Below are positions 1 to 64,000 of a stretch of DNA of 64,000 nt, one piece after another. Made by a program: the position numbers and the translations under genes. Origin of the DNA: an uncultured Pseudomonadota bacterium (GTDB lineage: Bacteria; Pseudomonadota; Alphaproteobacteria; Rs-D84); contig CAMZIQ010000003.1 of the NCBI GenBank assembly GCA_947307295.1, positions 62,001 through 126,000 of the forward strand, written 5' to 3'. Numbering within the stretch: the first letter of the stretch is position 1; each line of letters begins with the position of its first letter. The notes below the pieces were generated by a model that was not told where the DNA came from, did no database searches, and saw nothing but the letters and a program-made list of their open reading frames with translations.

Positions 1-1330
1 ATAATTCACCAGGTATTTTTCCAATGTGAAAGTAATTTGTATCAGCTTTTAATGATAATGACATACGGTCTGATAATTGATAAGAATATTCCATTTCTGC
101 TTCATAAGCGAACGCGCCATTGTCACCTTCGTCCAAGAAACTCGGGTTCTGTTGCCAGTCATCACGATTCGGCCATGTTCCTTCGGATGAATACTTAGGC
201 ATACTGACTTGGACATAAAAACGCAATTTATCTGCCAAGGTCATTTGTTTTTCGACTTCTAAACCGAGATAGAAACCACTCCAAGTTGTGTCATAGATAT
301 GCGTTGTTCCTTCGACTTTTATAACACCATCACCACCGATAACGACACAGTCGCCTTCGGCAACACCCCAAGGTAATGTTCCCATGCTGGAAGAATAATC
401 AACTGTGGTCAATGTGTTGCCCAATGGATATAACACACCATCAATAGAAGAACCACCGGTTGAAGCCAACACAACCTTTATATCTTCTGGTCCCATACAA
501 ATTTGATATAACCCGGAATCATCAGCAACAGACACATTTGTTGGCACAGCATAATAATTACCAGCTGTATCACCAAAAACGTAATCGCCAGAACTGGTCA
601 TCAATGGTAAATAAACCCCAGGATTTGGATATAAATGGTTGGTCATCTTTAAGTTATGCTTGAATATTTCATAACCAATATGAGGAGTTAATTTCCATCC
701 ACCCAGATTCCAAATATGATGAGCAGCAACACCCAGTTTTATTTTGCTGGTGTCGCCACTTTGACCACCCATAGATATGGTGAATATCCCATCGGTTGGG
801 TATGAATAATCATACGGTTCCAAATCATAGTCCATGGACAAACCACCACTGGACATTTCACCATATGAATATTCACCATAAACAGCCAAATCAAAACCAC
901 GAATATCAAAAACATGTTTCAAACCAACATTAAATTCGTTAAACAGCATATCGTCCCATTCCAGCACAGAATTAACACCAGTTTTAAATTCAAAATCAGC
1001 AAAACGGCGTGCATACGAAGCATATATAGACGTATTATGTTCGCTGGCTGGTTTCGCAACACCATTTGTAGTCATAGTTCCGCGCGAATCCGGTTGATAC
1101 ATTTGTTGATGTGGTACTTGGTAAGAATACTTATTAGAAGACAAAACCTGTTTTGTGCCAGAATTGCCAACATATTTAGTATAACCATAATTTTTATACT
1201 TGTTATACCCAAGCTGGTTCGCATTAGATGCAGGCGAACCTGTATAATACGCCAACGACCCCTCATTTGATGCCAAGCATGCAAAAGGGGCAGCAAAAGC
1301 GCACAAAAAAGCCAAAAAATTCTTTTTCAT
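1..1330 (-). CDS. Outer-membrane beta-barrel-like secreted protein, partial (3' end beyond window start)
   Basis: Minus strand from ATG at 1330 reads MKKNFLAFLCAFAAPFACLASNEGSLAYYTG... (signal peptide) with no stop to position 1. Alternating aromatic/polar strands (e.g. WSGFYLGLEVEKQMTLADKLRFYVQVSMP). Absent from the ORF track because it runs off the edge. Confidence 0.75.
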   Translation of the reverse strand, partial: MKKNFLAFLCAFAAPFACLASNEGSLAYYTGSPASNANQLGYNKYKNYGYTKYVGNSGTKQVLSSNKYSYQVPHQQMYQPDSRGTMTTNGVAKPASEHNTSIYASYARRFADFEFKTGVNSVLEWDDMLFNEFNVGLKHVFDIRGFDLAVYGEYSYGEMSSGGLSMDYDLEPYDYSYPTDGIFTISMGGQSGDTSKIKLGVAAHHIWNLGGWKLTPHIGYEIFKHNLKMTNHLYPNPGVYLPLMTSSGDYVFGDTAGNYYAVPTNVSVADDSGLYQICMGPEDIKVVLASTGGSSIDGVLYPLGNTLTTVDYSSSMGTLPWGVAEGDCVVIGGDGVIKVEGTTHIYDTTWSGFYLGLEVEKQMTLADKLRFYVQVSMPKYSSEGTWPNRDDWQQNPSFLDEGDNGAFAYEAEMEYSYQLSDRMSLSLKADTNYFHIGKIPGEL

Positions 1331-1426
1331 CTTCCTTTACGCAACCTATTATATCATAAAAAAGGATTTAAAAAAAGTGTTTGTTTATATTGAATTTTAT
1401 TTTTCTTGATTTATCATCTTTGTATG

Positions 1427-2479
1427 CAAGTTTTTCACAATATTTACATCCATGTCCCATTTTGTACTGCCAAGTGCAATTATTGTGCGTTTTATTCAAT
1501 GGCAAATCCTAATCCTGATTGGCAAAAATATGCGGATAATATTTGCCAAGAATTGCGTTTTTGGTCTGAAAAATTGGGTAAAATAAAAGTTCCTACGATT
1601 TTTTTTGGTGGTGGTACGCCGTCTTTGATGCCAGTAATGATTTTTGAACGAATAATTAATTGCATAAAAGATAATTTTGATATAGACAATAATTGTGAAA
1701 TAACTTTGGAATCTAATCCTGGCACGATTGATAAAAATAAATTGTCTGATTTTGTATTAGCGGGTGTAAATCGTCTGTCTGTTGGTGTTCAATCTTTAAA
1801 AGATGAAGAATTATTATTTTTAGGACGTAAACATAATGTAAAACAAGCAACAGATTTATTAGATATTGCAAAAAATATGAATTTGCGTGTTTCTGCTGAT
1901 TTTATTTATGGACTGCCAAATCATAACGAAGAAAGTATTGTTGATTTGTGTAGACGGATAAATAATTTGGATTTAAAACATGTTTCTATGTATGAATTAA
2001 CAATTGAAAAAAATACTCCGTTTGGAAAAATGAATTTGAACATGCCAGACAATGAAACAATGGCTAAAATGTATATGGAAATCTCAGAATATCTTTCTTT
2101 GCCAAGATATGAAGTATCTAATTATGCTATTCCTGGTGATGAATGTCGACATAATCAAAATATATGGAACGGTGACGCTTATATTGGGATTGGTCGCGGT
2201 GCTGCTGGGCGTGTTATGATGGACGGAATTTGGTATGAACAACGCGGTGCAAACGAATTATTTGAACCAATCAGTAATGAAACACGTGCAATAGAAAAAA
2301 TCTTAACAGGATTGCGCACTATGCGTGGTGTAAAATTAACAGACGATGTGAAATCTAAGATTAATTTTGATTGGGTAAATTCACACAAAGATTTAGTTGA
2401 AATAAACAATGAATATTTGCATACTACGCATCAGGGTTTATTAATACTTGACGATTTAACAGTGGATTTAATCAAATGA
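1427..2479 (+). CDS. hemW: Radical SAM coproporphyrinogen III oxidase-like protein HemW
   Basis: HVPFCTAKCNYCAFYS radical SAM CxxxCxxC motif, FFGGGTPSLM, and overall HemW-like sequence. Start chosen at the internal Met. Confidence 0.85.
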   Translation, partial: QVFHNIYIHVPFCTAKCNYCAFYSMANPNPDWQKYADNICQELRFWSEKLGKIKVPTIFFGGGTPSLMPVMIFERIINCIKDNFDIDNNCEITLESNPGTIDKNKLSDFVLAGVNRLSVGVQSLKDEELLFLGRKHNVKQATDLLDIAKNMNLRVSADFIYGLPNHNEESIVDLCRRINNLDLKHVSMYELTIEKNTPFGKMNLNMPDNETMAKMYMEISEYLSLPRYEVSNYAIPGDECRHNQNIWNGDAYIGIGRGAAGRVMMDGIWYEQRGANELFEPISNETRAIEKILTGLRTMRGVKLTDDVKSKINFDWVNSHKDLVEINNEYLHTTHQGLLILDDLTVDLIK

Positions 2480-4458
2480 AAAATAAGTTTTTAAATATAA
2501 TTGGAATCATAGCCGTATGTATAGCGGTTTTGTTCACGATACTGTTTACAAAGGAGAAAGTAATGCAAGTTGGCATAAAAACAGAAAATATGGATATGAA
2601 TGTAAAACCTGGGAATGATTTTTACGATTTTGCAACATCTGGTTGGCGTAAAAACAATCCGATTCCTGATGATTATACACGTTATGGTTCTTTTGAAGTA
2701 TTAATTGATGAAAACAATAAACGCGTTCGAGATATTGTTGAAAATGATGATGGAAAAATAGGATTGCTTTATAAAATCGCAATGGACGAACAAAAATTAA
2801 ATGCAGATAAAACAACACCGGTTCAAAAATATTTAAAAGAAATAGATAACATAAAAACAAAAAGCGATTTGCCAAAATATTTGGGTAAAATGCATAAGTT
2901 TGCATCTGCGTTTTGGGGGGATGCTGTTGCGCTGGATGAAATGGACAGCAACCATTATCTTTATAACCTAGGACAATCTGGTTTGGGTTTAAGTCGTGAT
3001 TATTATTTTGACGATGATGCAAAATCAAAACAAGTTCGCAAAAAATACAAAGAATATATAAAAGCGCAAATGGATAATTTTGGTGTTGATGTAGATGTCA
3101 CAAAATTGTATGCGTTGGAAGAACGTATGGCTAAATCTTTTTATAAAAAAGAAAAACTGCGTGACCCATTGGCTAATTACCATAAAAAATCATATAGTGA
3201 ATTCAAAGATGAATTTACTGGTTTTGATTGGGATATTTATTTTGATGCGCGTGGCGTAAGACCTGAATATTTGAATATAGCTCAGATTGAACCTATCAAA
3301 GAATCAGTCGCGATTATTAATGATACGGATTTGAATTTAATCAAAACATATTTAAAGTTTAAAATTGTTAATGAATCAGCGTCTTTTTTGGACGACAAAA
3401 CTTATGATTTAGCATTTGATTTTTACAATCGTGAAATGGGCGGTCAAAAAGAACCTAAACCACGCTGGAAAAGGGCGGTTAGCATGATAAACGGTTCTTT
3501 GGGTGAAATGGTTGGACAATTATACGTGCAAAAATATTTTTCAAAACAAGCAAAACATCGTATGGAAAATTTAGTAAAAAATTTACAACGTGCTTATGAA
3601 TCAAGAATTCAAAATTTGACTTGGATGAGTGATGATACAAAAGAACAAGCAATAAAAAAACTTCATACGTTCAAGGCAAAAATCGGATACCCAGATAAAT
3701 GGCGCGATTATTCAAAGTTGGAAATCAAAAATGATTCTTTGTTTGAAAATATGATGCGTGTTAGTGTTTTTGAAGATGCTTTTTGGTTGGAAAAAACAGG
3801 CAAAGAAAAAGACCCAACTATTTGGTATATGAATGCTCACGAAGTAAATGCTTATTATGATCCATCTACAAACGAAATATGTTTTCCTGCTGGGATTTTA
3901 CAGTACCCATACTTTGATATGAATGCGGATGATGCGTTTAATTATGGTGCGATTGGTTCTGTGATTGGACACGAAATGACACATGGCTTTGATGACCAGG
4001 GAAGACATTTTGACAAAGACGGCAATATGAAAGATTGGTGGAATGAAACAGATGCTACATTATTTACAGAACGCACAAATATTATGAAAGAACATTTTAA
4101 TAATATTTTGGTTGCGCCGAACACTCATGCAAATGGTGAATTTACATTGGGTGAAAATTTGGCAGATTATGGTGGTATTACGATTGCTTTTGATGCGTAT
4201 AAAAAGTTTGGTGAAAAATCAGAAGATGCAAATGGTTTTACTGCGGACCAAAGATTTTTTATTGCTTATGCTATGACAGAAACAGCCAATATTCGTGATG
4301 AAGAAATTTTACGTCGTACAAAAATGGATGAACATTCAATAGGGCGTTGGCGTGTAAATGGTATCTTGCCACATGTAGAAGCTTGGTACGAAACGTTCAA
4401 TATTAATGAAAATGATGCTTTGTATGTTGCACCTGAAAAGCGTGTAAAATTATGGTAA
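2476..4458 (+). CDS. pepO: M13 family metallopeptidase (PepO/neprilysin-like)
   Basis: VIGHEMTHGFDDQGR (HExxH), GENLADYGG and N-terminal MDMNVKPGNDFYDFATSGWRKNNPIPDD are typical of M13. Overlaps the hemW stop by 4 bp. Confidence 0.9.
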   Translation: MKNKFLNIIGIIAVCIAVLFTILFTKEKVMQVGIKTENMDMNVKPGNDFYDFATSGWRKNNPIPDDYTRYGSFEVLIDENNKRVRDIVENDDGKIGLLYKIAMDEQKLNADKTTPVQKYLKEIDNIKTKSDLPKYLGKMHKFASAFWGDAVALDEMDSNHYLYNLGQSGLGLSRDYYFDDDAKSKQVRKKYKEYIKAQMDNFGVDVDVTKLYALEERMAKSFYKKEKLRDPLANYHKKSYSEFKDEFTGFDWDIYFDARGVRPEYLNIAQIEPIKESVAIINDTDLNLIKTYLKFKIVNESASFLDDKTYDLAFDFYNREMGGQKEPKPRWKRAVSMINGSLGEMVGQLYVQKYFSKQAKHRMENLVKNLQRAYESRIQNLTWMSDDTKEQAIKKLHTFKAKIGYPDKWRDYSKLEIKNDSLFENMMRVSVFEDAFWLEKTGKEKDPTIWYMNAHEVNAYYDPSTNEICFPAGILQYPYFDMNADDAFNYGAIGSVIGHEMTHGFDDQGRHFDKDGNMKDWWNETDATLFTERTNIMKEHFNNILVAPNTHANGEFTLGENLADYGGITIAFDAYKKFGEKSEDANGFTADQRFFIAYAMTETANIRDEEILRRTKMDEHSIGRWRVNGILPHVEAWYETFNINENDALYVAPEKRVKLW

Positions 4459-4462
4459 ATTT

Positions 4463-4487
4463 AAAAACCGCCATAACGGCGGTTTTT
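4463..4487 (+). terminator. Rho-independent terminator
   Basis: AAAAACCGCC-ATAAC-GGCGGTTTTT between convergent genes. Confidence 0.8.
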
Positions 4488-4494
4488 AAAATAA

Positions 4495-4782
4495 TTATTT
4501 CAAAGCAACTGTTTTTCTAAAAGTTGTGCTTGGACGAAAAGTTGCCACACGACGTGCAGATATAACCGCCGGGATACCAGTTTTTGGATTGCGTCCGATA
4601 CGTGCAGATTTAGACAATATTTTAAATGTTCCGAATCCAGTTATTTTGACATCTTCGCCATTAATCAAAGATTGTTCTATTTCATCAAAAATAATATCTA
4701 TCATTTTATAGGAATCAGCAGCAGATAAACCAAAACGGTCTCGTAAAGCATTTGCTAAATCTAATCTTGTCACAGTAGCCAT
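4495..4782 (-). CDS. ihfA: Integration host factor alpha / HU family DNA-binding protein
   Basis: MATVTRLDLANALRDRFGLSAADSYKMIDIIFDEIEQSLINGEDVKITGFGTFKILSKSARIGRNPKTG; start trimmed from the ORF track. Confidence 0.85.
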   Translation of the reverse strand: MATVTRLDLANALRDRFGLSAADSYKMIDIIFDEIEQSLINGEDVKITGFGTFKILSKSARIGRNPKTGIPAVISARRVATFRPSTTFRKTVALK

Positions 4783-4882
4783 AATTAAATCCTTTGTTTT
4801 TATGATATTATACAAGTCCTTTTTAATATTGCAATTACTAAATGTTGATTTATTTTTTTATTGGTGTAGAATGCTTTCTGCT

Positions 4883-4958
4883 GTCCTCATAGTTCAATCG
4901 GATAGAACAAATCCCTCCTAAGGATTAGATGCAGATTCGAGTTCTGCTGGGGACGCCA
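4883..4958 (+). tRNA. tRNA-Arg (anticodon CCT)
   Basis: GTCCTCA/TGGGGAC acceptor stem, AATCC-CTCCTAA-GGATT anticodon arm, GATTCGAGTTC T-arm, encoded CCA. Confidence 0.9.
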
Positions 4959-4961
4959 CCG

Positions 4962-5145
4962 ATTTTGGTTATCGCGCGCAACGCGCACGATTAGCAAAAT
5001 CGAGTGTCGCGCCGTAGCTGAGCATTTATCGAAGATAATTAATAATGATTGATATTAATAATACGATATTAAGCACAGCGAAGGCGGACGGAAAGCACAC
5101 AAGATTGTTTTGGTTATCGCGCGCAACGCGCACGATTAGCAAAAT
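4962..5145 (+). repeat. Duplicated imperfect palindrome downstream of tRNA-Arg
   Basis: TTTTGGTTATCGCGCGCAACGCGCACGATTAGCAAAAT occurs at 4963-5000 and again at 5108-5145. Each copy can fold as an approx. 18-bp hairpin. Confidence 0.85.
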
Positions 5146-5221
5146 TTGTATGCGAGAACGAATGTAATGAAGTTCAAGCAATTACAAATTTGCGCACAGA
5201 CACTTGTGTCGAGCGAAAATC

Positions 5222-5266
5222 GAGCCTGTCTCGGCGTAACGAAGTGAAGACAGATGTCGCGCCACG
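5222..5266 (+). repeat. Dispersed GC-rich repeat, copy A
   Basis: GAGCCTGTCTCGGCGTAACGAAGTGAAGACAGATGTCGCGCCACGTC resembles the reverse complement of 8426-8487. Confidence 0.6.
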
Positions 5267-5296
5267 TCAAAACGAGAAAACTAAAAAGGATAAACG

Positions 5297-5623
5297 ATGA
5301 AAAATAAAGCAGTTAAAATTGGAATAGTTGCATCAATATTGCCACATTTGTTTTGTTGCGTTTTGCCAATAGTTTTGTCTTTGATAGGTTTGTTTGCGCC
5401 TGAAATTGCTCATTCTTCGTTTATTCCAGAATGGATAGAACCATGGCTGTTTGTTTTTTCTGCTTTGATGTTGGGTTTATCTTGGGTTTTGGTTTTTCAC
5501 GATTGTCCATGTGCAGAATGTGAAGAAGAAAAATCTCATAAAACACAAAAAATAATTTTATCAGTCATCACAGTTTTATTTATCATAAGTGTTCTTTTGC
5601 ACATATTCGCTCACAGTCACTAG
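5297..5623 (+). CDS. Small membrane protein, possibly metal-related (MerC/MerT-like flavour)
   Basis: 108 aa with hydrophobic segments, HLFCCVLP and CPCAEC motifs, His-containing C-terminus (HIFAHSH). Confidence 0.45.
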   Translation: MKNKAVKIGIVASILPHLFCCVLPIVLSLIGLFAPEIAHSSFIPEWIEPWLFVFSALMLGLSWVLVFHDCPCAECEEEKSHKTQKIILSVITVLFIISVLLHIFAHSH

Positions 5624-6489
5624 CGTGGCGACATAGTTTTTGTCATTGGTATAGCCACTACCGCTTCTTGAACATTAATAGTCCCAATTGTAAGCCCCGG
5701 AACAAAATTTCCAATGGCATCACCGTTTAAAATACTAAGCGCATCTGGGTTGGTGTTTGTGTAATAACATTTTGCAGAGTCGTTGTTTGTGCTGGGCTGT
5801 ACATAATTATACGTTCCGGTAGAATCTGTAAATTCTTCCATATAACAATCCGCGATTGTATGAAAATTCCACGATCTTTCAATTGTTTGATTGTTTCCAT
5901 CTAATTCAACAGTAGTCGCTTCAACGGTTGCGCTATTTGGACATGATGCACACGATATACTAGACGTTGATGGATGACATAAACTGTTTAAAATAAGCTC
6001 GCGGTCTTGTCTATATTCTGTAGCTTGCACCTGCAAGCTATTAATGTCTTCAATAGTATCGTTTGAAGCTTGGTTAAAAAACTTTCGCATTTGCTCAAAT
6101 AATTCAAGAGTAGTACCATTAATATAGTAATTGTTTGTAGTAACTGTATCAATACTTACTGAATTATTGTTATTGTTATTGTTATTGTTATTGTTATTGT
6201 TATTGTTATTGTTATTGTTATCTTGTGTTGGAAATGTTGCTGATTTCAACCAATTAAAGCCGACACGATAATTACCGCATTTGTAAACATATTGTCCCTC
6301 TGGACAAATGGTGACGGTGGTTCCAGTGGGTTCTGATGAAAAAGTAGTCGCTGCAAGGGCATTAATCATTTGTTGATTGTTTGTGCTCATTGTTCCTGGG
6401 ATCAAAGTCCACGCAAAGACGTCACCATACTGTGAAAACAATATTCCAGCAACAAAAACTGAACGTAAAAAAAAGCGATTACAAGTCAT
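5620..6489 (-). CDS. Secreted hypothetical protein with poly-Asn tract
   Basis: 289 aa with an N-terminal signal-like segment and a 19-residue Asn run encoded by a hexanucleotide microsatellite. Confidence 0.6.
   Translation of the reverse strand: MTCNRFFLRSVFVAGILFSQYGDVFAWTLIPGTMSTNNQQMINALAATTFSSEPTGTTVTICPEGQYVYKCGNYRVGFNWLKSATFPTQDNNNNNNNNNNNNNNNNNNNSVSIDTVTTNNYYINGTTLELFEQMRKFFNQASNDTIEDINSLQVQATEYRQDRELILNSLCHPSTSSISCASCPNSATVEATTVELDGNNQTIERSWNFHTIADCYMEEFTDSTGTYNYVQPSTNNDSAKCYYTNTNPDALSILNGDAIGNFVPGLTIGTINVQEAVVAIPMTKTMSPR
6163..6221 (-). repeat. Hexanucleotide microsatellite (TTATTG)n
   Basis: About 9-10 uninterrupted TTATTG units on the + strand, encoding Asn-Asn on the - strand. 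Confidence 0.9.
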
Positions 6490-6617
6490 CTCTTTTCCCT
6501 GATGAAAATATTTTAATAGTTTAGTGTTTTTTTATCAAGAAAAAAACAAAAAGTGCTTGCATTTATTCTTGCAATTTTTCTATAATCATTTCACGAAACA
6601 AGAAAGGAGTTTTTATT

Positions 6618-7103
6618 ATGAAAATATCAAAAATAATGTTTGCTTTGTTGGGATGTTTTTTTATTTGTGGTGCTAATGCGCGCGATATTTCAATATACTA
6701 TGCGCCAACATGTCCACATTGTCATCATGCCCGTGATTTTATAAGTTCTACATTGATATATGAATATAATGATTTAAAAGTATCTGAAATCAATGTCACA
6801 AACGTTGATAATCGTCAGGCTTTTGTTGATGCACTTTTTAAATGCGGCTATCAAAAAGGTGGGGTTCCAGTTATCATTATCGGTGATATGAATGTAAAAG
6901 ACGGATACAAATGTTTTCAGGGTTATTCCGATGCTATGCAGGGCGAATTGCGTTCCGCTATCGAAGTTGATTTGACAGATGCACAAAAAACAGCTGTTGC
7001 TGCGAACAAGGCTGAAATGGCAAAAGATAAAGCTGCCTTTGTTGCTGCACATGCAGATAGAAAAAATGCAATATCTGAAAAAGAACCTGTAAAAAAAAAT
7101 TAA
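6618..7103 (+). CDS. Periplasmic thioredoxin/glutaredoxin-like protein
   Basis: Signal peptide, DISIYYAPTCPHCHHARDF redox motif, cis-Pro region GGVPVIIIGD. Stop lies immediately after an A9 run. Confidence 0.7.
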   Translation: MKISKIMFALLGCFFICGANARDISIYYAPTCPHCHHARDFISSTLIYEYNDLKVSEINVTNVDNRQAFVDALFKCGYQKGGVPVIIIGDMNVKDGYKCFQGYSDAMQGELRSAIEVDLTDAQKTAVAANKAEMAKDKAAFVAAHADRKNAISEKEPVKKN

Positions 7104-7213
7104 ATAGCAGCTTTGCAAAATCGGCTGAAACATCAATGTTGGTCGGTTTTGCAATCTTGTTGATTCTTGGATTGGCTTTTGTTGTGTTTAAGAAACAAAA
7201 ATAGGTCGTAAAG

Positions 7214-7930
7214 ATGTTTGATTTAACTGTTTTAGATTATATTTACATAGTAGTTATTTTGGCATCTACTGTTTGGGCAACGATTCGTGGTGGGGTGTAT
7301 GAAACGATTGCTACGTTGTCATGGGTGGTTGCTGCGGTTTCTGCACGATTCGTGTCGCCGTATTTGGACACTCAGTTGCAGAAATGGTTTAATGTGCCAG
7401 ATTCTACAGTTGTCACTTTGGTCGCATCTTATTTTATAGTATTCTTTGTGATTTTGGTCATAGTTGGTTTTATAAATCACAAGATTCGCGAAAGAATCCA
7501 AGACAGCTTTTTATCCGTTGTTGATAAGACTTTGGGTGTTTTATTCGGCATTATACGCAGCATTATCGTTATGGGTTTTGTATATTGGATAATGTTGTGG
7601 TATTATTCTGATGTTCCACGTGGTCTGCCAACATGGATTGCAGATGCAAGAACGCGCCCAGTTATGCAATTGACAGCCGTTAAGATAGATGATTGGTTCT
7701 TTTTTGGGAACAGCAAATTGTTAAAAAAAGATACAGAACAAGACCAAAAACAACACGCTAATCTGATTAATCCTGCGGTTGCAAAGAAAGAAATCACAAA
7801 AGAGCCAAGCTCGGTAAAAAAAACAGAATCTGAAACTGGTTATAAAACTTCGGAACGTGCAGCTTTGGAAAATCAATTGTTGCAAATAGAATCTGTGGCG
7901 AACGCCGTGCAAAAAAATAGTCAAGATTAA
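7214..7930 (+). CDS. cvpA: CvpA family inner-membrane protein
   Basis: FDLTVLDYIYIVVILASTVWATIRGGVYETIATLSWVVAAV and later TM segments match the CvpA pattern. Confidence 0.8.
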   Translation: MFDLTVLDYIYIVVILASTVWATIRGGVYETIATLSWVVAAVSARFVSPYLDTQLQKWFNVPDSTVVTLVASYFIVFFVILVIVGFINHKIRERIQDSFLSVVDKTLGVLFGIIRSIIVMGFVYWIMLWYYSDVPRGLPTWIADARTRPVMQLTAVKIDDWFFFGNSKLLKKDTEQDQKQHANLINPAVAKKEITKEPSSVKKTESETGYKTSERAALENQLLQIESVANAVQKNSQD

Positions 7931-7936
7931 ATACAC

Positions 7937-7959
7937 CGTCCAGTTTGGACGGTTTTTTG
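7937..7959 (+). terminator. Rho-independent terminator
   Basis: CCGTCCAGTTTGGACGG followed by TTTTTT. Confidence 0.8.
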
Positions 7960-8010
7960 TTGGAAAAGTGTCCTGTTATTTTTCAATTTAATCGCCGTTA
8001 TAATAAAAAC

Positions 8011-8424
8011 ATGCGCAAGATAAAAATTTTTATAACGGTATTGGTTTTATATGAATTTGTAATGTTGTCAGTATTGCAGATACACGATTATTGTATTGCG
8101 CTTTTTAATTATAACTTTTGCGATACTGACAATTATAAGTATTTTTTGATGTGCGTGATGTTGCCGGGTTTGTTTGGTTTGTTTTGTTGGTGGATACCGG
8201 AAATATCACGGCTTTTTTGTCCTAATAAATGTGAAGTAAAACAAGACCCTACAATTAAAAGCATTTTAAATGAAATCATATCAAAACAGGATATAGAAAG
8301 ATTGATAACCACAGCAATTATAATGGGGATACAAAAATTCGCAACAACGCACCCTAAAACCACCGAAGTTTTTGATGATGTATTGGATGTAATAAAAAAA
8401 ATAGATACCAAAAAGAAAAAATAA
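8011..8424 (+). CDS. Hypothetical membrane protein
   Basis: MRKIKIFITVLVLYEFVML..., two hydrophobic segments. Confidence 0.5.
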   Translation: MRKIKIFITVLVLYEFVMLSVLQIHDYCIALFNYNFCDTDNYKYFLMCVMLPGLFGLFCWWIPEISRLFCPNKCEVKQDPTIKSILNEIISKQDIERLITTAIIMGIQKFATTHPKTTEVFDDVLDVIKKIDTKKKK

Positions 8425-8425
8425 A

Positions 8426-8487
8426 GTCCGCTACGCTTTGCTACGGCGCGACATCCGTCTACGCTTCGCTTTGCCGAGATAGGCTGA
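8426..8487 (-). repeat. Dispersed GC-rich repeat, copy B
   Basis: Reverse complement TTTTCAGCCTATCTCGGCAAAGCGAAGCGTAGACGGATGTCGCGCCGTAGCAAAGCGTAGCGGAC is similar to copy A; lies downstream of tRNA-Thr. Confidence 0.6.
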
Positions 8488-8497
8488 AAAATTTTAA

Positions 8498-8521
8498 GCC
8501 CACACTTTGTTGTGTGGGCTA
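8498..8521 (-). terminator. Terminator of tRNA-Thr
   Basis: AGCCCACACAACAAAGTGTGGGCT hairpin (minus strand) followed by TTAAAATTTTT. Confidence 0.6.
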
Positions 8522-8532
8522 ACAATTTTTCG

Positions 8533-8608
8533 TGGTGCCGGTTGTCGGACTTGAACCAACGACCCTCTGATTACAAATCAGATGCTCTACCAGCTGAGCT
8601 AAACCGGC
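8533..8608 (-). tRNA. tRNA-Thr (anticodon TGT)
   Basis: GCCGGTTTAGCTCAGCTGGTAGAGCATCTGATTTGTAATCAGAGGGTCGTTGGTTCAAGTCCGACAACCGGCACCA. Confidence 0.95.
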
Positions 8609-8727
8609 AAGGTGCTTTCATATTATATGTTTTATTTTCCAAAATCAAGCAGTTTTTTCACAAATTTGCATCTTTTTTATTATGTGCTATAATATCAAGC
8701 ATACATTAACAACTAAAAGGACGGATA

Positions 8728-9246
8728 ATGTCATTAAAAGAAAAAATTGCTTTGAAAGAAGTTCTTAACAAAGATAAACAGTTTTTTGAATTATTAACCA
8801 AAAAGGTTAAAGCTTCAAAAAAAGTGCATTCTTGTAGAAATCCTGGTACAAAGTTTTTGGAACGCAAATTATTTCAATTTGATAATTTTGATGTAAAGGT
8901 ATCTTTTTATGACACCAAATGGACTAATCTGCCAAAAGAATTCACCCCAGGTAAAATCAAAGATATTATGGTAAAAGATAAATCTGGCAATAAACTGGCA
9001 TATATAGATTGCGAATTGAATTATGAAGGTGCTGAAAAAATAAATGAATCCAGATTAAAGTTGTGTAATGACTTGTTAGATTTGATGCGTGATAAAGAAA
9101 AAGCTGATTTGAAAAAGAAAGCACAAGCCAAAGAAATGAAAAAAGCGACCAAAAATATGCAAGATACAATAGATGTGGTTCAACGGCTGCATAAAGAACA
9201 GTCTTCACAAATGTCGCAAGCATTAGATTCTATAAAGAATTTGTAA
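8728..9246 (+). CDS. Hypothetical protein, C-terminal coiled coil
   Basis: 172 aa ORF with ribosome binding site AAAAGGAC upstream; K/E-rich C-terminal half. Confidence 0.5.
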   Translation: MSLKEKIALKEVLNKDKQFFELLTKKVKASKKVHSCRNPGTKFLERKLFQFDNFDVKVSFYDTKWTNLPKEFTPGKIKDIMVKDKSGNKLAYIDCELNYEGAEKINESRLKLCNDLLDLMRDKEKADLKKKAQAKEMKKATKNMQDTIDVVQRLHKEQSSQMSQALDSIKNL

Positions 9247-9247
9247 T

Positions 9248-9276
9248 AAAAAATGGGCAATGTGCCCATTTTTTTT
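9248..9276 (+). terminator. Rho-independent terminator
   Basis: AAAAATGGGC-AATGT-GCCCATTTTTTTT. Confidence 0.8.
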
Positions 9277-9457
9277 ATAGTATTCCTAAATACGCTGAAA
9301 ATTTGATTTTGTGGTAAAATTTGCTATAATATATATGAATATAGAAGTGTATATCTTTAAAGCAAAATAAATAAAAATAATTTTTTTGACAAAAGTATTG
9401 ACAATTTGAATTTTTGTATTATATTTTGTGTATAAAGATAAACAAAGGAGCATAAAA

Positions 9458-10690
9458 ATGGGAATAATAAAAGGTTTTATAAATAAAATAAGAAATGAAA
9501 AAAAATTGTATGAAGAAGTTGTGAAGTTCGCATTATCTTACGTTTGGTTTTATCCATCAGCAATTAGTGAAAAATTTGGGGTTGACCAAGAAAAAGCAAT
9601 CGCTTTAATTGAGCGTGCGATTAAAGAAGGTAAACTCCCTTCATTTAGCGCTACCACGGATACAGAAGGTAAAAAGTATTGGTATTTGCGTCAGATGTCA
9701 GAAAAAGAAGAAGAAGCCTTGTATCAAAAAGTAAAATCTTATGTGTGTTCATCAGAATATGATGATAGCGTAGATTCTTATAATGCTATTGATAAAAAAT
9801 TTGGTTGCCCTGATTATATGATACGGGTTTTCTTTGAACGTTTATACAGAGAAAAAATCGTGAATGAAAAATTTGATCGTATAATTGAACCAACACCAGA
9901 AGTGCAAGATTTTACAATAATTACTGGTGATCCAAAATCTGTGTCTGAACCAGAACCTGTTTCTGAACCAGAATCTGTTTCTGAACCAGAACCTGTTTCT
10001 GAACCAGAATCTGTGTCTGAATCAAAATCTGTTTCTGAATCAGAATCTGTTTCTGAATCAACACCAGCAGAAACACGTGAAGAATCTGTTTCTGAATCAG
10101 AATCTGTTTCTGAATCAGAATCTGTGTCTGAATCAGAATCTGTGTCTGAACCAGAATCTGTTTCTGAACCAGAACCTGTTTCTAAACCAGAACCTGTTTC
10201 TAAACCAGAATCAACATCTAGTGCTAAAATGAACAAGGGTGCGGTGATAGTGGCTACTGTTTTGCTTGGTACGGCTTTGCTTGTCGGTGGTGCATTTTTT
10301 ATCGGTAAAAATGCAGGAAAAAAGGCTCAATTTGAAGCTGCTGCTGATACAACAAAAAACGCTATGAATACTGTTGCTCAGGTTCAACCTGCACAACCAG
10401 AAGCCCAGGCAGAAGACACAGTCCAAATGACCCCAGAAGAAATCGCAAAACATGGTATAGATATTGCTCCGAATGAAAAACCAGCTGAAAAAGTTGGGTT
10501 TAAACCTAAGAAAACAAAAACATATCGTGTTGTAACTGCTGATCAAGCTGAAAAACCTGGTACGATTTATTTGAAAAAAGGTGAAAAATACCGTCCGACA
10601 CCTGAAATGGGTGATAAATATTGCGAAGGAAATCCTTCTTCTTTGACTAAGATATATCGTGTCGTAGAAGCAGAAAACGATGGCAGATAA
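9458..10690 (+). CDS. Single-TM protein with winged-helix-like N-terminal segments and long (SVSEPEP)n linker
   Basis: [45 protein letters not shown] resembles FtsK-gamma-type winged helices. Repetitive linker, then [25 protein letters not shown]. Start after AAAGGAG. Confidence 0.6.
9940..10215 (+). repeat. Degenerate 18-nt repeats encoding [12 protein letters not shown]
   Basis: Repeated TCTGTTTCTGAACCAGAA-type units. Confidence 0.9.
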
Positions 10691-10702
10691 TATTTGATAG
10701 AT

Positions 10703-11947
10703 ATGGTAAAATTGCCTGAACTTTTGGCGCCGGGTGGCACGCTGGATGCGTTCAAAACCGCGATTCTTTACGGAGCGGACGCAATCTATGCAGGTCTACC
10801 CGGTTTTTCAATGCGTGCGCGGGCCAAGATTACTGTGGACGAAGTAAAGCAGGGCATAGATTTGGCGCATCAATATGGCAAGAAAGTCTATCTGGCGTTT
10901 AATTTATTCGCACACGACCGCGATTATGAAAACATGGGGCGTGTATCCGAAGTGTTAAATTATTTGCGCCCAGACGCGCTTATTATCTCAGATGCAGGCG
11001 TTTTAATGTGGGTAAAGCAACATCATCCTGATATTCCGATACATATATCGACTCAGGCGAATATATGTTCTGCATCAACGGTTAAGTTTTGGCAAAATGC
11101 GGGCGCTGTGCAATGTGTTTTGGCGCGCGAAGTATCTCATAATGAATTTAAATCTATACGTGAACAGTGCCCAGACATAGGACTTGAAATATTCATCCAT
11201 GGTGCGATGTGTATGTCTTATTCAGGGCGTTGTTTATTGTCGAATTATATCACAGGTCGTGCTTCTAATAGGGGGGCTTGTGCGCAGTTATGTCGTTGGA
11301 AATACGACGTGATTTTGCGTGAAAAAGAATCTGGGATAGAAATGCCAATCGAAGAAGACGATCGTGGTGCTTATATTATGAACAGCAAAGATTTGTGTTT
11401 AATGCCACGTTTAAAAGAAGTCATAGAATCGCATCCAGACAGCCTTAAAATCGAAGGGCGCAACCGCAGCGAATATTATGTAGGTTCGGTTGTGCGTGCG
11501 TATCGTAATGCGTTGGATGCGTATGCGCGCGATCCTGATAATTTTGACCCAGCGCCATTTATGGACGATTTGAATGTATTAGAATCTCGTGGATATACGC
11601 AGGCGTTCTTTGATGGGCCGGTTCCACCAGATGCGCACGATTATGATTCTACACATTCTGTGTCAGATTGGCAGGCTGCAGGCGTGATAACGGCTGTTGA
11701 CGATAAAAATATTACATTTGAATTACGAAATGAAATAAAGCAGGGCGACACAGTTCATTTTATCTTGCCATATACAACAGACAAAGTTTCTGTGGTTTTG
11801 GATAAGATAGTAAATGCCAAAAACGGTGAAGAATTACCCAAGATGTCGGCTGGGCAAAAGAATTCTCTGATTATACCGATTGAAAAGATTCCGCTTCAGT
11901 ATCGTGATAAAATTGTACCATTAGTATTAGCTTATAAACATAAATAA
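10703..11947 (+). CDS. U32 family peptidase-like protein (YegQ/TrhP family)
   Basis: VKLPELLAPGGTLDAFKTAILYGADAIYAGLPGFSMRARA, MCMSYSGRCLLSNYITGRASNRGACAQLCRWKY. Confidence 0.9.
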   Translation: MVKLPELLAPGGTLDAFKTAILYGADAIYAGLPGFSMRARAKITVDEVKQGIDLAHQYGKKVYLAFNLFAHDRDYENMGRVSEVLNYLRPDALIISDAGVLMWVKQHHPDIPIHISTQANICSASTVKFWQNAGAVQCVLAREVSHNEFKSIREQCPDIGLEIFIHGAMCMSYSGRCLLSNYITGRASNRGACAQLCRWKYDVILREKESGIEMPIEEDDRGAYIMNSKDLCLMPRLKEVIESHPDSLKIEGRNRSEYYVGSVVRAYRNALDAYARDPDNFDPAPFMDDLNVLESRGYTQAFFDGPVPPDAHDYDSTHSVSDWQAAGVITAVDDKNITFELRNEIKQGDTVHFILPYTTDKVSVVLDKIVNAKNGEELPKMSAGQKNSLIIPIEKIPLQYRDKIVPLVLAYKHK

Positions 11948-12009
11948 TAATTTGAATCAAGCAACAATATTCCCTGTTTATAACAGGGAACAGAAAGGAA
12001 AAAGGAAAA

Positions 12010-13878
12010 TTATTGTTGCTGCTGATTTTGAGACTGTATAAGCACTTCTGAATTATACATTGATAACCAGCGTCTGCCAGACATACATACAAAATTAGAT
12101 AAAGAATCGTTATATTCACGTACCGCGGCGGTCCAACGTTCACTTACTTCTGATTTTGCCCCTTGGTATCCTGCGAAACCACCCAAAGCGCCACCGACCC
12201 CAGTTCCAACCAGAGTGCCTTTGGTTCTGGCTTGGTTTGACAAATCAACTATGCCACCATCTTCTGCATCGCGTGTTGATGGTTTAAAATCGCCTTCCCC
12301 TGATTTAAAATCAATTTTTTCACCAACGCTACCACTAGAATTACGTTTGTAATACGTTGGTTGGTTGTCTTTTATGATATCTTGCCAATCTTTGGCTTCG
12401 TAACCAAACATCTTGTTTTTTAAACCATTTTCGAATACTGCATAAGCCATCGTTGTACTAGATAACTCTTTCGCACCACAAAGCGCAAAATATGAATTGT
12501 CGCCTGCATTAGCATTGTCTGAAATAAGCGTAAATTTCTTTGAATTATCTGTATCTTGATTGATAATGAATAAATTGGTACCAGCTGTAATATATTGGCT
12601 GTCGTGGGTCGCTTTGTTTAAATCCATTGGAATCGTTGTATTTCCAATATTACCACTACATTGAATTGTGCCATCATCTTTCCTTCCGGCAACGGTCATA
12701 TTAGCCAATTTTTTATTGGCAGATACACAGGTATAGATATTTGCAGCACTACCACATACACAACATTTTTGTAGTGTGGTTCCTTTTATACTAATAAAAT
12801 AACGGGGCTTTTTACTGTCATCATTAGTATCACAACTAGATTTAGCACCACATATATCGCTGTCTTCTTTATTGTCACCACTTGTTACCTCTATACCTTT
12901 ACCGTCAACTTGAAAGTCAGCACCATATCTTTCAAAATTACCGATTACACAGTCGTATTCTTTTTCATTTCCTTTTTCACCCACAGAACACTTGGTTATT
13001 GCCAATATGTCTTGACCACCAGACATACCAGCTTTCATATTTCCGATAATCATACCAGATGCAGCGTTTACAGCAGTTGATTTTATAGTATCCCCGGCAA
13101 CTTTTCCAGAATATGTGCTGGCTGCCATGATGCCTGCACCAGCTACTGCACCAATAGCAGTATCTTTTAATTGTGTGCCACCCATACCCAATGGAATATT
13201 AATTTTGGATTTTTTATTATCTGATTTGCCCGCAGTTTTCGGGGCCAACAAATTTCCCGCAACACCAGCGATAATTGCACCCGCAGCGATTTTCAATCCC
13301 GCATTTTGTTTTTGTTCTTGGTTCATCGCGGCTTCGACGTCTTTCATCGTAGGTTCGTTATCAGCAGGCAATGTGACATTTGCCAAAGCAGTCATGTTAT
13401 AACTGTATTCTGGGAAAAAATCTATATTGCATTTCATAGAATCGTCCACAGCGACAGTCGTAGTCGCCAATACTGCATTAGTATTAGCATCCTTTAATTC
13501 TACCACAGCAACGCATTGCGGTTCTTGACCCTGACGCGACCCAGATTCAGGAACACCCCATTTAACATTACCTTTGGGTTCTGTTGAATAAATCATAGAA
13601 CAAGCTTCTAAATCTGAAACACTTGGTGCAGAAGCTTCATTATTTGCAATAGCATTGGCCAAATTTTCATCGTCAACCGCCACAGGCAAATTTGCAGCAG
13701 CCTCGGCAGCCATATTGGCTGCGTATTCTTGTTGTTGACGCATCGCGTTAACTTGTTGATAACCCCCGGCATAAGAACGATTTGAATTCTTTGTTTTCAC
13801 AGCAGCATCCAATGGCATAGTCGCAACGCATGCCAAAATCGCAGAAAACAAAGATATTTTACAAATTCTCTCTCTCAT
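12010..13878 (-). CDS. Secreted hypothetical protein with glycine-zipper-like segments
   Basis: Signal peptide, AAGAIIAGVAGNLLAP and GAVAGAGIMAAS hydrophobic Gly-rich segments, multiple Cys. Confidence 0.55.
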   Translation of the reverse strand: MRERICKISLFSAILACVATMPLDAAVKTKNSNRSYAGGYQQVNAMRQQQEYAANMAAEAAANLPVAVDDENLANAIANNEASAPSVSDLEACSMIYSTEPKGNVKWGVPESGSRQGQEPQCVAVVELKDANTNAVLATTTVAVDDSMKCNIDFFPEYSYNMTALANVTLPADNEPTMKDVEAAMNQEQKQNAGLKIAAGAIIAGVAGNLLAPKTAGKSDNKKSKINIPLGMGGTQLKDTAIGAVAGAGIMAASTYSGKVAGDTIKSTAVNAASGMIIGNMKAGMSGGQDILAITKCSVGEKGNEKEYDCVIGNFERYGADFQVDGKGIEVTSGDNKEDSDICGAKSSCDTNDDSKKPRYFISIKGTTLQKCCVCGSAANIYTCVSANKKLANMTVAGRKDDGTIQCSGNIGNTTIPMDLNKATHDSQYITAGTNLFIINQDTDNSKKFTLISDNANAGDNSYFALCGAKELSSTTMAYAVFENGLKNKMFGYEAKDWQDIIKDNQPTYYKRNSSGSVGEKIDFKSGEGDFKPSTRDAEDGGIVDLSNQARTKGTLVGTGVGGALGGFAGYQGAKSEVSERWTAAVREYNDSLSNFVCMSGRRWLSMYNSEVLIQSQNQQQQ

Positions 13879-13884
13879 CTTTTA

Positions 13885-15024
13885 CTAAAATTCCAATCTT
13901 AATCTGACACCGACGTCCAAAGTACTTAATCTGCCACTTTCTGTCCAATTGGTATAATGGAATACACTATCATAAGGTGCTTCGTATTCGCCATCATCGT
14001 ATCCAGAACCATCACTTAACCATTCTGTTTGTGATACAACGATTGAACCAGATGTTTTAACTTTGCCCAAATTAGCATAACGAACAAAGAAATCTAATTT
14101 TAACCCTTCGCTCATAGACGTTGTCACACCACCTTCCAGAGCAAAAGCCAATTGTTCAGTTGTGCCACCATTATGATAACCATAGACATCTGAAATCCCA
14201 GTCAAACCACCAGATGGTACGCTGCCCGGTCCCAAACCATCAGTTTCGTCATAAAAACTGTTATCAAAAACAACATAATCAGATATGGTATTCAAAGAAA
14301 TACCGACACCAGCCCCTACATAAGGACGCAATGAACCGCCCGCAACATAGCCGGTAAATGAATCAATGTTATAATAAACATTTAACATCGTAGAATTCGA
14401 AGTAATTGCGCCACCGCTGACCTTTGCATCAGTATAATTACCATCACCCTGAGATGTTTGAGCATTTACAGCATAAGATATATTTGAATAGCGTAAAAAT
14501 GAAAAATCTACACGGATGTCACTGTTAATTGCGGCACCGACAGAAATTTGAAATGGGATAACTGTATCAGATTTAAAATCAGACACGCGGAAAGACCCTG
14601 GTGCAAAAAACGCATTATCTTCACCAGCATAATCTGCAGACATACTTCCGTTGACCATCATGCTGTATCCAGCGGACAAACCGATGTACAAACCACTATC
14701 CGCCAATCTGTCGTAATCAGCAGATTGATAATATTGACGACCTGCATTTGTTGCCGAAGAACCGACACGTGGCAGTGCGCCAGTAATACGATTCGGATTT
14801 GTTGCACTAATCGGACGACCATTTGCAGCCGATGCAGCCACTAATTGTTGTGAAGTAATATTTGTTTTCTGTCCTGTTATCTGAGTTGGATATTGCGCAG
14901 TATTAATGACATAACCTTGGCGTGCCATTTGCTGTGGATTGTATACTGGATAAGCCGCATCTGCCACAAATGGTGACATAGACACAATCCCAGTCAACAC
15001 CGCAAGAAACTTGGTTTTCTTCAT
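13885..15024 (-). CDS. Outer-membrane beta-barrel protein
   Basis: Signal peptide; SGLYIGLSAGYSMMVNG... barrel strands; ends VGVRLRLEF (C-terminal Phe). Confidence 0.75.
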   Translation of the reverse strand: MKKTKFLAVLTGIVSMSPFVADAAYPVYNPQQMARQGYVINTAQYPTQITGQKTNITSQQLVAASAANGRPISATNPNRITGALPRVGSSATNAGRQYYQSADYDRLADSGLYIGLSAGYSMMVNGSMSADYAGEDNAFFAPGSFRVSDFKSDTVIPFQISVGAAINSDIRVDFSFLRYSNISYAVNAQTSQGDGNYTDAKVSGGAITSNSTMLNVYYNIDSFTGYVAGGSLRPYVGAGVGISLNTISDYVVFDNSFYDETDGLGPGSVPSGGLTGISDVYGYHNGGTTEQLAFALEGGVTTSMSEGLKLDFFVRYANLGKVKTSGSIVVSQTEWLSDGSGYDDGEYEAPYDSVFHYTNWTESGRLSTLDVGVRLRLEF

Positions 15025-15114
15025 CTTTCCTTAAACTTCCTTTGTGAATATTATATCATAAAAAGGACTTTAAAAAAAGCATTAAAATAACATTTGTTTA
15101 ACAAAATAAAAAAT

Positions 15115-15134
15115 GCACCCAAAAATGGGTGCAA
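15115..15134. terminator. Terminator-like hairpin
   Basis: GCACCCAAAAATGGGTGC. Confidence 0.5.
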
Positions 15135-15169
15135 ATTGTCCAATATAAGTTAATTTTTTTTTGTTAAAT

Positions 15170-16231
15170 TTAGAATCTGGCGTTAAATCTTACCCCAGTT
15201 TCCCATTTGATATCAGTTCCGTTTTGAGAGCCAGAATGAGAATCATCAAATGTGTATTCTGTAAACAAAGTCAATTGCATAGAATCATTCAATTGATTTG
15301 CAACATTCAATTTCAACACATATTCATCCCAACCGTCTTTCATGTTTTCGGTATTTTTCAACAATCCTTCGACCACACCTTGTTGCAGAGCGTTCAAAGT
15401 AGGATTCGCAGACAAATCTGCTAAATCTGTATGAATACTTTTTACACCATTGTCATGATGTTCGTAATATTCAAAGCCTGCACCAACCGACCATTTGCTG
15501 TTGAATTGATAAGCTGTATCAAATCCAGCACATGTTTCGTGTGTAGATTTTAAATTTACAGATATTTCATCAGGAAATCCCAAATCTGCCATAGTCAAAT
15601 ATTGGTATGGACCCAATGCAGTTCTACCCAATAATGGTTGCATACTTTGATCAATTCCGATTTTATTGTTATGATTACCAAATGTTTGCAAATATTCTAA
15701 ATGTGCAGCCACGGTAAATTTGTCCCATGTTTTACCAAAACGTGTTCCAAAGATTATCCCATAACGACCATTTGAATAGTTATCAAATTTGAATCCATTA
15801 GTAGAATAAGATCCTTTCATCTGTGATACGCCAGACAAAAATGCTTCGGAATACAAATCTAAAACAAATGGATCTGATTCTTCTAAAACACGGAACATCG
15901 CACCCAAACGGCCACGATGCATACCCTTGCGGTCAATATCATCGTCATGAGTATAACCAAAACGACCAATCAAAGCCAATCTATCGGTAATACCATAACC
16001 CAAATCTTCGGTAAAACGCCATACAGGGAATTCTTCTGTGTGCGCTAAACCACGTTTTTGTAATGCAGGCGTGTTGTCTGTTTTTTTATACATAACAGCC
16101 GCGCCAGTTTTTAAATACACTTCACGGTTTTTAGGCATGTAAAGTGGATTTTCCATATTTGATGCTGCAAATGCTTCTGCTGAAATAACAGATGCCGTTG
16201 CTGCTATCAAACACTTCAAAGACTTTTTCAT
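15170..16231 (-). CDS. Outer-membrane beta-barrel protein
   Basis: Signal peptide; barrel-like strands (FTVAAHLEYLQTFG); ends ETGVRFNARF. Confidence 0.7.
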   Translation of the reverse strand: MKKSLKCLIAATASVISAEAFAASNMENPLYMPKNREVYLKTGAAVMYKKTDNTPALQKRGLAHTEEFPVWRFTEDLGYGITDRLALIGRFGYTHDDDIDRKGMHRGRLGAMFRVLEESDPFVLDLYSEAFLSGVSQMKGSYSTNGFKFDNYSNGRYGIIFGTRFGKTWDKFTVAAHLEYLQTFGNHNNKIGIDQSMQPLLGRTALGPYQYLTMADLGFPDEISVNLKSTHETCAGFDTAYQFNSKWSVGAGFEYYEHHDNGVKSIHTDLADLSANPTLNALQQGVVEGLLKNTENMKDGWDEYVLKLNVANQLNDSMQLTLFTEYTFDDSHSGSQNGTDIKWETGVRFNARF

Positions 16232-16472
16232 CCATTTCTCCTTTTTTATTTGATGAAATAACCAACCCCCATTATTGGCAAGATTGGTGTTATATCCATA
16301 CCGCCCATTATTGGCAACAGTACGCTTTGCGATATAACGTGCTTATTTTTAACTATTTGTGAAGATATGTCAAAATATAAATTATCTTGACAAAGAACTT
16401 GAAATATGAAAGTCCATCACTATATATGTTTTGGAAGGGACGGAAAGCCCGAGAAAATCAAAGGAGTCCGCC

Positions 16473-17036
16473 ATGAAACAAGTACTTCAAAATGATATGA
16501 AAAACCTTGAACTACAACAAAAACAAATCATTATGATGGGTGGTTTGGTTAATAAAAAAGTAAAAAAATTATCAATTGAAGAAATTAAAAAATTAGAAAA
16601 CGATTATACTTGGATGTATTTCGGTTTTGTTTCAATAAATTGGGGACAGGGTAAAACCCTTGGTGTATCGTGGCAAAAAGGGCTGGAACAAATGGATGCC
16701 TTTATCGCCACTAAAACTAAACAGGTGGGTCATCCTGTTAATGCTGAATTGGTGAAAATACACGCTAGATTTCGCAAAGAAATGGCAGAAACAATAATGA
16801 CTAATCCAAATGTTGATGCAAAATTGGATGAGCGCTTGAAAAAAATATTTTTTGAAATGGGGGTTAAAGATTTGAAAACACATAAAGATGCGCTGGAAGA
16901 TACGTATAAAAGATTCGCGCCAGAACAAAGTATTACAAAACCAGATGTCGCTAAAAAATTCGATATCGCGAATCAGAAAACTCAAAAATTATTGCAAATA
17001 TTGTCATCGCAACAAACGTATCAATATGCAGCTTAA
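16473..17036 (+). CDS. Hypothetical protein
   Basis: ATG preceded by AAAGGAGTCCGCC; 187 aa. Confidence 0.5.
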   Translation: MKQVLQNDMKNLELQQKQIIMMGGLVNKKVKKLSIEEIKKLENDYTWMYFGFVSINWGQGKTLGVSWQKGLEQMDAFIATKTKQVGHPVNAELVKIHARFRKEMAETIMTNPNVDAKLDERLKKIFFEMGVKDLKTHKDALEDTYKRFAPEQSITKPDVAKKFDIANQKTQKLLQILSSQQTYQYAA

Positions 17037-17051
17037 TAAAAAGGATTTTAA

Positions 17052-17570
17052 ATGAATTTCGATAAAGAAAAATTGTTTGCTAAAATTTCAGGTGAAAATG
17101 TAGAAGGCTTTGTAAAGTGTGTTATAAACGACACCAGCAAGGCTCAAATAGATTTTGCTTTTAATCAAATGTTCCAAGGGTTGTCTTTGTTGCAATGGAT
17201 GCAAAATGTGACGTTGGCAGAAGCATGGCGCAGCGCGCTTGATAATATGTTAAGTTTTGTATTTTCTTTGCCTGACAAAAATTACGTCATAGATTATTTG
17301 CATAATGCTGTTTTTGATTTTAGAAAAAATACTTTAAAAACAATGGGCGCCAGTATACATTCAAACGAATATTTTAAATGTCCACCCCAAAATCAAATTG
17401 AATTAGAAACAGAAGCAAAAGAAAAAATAAAACAGGGCAGAGATATTATAATGAATCTGGTTTCTAATCCAGATACTTGTTATGTTGAAAAGCGGGAATT
17501 CACTAACACAATGCCGGTGCAACAAAAAACAAAAGAACGTGAACAAGAATATGAACGTGAAAGAAAATAA
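17052..17570 (+). CDS. Hypothetical protein
   Basis: 172 aa ORF, 15 bp after the preceding gene with AAAGGA. Confidence 0.5.
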   Translation: MNFDKEKLFAKISGENVEGFVKCVINDTSKAQIDFAFNQMFQGLSLLQWMQNVTLAEAWRSALDNMLSFVFSLPDKNYVIDYLHNAVFDFRKNTLKTMGASIHSNEYFKCPPQNQIELETEAKEKIKQGRDIIMNLVSNPDTCYVEKREFTNTMPVQQKTKEREQEYERERK

Positions 17571-17580
17571 TTAACAATAA

Positions 17581-17604
17581 AAAACGCCCGTTTGGGCGTT
17601 TTTT
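17581..17604. terminator. Bidirectional terminator
   Basis: AAAACGCCCGTTTGGGCGTTTTTT. Confidence 0.85.
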
Positions 17605-18964
17605 ATTGTCTTACAATTTCCAATAATTGTTTTGGCACATCTTCTGTTTTAACGCGAACTTGTTCCATAGAATCACGATAACGTAATGTGACTGTGCCGT
17701 CTTCCAAAGTTTGATGGTCAACAGTTATACAAACCGGTGTCCCGATTTCATCGTGTCTGCGATAGTTTTTGCCGATATTACCAGAATTTTCCAGTTCAAT
17801 TCTACCAATGCCGAGTTTGCGTAAATCATCAACCAACTTATTTGATAAATCTACGATTTCTGGAACATTACGGACAAGTGGTATAACCGCCGCTTTGACC
17901 GGTGACAGCCAAGGTTTTAATTTTAACACAGTACGTGATTTACCGTCCCCTAAATCTTCTTCTTCGTACGCTTCTAACATAACAGTAAACATCGCGCGAT
18001 TAGTTCCCATTGCTGTTTCAATTACATATGGAACAAAATTTTCACCTGTTTGTGCATCGCTATAAGACAATTTAGTTGTGGAATCTTTGTTTTCCATAAC
18101 TTTTGCAGACAATTTAAATTCATTTTGCGATTTTGTGTGTGAACCCAAATCAAAGTCTTGACGATTGTGAATACCTTCCACTTCATCAAAACCATCTGGA
18201 AATTCGTATTCTATGTCGCCTGCTGCTTTGGCATAGTGTGCCAATTTTTCGTGTGGTTGAAAACGCAATTTTTCAGCTGGTATTCCCAAAACGTTTATCC
18301 ACCAATCCATACGCAGTTTTTTCCAATATTCGAAATATTTTTCATCTTCATTAGGATTAACAAAATATTGCATTTCAGCCTGTTCAAATTCGCGCATACG
18401 AAAGACAAAACCACGTGGAGAAATTTCATTACGGAAAGATTTTCCAATCTGAGCAATTCCAAATGGTAATTTATGTGGTTTCGAATCCAGCACGTTTTTA
18501 AAATTGACATAAGTTGTGGTTGCTGTTTCAGGACGCAAATAAGCATTTATTGCGCCATCCGCAGTTGCACCAATAGACAACCCCATCATCAATTGATATG
18601 CGCGTGGTTCTGTTATATCAGTACTGCCACAGTTATCACATTTTGTTTGGTCTTTCATTTTATCTTGACGCATGCGTGCACCGCATTTTTTACATTCAAC
18701 CAGCGGGTCAGAAAAGCTTCCTTCGTGGCCAGAATATTTCCACATTAAACGGTTAGTTATAACAGCAGCATCCAACCCTTCGATATCATTTCTGGAATAA
18801 ATCATGGTATTCCACCAAGCGTTACGGATGTTGCGCATCAATTCAATACCGTATGGACCGTAGTCGTATGCGCCGCCAAGGCCCCCATAAATTTCAGAAC
18901 CTGTAAATATGAATCCACGTCTTTTGCAAAGTGCAACTATATCATTAACTGATTTTGCTGGCAT
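17603..18964 (-). CDS. glyS: Glycyl-tRNA synthetase (single-chain class II type)
   Basis: SVNDIVALCKRRGFIFTGSEIYGGLGGAYDYGPYGIELMRNIRNAWW; KCGARMRQDKMKDQTKCDNCG; FRNEISPRGFVFRMREFEQAEMQYF. Confidence 0.9.
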   Translation of the reverse strand: MPAKSVNDIVALCKRRGFIFTGSEIYGGLGGAYDYGPYGIELMRNIRNAWWNTMIYSRNDIEGLDAAVITNRLMWKYSGHEGSFSDPLVECKKCGARMRQDKMKDQTKCDNCGSTDITEPRAYQLMMGLSIGATADGAINAYLRPETATTTYVNFKNVLDSKPHKLPFGIAQIGKSFRNEISPRGFVFRMREFEQAEMQYFVNPNEDEKYFEYWKKLRMDWWINVLGIPAEKLRFQPHEKLAHYAKAAGDIEYEFPDGFDEVEGIHNRQDFDLGSHTKSQNEFKLSAKVMENKDSTTKLSYSDAQTGENFVPYVIETAMGTNRAMFTVMLEAYEEEDLGDGKSRTVLKLKPWLSPVKAAVIPLVRNVPEIVDLSNKLVDDLRKLGIGRIELENSGNIGKNYRRHDEIGTPVCITVDHQTLEDGTVTLRYRDSMEQVRVKTEDVPKQLLEIVRQ

Positions 18965-18977
18965 TTTTAACCCCTGT

Positions 18978-19157
18978 TTATAAATCTGGTTCAATCGCAT
19001 TTACTGGGCACACAGTAGCACAAGTCCCACAACCCATACATTTTGTTTTATCTATCTGGCATTTTCCATCACCAGCATCAGATATAGCCATCGCAGGACA
19101 AATCCCCATACAAGTATGACAACCAATACATTTTGTTTTATCTATTTTATAAGCCAT
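18978..19157 (-). CDS. 2[4Fe-4S] ferredoxin, 59 aa
   Basis: Minus strand MAYKIDKTKCIGCHTCMGICPAMAISDAGDGKCQIDKTKCMGCGTCATVCPVNAIEPDL*: two CxxCxxCxxxCP motifs. Below the ORF-track length cutoff. Confidence 0.92.
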   Translation of the reverse strand: MAYKIDKTKCIGCHTCMGICPAMAISDAGDGKCQIDKTKCMGCGTCATVCPVNAIEPDL

Positions 19158-19182
19158 TTTCTTTTCCTTTTATTACCACTTA

Positions 19183-19878
19183 TTAATCACGACTGTTTAA
19201 AAATCCCAGCAAATATTGAAATATCGCTACAAATGAAATATACATATGTAATGCGCCCAATACAGCCAATTGATTTTTCTGTTCGCCATCACCAATCGCA
19301 TAGTACGCATTTTTTAAATATTGCATATCATACGCAGTAAACAAAGCAAACACTAACACGCCAACTAAACTTACAATTTGATTAAACACGACACCCAAAG
19401 GTCCCATAATCATAGAAACTATACCAACGATGATTAAGCCAATCATACCCATAAATAAAAATGTGCCCAAAAAAGACAAATCTTTTGCCGTTTTATAGCC
19501 AAACAAAGCCATACAAGCGAACATTACCATCGTTAATATCAGAGCTATTATTATGGATATACCGCTGGAAACCAAAATCATAGGGGTCAATGCAATGCCC
19601 ATCAATACAGAATACAAAAACAGTAATAGTTTCGCAGTAGCTGGTGGCATGGAAAATGCGCGCATTTGCGCCCAAATAGACAAAGCAAAACCACCAAATA
19701 CGATTATGTAATAAGTGATTGATAATCCACCATGACTAATCAACGCAGCCCATGCGCCAGAAATCAGCATAATAAAAGTAGTTAACGCAGTCACACCAAC
19801 AGCAGCCGTCATTAATCCAAATATCTTTCTAAGATACGATTCAATGCCACCACTGACTTTTGAAGCAATCCTTTTCAT
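19183..19878 (-). CDS. Bax inhibitor-1 / YccA family membrane protein
   Basis: Seven hydrophobic segments; FALFTAYDMQYLKN near the C-terminus. Confidence 0.85.
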   Translation of the reverse strand: MKRIASKVSGGIESYLRKIFGLMTAAVGVTALTTFIMLISGAWAALISHGGLSITYYIIVFGGFALSIWAQMRAFSMPPATAKLLLFLYSVLMGIALTPMILVSSGISIIIALILTMVMFACMALFGYKTAKDLSFLGTFLFMGMIGLIIVGIVSMIMGPLGVVFNQIVSLVGVLVFALFTAYDMQYLKNAYYAIGDGEQKNQLAVLGALHMYISFVAIFQYLLGFLNSRD

Positions 19879-20046
19879 AGTTTTCTCCTGTTATTTAAAG
19901 TTGTTCTATGCGAAATATAATACACGATGGGTAATAATTCAAGCGATATAAAAAATATAATTTTAAATTTTTTAATACGTATGCTTGACAAATGAAAAAT
20001 TGTCAATATAATAAAAGGGTAATAAAAAACAACAAGGGAGTAATAA

Positions 20047-20442
20047 ATGCCTAAAACAAATAAAGGTTATGGTGTACCAGAAAGAACAAGTACAGCATAT
20101 TGGGATAATCCTTATAATTCTGCCACTCAAAAAGCAAAAACACTTGAAATTATGTGCACTTGGGTGATTAAAGCTTATGAGAACAAACAAGAAATAAACG
20201 ACGAAATAAGACAAGCTGGTGGCAAAGCTGATGATGCCCAAATTAACAGATTGAAGAAATGTGATGAAATCATAGACAACAATCTTAGTGGTTTTCTTCG
20301 TCAATACGATGATAAAAGATTCAGAAAACAATGTGATGATGCTGTAAAAGCAATTAAAGTTGCAGCGGTTAAACAAATGTTCGAAAATACTATCAACAAT
20401 TATATGACAGAAGAACACAAAAGAGCGCGCACAAACGGATAA
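20047..20442 (+). CDS. Hypothetical protein
   Basis: 131 aa with AAGGGAG upstream. Confidence 0.5.
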   Translation: MPKTNKGYGVPERTSTAYWDNPYNSATQKAKTLEIMCTWVIKAYENKQEINDEIRQAGGKADDAQINRLKKCDEIIDNNLSGFLRQYDDKRFRKQCDDAVKAIKVAAVKQMFENTINNYMTEEHKRARTNG

Positions 20443-20464
20443 TATATTGTGTTCAAATGAATTT

Positions 20465-20487
20465 AAAGTCGCCGATTTGGCGACTTT
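20465..20487 (+). terminator. Rho-independent terminator
   Basis: AAAGTCGCC-GATTT-GGCGACTTT. Confidence 0.75.
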
Positions 20488-20547
20488 AATTTTTGGTTGA
20501 AAATTGCAACATTTTCATAATAAAATATTCAAAAAGGAATATTTGTT

Positions 20548-21369
20548 ATGGCTATGATTTTAAATCCGATTAACCCTGTCGCTTTTTCTGTGTTTGGTTT
20601 ACCGGTTCGTTGGTATGCACTGGCTTATATCGCAGGTTTTGTTATTGGTTATTATTTGTTTAAGTATTTAACAAAAAACAAAGATTCAGAAATTTGTTTG
20701 TCTAAAAAACAATTGGATGATTTTTTAACATATATTGTGTTGGGTGTAATTTTGGGTGGACGGCTTGGGTATGTTTTATTTTATAATTTGCCTTATTTCA
20801 TAGAACAGCCATTGGAAATATTTATGCTTTGGCATGGGGGAATGAGTTTTCATGGTGGTCTGTTGGGTGTAATTTTCGCAACATTTCTATTTGTTTATAA
20901 AAACAAATTTTCAGACAAATCTATTGCGCGTAATACATTTAGAATCTTGGATGTTTTATCCGTAGTCGTTCCTGTGGGATTAGGATTGGGGCGTATTGCC
21001 AATTTTATAAATATGGAAGTAATGGGACGAATAACAAATTCACCGTTGGGTGTGATTTTTGTTGGTGGACCAGAATATCCACGCCACCCAAGTCCACTTT
21101 ACGAAGCTACACTCGAAGGTTTGGTTTTGTTTTTAATAATGTGGTTGATGTATACAAAAACAAATCTTAAAACAAAGCCCGGCGCAATAAGTGGTCTGCT
21201 TTGTATGTTTTATGCTGTGTTCAGAATTTTCTGTGAACAATTTCGTCAGCCTGATGCACAAATTGGTTTCTTGACTTCGTGGGGATTGACTATGGGACAA
21301 ATGCTTTCAGGTTTAATGTTTATTGTGGGTGTGATTGTTTTTATTTGTGCGATGCGGAAAAATAAATAA
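20548..21369 (+). CDS. lgt: Prolipoprotein diacylglyceryl transferase
   Basis: LPVRWYALAYIAGF, LGGRLGYVLFYN, GGMSFHGGLLG, GLGRIANFIN. Confidence 0.92.
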   Translation: MAMILNPINPVAFSVFGLPVRWYALAYIAGFVIGYYLFKYLTKNKDSEICLSKKQLDDFLTYIVLGVILGGRLGYVLFYNLPYFIEQPLEIFMLWHGGMSFHGGLLGVIFATFLFVYKNKFSDKSIARNTFRILDVLSVVVPVGLGLGRIANFINMEVMGRITNSPLGVIFVGGPEYPRHPSPLYEATLEGLVLFLIMWLMYTKTNLKTKPGAISGLLCMFYAVFRIFCEQFRQPDAQIGFLTSWGLTMGQMLSGLMFIVGVIVFICAMRKNK

Positions 21370-21379
21370 AGGTTTTTAT

Positions 21380-22159
21380 ATGAATAATATTATAAAATTA
21401 TTTAAACAATATTCTAATGTAGATGATATTTTAAAAAGTGTGTATGGCATAGATTCATCTGAACATTTTGATTGTGTTTTTGTCGCGCCTGCATGGGATG
21501 TATATAAGATTTTTGATGATGAAAAAACGGATATAAAATTAGTATCTGAAAATCAAGATATAACCGCCCATGTAATAAAACATCGGGGACATAAATATTT
21601 GTATGCCAGGTTAAAAATAGGCGCTCCGAATATGGTAGATTTTTGTCTTTCTTGTAATGGATTAAAATGCGATAAATTTGTATTTGTCGGGTCTGCTGGT
21701 TCTTTGGTTCCAGAAATAAATCTGGGCGATGTTATTGTCCCAGAATATTCAATATCTGGCGATGGCGCTTCTTTGTATTTGTATGAAAAACTAGATTCAA
21801 AAAATATGTTTAAAAAAGCATATTCGAACCCTGAATTAAACAAAGAAATTATAAATATTTGCGAAAGCCAAAATATAAAAACTGTCAAAGGCGTTCCTAT
21901 TTCTGTGGACAGTATATTTTGCGAATATCAACATTTATCAGAATTTAAAAAGATGGGTGCTAATGTTATTGAAATGGAATCAGCAACATTTTTTAACACT
22001 ATGAATTTAATAGGTAAACCGGCATCTGCAATTTTATTGATATCTGATAATTCATCTGTGGGACAGCATTTAATAGATGAAAATAAAGAAACGCGTGAAA
22101 AGTATCATAATGCGAGATTATGTATGAAAAACATTTTTTTAAATATCAGGAACAAATGA
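21380..22159 (+). CDS. Nucleoside phosphorylase family protein
   Basis: KFVFVGSAGSLVPEINLGDVIVPEYSISGDG and VIEMESATFF are PNP/UDP phosphorylase-like. Confidence 0.7.
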   Translation: MNNIIKLFKQYSNVDDILKSVYGIDSSEHFDCVFVAPAWDVYKIFDDEKTDIKLVSENQDITAHVIKHRGHKYLYARLKIGAPNMVDFCLSCNGLKCDKFVFVGSAGSLVPEINLGDVIVPEYSISGDGASLYLYEKLDSKNMFKKAYSNPELNKEIINICESQNIKTVKGVPISVDSIFCEYQHLSEFKKMGANVIEMESATFFNTMNLIGKPASAILLISDNSSVGQHLIDENKETREKYHNARLCMKNIFLNIRNK

Positions 22160-22500
22160 TAACAAAATGGTCTTTTAATAACGATGAATTGTTTGATTTA
22201 GTTATCAAAGGGATTAAACACGGAACATGCTGTTTATACGAAAGCGATGATGAAATATCATATATCGGTGAAGAAAATATAATCTATGATTCTAAACAAA
22301 GGGAAATAAAAATAAGAATAACAAATGTTCGTAAATGTCGTTTTTGTGATATTGATGAACAATGGGCTAAAATAGAAGGCGAAGGTGATTTGTCTTTGGA
22401 ATATTGGAAAAAAATTCATTATGATTTTTTTATGAAAGAAAAGCCGAATTTTAAGCCAACTGATATGTTGGAATTAAACGAATTTAAAGTTATAAAATAA
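22156..22500 (+). CDS. Hypothetical protein
   Basis: ATGA overlap with the upstream gene; 114 aa. Confidence 0.5.
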   Translation: MITKWSFNNDELFDLVIKGIKHGTCCLYESDDEISYIGEENIIYDSKQREIKIRITNVRKCRFCDIDEQWAKIEGEGDLSLEYWKKIHYDFFMKEKPNFKPTDMLELNEFKVIK

Positions 22501-22516
22501 ACCAAAGGAAGCCGCG

Positions 22517-23095
22517 ATGATAAAATATTTTTCAAGAAATTTACATTCTGATAGATTGGTTTTGAAACACCTTGTTCCAAATTTGCAAAATGCAAAAATG
22601 ATATACGATGTGTTAAAAAACGAAAATCCAAAAGATTACAAATATGAGCCTTTGGTTCCAAGACACGTTTTACCAAAATCTGTCAAAGAAACATTAAATA
22701 TGATGAATCATTACAAAGATTTTGAAGACAAAGATGGTTGTGTTTTTTATATGTTTTATAACAATGAATTTATCGGTGTTCGTAAATTATGTTATTTCAA
22801 AGAAGCCAGCACATTAAAATTTTCTACTGTGTGGTTGATTCGCTCTGCACGCAGAAAAGGCTTTGCCAAAGAATCTTTTCGTTTGCTGGAAGATATCGCT
22901 TTTAATAAATTAAAGGTTAACAGAATATCTCGTGTGAATATCAAAGAAAATAAAGATTCTGAAATATTGGCGAAGAATATAGGTTTTATATTGGATGGTA
23001 TATCCAGACAACCTGTCTTTTTAGACGGACATTTTTATGATTTAATGATATGGTCCAAACTTCATACAGATTATTTAAAAGAACATAAAAAATAA
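22517..23095 (+). CDS. GNAT family N-acetyltransferase
   Basis: LHSDRLVLKHLVPN...VWLIRSARRKGFAKESFRLLEDIAFNKLKVNRISRVNIKENKDSEILAKNIGFILDG. Confidence 0.8.
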   Translation: MIKYFSRNLHSDRLVLKHLVPNLQNAKMIYDVLKNENPKDYKYEPLVPRHVLPKSVKETLNMMNHYKDFEDKDGCVFYMFYNNEFIGVRKLCYFKEASTLKFSTVWLIRSARRKGFAKESFRLLEDIAFNKLKVNRISRVNIKENKDSEILAKNIGFILDGISRQPVFLDGHFYDLMIWSKLHTDYLKEHKK

Positions 23096-23100
23096 AATAA

Positions 23101-23128
23101 AAAAATGCCCGTTTGGGCATTTTTTTTA
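23101..23128. terminator. Bidirectional terminator
   Basis: AAAAATGCCCGTTTGGGCATTTTTTTT. Confidence 0.8.
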
Positions 23129-24052
23129 TCGGTGATTATAAAAATCTTTTAACATTTTATTCATCTCTTCTCCGCCGTGTCCAAGCGCAGGGACTATATG
23201 CAAATTTGATTTTGGCAAAGCATTGTGTAATTCCCAAGCTTGCTCAAAAGGACAACACATATCCAATCTGTTATGGAAAATTTCAGTTGGTATATGTTTT
23301 ATTTTACTAGCGTTTTTTATGATGTAATTATCCGTCATAAAAAATTTGTTAACAACCATATTGGTATAAATTTTCAAAGACTTTAATTCTTTTTCATAAT
23401 CTTCTTCGGTTTCAGGTAATTTAAATTCAGGATTTTTTGAACCAACAATACCTTCCAAAGAACCATAGTATTTCAATGCATCACGTTCGCGTTTTTTATC
23501 CCCAGAAAATAATTCTTTGGCAAAGTAATCTGAAATTTCTTTTTTTCCAGCCTTCTTTTTTAATTCTGAAATAAAGTCAGGATAAAAACGCATTGCATCT
23601 TTTTCTTGCCAATCTTGTACATCATGTTTGCGACCTAAAAATATAGAAGCAACCCAAAGATTTGATACTAATTCAGGATGTTTTTCTGCGAACAATATCG
23701 CCAACAAAGACCCATAAGAACCACCATTAGAAACAATTTTACCAGATATATTTAAATGTTTTAATAACCGTTCAGCATCATCAACTGCATCCATCGGGGT
23801 ATTTTTGTAAAGCAAATCTTTGAACTTTGATTTTCCACAACCACGTTGATCAAACAAAATTAAATAATATTTTTTTAAATCATAATTCAACGTATGTTTA
23901 AGTTTTGAACTACCGCCTGGGCCACCATGAAATAATAACACAGGTTCCCCATTTTTATTTCCATAGGTGTGGTAATAAATTTCGTGTCCATCAACCTCTG
24001 GCATCCATCCAGATGCGACAGGTTCTTTGTTTTTGCGCCAAAACCAAAACAT
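23126..24052 (-). CDS. Alpha/beta hydrolase, proline iminopeptidase-like
   Basis: LFHGGPGGSS, LILFDQRGCGKS, SNGGSYGSLLAILFAEKHPELV, C-terminal ALGHGG. Confidence 0.85.
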   Translation of the reverse strand: MFWFWRKNKEPVASGWMPEVDGHEIYYHTYGNKNGEPVLLFHGGPGGSSKLKHTLNYDLKKYYLILFDQRGCGKSKFKDLLYKNTPMDAVDDAERLLKHLNISGKIVSNGGSYGSLLAILFAEKHPELVSNLWVASIFLGRKHDVQDWQEKDAMRFYPDFISELKKKAGKKEISDYFAKELFSGDKKRERDALKYYGSLEGIVGSKNPEFKLPETEEDYEKELKSLKIYTNMVVNKFFMTDNYIIKNASKIKHIPTEIFHNRLDMCCPFEQAWELHNALPKSNLHIVPALGHGGEEMNKMLKDFYNHR

Positions 24053-24312
24053 AGTATTGCCCCTTTTGTCTATTGGTAATATAAAATATGATGCGCGCAA
24101 AATCAAGAATTATAAATTTAATGCTGGTGCTAAATTTCTGGGTTTACTTTGTGTTTGCGTCCTTTGGTACGACCTGTTGCAATCAGTACTTTATTTGCAT
24201 TAAATTAAATCATTTTTTAAAAATAAATTTTGACTTTGAAATTATAAAATACTTGACAATTTATTTATTTGTGTTATATTTATGGCATAGAAAAACAAAA
24301 AAGGGGTAAAAA

Positions 24313-24945
24313 TTGAAAACAAAAGAACAATTGCAAAACATGAACGAATATTCAGTTTGTAGATATATAGTGGAAAACATGTCGTTAGATGAATTATTGG
24401 AACGAAAACAATCAATAAAAAGTAAGGAAGAATTACAAAAAATGCCATTTGATGAAGCTTTGAGGTATTTAAGCAAAAATCATTGGGCATACGATATGGG
24501 CAGTATAGCTGGCGCTGAGAACACCACTAGGTGGTATTATGTAGCACAGGTTGTGGTATATTGGACACTTAATTTTGGTGATGGCAGGGAGACGTTAATA
24601 GTGGGAAGTAACAGAACAGGGCGCAGTATAGCCTTAAGTCCAACAGACAATGGGTATGAAGAAGCATCTCTTTTATTTCATGATTTAGAGAATAGGTATT
24701 TTGAAAGAGATTTTGGGTTTACAAAGGCGCTTCCTTATGAAGCGATAATTAAGAACAAAAAGAAGATGTTCCCAAAGTCATTGTTACTTGTGTTGTATTT
24801 GGCTGATAAGAAAGAAGCGGGAGAAAAGAAAAAAGCAGAAGCCGAAAAGAAACCAGAAGAAGAAAACAAGAAAAAAGAAATTGCAAAAAATACTGCTGTG
24901 AAACAGGTATATTTCAATAAATATATGACACACATGGTACGTTAA
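24313..24945 (+). CDS. Hypothetical protein
   Basis: 210 aa, Lys/Glu-rich C-terminal region, AAAAGGGG upstream. Confidence 0.5.
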   Translation: MKTKEQLQNMNEYSVCRYIVENMSLDELLERKQSIKSKEELQKMPFDEALRYLSKNHWAYDMGSIAGAENTTRWYYVAQVVVYWTLNFGDGRETLIVGSNRTGRSIALSPTDNGYEEASLLFHDLENRYFERDFGFTKALPYEAIIKNKKKMFPKSLLLVLYLADKKEAGEKKKAEAEKKPEEENKKKEIAKNTAVKQVYFNKYMTHMVR

Positions 24946-24954
24946 TCAATAAAA

Positions 24955-24978
24955 AAAACGCCACGATTGTGGCGTTTT
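24955..24978 (+). terminator. Rho-independent terminator
   Basis: AAAACGCCACGATTGTGGCGTTTT. Confidence 0.8.
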
Positions 24979-24989
24979 AAAATTTTAAT

Positions 24990-25167
24990 CTGGCGGCGGG
25001 TTCGGGATTGATTTCGCTGCGCTACATTCCCCTTGGCTCATTCGTGCTCACCGGCATACTGCCGTCTGCCTTTCGCCTGCGGGTCGAACCCCCGTTTCGT
25101 GTGTTCAAATCCAACCATGCGTGATAAAAATAAAATGCCCAAAAGGGCATTTAATTTTTATGGCGGG
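24990..25167 (-). repeat. tRNA-3'-end-associated cassette E1 (no tRNA body)
   Basis: Minus strand TTCTAGCCCGCCA + terminator + GCATGGTTGG...GGGGTTCGACC...AATCCCGAACCCGCCGCCA; similar to the segment downstream of tRNA-Ser. Confidence 0.6.
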
Positions 25168-25196
25168 CTAGAATTCTGTTGCACAAATTTCCATAC

Positions 25197-25802
25197 CTAA
25201 ATATGCGAATTTTGTTGGATGATGCTTTGCAATACAAAACCATATTTTACGACAGGTGTTTCATTAGATGCAGCCAGAAAATCGTTTTTTGTAATATCAA
25301 CATCCGTCGATTGATTGGCTGTAATTTTTATTGCACGTACAGAAGTATATTTATCCATTAACAAATCAAGGCAATCTTTTGCATTTATACGAACTAACCC
25401 AGCAACTTCATCGGGCTGAAAATGAAAATCTGTAAAGTCAATCGGCAGTTTATTTGCATAAATATGCGCAAATGCACGATCGTGCCAGTTTTTTTGTGGT
25501 TTGTCTTGCCGCCAAAATACGATATCTAATGCGACAGCATTTGATGCATCGGTGTTAATACCGATTTCTTCGTGTATTTCGCGTCGAAACGCATCGCGCA
25601 CTGTTTCCCCAGCCAATACATGCCCAGATGCAGTAGTATACAATTTACCAGAATCTGCACGAATTTGAAAATATATATTACCATTTTCATCATACATCCA
25701 ACAATGAACTGTTTTATGCCATAGCCCATTTCGGTGAACGATATCACGAGATTCTGTTCCAATCTTATTCATATATTCATCATAGATATCTAAATTTTCC
25801 AT
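25197..25802 (-). CDS. NUDIX hydrolase (isopentenyl-diphosphate isomerase-like)
   Basis: GHVLAGETVRDAFRREIHEEIGI Nudix box. Confidence 0.85.
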   Translation of the reverse strand: MENLDIYDEYMNKIGTESRDIVHRNGLWHKTVHCWMYDENGNIYFQIRADSGKLYTTASGHVLAGETVRDAFRREIHEEIGINTDASNAVALDIVFWRQDKPQKNWHDRAFAHIYANKLPIDFTDFHFQPDEVAGLVRINAKDCLDLLMDKYTSVRAIKITANQSTDVDITKNDFLAASNETPVVKYGFVLQSIIQQNSHI

Positions 25803-25884
25803 AAATATTCTCCTTTATCATAAATATGATAACAAATATATCAGGGTTATAAAATAAAAAAACACCCATGCGGGTGTGTAATTT

Positions 25885-26064
25885 TTATGGAATAAAAAAG
25901 TGGGATTCGCTCGCTCGGCACTGCGCGCCGGCTGCGCGGCAACCGTGACGATTTCACCGCGTTTTACTTGTGAAATCTACTGCTTGTCGAACCCCAGTCC
26001 GCGTTTCTTTGTCCCGAACCATCCGGGACAAAAATAAAACGCCCTTTTGGGCGTTTTGTTTTTG
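25885..26064 (-). repeat. tRNA-3'-end-associated cassette E2, downstream of tRNA-Ser
   Basis: Minus strand: terminator, CCCGGATGGTTCGGGACAAAGAAACGCGGACTGGGGTTCGACAAGCAG..., then a GCGAATCCCAC stub; alignable with E1. Confidence 0.55.
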
Positions 26065-26154
26065 TGGCGGATGGTGAGGGATTCGAACCCCCGGACGAGT
26101 TGCCCCGTCAGCGGTTTTCAAGACCGTCGCATTCGACCGCTCTGCCAACCATCC
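26065..26154 (-). tRNA. tRNA-Ser (anticodon TGA)
   Basis: GGATGGTTGGCAGAGCGGTCGAATGCGACGGTCTTGAAAACCGC...GGGGGTTCGAATCCCTCACCATCCGCCA with long variable arm. Confidence 0.95.
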
Positions 26155-26162
26155 AAAACTCT

Positions 26163-26277
26163 TTCGCGACAGGTCTTTCAAACCTTGGCGGTTTTGGTCT
26201 GCGCAAAACTTTTTGTTTTGCTCGACCTCGCTTCGCAGTCAAGACCGTCGCTATTGAACCGCGGCTTTCAACCATCC
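26163..26277 (-). pseudogene. Truncated/interrupted tRNA-Ser 5' half copy
   Basis: AGAGTTTTGGATGGTTGAAAGCCGCGGTTCAATAGCGACGGTCTTGA repeats the leader and 5' half of tRNA-Ser, then diverges. Confidence 0.65.
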
Positions 26278-26330
26278 AAAACTCTTGTTAGAGCAAGAAT
26301 AGTTTATATTTTACCGTGACAAAAGTCAAA

Positions 26331-26849
26331 TTATTTTTGGCGTTTTTTGTTTGTCATATCAATATAGTTATATACCATCTTTAATCCGGGTAATATGGAT
26401 GGGATAAATGTTCCTTTATCAATCATATCTTGAATTTCTGATTTCGAAGCCCATTTAGCATCTTGAACTTCTTCTGGTTGCAGTTTTAAATCTTTGGTTT
26501 CGACATCCGTATACACCAACCAAACATCTACGAAATCAGATAATCTTTTAAAAGTCCCAACCAAAACAGAATTTTCTATTTTTGGTTTTATGCCTAATTC
26601 TTCAACAGATTCGCGAACGCAAGTATCCCAACTGGTTTCTTTAGTTTGTGAAGCGCCACCAGTTTGTCCCCACATATTTGGAAACTTTTTTGCCCCAGCA
26701 ACGCGTTGTTGTAATAAAAATTGTTCGTATTTATTTACAAACCATACATGCACAGATATTTTGTTTAAGCCATCTGGTATCGGATTTTTTCTATCCGCAG
26801 CAGTCACAAGTTGTCGTGCATTATTGTATAAATCTATTATTTCAGCCAT
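26331..26849 (-). CDS. NUDIX hydrolase
   Basis: GQTGGASQTKETSWDTCVRESVEELGI Nudix box; start moved to MAEIIDLYNNARQLV. Confidence 0.85.
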   Translation of the reverse strand: MAEIIDLYNNARQLVTAADRKNPIPDGLNKISVHVWFVNKYEQFLLQQRVAGAKKFPNMWGQTGGASQTKETSWDTCVRESVEELGIKPKIENSVLVGTFKRLSDFVDVWLVYTDVETKDLKLQPEEVQDAKWASKSEIQDMIDKGTFIPSILPGLKMVYNYIDMTNKKRQK

Positions 26850-26850
26850 A

Positions 26851-28335
26851 TTAATTTCTTCCCCCGTTTTTTTGCAAAGTTGACTGATTTTTCGCAGTTG
26901 TTGCACGTTGTATCGCAGCTTCGTATATTTTTTTATAATCGACACTTTCATCTTCGTCACTAATCCCATAGGTTGAATAATATTCTGACGCTTTGGTATA
27001 ATTCATGATAGCTTTATCATACATTCCTTTGGCTTCATATGCGCGACCCGCATTAAAGCATGCTTTTGCATATTGTTGTTTTTCAGTTGTTTGAAGAACC
27101 TTTTTACAATAATCAATGCAGTCATCATATTGTTTCAGATTGAAATAAGTAATAGCGATATCATTCAACAAATCGCACCCAGTTGCCCCCTTGGTTCTTA
27201 GTGCTAAAAATTTTTCGATTGCGGCTTGAAAATCGGCATTTCTATATAAAACTGTGGCTTCATCATATTCCTTTTGAAAAGATATTTTAGGAGAATCAGT
27301 TTTTTCTATAGAATTTTTGAAATATTTTTTTACTTTATCGCAAATATCGCCAGTTCTAACACCTCCTTTGTAAACAACAGATAGATATTTTGTTTTTGCA
27401 TCATCGGAATATTTTTTGTAATTTTCCTTTGTCAAAGTTTTCGCCACAACACCTTCGACATTTATACAGGAACAACCAGTTTTTTTAAGTGGTTTAGTAT
27501 ACATATCCAACATTGCCTGACAAAAACCATTATGGTTCAAATAAACTAATGCTTCAAATTCACATCTATCTTTTGTTCCGCCATTCGCAGGTCCCGTTTG
27601 ACACCAAGTCATTATTTTGTTTGCACAAGCAATCGGATCTTTATAATTGTCTTTTACAAAAGGACATAATTTCTGTATATTGTTTTCGTTATTATATGCC
27701 GCGCAATACAAAGCAGCAAATTCATTTGGTCGTAATGAGGCACCTTTTAAAAGATTGAACATGCGTTCTAATACAATTTTTCTAGTGTGAAATTCTTTTG
27801 TTTTAGGGTCTTGAGTAATTTTTCTATATCTTCCCCATCCGATAACTAATTGAAGCATTTCTTCATAAGAAACAGTTCTTGAACCAAATGTTTTTGGGTT
27901 GGTATATAAATGATACCATTTTGCGGTTGTATCACTATAGTTTTTGATATCAATTGGTGAATAAGTTGAACCAACACCAAATGTATTTTTTTTGCCCGCA
28001 TATAATCCACCGTCATCGTATGCACGGGGCATAGGTACTTCTTCCAAAATTAATTCTGCGAAAATAATGTTCAAAGATTTATCAAACAATTTTTCCATGT
28101 CTTTCATGGTGTTTAACTTAACAGGTGAATAATCTGCCAGCAAAGCATTTGCAACAAATGTTTCTTTGTCAGATTTTTTATGTGGTTTAACCATCTCTGT
28201 TTTTTTGATTTCTGGCTGTTTTTCATCAGCAGCCTTAGGCTCTGTGCCATGTCCAAGCCCGAACATCAAAAGCAGTCCTGCAAGAATTTTCTTAGCTTTG
28301 GATGTTGCCAATTCAAATTCTAATTTCTTTTTCAT
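26851..28335 (-). CDS. Secreted TPR-repeat protein
   Basis: N-terminal hydrophobic segment; C-terminal repeats (AITYFNLKQYDDCIDYCKKVLQ, ACFNAGRAYEAKGMYDKAIMNYTKASEYY). Confidence 0.7.
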   Translation of the reverse strand: MKKKLEFELATSKAKKILAGLLLMFGLGHGTEPKAADEKQPEIKKTEMVKPHKKSDKETFVANALLADYSPVKLNTMKDMEKLFDKSLNIIFAELILEEVPMPRAYDDGGLYAGKKNTFGVGSTYSPIDIKNYSDTTAKWYHLYTNPKTFGSRTVSYEEMLQLVIGWGRYRKITQDPKTKEFHTRKIVLERMFNLLKGASLRPNEFAALYCAAYNNENNIQKLCPFVKDNYKDPIACANKIMTWCQTGPANGGTKDRCEFEALVYLNHNGFCQAMLDMYTKPLKKTGCSCINVEGVVAKTLTKENYKKYSDDAKTKYLSVVYKGGVRTGDICDKVKKYFKNSIEKTDSPKISFQKEYDEATVLYRNADFQAAIEKFLALRTKGATGCDLLNDIAITYFNLKQYDDCIDYCKKVLQTTEKQQYAKACFNAGRAYEAKGMYDKAIMNYTKASEYYSTYGISDEDESVDYKKIYEAAIQRATTAKNQSTLQKNGGRN

Positions 28336-28507
28336 TTTTTCTTCCTTTCAAATTCAGTATTCTTTTATTTACAGACATTTTAGCATGAAAATCGATTTTT
28401 TTTCAACCTAATAAATTTGGCGGGAAAATTTTCATAACTTGCGCTTGATTTAGGAAAATATTGAATATATCATTGCGTTGTAGGAAGAATATTTAAGGAC
28501 TATTGTC

Positions 28508-30286
28508 ATGAAACAAAAACAAGCTGCGGTTATGAATGCGCCGAAGACAGTACTGGGTTTTTATGTAAAATATGTCTGCCACGGTTTGTGGTGGCTGTTT
28601 GCAGCATTGGTTTTTTGCCGTTTTATCGTCAGTTTGGATAGTGTTTTTTGGCCAATGCTTCAGCGTTGGGTTGTCGGTATGTTGGAAAATGCGCCAGCTG
28701 GGGTGAATTTGATGAAATGGTGTATGCCTACGATTTTACTTATAACGGGTATCAGTTTAACAATGAGTACGTTTGCTGCATTACGCAATTGGGCTATGGA
28801 TGCATTCAGACCAAGGGCAGAAAATAAAATTTCAGAATTTTTCACAGATTACGTACACAGTCAGTCTATGTCGTTCTGGACCCAGCGTATGGCGGGTCAA
28901 ATACAGTCTCGAATAAATGATATTGCAAATGGTGTTGATGCAATTGTTTTTGATGTCGTAAATATTTTCTTGCGTTTCATCATGATAATTGTGAATTCAT
29001 TGGCGTTATTAACAGTGAATAGATATATCGCGATAGTGTTTATTTGTGTATTTATTTTTCGTGCAGCATTTATGTGGAAATTACGCAATCCTATTAAAAA
29101 TACTTCAAAAGCCACCGCTGATGCAAAATCGAAATTGGTCGGTAAATTAGTGGACAGTTTTTCTAATGCGACCAGTGTAAAATTATTCGCAGGTGCGCAA
29201 CGTGAACATGATTATTTGGTCCCAATAAGGAAAGATTGGTTTAATAAAAAATTTCGTTCGCAGTTTATACAAAGAATTTCTATGGCGGTGCCTAATTTTG
29301 TGTGGGATGTGACGTTGGGTGTGACATTGGTGTTATGCGTATATATGTATTCACACTCTACAATGAGTTTGGCTGACATTGTTTATTCTGTATCAGTTTA
29401 TACGATGGTAGTTGGTATGATAGGTGGCATGATGGATGCGATTCCGTCTATCATAGATCGTTTATCAGCTGCTTCAAAAGCATATGCCGATTTGATGGTT
29501 CCTATTTCTGTCCAAGATAAACCAGATGCGACAGATTTGATTGTTAAACATGGAAAAATAGAATTCAAAAATATATCGTTTAAATACAGACATAAATATA
29601 TATTGCGTGATTTTTCTTTGACTGTAAAACCAGGTGAACGTGTGGGATTGGTTGGTGTTTCTGGTGCGGGTAAAAGTACTTTGGTACATTTGTTGATGCG
29701 TTTTTACGATGTGAATCATGGTGCTATTTTAATAGACGGCAAAGACATTCGCGATGTCACACAATCTTCTTTGCGTGAAAATATATCGTTTATTCCCCAA
29801 GAAGCCACGATGTTCAATCGTACAATTCGTGAAAATATCGCGTATGGCAATCCAGATGCAACAGATGCCCAGGTAAAACGTGCGGCGATACGTTCTTCTG
29901 CGCATGCTTTTATTATGGCAACAGACAAAAAATATGATTCTTTTGTTGGGGACAGGGGGATTAAATTGTCTGGTGGTCAACGTCAGCGTATCGCGATAGC
30001 CAGGGCATTTTTGAAACGCAGTCCGATTTTAGTTTTGGACGAAGCCACATCTGCATTGGACAGCGAAACCGAAGTAGCAATTCAAAAATCTTTCAGCGAA
30101 TTATCGCAAAACCGCACTACCATAGCGATTGCGCATCGTTTGTCTACGTTGCGTAATATGGACAGAATAGTTGTTATGGAACACGGAAAAATTGTAGAAT
30201 CTGGAACGCATAATTCGTTGTTAAGGAAAAAAGGCGTGTATGCTCGTCTTTGGAATATGCAGTCGGGCGGATTTTTACAGGAATAA
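28508..30286 (+). CDS. ABC transporter, ATP-binding/permease (MsbA-like)
   Basis: Walker A GVSGAGKST, LSGGQRQRIAIARAFLKRSPILVLDEATSALDSETE, N-terminal TM domain. Confidence 0.9.
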   Translation: MKQKQAAVMNAPKTVLGFYVKYVCHGLWWLFAALVFCRFIVSLDSVFWPMLQRWVVGMLENAPAGVNLMKWCMPTILLITGISLTMSTFAALRNWAMDAFRPRAENKISEFFTDYVHSQSMSFWTQRMAGQIQSRINDIANGVDAIVFDVVNIFLRFIMIIVNSLALLTVNRYIAIVFICVFIFRAAFMWKLRNPIKNTSKATADAKSKLVGKLVDSFSNATSVKLFAGAQREHDYLVPIRKDWFNKKFRSQFIQRISMAVPNFVWDVTLGVTLVLCVYMYSHSTMSLADIVYSVSVYTMVVGMIGGMMDAIPSIIDRLSAASKAYADLMVPISVQDKPDATDLIVKHGKIEFKNISFKYRHKYILRDFSLTVKPGERVGLVGVSGAGKSTLVHLLMRFYDVNHGAILIDGKDIRDVTQSSLRENISFIPQEATMFNRTIRENIAYGNPDATDAQVKRAAIRSSAHAFIMATDKKYDSFVGDRGIKLSGGQRQRIAIARAFLKRSPILVLDEATSALDSETEVAIQKSFSELSQNRTTIAIAHRLSTLRNMDRIVVMEHGKIVESGTHNSLLRKKGVYARLWNMQSGGFLQE

Positions 30287-30433
30287 AATTTAAATACTTA
30301 AAAAATTTTTGCAGATTTCCGGCAACTTAAAAAGATTTCTTAAAAATCAACTAAAATTTTTCACATTTTTTTCTTGTGCGGTTTGTTTTGAACCCGGTTT
30401 TGTGGTAAAATATGTCTTGAGAGAAGTTGTATC

Positions 30434-31141
30434 ATGTGTCATAACCGCAGTTTTTTACTTGTGGCATTGTTGGCATCCCTTGGATTTGTTCCGGGGGCGT
30501 TTGCTGTGCCAGCAGTAAAAATGTTGGGACAAAAGAATACAGCCGCTGCGCCAGTTAGCACTCAGAAAGTCGGTTCAAATCAATTGTCCAGGACAGGAAG
30601 TGTCCGCAGCATAGGCAAAACGGCAAAACCAGTTAGTGTTTCAAAGACTGGAAAAAATAATACAACTGTCTTGAAAGCGCCCAGTGAACCACAGCGTCTG
30701 TCCATTGGAAAATATATTCATGGCACAGGTGTAAGCAGCGGTATAGTAAAACCTGCGAATACTGGTTCAAATTCAGCGCCTGCCGCGTCATCGAATGATT
30801 TAATCATTTTGAATGACCGTATCAAAAAATTGGAAGACGATATAGAAACCAAACAAGATGAATTAACGGCAGGAGACGGAATTGAAATCAAAAACAACAC
30901 AATAAGTGTTGCAGAAGGTTTGCAAAACCAAATAAACAAACTGGCAACGGACAAGGTTGATGTAGCGAGTTTGGCAGAAAATTACTATGACAGGGGGCAA
31001 ACACAGGAATTAATAGAAGAACAGGTTCAACAGATAGCTGGTCAAGATAATAAAACGATTTATGATTTTACCAGCGAACAAAGAAAAAAAGTTTACGTTG
31101 TTGACACGTTCGATGAAGGTTTTTTAGAAGAAGGTAATTAA
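30434..31141 (+). CDS. Secreted hypothetical protein
   Basis: Signal peptide LLVALLASLGFVPGAFA; TAGDGIEIKNNTISV element. Confidence 0.6.
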   Translation: MCHNRSFLLVALLASLGFVPGAFAVPAVKMLGQKNTAAAPVSTQKVGSNQLSRTGSVRSIGKTAKPVSVSKTGKNNTTVLKAPSEPQRLSIGKYIHGTGVSSGIVKPANTGSNSAPAASSNDLIILNDRIKKLEDDIETKQDELTAGDGIEIKNNTISVAEGLQNQINKLATDKVDVASLAENYYDRGQTQELIEEQVQQIAGQDNKTIYDFTSEQRKKVYVVDTFDEGFLEEGN

Positions 31142-31164
31142 AGAAAAAACAGGAGAGTAAGAAA

Positions 31165-31632
31165 ATGAAAAAACTTATATTTTCTGGAATATTAACATCA
31201 ATATTTGCGATATCGTCAGTAGCTTTCGCAGACCCAGAACCAGGCAGTACAGTTCTTGGTGTTGGCGAAAACGATACAACATTGACGACAAAAAAATATG
31301 TTGATGACGGATTGATATACGTTTATGACAAAGTAAAAACAGCAAAAAATACCGCTGATACCGCGAAAAATACCGCTGATGCTGCAATGGAAGCTATTGG
31401 TGATAATAATAGTGGTTTGACTAAACGGGTCAAAGATTTGGAAGACAACCCAGCGACATATACTGCTGGAACTGGTATTGATATTACCAATGGTAAAGTA
31501 AGCGTTGATGGTTTGGATGATACCAAGACTAACAATAATAAAGATAAGGTATATGTGTATAGAAACGGTGCGCTGGAAGAATTACCTGTCACAAATAATT
31601 GGAGTGCATCAGTACTGGGAGAAGAAGATTAA
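31165..31632 (+). CDS. Secreted hypothetical protein, paralogue-like to the upstream gene
   Basis: Signal peptide; TAGTGIDITNGKVSV element shared with upstream ORF. Confidence 0.6.
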   Translation: MKKLIFSGILTSIFAISSVAFADPEPGSTVLGVGENDTTLTTKKYVDDGLIYVYDKVKTAKNTADTAKNTADAAMEAIGDNNSGLTKRVKDLEDNPATYTAGTGIDITNGKVSVDGLDDTKTNNNKDKVYVYRNGALEELPVTNNWSASVLGEED

Positions 31633-31728
31633 AAAAATTAAAAAACATGCATTATTTCATTTTTTTGACATCAAATTTATGATATAATGTAAAACGAATA
31701 AAACAAAAAACAAACTAAGGAGAGAAGA

Positions 31729-32637
31729 ATGAAAAAACTTTTAAACATATCTGTAATCGCGGCTTTGGCAATATTGCCAATGGCGGCAAACGCAACAGAT
31801 TATTCTGTGACAGATCCAACGGCTGCGGATCCGGCAACAGCAGCAACTACCGGTCCAGGTTGGGCATTAGCACAAACGGCAGCTACCGATAATACTAACC
31901 TTGCTACGGCTGGCTATGTTAAAGGTGCATATAACCAAGCGATGAAAGCAATTAATAAGGTTGCAGCAACAGCAGACACCGCAGTTCAGTCTGTGACAAC
32001 AGGTGCAACAGCTGGTACAATCTCTGTTGATGGTACAGATGTAGCAGTTAATGGTGTTTTGACAGATGCAAGTGCCTTTGCAACAGCAGCACAAGGTGCT
32101 TTAGCAGATAGTGCAGTTCAGTCTGTGACAACAGGTGCAACAGCTGGTACAATCTCTGTTGATGGTACAGATGTAGCAGTTAATGGTGTTTTGACAGATG
32201 CAAGTGCCTTTGCAACAGCAGCACAAGGTGCTTTAGCAGATAGTGCAGTTCAATCTGTGACTGAAGGTTCTACAAATGGTACAATCAGTGTTGATGGTAC
32301 GGATGTTGATGTTCACGGTTTGGGTTCGGCTGCGTTCGTAGATACTGATGACATCGCTGGTACGGCTGGTACATATGACGACACAAATTCTAGTTTAGGT
32401 GCGACAACAATTCAGGGCGCTATCGAAGCTTTGGATACAGCTGTTGATAGTATGAATACAGCGTCGGCTAATTATGCTAAAAAGATTGGTGTCACAAATA
32501 CGATCAGTGCTTCAACAATTTCTGGAACTGTTCCTACTGTGACAGCATGGGGTGCAGATACACCAGGAACAGCAGTGGTCACTGCTAGCATCACGGGCGC
32601 TGCATATACTGAAACAGCACCAAGTAGCGGTGAATAA
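31729..32637 (+). CDS. Secreted Ala/Thr-rich repeat protein
   Basis: Signal peptide; two exact 132-bp repeats and a partial third. Confidence 0.65.
   Translation: MKKLLNISVIAALAILPMAANATDYSVTDPTAADPATAATTGPGWALAQTAATDNTNLATAGYVKGAYNQAMKAINKVAATADTAVQSVTTGATAGTISVDGTDVAVNGVLTDASAFATAAQGALADSAVQSVTTGATAGTISVDGTDVAVNGVLTDASAFATAAQGALADSAVQSVTEGSTNGTISVDGTDVDVHGLGSAAFVDTDDIAGTAGTYDDTNSSLGATTIQGAIEALDTAVDSMNTASANYAKKIGVTNTISASTISGTVPTVTAWGADTPGTAVVTASITGAAYTETAPSSGE
31981..32244 (+). repeat. Tandem 132-bp coding repeat (2 copies plus degenerate third)
   Basis: GCAGTTCAGTCTGTGACAACAGGTGC... at 31981 and 32113; divergent start of a third at 32245. Confidence 0.95.
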
Positions 32638-32727
32638 TAATAAAATCTTAATTTTTGGTCTGGACAATTTTGTCGATATTTGATAAAATAATATATGATG
32701 AAATTTCCAGACCATTTTTTTTAAAAC

Positions 32728-33054
32728 ATGAAAAAAATATTTTGTATTTTTGCGATTTTGACTTTAATATCACCGGCTTTTGCCGAAGGTGAACAACAAC
32801 AGCAACAACAAATAGACAAGGCGGCTGTTGCGGCGGCTGCATCTTATGTTGATGGTGCTTTTGATGCGTTGGATACGGCTAAGCAGGATAAATTAACATC
32901 AACCAATGTGACAACATCCGGAACGAATGGAACTGGTGCGGTGGTGACTGCGGTGACTGCGAATAATGGTGCGGTCACGGTCACTAAATCTAATGTGCAA
33001 ATTCCTGTGGGTTCGGCATCTGCTACCACTTATGCGAATATATGGATACAATAA
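32728..33054 (+). CDS. Small secreted protein of the same cluster
   Basis: Signal peptide MKKIFCIFAILTLISPAFA; Ala/Thr/Val-rich. Confidence 0.55.
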   Translation: MKKIFCIFAILTLISPAFAEGEQQQQQQIDKAAVAAAASYVDGAFDALDTAKQDKLTSTNVTTSGTNGTGAVVTAVTANNGAVTVTKSNVQIPVGSASATTYANIWIQ

Positions 33055-33183
33055 TATGTTTTGATACAGATTAAATGTTGCGGTTATTGACCGCTTTTTT
33101 ATTTTCCGCATTCTTTGGATACAAAGCATTAGAATGATACAAAATTAATACCGCATAAACATTATATGCAATAGCATAAGACT

Positions 33184-33212
33184 AAAAAAACGACCCAGAT
33201 GGGTCGTTTTTC
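33184..33212. terminator. Bidirectional terminator
   Basis: AAAAAAACGACCCAGATGGGTCGTTTTT. Confidence 0.75.
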
Positions 33213-33229
33213 TTTATATATACATCACA

Positions 33230-33844
33230 TTAGAACATATATTTAACACCACCACCAACGATATATGTCACATCAAATTCATAATGTGGACGTGTTGGCA
33301 TCAATGCGCGAATGTTCGCAGACAATGTAAAATTCTTGGTCAATTCAAAATCCATTCCTGCTTTCAATTCTGGCGCAAAAGACCATTTTGTTTCTGAACT
33401 TGCAACAACTGGGTCAATGTGGTATGCCATTGTGCCAACACCAGCACCCAAAACCAAATCTATACGATTTTCCTTATCACCGCTGATGCGAATAAAATTG
33501 TCGTATGTCGCAGAAATATTAAATAAATCAGAGCTGGCTATGCGATGATCTGCATATTTTTCTTGTACAGAAGAATATGTTGATTTTGTTGCACTAAGGG
33601 TAATTCCGCCGTTATATATATCATTATAATCGCCAGCACGAACACCGGTTTCAATACCAAATGCAAAGAAATCAGTTGGTAAATCAATACGATTTGTGCG
33701 TTCCATTGTTTTTGCAGAACCAGAATAAAGCGCGCCTTCCAGTCCCATGGTTGCGCCAACAAAAGGTCTAAATTCCAAAGCATCTGCACCAGCCACAGAC
33801 AACAACACAGCTGCAGCACTTGTTAAAACAAAATTTGTTTTCAT
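33230..33844 (-). CDS. Outer-membrane beta-barrel protein
   Basis: MKTNFVLTSAAAVLLSVAGADALEFRPFVGATMGLEG...; ends VGGGVKYMF. Confidence 0.7.
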   Translation of the reverse strand: MKTNFVLTSAAAVLLSVAGADALEFRPFVGATMGLEGALYSGSAKTMERTNRIDLPTDFFAFGIETGVRAGDYNDIYNGGITLSATKSTYSSVQEKYADHRIASSDLFNISATYDNFIRISGDKENRIDLVLGAGVGTMAYHIDPVVASSETKWSFAPELKAGMDFELTKNFTLSANIRALMPTRPHYEFDVTYIVGGGVKYMF

Positions 33845-33977
33845 GTGTTTTTCTCCTTTAAAGATATATATTGGACAAACATAATTATATTCATTTAAGC
33901 ACAATAAAACAAGACTTTTATTCGCACAATTTTTGTGATAGAATAAATTCATATAAATAATCAAAGGATATAAAAAA

Positions 33978-34325
33978 ATGGCTATGATTTTTTGTCGCGA
34001 ATGTGGATATAAACATTCAGATAGGGCAAAGGCTTGCCCAAAATGTGGGTATGTTTACGAAGAAACTTTAACAAAAAAAGCAAATAAATTAGTAAATGGA
34101 AAATCAATAGTTGTTTATCTGATTTTTTGCTGGTTCTTGGGGATTTTGGGCGCGCATAGATTTTACGCAGGTAAAAACGGTTCTGGTTTAGCAATGTTAT
34201 TAATGTCTACTGTTGGTTTTATATTGGTTGTACCAGTAATTATATCTGCAATTTGGACTTTGGTTGATTTAATTGTTGGTATATGTAATATCAATACCCC
34301 AGAAAAAATATTTGTGAAGAAATAA
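33978..34325 (+). CDS. TM2-domain protein with N-terminal zinc ribbon
   Basis: CRECGYKHSDRAKACPKCGY; YLIFCWFLGILGAHRFYAGKNGSGLAMLL TM2 signature. Confidence 0.85.
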   Translation: MAMIFCRECGYKHSDRAKACPKCGYVYEETLTKKANKLVNGKSIVVYLIFCWFLGILGAHRFYAGKNGSGLAMLLMSTVGFILVVPVIISAIWTLVDLIVGICNINTPEKIFVKK

Positions 34326-34350
34326 AAAAGTCGCATTTGCGACTTTTTTT
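34324..34350. terminator. Bidirectional terminator
   Basis: AAAAAAGTCGCATTTGCGACTTTTTTT. Confidence 0.85.
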
Positions 34351-36151
34351 ATTCTTCTGATTTATTGTCTTCTTCGGTTGTTTTGAATTGCATATCATAC
34401 AACATTTTGTACGCGCCACATTCAATTTTTAATAAATCATCATGTGTTCCAGATTCTACAATTTGTCCATCGTTTACAACTATGATTTTGCTGGCATTAC
34501 GAATTGTAGATAATCTGTGCGCGATAACAAACACAGTTTTATCATGCATAAGGTTTTCAATAGCTTTTTGCACTACTGCTTCTGATTTATTATCTAATGC
34601 GCTGGTCGCTTCGTCCAATACCAATATAGGCGCATTTTTCAAGAAAGCACGCGCAATCGCAACACGTTGTTTTTGCCCGCCAGACAATAATATACCGCGT
34701 TCGCCAATTTGGGTGTCAATACCGTGTTGCAACGTGGCAACAAATTCGTCCAAATAAGCCAATTTAATAGCTTTTTGTAATTGTTCTTCGGTTGCATTTT
34801 CATCGCCCAACATGATGTTTTCGCGTATAGTTCCTTCGAATAAGAAGTTATCTTGGAACACAACTGCTATATTTTGACGCAAAGATTTTAATGTGAAATT
34901 ACGAATGTCTACACCGTCTACTGTTAATGCACCACTATTAACATCATAAAAACGAGGCAACAAATTAACCAAAGTCGTTTTTCCACCACCAGAATTACCA
35001 ACAATTGCCACCGTTTCGCCTTTGTTCACAGTCAAATTAATGTGTTTTAACACAGGAACATCAGGAATATAATTAAATGACACATCTTCAAATTTAATTT
35101 GTGCATGTGTTTTTGGCATCTCAATCGCCCCAGGTCTATCAACAATTTTCGGTTCCATATCCATAATATCAAAACAAGTTTCAATCGCCCAAAAAGACAT
35201 AATCACAGAACCATACGTACTGCCGATACTTTTCATTGGCTGGTATAACATAATTAAAGCTGTTAAGAAAGATACAAATCCACCAGGAGTTAACTGTTTA
35301 GTTAAAATTAAATGAGAACCAAACCATAACGCCAAAGCAATCCCCACAGACAAAATAATATGCATAACAGGTGTTAACCAACGTGTCCGTTGGAATACTT
35401 TCATTTGTAAATTAAAGTTTTTATGCAATACATCCAAATATCTTTGTTCTTGATATTTTTCCAAATTATAAGAGATGATTGTCCTGTTCCCAGAATACGT
35501 TTCATTGTATTTTGTGGTTAGTTTAGACATTATCTCCATCGCGTTGTTTAACACAGGTGCAACACGCTTTTTTAACGAAGCCATCGGCAAAAACGCGAAT
35601 AACAAAATAGCAGTCGTCACCAATGCCAGTTGCCAAGAATTTATAAACAAAACAACAGTTAATGATAATCCTGTAAAGAACTTTTGTACGAAAGATTTTA
35701 AATTGCTAAGTAGCCCTGCACATGCCGCATCTGCATTAGAATTAAATCTTATTAATATTTCACCAGAATTTTTTGAAGTGAAAAATTCAGTTTCAAACGT
35801 CAGCATTTTTTTAAATAAATCAGCTTTTAACCCATTGGTAATTTTTCCACCAACCCATGTATTAAGATAATTTAATGTATAAGACAAACCACCCTGGATA
35901 GCTGTAAAACCAATAATTAGAACAGGGATGTACCAACTGGCGCCCAAATTTTGTTCGACCATAACCGCATCTGTATACGGCTTAATAGCCCAAGCGATTA
36001 ACGCATCCATTGAACCTACTGGAATCGCCAATAGCAATGTCATTACAGCACGAAACCATACAGGTTTAACATATGGCCACATACGCTTGTAATTTTTGAC
36101 GAACATGTTTTCCAATACTTGCCTTTTCATTGCGGCAGATAATTTTTCCAT
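34349..36151 (-). CDS. ABC transporter, ATP-binding/permease (MsbA-like)
   Basis: GNSGGGKTTL, LLSGGQKQRVAIARAFLKNAPILVLDEATSALDNKSE. Confidence 0.9.
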   Translation of the reverse strand: MEKLSAAMKRQVLENMFVKNYKRMWPYVKPVWFRAVMTLLLAIPVGSMDALIAWAIKPYTDAVMVEQNLGASWYIPVLIIGFTAIQGGLSYTLNYLNTWVGGKITNGLKADLFKKMLTFETEFFTSKNSGEILIRFNSNADAACAGLLSNLKSFVQKFFTGLSLTVVLFINSWQLALVTTAILLFAFLPMASLKKRVAPVLNNAMEIMSKLTTKYNETYSGNRTIISYNLEKYQEQRYLDVLHKNFNLQMKVFQRTRWLTPVMHIILSVGIALALWFGSHLILTKQLTPGGFVSFLTALIMLYQPMKSIGSTYGSVIMSFWAIETCFDIMDMEPKIVDRPGAIEMPKTHAQIKFEDVSFNYIPDVPVLKHINLTVNKGETVAIVGNSGGGKTTLVNLLPRFYDVNSGALTVDGVDIRNFTLKSLRQNIAVVFQDNFLFEGTIRENIMLGDENATEEQLQKAIKLAYLDEFVATLQHGIDTQIGERGILLSGGQKQRVAIARAFLKNAPILVLDEATSALDNKSEAVVQKAIENLMHDKTVFVIAHRLSTIRNASKIIVVNDGQIVESGTHDDLLKIECGAYKMLYDMQFKTTEEDNKSEE

Positions 36152-36325
36152 TTTGTTTACCTTTTCAAACCAAACCACAGATTAGCTGATTTATATTGAA
36201 AAGTCAATACTTCTTAGAAAGTAAGGAATACACACCTAAGTCATACATATACGATTTTGTTCTTGATTTTATAGATATTTTCTATCAAAATACCCGCGGT
36301 TTAACAAATATATAAAGGAGAAACC

Positions 36326-38986
36326 ATGGCAAATAAATGGGTATATACATTTGGAAATGGTGCTGCCGAAGGTCGCGCAGATATGCGTAATCTGTTGGGG
36401 GGCAAAGGCGCTAATTTGGCTGAAATGAATTTGGTTGGATTGCCGGTTCCTGCGGGCTTTACTGTCACGACAGAGGTTTGCACTTATTATTATGACAATG
36501 GACAAACATATCCTGCTGATTTAATGGACCAAGTAAAAGCTGGTATCGCACACATTGAATCTATTATGGGAAAGAAATTTGCGGATAACGAAAATCCATT
36601 ATTGGTTTCTGTTCGTTCTGGCGCACGTGTTTCTATGCCAGGAATGATGGATACTGTTTTGAATTTAGGTTTGAATGATGAAACTGTAAAGGCTTTGGCA
36701 CGTGCTGCAAACAATGAAAGATTTGCTTACGATTCATATCGTCGTTTCATTATGATGTTTTCTGACGTTGTGTTGGGCGCAGATATCGATTTGTTTGAAC
36801 ACACTTTGGAACGTATGAAAGAAGACAAAGGTTATAAAGTCGATACAGAATTAACAGCCGAAGATTTGAAAGAATTGGTCGAAAAATTCAAAGAAATTGG
36901 CGTTAAAATTGGTAAAGTTTTCCCACAAGATCCATGGGAACAGTTGAAATTGGGTATCGGCGCAGTATTTGGTTCTTGGATGTCTAAAAAAGCTATTACA
37001 TATCGTAAATTGAACAACATCCCAGGCGATTGGGGTACTGCTGTGAATGTTCAAGCGATGGTGTTTGGAAATTCAGGTGATGATTCTGCAACAGGTGTGT
37101 GCTTTTCTCGTGACCCAGCAACTGGTGAAAACAGATTCTATGGTGAATATTTGATTAATGCCCAAGGTGAAGACGTTGTGGCTGGTATCAGAACACCTCA
37201 GCCTATGGCCAAAGATGATTCTGGTCGTCTGTCTTTGGAAGAAGCTATGCCAGAAGTTTACGCAGAATTGGTCGCAGTTCGCAATAAATTGGAAGAACAC
37301 TATAAAGATATGCAAGATATGGAATTCACAATTGAACATAAAAAATTGTGGATGTTGCAATGCCGTAACGGTAAAAGAACTGCCGCTGCTGCTGTCCGTA
37401 TGGCTGTAGAAATGGTTGAAGAAGGTCTGCTTACTAAAGAAGAAGCGATTTTGCGCGTTGGTGCCGACCAATTGAATCATTTGTTGCATCCAATGTTGGA
37501 TCCAAAGGCTGAAAAGAATGTAATCGCGACTGGTTTGCCTGCTTCCCCAGGTGCTGCTGTGGGTCAGGCTGTATTTAATGCAGAAGATGCAGAAGCCTGG
37601 AAAAAAGAAGGTAAAAAGGTTATGTTAATCCGCGTTGAAACATCACCAGAAGATATTGCTGGTATGAACGCAGCCCAAGGTGTTATTACTGCACGTGGTG
37701 GTATGACTTCACACGCAGCTGTGGTTGCACGTGGTATGGGAACACCTTGTGTATCTGGTTCCCCAGACATTAAAATTGACTATGAAACAAAAACTATGAA
37801 AACGACATCTGGCGTGGTTATCCACGAAGGTGATTGGGTTTCTATTGATGGTGCCAAAGGACAAATTATCGAAGGTGCAGTTCCAACAGTATCTGTGGAA
37901 TTGACTGGTAATTTTGGTACTTTGATGAAATGGGTTGATGAAATCAAAGATTTGACAGTAAAAGCAAACGCAGAAACACCAAAAGACGCAAAACAAGCAC
38001 GTGATTTCGGTGCAGAAGGTATTGGTTTGGCTCGTACAGAACACATGTTCTTTGACCCAAGTCGTATCCAAGATATGCGTGAAATGATATTGGCAGATGA
38101 CGAAGGTGGCAGACGTGCTGCATTGGATAAATTATTGCCTTATCAAAAAGCAGACTTTATCGAATTGTTCAAGATTATGGATGGTCTGCCTGTCACAATT
38201 CGTTTAATTGACCCACCTCTACATGAATTCTTGCCTCATACTGAAGCAGATATGGAAGAATTGGCAAAACATATCGGCAAAGACGTGGAATTTGTGAAAG
38301 CACGTGCAGAAGCTTTGAAAGAACAAAATCCTATGTTGGGACATCGTGGTTGCAGACTTGCAATTACATATCCTGAAATATGTGAAATGCAAACACGTGC
38401 TATATTGTCAGCTGCTTTGGAATGTAAAAAGATGGGTGTTCATGTTCATCCAGAAATCGAAGTTCCATTGGTTGGTTCAAAGAAAGAAGTTGACATCGTT
38501 AAATCTGTCATTGATGCGACTGCAACGGCTTTGTTTGCAGAAACAGGCGATTCGATTGAATATCATGTTGGTTCAATGATTGAATTGCCACGTGCTGCGT
38601 TGTTGGCAAATGAAATAGCAGAAAGCTGTGAATTCTTTGAATTCGGTACAAACGATTTGACACAAACGACATTGGGGATGAGCCGTGATGATACTGGTAA
38701 AATCTTGGATGAATACCGTATGCGCGGCGTATATGTTGCAGACCCATTTGCATCCGTAGACCAACTGGGTGTAGGTTTGTTGATTAAGGACGCAGTTGCA
38801 AAAGCGCGCGCGACCAAAGGCAACGAAATTCACCTTGGTGTATGCGGTGAACATGGTGGCGATCCCGAATCGATTGAATTTTTCCATAAATGTGGATTCG
38901 ATTCGGTGTCTTGTTCACCTTTCCGTGTGCCAATTGCACGTCTGGCAGCTGCCCAAGCAGCGGTCAAACATCCGCGCAAAAAATAA
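36326..38986 (+). CDS. ppdK: Pyruvate, phosphate dikinase
   Basis: KWVYTFGNGAAEGRADMRNLLGGKGANLAEM; ARGGMTSHAAVVARGMGTPCVSG; C-terminal CGEHGGDPESIEFFHKCGFDSVSCSPFRVPIARLAAAQAAV. Confidence 0.95.
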   Translation: MANKWVYTFGNGAAEGRADMRNLLGGKGANLAEMNLVGLPVPAGFTVTTEVCTYYYDNGQTYPADLMDQVKAGIAHIESIMGKKFADNENPLLVSVRSGARVSMPGMMDTVLNLGLNDETVKALARAANNERFAYDSYRRFIMMFSDVVLGADIDLFEHTLERMKEDKGYKVDTELTAEDLKELVEKFKEIGVKIGKVFPQDPWEQLKLGIGAVFGSWMSKKAITYRKLNNIPGDWGTAVNVQAMVFGNSGDDSATGVCFSRDPATGENRFYGEYLINAQGEDVVAGIRTPQPMAKDDSGRLSLEEAMPEVYAELVAVRNKLEEHYKDMQDMEFTIEHKKLWMLQCRNGKRTAAAAVRMAVEMVEEGLLTKEEAILRVGADQLNHLLHPMLDPKAEKNVIATGLPASPGAAVGQAVFNAEDAEAWKKEGKKVMLIRVETSPEDIAGMNAAQGVITARGGMTSHAAVVARGMGTPCVSGSPDIKIDYETKTMKTTSGVVIHEGDWVSIDGAKGQIIEGAVPTVSVELTGNFGTLMKWVDEIKDLTVKANAETPKDAKQARDFGAEGIGLARTEHMFFDPSRIQDMREMILADDEGGRRAALDKLLPYQKADFIELFKIMDGLPVTIRLIDPPLHEFLPHTEADMEELAKHIGKDVEFVKARAEALKEQNPMLGHRGCRLAITYPEICEMQTRAILSAALECKKMGVHVHPEIEVPLVGSKKEVDIVKSVIDATATALFAETGDSIEYHVGSMIELPRAALLANEIAESCEFFEFGTNDLTQTTLGMSRDDTGKILDEYRMRGVYVADPFASVDQLGVGLLIKDAVAKARATKGNEIHLGVCGEHGGDPESIEFFHKCGFDSVSCSPFRVPIARLAAAQAAVKHPRKK

Positions 38987-39128
38987 TATGCGCATCCTAC
39001 AAAACCCCTGGAAATCAGGGGTTTTTCTTTATAAAAATATGTATTGACAATACGTTTTTGACAAATAAAAAATTTTGCATCTGAGATTTGGTGAAGGGGT
39101 TTTTGTGTGATATAATTACTAGTGAAAG

Positions 39129-40163
39129 GTGATAGGAGAGAGACCCCTTATGAAAAAGTTGTTTTTGTCATCTGGCATTGTATTATGTTTAGCGACCCCT
39201 GCGTTCGCAACTGGTATTAGTGTCGTGAATGGACAACTGGAAGAAGCAGATTGTGATTACGATACTTTGGGGGTTTATGAAGGTGATGCGTATTTGGAAG
39301 CAAAATGGGTTCCAAACGTCGGTACAATCACATTGGTCAGCAGTATTTATCCTGGAAATGATATAACTCAAACAGCTACTTATACACCACCTGCTGTGAC
39401 AGCAGCCAGTCCGTCAACATTATATAGTGTTTATGGTGTTGGTTTATATTCAACGCAACCAACAGAACAAAATATTAGTAGTTTTACAACTGCTAACAGA
39501 TTATCGAGCATAACTGTGCCGTCAAAGGCTGGTTATACATTTGATGGGTTTTACAAAAATGGTAATAATACTGCGTTGATAAACAGTTCTGGTGCAATTC
39601 AATATGATGCGGCAAGCACTCAGATTACAGCATCTGGTGGCAGCGAAACTTGGTATGCCCATTGGACAGCGCATACAGGTACACTTTCATATAATTGTGG
39701 TACACAGCCTGGAACAACATCGTTAGCAGCTAATGCTACGGCGCCTACGGGTGGAACTTTGACGTACGGTCAATCATTTGCGCTTGCAACAACTGCTGGT
39801 TCGTGTGCGTATGCGGGTTATACATTTGCTGGGTGGTCTTGTAATTATAACTTAGCCGAAGGCACTGCTAATAGTTTACAAAGTCCGGCAATTAATTATC
39901 CAGCGACCAATGGCACGATTGTGACTGGTCATACTGGGACATATGGTGTGACGGATAATTCCGTAAGCGTGGTATGTTCTGCCAGATGGACACCAAATCA
40001 AATCGGGCTTAGTTGGGATCTTGATGGTGGCACAGCAGGTGCGACATCTGGTGGAACATCGTGTTATTATGATGGTGACGTGGTATTGCCGGCGAATCCA
40101 ACAAGAACAGGTTATACTTTTGCGGGATGGGAAGTGACATCTGTGACTCCTGCAACGCCGTAA
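39129..40163 (+). CDS. Secreted protein with InlB B-repeat-like (Listeria-Bacteroides) domains
   Basis: Signal peptide; GYTFDGFYKNG, GYTFAGWSC, GYTFAGWEV repeats. Confidence 0.75.
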   Translation: MIGERPLMKKLFLSSGIVLCLATPAFATGISVVNGQLEEADCDYDTLGVYEGDAYLEAKWVPNVGTITLVSSIYPGNDITQTATYTPPAVTAASPSTLYSVYGVGLYSTQPTEQNISSFTTANRLSSITVPSKAGYTFDGFYKNGNNTALINSSGAIQYDAASTQITASGGSETWYAHWTAHTGTLSYNCGTQPGTTSLAANATAPTGGTLTYGQSFALATTAGSCAYAGYTFAGWSCNYNLAEGTANSLQSPAINYPATNGTIVTGHTGTYGVTDNSVSVVCSARWTPNQIGLSWDLDGGTAGATSGGTSCYYDGDVVLPANPTRTGYTFAGWEVTSVTPATP

Positions 40164-40302
40164 TTATGTAAGTTTTTGTATTTATAAAATATCCCTAATA
40201 AAGGGGTATTTTTTTATAAAACAGATTATTTTTTACTTTATTTATTAAATCGTTTTTTGTTATAATATAAAATATATTGAGTAAAAGGAAGGGGAACCTT
40301 AG

Positions 40303-43300
40303 ATGAAGAAGCTGTTTTTGACTTCGGGTCTTGTCGTATGCATAGCATGCTCTGTCTTTGCTGCAACAGACATCCCAAGCGGTGTGAACAGCTCTCAATG
40401 TACTTATACCTATCTGGATTCTTATACTGGACCTGTTGCGTTTGAAGCTAAATGGCGTTCGGCGTATTCTGGTGCAATTACATTGAACAGCAATAAATAT
40501 GCATCATCTGATGCGAATTCTGCTGTGCAATATTCCGTGACTACAGCAGTATCACCGTCAACTGTATACAGTAAATATGGTGATGCTTTGTATGCCAGTT
40601 GTGATTGTTCAAACAATACATGTTCAACCGCACAGGCTTCTGTGACAGAACCGACACTAACGGGTTATGATTTTGGCGGATTTTATACTGGCAAAGAAGG
40701 TACTGGAACCCAGGTCATAGACGATTCTGGTGATGTTTTATCAGCTGCTAATACACAAATTTCTACCAATTGTGATACTGCAACATGGTATGCTAAATGG
40801 ACCCCACAAGAACACACGGTTTCATATTCTTGTGGTAGTGCGCCTGTGGGTGCTTCTGTATCAATGTCGGCTTATTGTGACGATACTAATGACGAAGATT
40901 GTTCTGATGATGTTGATTATGATGCCAGTTATACGGTAAAAACGACTCCTGGGGATTGTGTGTTATCTGGATATCATTTCGGCGGATGGCAATGTGATTA
41001 TAATCTTTTTTCTGGTGCGCATACATCCACAACGTACAATTCGGCATTATCTAACGACGTCTACAGCGTGACTGCATCCGGCGCATTTAAAAGCGCGGCG
41101 AATGTAGATTGTGATGCAACATGGACAGCGAACACATACACAGTATCATACGCGATGGATGGCGGTACACATGGTGCGAGCCATCCTGAATCAGCGACCT
41201 ATGATGCGACATTTAACGTATCTAATCCAACAAAAGACGGCTATACATTTAGTGGTTGGACAATAAGCGGCATGGATAGTGGTACCCATGAATACGGCGC
41301 AACGAACAGCTTGGGAACAACAACAACTAATACAACATTAACAACGGATGCGGAATACTTTAAGAATTTACGTTCTACTTCTGGTACGGTGACGTTTACG
41401 GCAGGTTGGGAAGCATGTACAGCATGCAATGCTGGAACTGGATGCAGTTGTGAATTAAGTGTAGTAAATAATACATGTACATATACAACAAGTGCGAACG
41501 CTGGTTATACATTAACATCTGGCAATGGCACAGCAACCCCAGTATGTACAGCAGTGACAACGGATATAACACTGTCATCAACAGAAGCTAGCAATCATGG
41601 AACAACAATAATCTATGGTAAATATGATACAGGGGCATATTTAGATTCTGCCAGAACGGCACAGTTAATGAGCACCAGTTCTAATGCGATAACGATACCG
41701 GAACGCAGCGGATATACATTTAATGGGTATTATGATAGTGCTAGCAACGGTACACAATACATAGGTTCTAATGGGAACATAACAACAGATGGTGATAACG
41801 CTGCAAAGGGCTATACAACGAATCAGACATGGTATGCACAATGGACACAATGTAGCGCATGCAATGCTGGAACTGGATGCAGTTGTGAATTAAGTGTGGT
41901 AAATAATACATGTACATATACAACTAGTGCGAACGCTGGTTATACATTAACATCTGGCAATGGCACAGCAACCCCAGTATGTACAGCGAACACATACACG
42001 GTATCATACACGATGGATGGCGGTACACATGGTGCGAGCCATCCTGAATCAGCGACCTATGATGCGACATTTAACGTATCTAATCCAACAAAAGACGGCT
42101 ATACATTTAGTGGTTGGACAATAAGCGGCATGGATAGTGGTACCCATGAATACGGCGCAACGAACAGCTTGGGAACAACAACAACTAATACAACATTAAC
42201 AACGGATGCGGAATACTTTAAGAATTTACGTTCTACTTCTGGTACGGTGACGTTTACGGCAGGTTGGGAAGCATGTACAGCATGCAATGCTGGAACTGGA
42301 TGCAGTTGTGAATTAAGTGTGGTAAACAATACATGTACATATACAACTAGTGCGAACGCTGGTTATACATTAACATCAGGTAATGGCACAGCAACGCCAG
42401 TATGTACAGCGAACACATACACAGTATCATACACGATGGATGGCGGTACACATGGTGCAAGTCATCCTGAATCAGCAACCTATGATGCGACATTTAACGT
42501 ATCTAACCCAACAAAAGACGGTTATACATTTAGTGGTTGGACAATAAGCGGCATGGATAGTGGCACCCATGAATACGGCGCAACAAACAGTCTGGGAACA
42601 ACAACAACTAACACAACATTAACAACGGATGCAGAATACTTTAAAAACTTACGTTCCACATCAGGTACGGTGACGTTTACAGCGGGCTGGGAAGCATGTA
42701 CAGCATGCAATGCTGGAACTGGATGCAGTTGTGAATTAAGTGTAGTAAATAATACATGTACATATACAACAAGTGCGAACGCTGGTTATACATTAACATC
42801 TGGTAATGGCACAGCAACACCAGTATGTACAGCAGTGACACCAGATATAACATTATCATCAACAGAAGCCAGCAATCATGGGACAACAACAATATACGCA
42901 AAATATAATGTTGGTGCATATCTGGATTCTGCCAGAACGACACAGTTAATGAGCACCAGTTCTAATGCGATAACGATACCAGAACGCAGTGGATATACAT
43001 TTAATGGGTATTATGATAGTGCTAGCAACGGTACACAATACATAGGTTCTAATGGGAACATAACAACAGATGGTGATAACGCTGCAAAGGGCTATACAAC
43101 GAATCAAACATGGTATGCACAATGGACACAATGTAGCGCATGCAATGCTGGCACAGGATGCAGTTGTGAATTAAGTGTGGTAAATAACACATGTACATAT
43201 ACAACCAGCGCGAACAACGGATATACATTAACATCTGGCAATGGCACAGCAACGCCAGTATGTACAGCGAACACATACACGGTATCATACACGATGGATG

Positions 43301-43992
43301 GCGGTACCCATGGTGCAAGTCATCCTGAATCAGCGACCTATGATGCGACATTTAACGTATCTAACCCAACAAAAGACGGTTATACATTTAGTGGCTGGAC
43401 GATCAGCGGAATGGATAGTGGCACCCATGAATACGGTGCAACAAACAGTCTGGGAACAACAACAACCGGCACAACATTAACAACGAATGCGGAATACTTT
43501 AAGAATTTACGTTCTACCTCTGGCACGGTGACGTTTACGGCAGGTTGGGATGCTGATCTTATACCAGTGACATTTAAGTGTCTTTATCCAAATGGTCATG
43601 ATGAATCATCTGCTGGGGCTTCTGGACCAACACCAGCTATTATGAAGATAAGAATGGATGGTTATGCAACATTGTCATCCGTGTGTACTTTGTCAGGTTA
43701 TACATTCCAGGGGTGGAGTTGTTCTGGTCTTACAAATTCTAGTGGTGCGGCTTTGACCGGTACAATAACTAATGGAACAACAGTCTATCTGCATAATGCA
43801 TCCGGTGCTTTGTGTGAAGGGGTTTGGTCTCCAAATGAAATTGATTTGACATGGTATTTAGATAGTGATGCAACAACTGGTCTGACGGTTCAATCAGCGG
43901 CTGATATGTGTCTGTATGATGATGATATTACTTTCCCAACCAATTCTATGATTAAAAATGGTTATAGTTTCAATGGTTGGAGACTTAGATAA
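40303..43992 (+). CDS. Large secreted Cys-rich InlB B-repeat-like protein, 1229 aa
   Basis: Signal peptide; repeated NTYTVSYTMDGGTHGASHPESATYDATFNVSNPTKDGYTFSGWTISGMDSGTHEYGA and ACNAGTGCSCELSVVNNTCTYTTSANAGYTLTSGNGTATPVCT modules. Confidence 0.8.
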   Translation: MKKLFLTSGLVVCIACSVFAATDIPSGVNSSQCTYTYLDSYTGPVAFEAKWRSAYSGAITLNSNKYASSDANSAVQYSVTTAVSPSTVYSKYGDALYASCDCSNNTCSTAQASVTEPTLTGYDFGGFYTGKEGTGTQVIDDSGDVLSAANTQISTNCDTATWYAKWTPQEHTVSYSCGSAPVGASVSMSAYCDDTNDEDCSDDVDYDASYTVKTTPGDCVLSGYHFGGWQCDYNLFSGAHTSTTYNSALSNDVYSVTASGAFKSAANVDCDATWTANTYTVSYAMDGGTHGASHPESATYDATFNVSNPTKDGYTFSGWTISGMDSGTHEYGATNSLGTTTTNTTLTTDAEYFKNLRSTSGTVTFTAGWEACTACNAGTGCSCELSVVNNTCTYTTSANAGYTLTSGNGTATPVCTAVTTDITLSSTEASNHGTTIIYGKYDTGAYLDSARTAQLMSTSSNAITIPERSGYTFNGYYDSASNGTQYIGSNGNITTDGDNAAKGYTTNQTWYAQWTQCSACNAGTGCSCELSVVNNTCTYTTSANAGYTLTSGNGTATPVCTANTYTVSYTMDGGTHGASHPESATYDATFNVSNPTKDGYTFSGWTISGMDSGTHEYGATNSLGTTTTNTTLTTDAEYFKNLRSTSGTVTFTAGWEACTACNAGTGCSCELSVVNNTCTYTTSANAGYTLTSGNGTATPVCTANTYTVSYTMDGGTHGASHPESATYDATFNVSNPTKDGYTFSGWTISGMDSGTHEYGATNSLGTTTTNTTLTTDAEYFKNLRSTSGTVTFTAGWEACTACNAGTGCSCELSVVNNTCTYTTSANAGYTLTSGNGTATPVCTAVTPDITLSSTEASNHGTTTIYAKYNVGAYLDSARTTQLMSTSSNAITIPERSGYTFNGYYDSASNGTQYIGSNGNITTDGDNAAKGYTTNQTWYAQWTQCSACNAGTGCSCELSVVNNTCTYTTSANNGYTLTSGNGTATPVCTANTYTVSYTMDGGTHGASHPESATYDATFNVSNPTKDGYTFSGWTISGMDSGTHEYGATNSLGTTTTGTTLTTNAEYFKNLRSTSGTVTFTAGWDADLIPVTFKCLYPNGHDESSAGASGPTPAIMKIRMDGYATLSSVCTLSGYTFQGWSCSGLTNSSGAALTGTITNGTTVYLHNASGALCEGVWSPNEIDLTWYLDSDATTGLTVQSAADMCLYDDDITFPTNSMIKNGYSFNGWRLR
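41128..43550 (+). repeat. Near-identical intragenic repeats (about 420 bp and 850 bp spacing)
   Basis: AACACATACAC(A/G)GTATCATAC(A/G)CGATGGATGGCGGTAC block recurs near 41131, 41989, 42412 and 43269. Confidence 0.9.
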
Positions 43993-44012
43993 CGTATTTT
44001 TATGTTTGCGTT

Positions 44013-44043
44013 AAAAAAACACTCGTGATTGAGTGTTTTTTTG
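44013..44043 (+). terminator. Rho-independent terminator
   Basis: AAAAAAACACTCGTGATTGAGTGTTTTTTT. Confidence 0.8.
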
Positions 44044-44146
44044 TTCGTTTGCAAAAGGATATCGTTCCTGCGGAAATATAACAAATATTGTTTTATAATG
44101 TGTTTGTCTTAAATGACTTAACCATTTATAACTACAGGAGAAAAAA

Positions 44147-44377
44147 ATGGGCGCATTAACACACTATGTTTTAAAACCTTTGTCTTTGATTGGTGCATTA
44201 AACTGGGGACTGGTCGGATTTTTCAGTTTTGATCTGGTTGCATGGCTTTTTGGACCAATGACTATGTTGTCGCGATTTGTGTATGCTATTATAGGGCTAG
44301 CGGCTTTGATATGGTTGTTCATCTGGATTTTTAGTGACACACCAACATGTGAATATAATCACAGAAATCGTAATTAA
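44147..44377 (+). CDS. DUF378-like small membrane protein
   Basis: LKPLSLIGALNWGLVGFFSFDLVAWLFG...FVYAIIGLAAL. Confidence 0.75.
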   Translation: MGALTHYVLKPLSLIGALNWGLVGFFSFDLVAWLFGPMTMLSRFVYAIIGLAALIWLFIWIFSDTPTCEYNHRNRN

Positions 44378-44398
44378 AAAAACTTTCTTTTGTATCTT

Positions 44399-44429
44399 TG
44401 AAATGCCCATTTGGGCATTTCTTTTTTTT
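44399..44429 (+). terminator. Rho-independent terminator
   Basis: GAAATGCCCATTTGGGCATTTCTTTTTTTT. Confidence 0.85.
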
Positions 44430-44461
44430 GCAAAAAAATTATTCTTATGATAAAATGACTT

Positions 44462-44564
44462 ATGCGAAAGCAGAGAAGAGAGAATATACATGGGATGGTG
44501 GCTTTCGCAACGAATCAACGAATCGATATTTTTGTTTGGGTCGTCCCATCATCCCATTTTTTTT
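44462..44564 (+). ncRNA. Candidate short RNA or attenuator with terminator-like 3' end
   Basis: TTGCAA-N17-TAAAAT promoter-like boxes; TGCGAAAGC/GCTTTCGCA and TGGGATGGTGG/CCCATCATCCCA pairings; T8 run. Confidence 0.4.
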
Positions 44565-44600
44565 CTAGATTTTTTTTAATGCTGGTGTATAATATCTTTG

Positions 44601-44670
44601 AAATCATCATGGTGGTGATTTTAATGTGGATTTAACCTAACTTGTCCTGCATTAACGGACTAAATAAGGG
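44601..44670 (+). promoter_or_regulatory. SAM-II/SAM-V-like riboswitch upstream of metK
   Basis: TTAATG-TG-GATTTAACC...GTCC-TG-CATTAA-C-GGAC-TAAATAAGGG: P1 and pseudoknot pairings, with GATTTAACC and CTAAAtAAGGG resembling the SAM-II core; lies before a SAM synthetase. Confidence 0.65.
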
Positions 44671-44678
44671 AGTTTTAA

Positions 44679-45695
44679 ATGAAAAAAACTGCAGAAGCGG
44701 TGTCCTTGGGACACCCAGATAAAACGGCTGATTATATTTCCTCTTATGTTTTAGATAGACTTATAGAACAAGATAAAGACATAAAGTATGCTGTTGAGGT
44801 TATGGTCAAAGATAACACAGTTATCTTAGGCGGAGAAATTAATACGATTGCGAATTCTGATGACATTGATATTTGGGTGCGAAATGCGTTGCGAGACATA
44901 GGTTATGATGAAGAATATTCTAAGCTATGGGGTGATTTTGCTATAAATATAAATAAATTGAAAATTTTGAATATGATTGGTAAACAATCGGCAGATATAA
45001 ATCGTGGCGTTCAACAAAACGGTTGGGGTGACCAAGGTGTTTTTGTTGGCTATGCGTGTAGGGGGGGTGAGAATATAAACCAAGAGCTATATCTTGCACG
45101 TAAATTAAATTCTGCTATATATAATCTTGCAAAATCTGATGTAAATTTAGGACTGGGATTAGATATCAAAACACAAATTACTTTGAACAATAATGGCGAT
45201 ATAGAAATAGCGATTGTTGCAGTTCCTATGTTAAAAGATATATTTTTACATAAATTTGTTCAACAAACTTTAGGAAAATCAGTTGGGAATATAATCATAA
45301 ATGGCACCGGCAGATATACTTTTCATTCATCAATTGCAGATTGCGGGATAACCGGACGAAAACTAGCATGTGATTTTTATTCAACTGCTGCACCGATTGG
45401 GGGCGGGTCTCCTTGGACAAAGGATGCCAGCAAAGCTGATTTGACATTGAATTTATATGCACGTAAACTAGCAGTTCAATATCTAGGCGATAATGACGAA
45501 TGTTTTGTATATCTGTCTTCTTGTATTGGTCGTTCAGAATTGCCAAGTGCAACAGTTAGAACTATTAAAGACGGTTTGACAAAATATCAAGATATAGTGA
45601 TTCGTAAAAAACCGCATGAAATCATATCAGAATTGGGTCTAAATCGCCCGATTTTTGCGCAGTTATGCAGAAAAAGTACTGGTCTGAATGAATAA
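44679..45695 (+). CDS. metK: S-adenosylmethionine synthetase (divergent/short)
   Basis: EAVSLGHPDKTADYISSYVLD, GWGDQGVFVGYA, ITGRKLACDFYSTAAPIGGGSPWTKDASKADLTLN. Confidence 0.85.
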   Translation: MKKTAEAVSLGHPDKTADYISSYVLDRLIEQDKDIKYAVEVMVKDNTVILGGEINTIANSDDIDIWVRNALRDIGYDEEYSKLWGDFAININKLKILNMIGKQSADINRGVQQNGWGDQGVFVGYACRGGENINQELYLARKLNSAIYNLAKSDVNLGLGLDIKTQITLNNNGDIEIAIVAVPMLKDIFLHKFVQQTLGKSVGNIIINGTGRYTFHSSIADCGITGRKLACDFYSTAAPIGGGSPWTKDASKADLTLNLYARKLAVQYLGDNDECFVYLSSCIGRSELPSATVRTIKDGLTKYQDIVIRKKPHEIISELGLNRPIFAQLCRKSTGLNE

Positions 45696-45738
45696 AAATA
45701 TTTTTATTTGAATAAATATGATAAAAAATCAATATCTT

Positions 45739-45793
45739 GATTCGAATCGATAAAAATTTATCTATATTTTGATTTTTTTATCGATTCCGAATC
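45739..45793. repeat. Inverted repeat downstream of metK
   Basis: GATTCGAATCGATAAAAA ... TTTTTTTATCGATTCCGAATC. Confidence 0.6.
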
Positions 45794-45966
45794 GTTTTTT
45801 TAGAGCATTTTTTGTAAAAACATATACAAAAACATGTTTGGTGTCCGAAAACCATACGAATCGGGGCTAAGAAAAGCATCCCAACACCGCACAAAACTCG
45901 ACTTTTTAAAAAGCAAGTAAAAAAATAAAAAAAATTATCTTTTTTATAATGAGATTTATATATAAA

Positions 45967-46013
45967 TACTGTATATTGTGTCAAAAGGGAGCGAAGAGAC
46001 ACAATATATAGTA
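45967..46013 (+). promoter_or_regulatory. Putative pair of NrdR boxes upstream of nrdD
   Basis: ACTGTATATTGTGT and ACACAATATATAGT, start-to-start 32 bp; near-palindromic sites resembling the NrdR box. Confidence 0.65.
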
Positions 46014-46039
46014 TTTTTTGTCAAATGAAGGGGATAAAT

Positions 46040-48097
46040 ATGGCTGTCGATACAAATGAAGTTAAAATTCAAGTTATATCCACACTAACGTGTGCGTTGA
46101 CTTCTATTAAAAAACGCTCTGGGGAAATAGTACCTTTTGATGTTAAAAAGATTTTTGATGCTATCAAAGCTGCTGTGGCTGTCACAAACGAAATTTCAGA
46201 TGCTGACATTGTAAAAATTACTCAGGATGTTTTGGTAAGATTGGATAAAAAATATGCTGATTCGATTCCTGATGTAGAAAACATTCAAGATGCGGTTGTT
46301 CAAACTTTGATGGATGCGCATGCTTATAAAACCGCAGAATCTTATATTATATATCGTCAAAAACGCGCTGAAACACGTGGTTCTTTGGTTGATGCAGTAT
46401 CTGTTATTGGTGACTATGTATCCGAAGCAGATTGGCGTGTCAAAGAAAATGCAAACATTGGTTATTCTATCGGTGGTTTGATTTTGCGTTCATCAGAACG
46501 TATGACTGCTGAATATTGGCTAAGTATTTATCCAAAAGAAGTTGCCGAAGCACACAAAACAGCGGCATTTCATATTCACGATTTGGGCTGGTTGACTGGC
46601 TATTGCGCTGGTTGGTCTCTGCGTGAATTGTTATACGAAGGTTTCAACGGTGTTCCTGGTTATCTGCAATGTGAACCGGCAAAACACATGGCCACAGCCG
46701 TATCTCATATGGTAAATTTCTTGGGTACATTACAAAATGAATTTGCTGGGGCCCAGGCATTTTCTTCGGTCGATACATATTTGGCACCTTATGTAAGATT
46801 GGATAAATTATCTTATAGTGATGTTAAAAATGCGATGCAGACTTTGGTATTTAATTGTTCTGTACCATGTCGTTGGGGAACTCAGACACCATTTATTAAC
46901 TTTACTTTCGATTGGACTTGTCCAAAAGATTTGCGCGAACAACGCCCATTTGTAGGTAAAAAGATGGTAGATTTCACATACGGTGATTTGCAACCAGAAA
47001 TGGATATGATTAACAAAGCGTTTATCGAAGTTATGACCGAAGGTGATGCGTTGGGACGTCCATTTACTTTCCCAATCCCAACATATAATATCACAGACGA
47101 TTTTCCTTGGGAACATCCAAATGTAAAGCCTTTGTTTGCATTGGCTGCAAAGTATGGAATTCCAAATTTCCAGAATTTCTTAAATTCTGATTTGAATCCG
47201 ACAGATGTTCGTTCTATGTGTTGCAGATTGCGTCTTGACGTTCGCGAATTGTTAAAACGCGGCGGTGGTTTGTTCGGCAGTGCTGAAAAGACTGGTTCTA
47301 TTGGTGTTGTCACAATCAATTTGGCACGCCTGGGATATAAACACAAGGGTGACCGCGAAGGTTTGTTGCGCGAATTGAAGACATTGTTGGATTTGGCACG
47401 TGATTCTTTGGAAATCAAACGTAAAATTATTTCCAAGAATTTGGAACGTGGCTTGTATCCATTTACGAAACGTTATCTGGGCAATTGGAATCATCACTTT
47501 TCAACTATTGGTGTGAATGGCGCGAATGAAATGGTTATGAACTTTACAAATGGTTCTGACAATATCGCGACAGTATTTGGTAAAAACTTAGTTTTAGAAG
47601 TAATGGATTTCATAAGAACTAATTTGGCAGACTTCCAAGAAAAAACAGGCAATCTGTATAATTTGGAAGCTACCCCAGCCGAAGGTTGTGCATATCGTTT
47701 TGCAAAAACAGATAAAAAGAATTTCCCTGATATTTTAACAGCGGGAACGGCAGATGCGCCTTATTATACTAATTCAACACAATTACCTGTGTATTTCACA
47801 GACGACCCATTTGTCGCTTTGGAACATCAGGAAGAATTACAACGCAAATATACAGGTGGCACGATGTTGCACCTTTATATGGGCGAACCAGTTTCATCTG
47901 GTGAAGCAGCCGAAAAAATCGTTCGGACAATCTTTGAAAATTACAAAGTGCCATATATGACATTGACACCTACATTTTCAATCTGTCCAAAGCACGGCTA
48001 TTTACCAGGCCGCCACGATTTCTGTCCGAAATGTGATGCAGAAATCGTTGCAAACAGTAATGATTGTCAATGCAAGTGCGGTGAAAACAATCAATAA
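46040..48097 (+). CDS. nrdD: Anaerobic (class III) ribonucleoside-triphosphate reductase, body and zinc-binding region without the C-terminal glycyl-radical segment
   Basis: N-terminal ATP-cone; AAFHIHDLGWLTGYCAGWSLRELLYEGFNG; C-terminal CPKHGYLPGRHDFCPKCDAEIVANSNDCQCKCGENNQ then stop. Confidence 0.9.
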   Translation: MAVDTNEVKIQVISTLTCALTSIKKRSGEIVPFDVKKIFDAIKAAVAVTNEISDADIVKITQDVLVRLDKKYADSIPDVENIQDAVVQTLMDAHAYKTAESYIIYRQKRAETRGSLVDAVSVIGDYVSEADWRVKENANIGYSIGGLILRSSERMTAEYWLSIYPKEVAEAHKTAAFHIHDLGWLTGYCAGWSLRELLYEGFNGVPGYLQCEPAKHMATAVSHMVNFLGTLQNEFAGAQAFSSVDTYLAPYVRLDKLSYSDVKNAMQTLVFNCSVPCRWGTQTPFINFTFDWTCPKDLREQRPFVGKKMVDFTYGDLQPEMDMINKAFIEVMTEGDALGRPFTFPIPTYNITDDFPWEHPNVKPLFALAAKYGIPNFQNFLNSDLNPTDVRSMCCRLRLDVRELLKRGGGLFGSAEKTGSIGVVTINLARLGYKHKGDREGLLRELKTLLDLARDSLEIKRKIISKNLERGLYPFTKRYLGNWNHHFSTIGVNGANEMVMNFTNGSDNIATVFGKNLVLEVMDFIRTNLADFQEKTGNLYNLEATPAEGCAYRFAKTDKKNFPDILTAGTADAPYYTNSTQLPVYFTDDPFVALEHQEELQRKYTGGTMLHLYMGEPVSSGEAAEKIVRTIFENYKVPYMTLTPTFSICPKHGYLPGRHDFCPKCDAEIVANSNDCQCKCGENNQ

Positions 48098-48131
48098 AAC
48101 AAACAACAAAAAAAAGAGAAAGGAGAAAAAC

Positions 48132-48311
48132 ATGAACCCACAAACAAGAACACCATGCGAAACATTTTCACGCTCAATGGGATATATTAGACCGGTAAAA
48201 AACTTTAATATCGGTAAATACGCAGAATTTTGCGAAAGAAAAACTTTTACAGAATCTAATTCTTTGACTGCTGGTGCACGTCACAAAGAATTGTTGAAAA
48301 TGGCTGCTTAA
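48132..48311 (+). CDS. Separate glycyl-radical domain protein of class III RNR, 59 aa
   Basis: MNPQTRTPCETFSRSMGYIRPVKNFNIGKYAEFCERKTFTESNSLTAGARHKELLKMAA; SRxxGYxRPVxxxNxGKxxEFxxRKxF resembles the NrdD C-terminus. Own RBS AAAGGAG. Confidence 0.75.
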   Translation: MNPQTRTPCETFSRSMGYIRPVKNFNIGKYAEFCERKTFTESNSLTAGARHKELLKMAA

Positions 48312-48327
48312 TGTGGGTTTTGATGTT

Positions 48328-49032
48328 ATGAAGCAGATACAAATCGGCGGCCTGGTTTCCTTTACCACGATAGATTATCCTGGGAAACTGGCCGCTGTAT
48401 TATTTTTATGTGGATGTCCGTTTCATTGTGTATATTGTTCAAATGAACATCTTATACCAGTGGGTGAAGGCGAATATGACCCGGATAAAATCTTTGATTG
48501 GTTAAAAGCGCGTGTTGGTAAATTAGAAGGTGTTGTTTTTTCTGGGGGTGAAGCATTAATGCAGGCTGATGCGACAATTGAATATATGAAACGTGTCAAA
48601 GATTTAGGTTTTGCAATAGGTTTGCATACTAACGGCTTTTACCCAGATTTAATGAAAAAAATTGAAAATATCGTTGATTGGGTTGGTTTAGATTTTAAAA
48701 CTACGCGCAGAAATTATAAAGAATTGGTTGGGCTGGATATCGCATACGACAGAATGATTGAATCATTAAAATATTGGGTGTCAACAGGACGTGGTCTAGA
48801 GGTTCGCACAACATGTGACCCACGTTTTGTATCAAAAGAAGATTTGTTAGAAATTGCAAAAATATCATCAGATTTGGGTGTTAAAAATTTTGCTGTGCAA
48901 AAATATACCCCATATCACGAAGACGAAAATGCACAAACGACACCTGCAGACCGTGAACAATTTTTCAACGATGAAGAATTGAAAAAGAAAATAGAAAGTT
49001 TATTTGAAACTGTGATATGGAGAAATAATTAG
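48328..49032 (+). CDS. nrdG: Anaerobic RNR activating protein, radical SAM
   Basis: GGLVSFTTIDYPGKLAAVLFLCGCPFHCVYCSNEHLIP. Confidence 0.88.
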   Translation: MKQIQIGGLVSFTTIDYPGKLAAVLFLCGCPFHCVYCSNEHLIPVGEGEYDPDKIFDWLKARVGKLEGVVFSGGEALMQADATIEYMKRVKDLGFAIGLHTNGFYPDLMKKIENIVDWVGLDFKTTRRNYKELVGLDIAYDRMIESLKYWVSTGRGLEVRTTCDPRFVSKEDLLEIAKISSDLGVKNFAVQKYTPYHEDENAQTTPADREQFFNDEELKKKIESLFETVIWRNN

Positions 49033-49033
49033 A

Positions 49034-49062
49034 AAAAAACGTCCCAAATGGGACGTTTTTTA
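49034..49062. terminator. Bidirectional terminator
   Basis: AAAAAACGTCCCAAATGGGACGTTTTTTAT. Confidence 0.8.
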
Positions 49063-49064
49063 TA

Positions 49065-49937
49065 TTAACGACTATAAACAACACCTAATAATTTTTTCAC
49101 GTCTTTGTCGGGCGATTTATTTGCTTTGATATTATCACCGATATTGCTTAAAAAGTTAATCACAGATTGAAATTTTTGACGTTCTGGCAAATAAATATCT
49201 GATGTTTCACCATATCCAATCAGAATATTTTTTGCACCATCGCCGTAATAATAGTGCATATCACGTGATGGTTCAGCAAAATGGGCTGCGCCAAAATCTA
49301 TCAAACCCGAAATTTGTTTTTTATCTTTATCAAACATCATATTGGCAAAATGCAAATCACCATGAACAAGCACTTTTTTGACAGGGTGATTAATTGATAA
49401 ATCTTCGTATCTTTCGCGCATTTTTTTAATATCAATAATTTCTTGCTTTGAAAAACAAGCGCGCACAGATTCAGAAAAATAATCGTTATATACATTAACG
49501 GTATCAGTATATTCGGAAACAGATAAGACTTTTTCAGAATCATCAAATTCAGAATCATGTAATTCACGCATGATACGACCAATCTGTTGCAATATACCGT
49601 TTTTTGTTTGTTCGTCAAAAGAATCGTGTAATTCTTGGGTATAAGTTATACCACTAACCAAAGATTCTCCAAAAATGAAACGATTATCATATTCACGGAT
49701 TCTGTACAGAATATGCGGAAAACCAAAAGACAACTTATCGCTTAGTTTTGATATGATATAGTCTTCGTGTTTTGCTTGTTTATAAAATTTTTCACCAATG
49801 TTTGAAATTTTAAAAACAATGTTTTTGTTTACCAGACAAGCGGTAGCAAATTTTCCATGACCCAAAACAGAAAAGTCATTGATTTGCAATTCTGGGAATG
49901 CATTTTTGATAATGTTAAAAAATTCGTGTTTATCCAT
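49065..49937 (-). CDS. Aminoglycoside phosphotransferase / kinase-fold family protein
   Basis: VLVHGDLHFANMMFDKDKKQISGLIDFGAAHFAEPSRD (HGDxxxxN...IDFG). Confidence 0.85.
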   Translation of the reverse strand: MDKHEFFNIIKNAFPELQINDFSVLGHGKFATACLVNKNIVFKISNIGEKFYKQAKHEDYIISKLSDKLSFGFPHILYRIREYDNRFIFGESLVSGITYTQELHDSFDEQTKNGILQQIGRIMRELHDSEFDDSEKVLSVSEYTDTVNVYNDYFSESVRACFSKQEIIDIKKMRERYEDLSINHPVKKVLVHGDLHFANMMFDKDKKQISGLIDFGAAHFAEPSRDMHYYYGDGAKNILIGYGETSDIYLPERQKFQSVINFLSNIGDNIKANKSPDKDVKKLLGVVYSR

Positions 49938-50046
49938 GTTAAACAACCTTTGTAATTTTGTGAATATATTGAATTTATGTTTTTTTTGTTGGTGCGGCGC
50001 TGGCGGGGGTGAGCCTATGGCCCACATAAAATACCAAGTTTATATA

Positions 50047-50104
50047 AAAAAACATACACGCTTTTGGTGTATGTTTAGTTGTTTCTGGTGGCTCTGGTCG
50101 GAAT
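50047..50104 (-). repeat. Displaced tRNA-Leu 3' stub plus terminator (copy of 50239-50296)
   Basis: ATTCCGACCAGAGCCACCAGAAACAACTAAACATACACCAAAAGCGTGTATGTTTTTT present twice, offset 192 bp. Confidence 0.9.
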
Positions 50105-50277
50105 GTTATACCCCATCTGCGTTTTCACTTGATGGGTCCCCATCGACTCGTAAGATTCAAACTTCGCTGACGCTTGTTTTCATCAACTATCGTCCCGAAC
50201 CTTCGGTTCGCTTCCGACTCACAGCCCCTGACATAAACAAAAAACATACACGCTTTTGGTGTATGTTTAGTTGTTTC

Positions 50278-50362
50278 TGGTGGCTCTGGTCGGAATCGAA
50301 CCGACACTCCTTTCGGAACTTGATTTTGAGTCAAGCGCGTCTACCAGTTCCACCACAGAGCC
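50278..50362 (-). tRNA. tRNA-Leu (anticodon CAA)
   Basis: GGCTCTGTGGTGGAACTGGTAGACGCGCTTGACTCAAAATCAAG...GTCGGTTCGATTCCGACCAGAGCCACCA. Confidence 0.95.
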
Positions 50363-50382
50363 AGAACAATTTACAACTGCTA

Positions 50383-50766
50383 TTATTTTGTTTTTTTTGC
50401 AGCTGCTTTCTTCGCTTCGACCTTTTTCACCAAACGAGCGCTGCGAGTTGGTTTATGAACCGGTTTTTTCGCAGGTGTTGCAGGTTTGCCGTTTTTCTTT
50501 TCAATGGCTTTTTTAATAGCAGCCATTTCAGGTGTTAAGCGAGAAATTGGTTTTGACATTACATAAGCATCCAATCCGCCATGTTTTGTCAATGTGCGCA
50601 ACCCAGCAGTAGAAATACGAAGGCTGAAATCACGAGCCAAAACATCGCTGTGGAATGTTAATGTTTGCAAATTAGGCAAGAATGTACGCTTTGTACGACG
50701 ATGAGAGTGCGATACATTCATACCGACCATAGTTTTTTTTCCAGTTACTTTACATACACGTGGCAT
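50383..50766 (-). CDS. rpmB: Ribosomal protein bL28
   Basis: [43 protein letters not shown]; extended basic C-terminus. Confidence 0.93.
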
Positions 50767-50969
50767 TTTAAATCCTTTAATTACTGGGCAGTAATTTATA
50801 ACAAAATTTGCAAAAAGTCAAGTAATGTTTTTATTTTTTGTTATATTATCACATAATTTGTGTTCAAATGCGGAAACTTTCAGGCAATAGATTATAATTT
50901 TTTACGAATCAAGCCGATATTTAGCAAAAAAAACTCTTGTGAATTTTTTAACAATATGCTACAACACTC

Positions 50970-51155
50970 GTGTCAGAAAGAGTTTTTCTGATGGGGTGTG
51001 ACTACCCGTTTTGAAGTGCGTCTAAGAATGGACGTTAAATGTCTCCAACGTTGTGGTTGGAGGGATGCGAATAATGCAAAGCAAAATAAGCACACAATTT
51101 CACTTCAAATTGTAGTCAACCTCCAACCGCCCTGATTTTTCGGCGGTTATTTGTT
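50970..51155 (+). ncRNA. Structured leader RNA / candidate ncRNA with terminator
   Basis: GACTAC...TTTGAAGTG / CACTTCAAA..GTAGTC long stem; CTCCAAC/GTTGGAG hairpin; competing GGTTGGAGG/CCTCCAACC; terminator AACCGCC...GGCGGTT. Confidence 0.55.
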
Positions 51156-51176
51156 TTAACGCAAAGGGGGAATTTA

Positions 51177-51980
51177 ATGAGACATTTATTAACCAGATTT
51201 TTTGCATGTATGATTGTGTGTGTGGGATTGTTTATTAGTCATACCCACGATGCGTTGGCATTGTTAGAACCAGCAGAACCTGGGTCTGAAGAATGGTTTA
51301 TGAATCATGTGGAGCTATGTGTAAGCAACAAAGAAATAAGATATTTTTGTGATACATATGACTATGAACAAGAAGATTATCAAGATTTTATAGAATTTGA
51401 CTTTTGTTATGAAGATTATGTGACGTTGGAAGAAGTATGCCCATATTCCATAGTCGCACACAATGAAATTTGTTCAGAAATACCCGGACAAACGTTTTCT
51501 GGTTGGAAAGAGTTGAATACGGGTGTTATATACCAACCAGGCGAAACTGAATTACCGTCAAATGATTGTGGTTTTATATTTCTTGCGCAATATGAAATGG
51601 TGAATACTGTTTCTCTTACTTGGTATAATGGCGATACGCAATTAACGGTTCCAAGCAACGCACAATCTTGTGAATATGGTGGAACCATGACTTTACCACC
51701 AGAACCAACACCGCCCGCACCAGGGTTAATATTTGATGGATGGACGATAAAAGTAATGGCACAACCAGATTGTTCTTTATTAACTGGTTTAGAATGTCGT
51801 TCAACCCCCGGTTGTTTCAAGCTCACGGGTCCCATGTGTTATAATTTAGTTGAAAGTTGTGCAAGTGTCACGGACCAAGAAACCTGTAACAAAAGTGGTC
51901 AATTAGGTAGGATGAATTGTGCGTGTTATTGGCGTAATGGATCGTGCGTGACCGGTGGTTGTGAACCAGGCATGATGTAA
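51177..51980 (+). CDS. Secreted Cys-rich protein related to the InlB-like repeat family
   Basis: Signal peptide; VSLTWYNGDTQLTVPSNAQSCEYGGTMTLPPEPTPPAPGLIFDGWTIKVM parallels the C-termini of 39129 and 40303 ORFs. Confidence 0.65.
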   Translation: MRHLLTRFFACMIVCVGLFISHTHDALALLEPAEPGSEEWFMNHVELCVSNKEIRYFCDTYDYEQEDYQDFIEFDFCYEDYVTLEEVCPYSIVAHNEICSEIPGQTFSGWKELNTGVIYQPGETELPSNDCGFIFLAQYEMVNTVSLTWYNGDTQLTVPSNAQSCEYGGTMTLPPEPTPPAPGLIFDGWTIKVMAQPDCSLLTGLECRSTPGCFKLTGPMCYNLVESCASVTDQETCNKSGQLGRMNCACYWRNGSCVTGGCEPGMM

Positions 51981-52009
51981 GTTTTGGGTATATTCTTCTC
52001 TCTACCCAA

Positions 52010-52036
52010 AAACCCCGCTGAAAACTCAGCGGGTGT
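52010..52036 (+). terminator. Rho-independent terminator
   Basis: CCCGCTGAAAACTCAGCGGGTGTTTTTT. Confidence 0.75.
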
Positions 52037-52283
52037 TTTTTACAGACACAAATTTATTTGTGTCATTCCGAGCGAAGCGTGGGAATCTAGGTCATATTAT
52101 GTTTTTATCTTTTTTATAACAAGAAAAACTACCAAAATACACCTGAACTGCCGCTCTTTTGCAATAACACCAAGACCAAGGGTGTGGTAAATAAAAGGTA
52201 TAAGGCTGGGTTTATTGTCCGATGGCTTGAATTTATAAAAAATGCGACTATATAAATGGCATAAGAAAACAAGAGGTAATTCA

Positions 52284-54341
52284 ATGAATCCAGAAGATAT
52301 TCAAGAAACACCACAGCAAGCAATTGAAAAATACACTACTGATTTTACTAAATTGGCTGCTGATGGAAAACTAGACCCAGTAATTGGGCGTGAAGATGAA
52401 GTTCGCAGAACTATTCAGGTTCTTTCGCGCAGAACGAAAAACAACCCTGTGTTAATTGGTAATCCAGGTGTTGGTAAAACAGCGATTGTTGAAGGTTTGG
52501 CACAACGCATAGTTTCTGGCGATATGCCTGAAAATCTGTTGAATAAAAAATTATTGTCGTTGGATATGGGTGCTTTGATGGCAGGCGCTATGTATCGCGG
52601 TCAATTCGAAGGAAGACTAAAAGCAATTTTAAAGGCTGTCAAAGATTCAAACGGACAAATTATTTTGTTTATTGATGAATTGCATACTATGGTTGGCGCA
52701 GGCAAGGGCGAAGGCTCTATGGATGCAGGCAATTTATTAAAGCCTATGTTGGCGCGTGGTGAATTGCATTGTGTTGGCGCAACTACTTTGGATGAATATC
52801 GTCAATATATTGAAAAAGATCCTGCACTGGCACGTCGTTTCCAACCGGTTTATGTTGATGAACCAACAGTAGACGATACGATTTCAATCTTGCGCGGATT
52901 AAAAGATAAATACGAAGGTCATCATGGTGTTCGTATTGCTGATGCTGCGCTGGTTGCTGCGGTGAAATTATCTAATCGTTATATTACTGACAGATTTTTG
53001 CCAGACAAAGCGATTGATTTGATTGATGAAGCTGCCGCAAGGGTGCGTATTGAAATTGCGTCTAAGCCTGAAAAGTTGGATGAATTGGACAGACATTTAA
53101 TGCAACTTAAAATTGAACAGCAGGCATTAAAGAAAGAAAAAGATGAAGAATCTAAAAAGCGTTTGAAAGATTTGGAAAACTTAATCGAAAAAATGCAGGC
53201 TGAATCTGACAAAATGACTGCCGAATGGCATGATGAACAAAAAAAGATGAAAGGTTTATCAGATTCTATGGCGGCATTGGATGCTGCACGTGCAGAAGTT
53301 GCAATCGCTATGCGTAATGGCGATTATGAAAAAGCGTCAGCCCTGCAATATGGGAAAATTCCAGAATTAGAAGAAAAAATCAAAAAGCAAAACACAGAAT
53401 CCAAAGAATATAAAACTGTGTTGCCAGAACATATCGCAGCGGTGGTTTCTAAATGGACAGGTGTTCCAGCAGACAGATTGTCTATGGAAGAACAGGCAAA
53501 ATTATTAAACATCGAAGATGAATTGCGTAAACGCGTGGTCGGTCAAGATGAAGCATTGTCCGTTGTTGCGCGTGCTATACGTCGTTCGCGTGCGGGGTTA
53601 TCTGACCCACGCAGACCTTCGGGTTCTTTCATGTTCCTTGGTCCAACTGGTGTTGGTAAAACCGAAGTTGCCAAGGCTTTGGCGGAATATCTGTTTAATG
53701 ATGATACTGCGATGACGCGTATTGATATGAGTGAATATATGGAACCTCATTCAGTTGCGCGCTTAATCGGCGCACCTCCGGGATATGTGGGATATGAACA
53801 AGGTGGCGAATTAACAGAATCTGTGCGCCGCAGACCTTATCAAGTATTATTGTTTGATGAAATTGAAAAGGCGAATCCTGATGTGTTCAATGTATTCTTG
53901 CAAATACTTGATGACGGCAGATTGACAGACGGGCAGGGTCGCATAGTTAATTTTACAAATACTATCATAATTATGACGAGTAATTTGCCAAGTATGGATG
54001 CAGTTAAAAAGCAATTCAGACCTGAATTCATTAACCGTATTGATGAAATAGTATTCTTTAATGCGCTGGGCAAAGACGTAATGGCTGACATCGTTAAAAT
54101 CCAAATTAAAATTTTGGAAAAGAGATTGGCAGAGCGTCAAATGTCTTTGCACATCACAGACAAAGCAATTCAATGGTTGGCTGATAATGGTTATGATGCT
54201 GTGTTTGGTGCGCGTCCATTGAAACGTCTTATTACAAATGCAGTCGAAGATAAAATCGCAGATTTGATTTTATCAGGTAAGGTTGGTGAAGGTTCTACCG
54301 TCACCGTAGATGTTCATGGCAAAGAATTGTTGATACAATAA
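52284..54341 (+). CDS. clpB: ClpB-like disaggregase lacking the N-terminal Clp_N domain
   Basis: Begins about 20 aa before [26 protein letters not shown]; two Walker motifs ([16 protein letters not shown]); M-domain ([29 protein letters not shown]-like). Confidence 0.88.
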
Positions 54342-54367
54342 AAAAAACCGCCCGAATGGGCGGTTTT

Positions 54368-55117
54368 TTACATGCCATATGTTCGTTTGATATAATTATT
54401 GCGTGCAACCCTATCTGTTTGCAGTTGTTTGATTAAACCCACAATATTATTTATTATCAGAGTTTTTTTCTCTTCTGAATCATTAGAGAAACGAGTCACT
54501 ACGAAAGACATTTTTTCGCTGTATATCTTATACCATGAATATGATGCTTTATCAGTCTTTATTAAAAATGCAGAATCAGGCGCAACAGAATCTTTCATTG
54601 GTTTTCCATCTTGTCTGCGTGGCAAAGGTTTGAAAAATCTCTTTGAGGTATTAGATAAAAAGAAATCAAAGCCCATATCTTGGATGATTTTAAAAACTTC
54701 GGTTTCAACACATGATTGTTCTTTTTTTGCGTATCGTGGTTCATCTATCATTTTAGGTTTTGCAAACAAGGTCAATTGTGGTTCAAAAAAGATTGGTTTT
54801 TGGTTGGAATCTGGATTGGTCCAATCAAATTTTTTTGATTCGATTGTTGTTTGATCATAAATTGTGATTTCGTTTTTATTTGAATCACACACAACAAGAC
54901 AATCATCAACTGACCGTGTTTTGAAACCTTTTATTGAATCATAATCAATATAAGGTCCAACACAAATATCAGAAAGCCGTGTAACACCTGGGTTTCCGCG
55001 CAGTCTTAATGATTTATAAGAATCACTTATGTCATAAATTGGATAATGACCAAATGATGCGTATCCACCTTGGTCTATCCTAACTTTTGGGATATAAACA
55101 GGTTCTATTTTTGACAT
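54368..55117 (-). CDS. Hypothetical protein
   Basis: MSKIEPVYIPKVRIDQGGYASFGHYPIYDISDSYKSLRLRGNPGVTRLSD; RBS AAAGGACG. Confidence 0.5.
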   Translation of the reverse strand: MSKIEPVYIPKVRIDQGGYASFGHYPIYDISDSYKSLRLRGNPGVTRLSDICVGPYIDYDSIKGFKTRSVDDCLVVCDSNKNEITIYDQTTIESKKFDWTNPDSNQKPIFFEPQLTLFAKPKMIDEPRYAKKEQSCVETEVFKIIQDMGFDFFLSNTSKRFFKPLPRRQDGKPMKDSVAPDSAFLIKTDKASYSWYKIYSEKMSFVVTRFSNDSEEKKTLIINNIVGLIKQLQTDRVARNNYIKRTYGM

Positions 55118-55265
55118 TACAACGTCCTTTTTATAAATCTGCCTCTCTATTACTCCCAAAACTCTAAGTCGCACGATACCAATAATTGCATAAAAAAGCA
55201 AGGCAATAATTCTTGACACTTGGCACCAGCATAGTATACTGAGCCAGGTTAAAAAAGGATTTTAA

Positions 55266-55649
55266 ATGGCTAAGAAAATACAAAATACAGATATGTCTCT
55301 GAACAAAGAAGAACACATTTTGCCAATTATTAGAAATGAACAAGGCTATTTGGTTGAAGCAGATGGGACTTTTATAGATGTCACTTCTGATAAACGTGTG
55401 TTGTACATTGGTTATAAACCAAAAACACCTGACAAAGGTGATACAATGAAGGGTATTATCGCGCAATACAAAAAAAATGAAATGATTTTAAAACTTGAAG
55501 AAGCTAAAGAAGTAAAAAACGAAAATAAAATTAAACGCACCAAGGAAATTCTTAAAAATATAGAAGAATGTTTGATCAGGGAAAAAGACTATGTTTTTAA
55601 ACATTTACACATTAATGTTGAAAATATAATTTCCGGTAAACAAAACTAA
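55266..55649 (+). CDS. Hypothetical protein
   Basis: 127 aa ORF with AAAAGGA upstream. Confidence 0.5.
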   Translation: MAKKIQNTDMSLNKEEHILPIIRNEQGYLVEADGTFIDVTSDKRVLYIGYKPKTPDKGDTMKGIIAQYKKNEMILKLEEAKEVKNENKIKRTKEILKNIEECLIREKDYVFKHLHINVENIISGKQN

Positions 55650-55735
55650 AAAATGCCCAACAAGGGCATTTTTTTCTCTTGCACTTAGATATATTTTTTT
55701 GTTAAATTTTGTGTTGAAAAACAAAAGGAAAAAAT

Positions 55736-56557
55736 ATGGAAATGACACTTGATTCTTTGGTTACCATGTTGGGGGAAGTTTTGGCGAGTTTTGGTATGAG
55801 ATTAATCGCTGCGATTGCAATATGGGTTATTGGTTTTTGGATTGTTAAAAAGGTTGTCGCATCATTAAGTTTTGGTATGAAAAAGCATGATGTTGACCCT
55901 TCTTTGGCATCTTTTTCTCAATCTTTTTTAAGTATAACTTTAAAGGTTTTTGTAATAATTATAATATTGGCAACACTTGGTGTTCAAATGACGTCCATAG
56001 TGGCTGTACTTGGTGCTGCTTCGTTGGCAATTGGTATGGCGTTGTCAGGAACACTGCAAAACGTTGCTGGTGGTATGGTTATATTATTGTTTAAACCATT
56101 CAAAGTGGGTGACGCTATTGTGACTGCTGATGGTAAAATGGGTATTGTTAAAAAAATTATGATATTCACGACAGAATTACATACTTTTGATAATCAGGTT
56201 TTATTCTTGCCGAATGGCGCTTTGTCAAATGGTGTTATAACTAATTTATCTCAGGGTAAAAATCGCAGAACAGATTTAACAGTTGGTATATCGTATGGAG
56301 ATGATGTTGAAAAAGCACGCAGTGTTGCAATGAAAATATTATCCAAAGATAAACGCGTATTAAAAAATCCAGCACCAGAAATTATATTGACTTCTCTGGA
56401 TGATAGTGCGGTCACATTAATTGTTCGTTATTGGACTAAATATGAAGATTTGTTGCCAGCTCAGGCTGAAATTTTGGAAACAATATACAAAGAATTTCCA
56501 AAGAATAAATTGCATTTCCCATTCCCACAAATGGATGTTCATGTGAAAAAGAATTAA
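55736..56557 (+). CDS. mscS: MscS family mechanosensitive channel
   Basis: VAVLGAASLAIGMALSGTLQNVAGGMVILLFKPFKVGDAI; FLPNGALSNGVITN. Confidence 0.9.
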   Translation: MEMTLDSLVTMLGEVLASFGMRLIAAIAIWVIGFWIVKKVVASLSFGMKKHDVDPSLASFSQSFLSITLKVFVIIIILATLGVQMTSIVAVLGAASLAIGMALSGTLQNVAGGMVILLFKPFKVGDAIVTADGKMGIVKKIMIFTTELHTFDNQVLFLPNGALSNGVITNLSQGKNRRTDLTVGISYGDDVEKARSVAMKILSKDKRVLKNPAPEIILTSLDDSAVTLIVRYWTKYEDLLPAQAEILETIYKEFPKNKLHFPFPQMDVHVKKN

Positions 56558-56584
56558 AAGAAAACGCCCATTTGGGCGTTTTTT

Positions 56585-56923
56585 TTATTGTTTTTGTCTT
56601 ATAAACGATGTTCTTAGACGATTAAACAAATTCGGTTTTTGTTTTGCAATAAATAAATCTTCTTCTTTGGTATTTAAATCTTTGCACAAAGCATCGCAAA
56701 ATTCATCAAGTGTCATAGCTATCATCAAAGGCGCATCGTTTTTTATAGAGACATTATATTTATATTCAAACTCTGTGATAATATTTATTCTATCAATTAT
56801 ATCAAATCCAAGGACTTTATTCATTTTTGCATCAGGTGTAATTTTGTCACTAGATATATATGTGAACATATCATATATAATACCTTTGACTTTATCAAAA
56901 CAGTCTTGTTTTGTGTATGGCAT
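56585..56923 (-). CDS. Acyl-carrier-protein-like protein lacking the phosphopantetheine serine
   Basis: ACP-like pattern KVLGFDIIDRINIITEFEYKYNVSI, with Ile where DSLD has Ser. Confidence 0.55.
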   Translation of the reverse strand: MPYTKQDCFDKVKGIIYDMFTYISSDKITPDAKMNKVLGFDIIDRINIITEFEYKYNVSIKNDAPLMIAMTLDEFCDALCKDLNTKEEDLFIAKQKPNLFNRLRTSFIRQKQ

Positions 56924-56928
56924 AACAA

Positions 56929-57240
56929 TTACCTTTTTTGTGTTTTTTGCAAAACAGTAATTTCTCTGTTTTTGGCGGTCAATGCATCAATAACAGATTT
57001 GTAAACATCGTTAACGGTTTGAAAATCACTAGCACGATTAAAATCAATCGAGATATCGTATTTGTGTTCTAATTCCATTACTGTTTGAACAATATCTAAA
57101 CTATTTAAATTTAAGTCTTCGTGTATTTTAGAATCAATAGTTATAGTCATTTTGTCTACATTGTAATCTGGTAATTTGCGCAAAGCTCTTGTTAACACTT
57201 TTGTGCAAAAAATTTTTTCTGATGTTGTATAATTTTTCAT
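56929..57240 (-). CDS. Acyl-carrier-protein-like protein
   Basis: SKIHEDLNLNSLDIVQTVMELEHKYDISID; NSLD retains Ser. Confidence 0.65.
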   Translation of the reverse strand: MKNYTTSEKIFCTKVLTRALRKLPDYNVDKMTITIDSKIHEDLNLNSLDIVQTVMELEHKYDISIDFNRASDFQTVNDVYKSVIDALTAKNREITVLQKTQKR

Positions 57241-57256
57241 TTTTTATCGTCCTTTT

Positions 57257-58138
57257 TTATTTTGAAAATTGCTTGGTTACCTTATTAAAATAATATTTTA
57301 TATAAGATTTGTAATTTGTAAATTTGCTTGTTTGAATTACTTTGAAAATCTCACGTTGTTCCTGCCCAAAATTTTTTATTTCTGTTCTAGTAAGATTTTT
57401 TTCTGGGAATTTAGACATAATAATATCATGAGTGCTTTTTAAATAATCTGGACATTCTGCAAAATTAATAACGAAGCCATTATGAACCATAAAGATAGGT
57501 TTATATGGGGCAGTATCGGAATTGTCCATAACACATCCAATATTTACAGAAGATAGTACTTCGGGCAAGTTGTTTAATCCGCCTTTGTATCTGCGAATAA
57601 TAACATCTGGGGGCACATCGTGACCACCTTGTTTAACACGTTCAGAAACGCGATAAATACTTACTGCTGGATCCAATACATAGGGATGTAAACTACAAAC
57701 ATTATAACCGTATAAATTTTTAGCTTTGTTTATCAAAGATAATGCCGTTCTACCAGCACCAGTAGTTTCAAATATCAAATTATCGCCATTAGAAAAAGCA
57801 TCGTATATTTTGTTTAATACGATTTTCCCAGATTCATATTTAAATTTCAATTCCAATAATTCTAATTCTCGTTCGTATTCAGCGAGTTGTGACAAACCAT
57901 TTTGTCCGGAATTTCCATCCTGTTCCATTTCGGCAATATAAAATTTTTTTGTTGTTTGGTCTATTAGGTGTGCATTTTCTGGTTTGTTGATTAGTTCTGC
58001 AAACTCAATATCTTGGTTGGCAAAAAAAGCTTGTTTAAAAAAAAGACTCTGTGTGGCAATTCGGTTGTAAAAAGTCGTTTTGCCAGCACCGTTTGGTCCA
58101 GAAATCAAGATAAACCAAGGTTTTTTATTGTTTTGCAT
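57257..58138 (-). CDS. Zeta-toxin-like P-loop kinase
   Basis: ILISGPNGAGKTTFYN, FANQDIEFAELINKPENA, LIFETTGAGRTALSLINKAKNLYGYNVCSLHPYV. Confidence 0.7.
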   Translation of the reverse strand: MQNNKKPWFILISGPNGAGKTTFYNRIATQSLFFKQAFFANQDIEFAELINKPENAHLIDQTTKKFYIAEMEQDGNSGQNGLSQLAEYERELELLELKFKYESGKIVLNKIYDAFSNGDNLIFETTGAGRTALSLINKAKNLYGYNVCSLHPYVLDPAVSIYRVSERVKQGGHDVPPDVIIRRYKGGLNNLPEVLSSVNIGCVMDNSDTAPYKPIFMVHNGFVINFAECPDYLKSTHDIIMSKFPEKNLTRTEIKNFGQEQREIFKVIQTSKFTNYKSYIKYYFNKVTKQFSK

Positions 58139-58257
58139 TTTGTTATTATCTCTGTTGTTTGTTTTTAGATGTTTATTATAGACAAAGATTTGTTTATGTC
58201 AATTATTTTTTATAAAAATAAAAAACCGTCCATAAAAATGAACGGTTTATTCAATTT

Positions 58258-58469
58258 TGGTGGAGCTGATCAGACTCGAACTGACGAGACGGTGATGGTT
58301 GCCCAAGAAGGAGTCTCTGTTAAAAAAAAGAAAACCGCTCTTTACGAACGGCTTTATTTATTCTGGTGGAGCTGATCAGACTCGAACTGACGAGACGGTG
58401 ATGGTTGCCCAAGAAGGAGTCTCTGTTAAAAAAAAGAAAACCGCTCTTTACGAACGGCTTTATTTATTC
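58258..58469 (-). repeat. 2 x 106 bp exact tandem repeat carrying the tRNA-Ala 3' end
   Basis: Units 58258-58363 and 58364-58469; each begins (+ strand) with the same 30 nt as the 3' end of the real tRNA-Ala at 58470-58499. Confidence 0.95.
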
Positions 58470-58545
58470 TGGTGGAGCTGATCAGACTCGAACTGACGAC
58501 CCCCTGCTTGCAAAGCAGGTGCTCTACCAACTGAGCTACAACCCC
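58470..58545 (-). tRNA. tRNA-Ala (anticodon TGC)
   Basis: GGGGTTGTAGCTCAGTTGGTAGAGCACCTGCTTTGCAAGCAGGGGGTCGTCAGTTCGAGTCTGATCAGCTCCACCA. Confidence 0.95.
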
Positions 58546-58550
58546 AGAAC

Positions 58551-58631
58551 TTTGCATTTAAGGATTGAACTCTTTTGACAGACCCGCTGCACTGTAAAGC
58601 AACTTACCTCTACCAACTGAGCTACAACCCC
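58551..58631 (-). pseudogene. Degenerate tRNA-Ala-like copy (intact 5' half)
   Basis: AAAGTTCTGGGGTTGTAGCTCAGTTGGTAGAG duplicated, followed by GTAAGTTGCTTTACAGTGCAGCGGGTCTGTC..., which no longer pairs as a tRNA. Confidence 0.7.
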
Positions 58632-58783
58632 AGAACTTTGCGACTTTCTCATGAAAGCCAAGTCATTTTATTAGTTTATAAATCAAAAGTCAAGATTTTT
58701 CTTGTTTTTTCAAAAATTATAATATAAAATCACAACCAACATTAACAAATAAATACAAATTCGCCAAAGGGGGTGAATACATA

Positions 58784-58990
58784 ATGGTTAAAGTTTTGGT
58801 CCGTGATAATAACGTTGAACAGGCTTTGCGCGTTGCAAAACGTAAATCTCAAAAAGAAGGCCTTTATCGCGAAATGAAAGAACGTCAACGTTACGAAAAA
58901 CCAACTACTAAACGTAAACGTTTAAAAGAAGAAGCTGTACGTAACGAAAAGAAACGTCAATCAAAACAACGCATGGTATTCGGTTTCTAA
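58784..58990 (+). CDS. rpsU: Ribosomal protein bS21
   Basis: [53 protein letters not shown]. Confidence 0.92.
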
Positions 58991-59098
58991 GGAATACAGA
59001 ATCTAAAACAGCATCTCGCTGTAGCAAAGCGAAAGCGGGTGGCCTTTGGATTTTAATGTTGTATTAAGATTAAAAAAAACCGCTGTTCAGGCGGTTTT

Positions 59099-59455
59099 TT
59101 ATTTTACGTTTTGTGCAGATTTATATTTTTTCAGATTATTCATCAAATCTAACATCTTCTTTTCATGCATGTCTTCAATTTGTATTTCAGAATTTTCATT
59201 GATTCCTGTGCCGCCACGCATAACAACAGAATAATATATTTGTGCATTGTTTAAAATATCGCGCAACCCAGCCCCAGCTGCATAACCTGTATAAGCAAAC
59301 CCGACAGCGTTGCCACCTTCTGGACGAATAAGATTAGTTTTAAAACTGTAAGTTTCGACATTTAAACTTTTGTCTAAATCGGTAAACATTTGTGCAATAT
59401 CAGACAACGTTATTTTTTTCGGTGTTTGTTGAACAAAATCTTCTGATTGACTCAT
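59099..59455 (-). CDS. Hypothetical protein
   Basis: 118 aa ORF ending at a shared terminator (AAAAACCGCTGTTCAGGCGGTTTTTT). Confidence 0.5.
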   Translation of the reverse strand: MSQSEDFVQQTPKKITLSDIAQMFTDLDKSLNVETYSFKTNLIRPEGGNAVGFAYTGYAAGAGLRDILNNAQIYYSVVMRGGTGINENSEIQIEDMHEKKMLDLMNNLKKYKSAQNVK

Positions 59456-59570
59456 TTTTTAGCCTTTTTGTTTTTGGAATTCTAACACGCAAACCTAAAA
59501 AAACAAGGTTTTTTACTTGTTTTATTTTTATAAATGTTTTATTGTATCTCTGGAAAAAATGGGAAGAATT

Positions 59571-61808
59571 ATGAAAAAATCTGAAAATACGGTTGAAAAT
59601 ATTTCTGGACAGCAATTATCAGATGCGCTGTCTGAACGTTATTTGTCTTATGCGGTAAGTACTATCGTGGCACGTGCTTTGCCTGATGTAAGGGATGGTT
59701 TAAAACCTGTGCACCGCCGTATTTTGTATTCTATGTTGCGTCAAAAGTTATCTCCGAATGCTGCTTTTCGTAAATGTGCAACGGTTGTAGGGGATGTTTT
59801 GGGACATTATCATCCACATGGTGATTCTTCGGTTTATGATGCGATGGTTCGTCTTGCCCAGGATTTTTCTGTTCGTTATCCATTGATTGATGGTCAGGGT
59901 AATTTTGGAAATATTGACGGCGATCCCCAGGCTGCATATCGTTATACAGAATCTAAAATGACCGAAGCAGCGATGCTGATAATGGAAGGTATCGACGAAG
60001 ATAGTGTTGATATGATGCCGAATTTTGATGGAACAACGGTTGAACCAACTGTGATGCCGGGTGCGTTTCCAAATTTATTGGCTAATGGTGGTATGGGAAT
60101 TGCGGTTGGTATGGCAACAAATATCCCAACGCATAATGTTTCAGAAATTATGGATGCGTTAAATTTGGTTGTTGATAAACCAGACGCAACAACACAACAA
60201 ATTATGAAAAAGTTGATTGGACCTGATTTTCCAACTGGCGGTATTTTAATTGATGATTTTGATACGATTTGCAAAAATTATGATACAGGTCGTGGTGCAT
60301 TTCGTATTCGCGCTAAATGGGATGTGGAAAAACTAGAACGTGGTATGGAACAGGTCGTTATCACAGAAATTCCATATGGTATAGTAAAATCTAAATTGGT
60401 GGAACAAATTGCTGATTTAATAGATGCTAAAAAATTGCCTTTGGTAGAAGATATTGTGGATGAATCTACAACTGATGTGCGTATTGTCATCACACCAAAA
60501 AATCGCAATATTCCAACAGATAAAATGATGGCGCATTTGTTTGCGATGACTGATTTAGAATACAAATTTAATATGAATTTCAATGTTGTAGATTCAAATG
60601 GGGCGCCACGTGTTATGCCGATTGGTGATGTGTTGCGTGAATTTATTGCACATCAAAAAAATGTTTTATTACGAAGAACCAAATGGCGTTTGAATAATAT
60701 CGAAAGACGTCTTGAAATTTTGGGTGGATTGTTAATTGTCTATCTGAATTTGGACAGGGTTATTGAAATCATCAGAAACGAAGATGATCCAAAGGCTGTA
60801 TTGATGGAAGAATTTCAATTAACTGAAATTCAGGTTGAATCAATATTAAATACTCGTCTTCGTTCTTTGCGTAAATTGGAAGAAATGGAAATAAGACGCG
60901 AAGATAAGGCTTTGCGCGAAGAACGCGATAAATTAAATGCTTTGTTGGTTGATGAAGAATTACAAAATGCGCAATTACATGCTTGGTTTGATGATATTAA
61001 AAAGCAATATGCAAAAAATACAGCGCTTGGTCGTCGTCGCACACAGTGGGCACCGGCCGGGGAAGAGATTGCTGTTAACGCAGACGATTTCATTGAAAAA
61101 GAACCGATTACAATTATATTATCAACAATGGGTTGGATACGTGCGGCAAAGGGACATCTTGATTTGAATAATTTGGATATAAAATTCAAAGAAGGTGATG
61201 AATTACAATTTGCTTTTCATGCACAAACTACGGATAAAATCAATTTATTTGCAGGTGGTGGAAAAATGTTTACATTATCGGCAAATGATTTGCCATCTGC
61301 ACGTGGTTTTGGTGAATCGGTGCGTATGATGGTTGATATCAGCGCAGAAGAAAATATAGTAAAAGCATTTGTTTTGGATACTTCTGCAAAATATCTGGTG
61401 ATTGGTCGTCATGGTACAGGCTTTATCGTTGCTGGCGAAAATTGCGTTGCGCAGACAAAAAGCGGAAAACAAATTATGAATGTTGATGAACGCAATCCTG
61501 CGGTGTTGTGTGTGCGTGTGGATGGTGATATGGTTGCGCTTTCTGGGTCTAATGATAAATTGTTGATGTTTGAAACAGAACAAATTCCAGAAATGTCGCG
61601 GGGCAAGGGTGTAATTTTGCAAAAATACAATGCCGAAAGAACATATACAATTGATGCGATGTTCTTTAATCGGGCGGATGGATTTGGATGGACTACGGGT
61701 CGTGGCACTACGAAATTGGATGATATTACACCATGGGTTGCTAAACGTGCATCTCAGGGGCATACTATACCTGTTGGTTTTCCACGTAGTGGTAAGTTTG
61801 GAAAATAA
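59571..61808 (+). CDS. parC: DNA topoisomerase IV subunit A
   Basis: [93 protein letters not shown]. Confidence 0.88.
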
Positions 61809-61854
61809 AATATAATTTTTTTGATTATATTACCAGGAACAAAAGAGGATGAAA

Positions 61855-63060
61855 ATGCAATCGCAGACTTTTATAAAAACTTATGTTCCGAAAGAATTTG
61901 AAAAGCAGTTTTTAATAAAAAAAGCGCCGGATATCACCGTTAATGATACAGTATATATTGAAAATGGCATTGTTTGTGTAGATGTTTCTCATACTTCTGG
62001 TGTTGTTTATGATGACAAAGGTATTTTGTGTGAATCCAGCATAACTTACCGTTTTGATGGTTGCATGGCGATACCGTCTTTTAATGATAAATGTGATTTT
62101 ATAGATGAACAGGTTATATTTATGGGTTGTGGTTATATATTTAATCATTTTGGTCATTTTTTATTAGAAGGTTTGTCGCGGTTATATCCTATGTTGGATA
62201 AAAAATACAAAAATAAAAAACTGGTGTTCGTTGTAAACAAAAACACAAAAAAATTACCTTCTTATGTATTAGATATTCTTGGTGGCTTGGGCGTAAAACA
62301 AGAAAATATAATTTTAATACATAAAACAACTCGTTTTGCTGGGGTTTATGTGCCACCGCAAGCATCAGTAATTACAAAATATATAAGCAATATTATGAAT
62401 ACCGTATTGGATGCTGTGGCAAAGAATCTGGAAAACAAAAATTTGAAAACATATAAAAAAATATATTTGTCGCGTTCAAAAATGAATGATGGTCGTACTT
62501 TTGGAGAATCTGTTATTGAAAAAATATTTGCGAATAATGGATATCAAATCGTATGGCCAGAAACTTTATCTTTGCAAGATCAAATTACTTTGGTTAAAAA
62601 TAGCGAAATCATAGCAGGAATCGCAGGAACTGCATTACATTTGTCTTTGTTTATGAAGCCGGGCGGCACAGTCATTCAAATTAAAAGAAATACATTAAAT
62701 AGTGATAATGCAGAAATACAAAATGATATTTGTAATTTTAAAAATCTAAATTTTGTTTATATTGCTGGCAGTATAGAAAAACGTCCAACTAAGCATTTTA
62801 CAGATGTTCCACAACTGGTTGGTATAACAAAATTTATGAAACAATTTTTTGATGAAAATAAATTTAAATATACATCCCAAGATGTTGTTTGTGATAAATA
62901 TATTTTGCGGCAATATAAAAAACAATTATGTAAATATAAAATAAAACGCACTTATACTAAATTTATAAGTGTTATTGCCAGGATTATTTCTTTATTTGGT
63001 ATAACAAAATACGGAAGACAAAATATTCGTAAATCTATAATGAATTTTTTACATGTTTAA
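61855..63060 (+). CDS. Glycosyltransferase family 61-like protein
   Basis: FNHFGHFLLEGLSRLYPML; KIYLSRSKMNDGRTFGESVIEKIFANNGYQIVWPETLSLQDQITLVKNSEIIAGIAGTALHLSLFMKPGGTVIQI. Confidence 0.75.
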   Translation: MQSQTFIKTYVPKEFEKQFLIKKAPDITVNDTVYIENGIVCVDVSHTSGVVYDDKGILCESSITYRFDGCMAIPSFNDKCDFIDEQVIFMGCGYIFNHFGHFLLEGLSRLYPMLDKKYKNKKLVFVVNKNTKKLPSYVLDILGGLGVKQENIILIHKTTRFAGVYVPPQASVITKYISNIMNTVLDAVAKNLENKNLKTYKKIYLSRSKMNDGRTFGESVIEKIFANNGYQIVWPETLSLQDQITLVKNSEIIAGIAGTALHLSLFMKPGGTVIQIKRNTLNSDNAEIQNDICNFKNLNFVYIAGSIEKRPTKHFTDVPQLVGITKFMKQFFDENKFKYTSQDVVCDKYILRQYKKQLCKYKIKRTYTKFISVIARIISLFGITKYGRQNIRKSIMNFLHV

Positions 63061-63713
63061 TATTGAGATTCTCTGGTCCAATGAATATTCTTTTTTACAA
63101 CAGTATTACCAACTATGACTGCATTTTCATCTTCAAATTTTTTAGTGACCACAGATTTTGTTCCAACAATACAATTATTTGGAATGTGACAGCCTTTTAA
63201 TAGTAAAACGTCAGCCGTAATCCATACATGATTATCAATAATGATATTTTTGTTATTATTTATAACGTTTCCTGTATCGTTATCGTATATTGCATGACCA
63301 TCGCCCAATTGAATAATGTCTTTATAAGCAAACATGCAATCAGAACCAATTATTATATCGCCAGGACCGCGCAATAAAGATATCTGCAAAACATCAGTTG
63401 TTGATAAATCTCGACCAAAAACAATTTTATTACCATCATTTTTAAAACCCGCTATAGATATTTTTCTTGGATAAGAACTGGGGAACAAAACGATTGAGGT
63501 ATTATTACAAACATTTACATTCAACATAAGATTGTTGCAAGGCATATGAATTTCAATAGTATTATTATTTCCTGAAAATTTTATATGACTATGTTTTAAG
63601 CGGCGAACTTCATGACGAGTGCCATCAGGATTAACAACAAACACATGATTGTTTACACCATGGTTAGAAATAAAAGACCTTTTGAAATCGCGGAGTTTTT
63701 TAATAATTGACAT
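63057..63713 (-). CDS. Hexapeptide-repeat (left-handed beta-helix) acetyltransferase-like protein
   Basis: IIIDNHVWITADVLLLKGCHIPNNCIVGTKSVVTKKFEDENAVIVGNTVVKKNIHW. Confidence 0.8.
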   Translation of the reverse strand: MSIIKKLRDFKRSFISNHGVNNHVFVVNPDGTRHEVRRLKHSHIKFSGNNNTIEIHMPCNNLMLNVNVCNNTSIVLFPSSYPRKISIAGFKNDGNKIVFGRDLSTTDVLQISLLRGPGDIIIGSDCMFAYKDIIQLGDGHAIYDNDTGNVINNNKNIIIDNHVWITADVLLLKGCHIPNNCIVGTKSVVTKKFEDENAVIVGNTVVKKNIHWTRESQY

Positions 63714-63723
63714 ATCTTAATAT

Positions 63724-63750
63724 GAAAAAGCTTACGAACGTAAGCTTTTT
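63724..63750. terminator. Bidirectional terminator
   Basis: AAAAAGCTTACGAACGTAAGCTTTTT. Confidence 0.8.
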
Positions 63751-63760
63751 AAATTTTAGG

Positions 63761-63940
63761 TTAATGAGGCATTTTTGCTTCAACAAATTTCGTATGTTTA
63801 CGTAATTTCTTATCATATTTACGAAATTCTAATTTACCCTGAGTATTTTCAGATTTTGTGTTTTTAGTTGTTGTGTAATAAACACCAGTTTCTTTGTTAA
63901 CCAGTTTTATTACTTCTTTACTACCTTTTTTAGATGCCAT
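63761..63940 (-). CDS. rpmG: Ribosomal protein bL33, 59 aa
   Basis: Minus strand MASKKGSKEVIKLVNKETGVYYTTTKNTKSENTQGKLEFRKYDKKLRKHTKFVEAKMPH*. Below the ORF-track cutoff. Confidence 0.92.
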   Translation of the reverse strand: MASKKGSKEVIKLVNKETGVYYTTTKNTKSENTQGKLEFRKYDKKLRKHTKFVEAKMPH

Positions 63941-64000
63941 TTTTATCGCCTTTTTTAATTACTCCGTGCATTTTAGGGTATATTTACAAGAAAATCAAGT

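Follow-up and report, generated by a model that had tools for sequence, protein, structure and literature searches.

A TLR-type tandem array of tRNA 3' ends behind tRNA-Ala(TGC) in an uncultured alphaproteobacterium

The gene for tRNA-Ala(TGC) in the window analysed here, a single stretch of 64,000 nucleotides from an uncultured gut alphaproteobacterium, is followed by two identical units that each end in a copy of the tRNA 3' end, and this array is very probably a tRNA-linked repeat (TLR) array of that tRNA. It represents a degenerate form of a class that is known but unexplained and is abundant in this lineage. The best explanation of the whole, to which we assign a probability of about 0.6, is a TLR array whose copy number is driven by exchange and whose units are read through and processed into CCA-ended RNAs. 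That the Ala units have a selected RNA function is putative, and is put forward with some doubt. The parts of the array are as follows.

58470..58545, minus strand: intact tRNA-Ala(TGC) (ARAGORN; Rfam RF00005, 69.9 bits).
58364..58469, minus strand: 3'-linked unit 1, 106 nt, consisting of a terminator, GAGAC-loop-GTCTC and a 30-nt copy of the tRNA 3' end (58393-58364); identical to unit 2, with its 30-nt suffix in common with the tRNA.
58258..58363, minus strand: 3'-linked unit 2, 106 nt, with its tRNA 3'-end copy at 58287-58258 (by sequence identity with unit 1).
58437..58461, minus strand: terminator-like hairpin of unit 1, the first after the tRNA (consensus scan).
58331..58355, minus strand: terminator-like hairpin of unit 2 (consensus scan).
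58223..58248, minus strand: diverged terminator closing the array (consensus scan).

The exact 2 x 106-nt tandem carrying tRNA-Ala 3' ends that the sequence-only reading had described was borne out in full. The two units (58469-58364 and 58363-58258) are identical at 106 of 106 positions (TRF score 490, period 106), and each shares the exact 30-nt suffix TCGTCAGTTCGAGTCTGATCAGCTCCACCA with the 3' end of tRNA-Ala(TGC); within the window the 30-nt copies were each found by BLAST at E = 8e-11. Unit 1 starts at the base right after the CCA of the tRNA, in the same orientation and with no gap, and the tRNA 3' end occurs three times in 58258-58499, twice as unit copies and once as the tRNA's own last 30 nt (58470-58499). 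Each unit opens with a terminator-like hairpin and a T run, and the array region contains three terminators by the consensus scan, against 0.5 expected. A zeta-toxin-like kinase gene (57257-58138, minus strand; Pfam PF06414, E 1.6e-6) starts right past the array, and a P-loop reading frame similar to it was also seen near tRNA-Ala in genome G004 (locus L006). Other tandem repeats of the window are a 423-nt repeat present 5.7 times (41121-43550), a 132-nt repeat present 2.5 times (31981-32306), an 18-nt repeat present 15.7 times (9928-10212) and TTATTG present 9.7 times (6164-6221).

TLRs have been known from Escherichia coli since 1978, and E. coli K-12 contains 22 TLR genes in ten loci (PMC8144298, citing Rudd 1999 and Egan & Landy 1978). 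Their hallmark is a stretch of 18-19 bp at the 3' end of the unit that is identical to the upstream tRNA or rRNA gene. No function has been established, and the role in starvation recovery reported for the tyrT TLR was retracted (PMC8144298). Three TLRs, RrA, RrB and RrF, lie behind rRNA operons between dual terminators; they are transcribed by read-through, processed, and bound by Hfq and CsrA, and the repeated 3' end has been proposed to be the processing signal (PMC8144298).

What does the window array share with these repeats, and what sets it apart? Like the E. coli TLRs, it lies directly downstream of a tRNA gene in the same orientation, its units end in an identical 3' end (30 nt, ending at CCA), and its copy number falls within one to five per locus, with two in the window and from one to at least five in relatives. 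It differs in several respects: 1) a 30-nt copy instead of 18-19, 2) a unit of only 106 nt, 3) lack of an inverted arm, 4) a terminator repeated in every unit, and 5) a mirror unit at the 5' end of the same tRNA. RrA, RrB and RrF resemble the Ala units in carrying a repeat of the upstream RNA 3' end between two terminators, and the units described here usually also lie between two terminators. Unlike the Ala units, however, these three follow 5S rRNA at a spacing of about 150 nt, and binding of Hfq and CsrA has been reported for them.

Ala units were then sought in the genus by an exact pattern separating them from intact tRNA-Ala, and were found in 22 of 156 genomes, with no match to the reversed-pattern controls; the other 134 genomes lack the unit by this pattern, suggesting that it is dispensable. 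By name, the genomes that carry it are metagenome bins of Alphaproteobacteria, most of them from ruminants, horse and other herbivores. Two types occur: type A units (34-nt core AGAGACnCCTGCTTGGGCAACCATCACCGTCTC) sit behind tRNA-Ala(TGC), and type B units (GTTGGGACACTTGATGACATGCAA(C)ACGCACTC) sit behind tRNA-Ala(GGC). The type A core is 94% conserved between species, whereas the flanking terminators differ and the unit flanks do not align. In the unit/tRNA pairs compared, the final 28 nt matched the local tRNA without a difference, even in genomes with a variant T-loop; the single exception was G001, where a compensatory change of a T-stem pair separates unit and tRNA. Hairpins are formed by most type B units and by the type A units of G096, G145 and G015, the 5' part pairing with the tRNA 3' end; the Ala units of these relatives are palindromes like other TLRs, composed of an inverted 3' end, a loop and a direct 3' end. 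RNAalifold gave 13 pairs for type B, none changed on both sides, with one-sided changes only. A derivation of the unit bodies from the tRNA anticodon arm was considered and dropped, folding having shown inverted copies of the 3' end.

Judged from these sequences, a TLR unit is a palindromic satellite of a tRNA gene, made of an inverted 3' end, a loop and a direct 3' end with CCA. The palindrome is a feature of most units here and is not defining in the published TLR description; it is present in most of the relatives' units and absent from the window unit. In the window and in G002, G094, G111 and G159, a terminator occupies the position of the inverted arm, which is absent. The duplex of the window unit with its own 3' end reaches -8.4, compared with a mean of -8.3 with foreign 3' ends, so that the pairing advantage is gone. 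Set beside its relatives, the window unit has lost the inverted arm, and the short GAGAC/GTCTC helix is the remnant. The sequence-only reading had placed this GAGAC/GTCTC stem just upstream of the T-arm and had suggested that a transcript could form a CCA-ended minihelix without the 5' acceptor strand. Both ideas stand in part. The two motifs are able to pair and are invariant in nine of nine homologous units, and the stem is therefore conserved but without covariation support; the fold energy of the whole window unit is no better than that of shuffles (z -0.33). The minihelix fits the window unit as a degenerate member, but most of the relatives' units do contain a 5' strand, which is an inverted copy of the tRNA 3' end.

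Recent or ongoing amplification, also suggested from the perfect identity of the two units, was supported: units are identical within the window genome and differ between species, the number of Ala units per locus ranges from one to at least five across the genus genomes, and several contigs end inside arrays. The window genome is in 15 contigs, and the Ala copy number is a property of its assembly, for which at least two units is the safe figure. Contig C4 contains an identical copy of the Ala region of the window contig C3, which was treated as assembly redundancy and left out as independent evidence. Between these two contigs of the window genome (G000), tRNA-Ser, tRNA-Leu and tRNA-Ala and a 6.5-kb stretch match exactly, always offset by 71984, and the contig ends differ; the duplication looks like assembly redundancy or a strain mixture touching much of the window. 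That the second identical unit is itself an artefact would fit such a fragmented assembly, with its long identical stretches on two contigs, Ala locus included. This is nevertheless scarcely credible, as homologous arrays occur in independently assembled genomes, some with slight differences from copy to copy (G002, G014 and G056), and contigs tend to end inside arrays, which suggests collapse rather than expansion.

How might such an array be maintained and used? The copy number would change when the direct 3'-end copies undergo unequal exchange or slippage, and this process would also keep the units and the tRNA 3' end identical, as suggested by the lack of any unit/tRNA mismatch in almost every genome. 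If termination behind the tRNA is leaky, some transcripts would continue into the array. There, by analogy with the proposal for RrA, RrB and RrF, the copied 3' end could act as an RNA-processing signal and give rise to short CCA-ended RNAs. The terminator before each unit may prevent this transcription.

The 3'-end copies are not peculiar to tRNA-Ala; similar ones at other tRNAs had escaped the sequence-only reading. A copy of a tRNA's own 3' terminus (an exact match of at least 11 nt ending at the last base of the tRNA, within 400 nt downstream) was found for 13 of the 45 tRNAs of the window genome, compared with 8 of 1894 mismatched pairings, in which a tRNA was set against a flank from a tRNA gene of different amino-acid specificity. 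Such copies were seen at Lys, Arg, Gln, Pro, Glu, Gly, Ser and Leu tRNAs of this genome, and tRNA-His has a 14-nt internal copy downstream. The common plan runs from the tRNA through a terminator, an inverted 3' end and a body to a direct 3' end with CCA, behind which the terminator is often repeated. Bodies are common to different tRNAs, most of them with an inverted T-arm, GATGAGAA, and a direct T-arm, GGTTCGAC; when 399 Pseudomonadota genomes were searched for GATGAGAA-N(2-32)-GGTTCGAC, units were found behind Trp, Ser, Arg, Lys and Gln tRNAs. Units of this kind in the window are the following.

25888..26018, minus strand: TLR after tRNA-Ser(TGA) (covariance model R1, 64.6 bits, E 1.1e-15).
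50086..50277, minus strand: TLR-like unit after tRNA-Leu(CAA), with terminator, inverted T-arm, body, exact 19-nt 3'-end copy (50104-50086) and terminator copy (sequence reading).

R1 is a covariance model built from seven non-Ala units of the window genus only. It matched all four RtT units of E. coli (E 5e-5 to 1e-3) and gammaproteobacterial units at E values down to 1e-8, and gave no match in 14 tRNA-free loci in which the short search motif occurs by chance. Like the units described here, RtT RNA, or rttR (Rfam RF00391, E. coli tyrT-tyrV), is a tandem array behind a tRNA, every unit of which closes with the tRNA 3' end. The non-Ala units of the genus follow the rttR plan (inverted 3' end, GATGAGAA, GGTTCGAC, body, GAGnnAATCC and 3' end); E. 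coli rttR behind tyrV reads ...GGGGAAGGATGAGAAGC...AAGGTTCGACTCGAG...GAGTAATCCTTCCCCCACCACCA. The Ala units differ in lacking the GATGAGAA...GGTTCGAC body. In the window, the sole R1 match is the one at 26018-25888 behind tRNA-Ser(TGA), and the Ala array is not matched; Rfam at gathering score gave only tRNA matches in the window and none to RtT, and at E 0.1 there was no RtT match either in the Ala array locus (L131) or at the non-Ala genus units. The lack of an R1 match in the array and of an RtT match at its locus indicates that the Ala body is not of RtT type.

Several related observations were made beside these units. Four R1 bodies do not lie directly behind a tRNA, namely L244, L245, L246 and L248 (in G000, C2:175134-177409, C2:222177-222500, C7:4102-4411 and C14:4694-4807, respectively), and no rRNA was found there at gathering score. 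Some R1 bodies away from tRNA genes lie within another palindrome, CCCCCTCCAAAGGGGG, and the TLR-type body often begins with AACAAGTAG followed by a hairpin; this body may itself be a dispersed element. In the window, tRNA-Arg(CCT) and tRNA-Thr(TGT) directly precede other palindromic elements (4959-5160 and 8330-8532); the one after tRNA-Arg(CCT) includes GGTTATCGCGCGCAACGCGCACGATTAGCAAAATCGAGTGTCGCGCCGTAGC, and related sequence was found behind several tRNAs of the genus.

The recurrence of common bodies bears on a further possibility, which the sequence-only reading had suggested testing, that the cassettes serve as integrase att sites. On that view, integrative elements aiming at the tRNA 3' end would have left the units behind as scars, in the form of tandem att-like copies. 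A direct repeat of the tRNA 3' end is indeed the usual mark of integration at tRNA genes, and the paired T-stem change of tRNA and unit in G001 would suit the arrival of a 3' end from elsewhere. An integrative element, however, has an integrase gene and an element body between its 3'-end copies; the window units are 106 nt long, units in general measure only about 75-110 nt, and none of the seven neighbouring proteins tested is an integrase. Phage records gave no match, viral contigs gave none to the unit-specific pattern, and a mirror unit is present at the tRNA 5' end. With no relation to integrases or phages found and with bodies common to several of the many tRNAs that units follow, integration scars are very improbable, and this account is already largely refuted; att-site use is not supported.

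The main rival to the preferred reading is neutral origin and persistence, which we regard as possible though on the unlikely side. In such a case the units would be selectively neutral, arising when tRNA ends are locally duplicated as palindromes through replication slippage or template switching, spreading by unequal exchange and persisting without function. The patchy presence in 22 of 156 genomes, units that vary in number yet are identical within the window genome, a body module that also occurs away from tRNA genes, and a window unit that folds at the level of shuffles all agree with neutrality. So does the search for a conserved antisense target of the conserved loop GGTGATGGTTGC (at most one mismatch, 8 genomes), in which the recurrent exact matches were the units only and the rest were scattered. 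Two observations are harder to reconcile with it: species whose unit flanks do not align still show 94% identity in the type A core, and palindromes of different sequence recur at different tRNAs and in distant Proteobacteria.

On the other side of tRNA-Ala(TGC) lies a 34-nt direct repeat that the sequence-only reading had missed. It consists of the leader GCAAAGTTCT and the 24-nt tRNA 5' end, at 58641-58608, and belongs to the following features.

58546..58631, minus strand: mirror (5'-linked) unit, 86 nt, upstream of tRNA-Ala(TGC) (fold, duplex test and genus comparison); its parts, all on the minus strand, are the direct tRNA 5' end (58631-58608), a loop (58607-58583), the inverted 5' end TCTGTCAAAAGAGTTCAATCC (58582-58562) and a copy of the leader GCAAAGTTCT (58555-58546).
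58665..58693, minus strand: promoter-like TTGACT-17-TAAAAT upstream of the mirror unit (consensus scan only).

The mirror unit folds as one long hairpin (-27.4 kcal/mol), and the duplex between its direct 5' end and its inverted arm was better than in 197 of 200 shuffles. By exact-pattern search, mirror units occur in 22 of 156 genus genomes, with no control matches, and may stand in tandem, up to at least four (four in G068, two in G140). Where the tRNA starts with GGGGTCA rather than GGGGTTG, the inverted arm differs too, and pairs with the changed bases in G141 and G164. In the mirror-type units L087, L298, L299, L303 and L308, pairing is weak or no better than chance, so that the mirror palindrome is not universal. 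Given the promoter-like sequence upstream, the mirror unit would belong to the tRNA leader. One detailed description of TLRs (PMC8144298) makes no mention of a 5'-linked form. At tRNA-Ser(TGA) of the window (26065-26277), a partial copy of the tRNA's own 5' end lies upstream at 26277-26239, a possible second mirror-type unit. A partial tRNA 5'-end copy with different following sequence also lies upstream of tRNA-Ala(GGC) in G006 (L043), suggesting that mirror units may extend beyond the TGC gene.

A bolder idea, and an unlikely one, is that the genus has two-sided mimics of tRNA ends round one tRNA-Ala, with 3'-linked and mirror 5'-linked palindromes that are possibly co-transcribed with the tRNA and may influence its maturation in cis or in trans, for instance by acting as decoys for RNase P and the 3' processing enzymes or by timing their action. 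The mirror unit is the part of the locus that deserves attention: it shows that such palindromes can start from either end of a tRNA gene, and its position at the 5' end constrains their origin to template switching or inverted duplication, not site-specific integration. Overall, the TLR architecture is found behind many tRNAs, both in uncultured alphaproteobacteria and in a range of gammaproteobacteria. With this recurrence in both groups it is a widespread trait of proteobacterial tRNA genes, open to comparative study.
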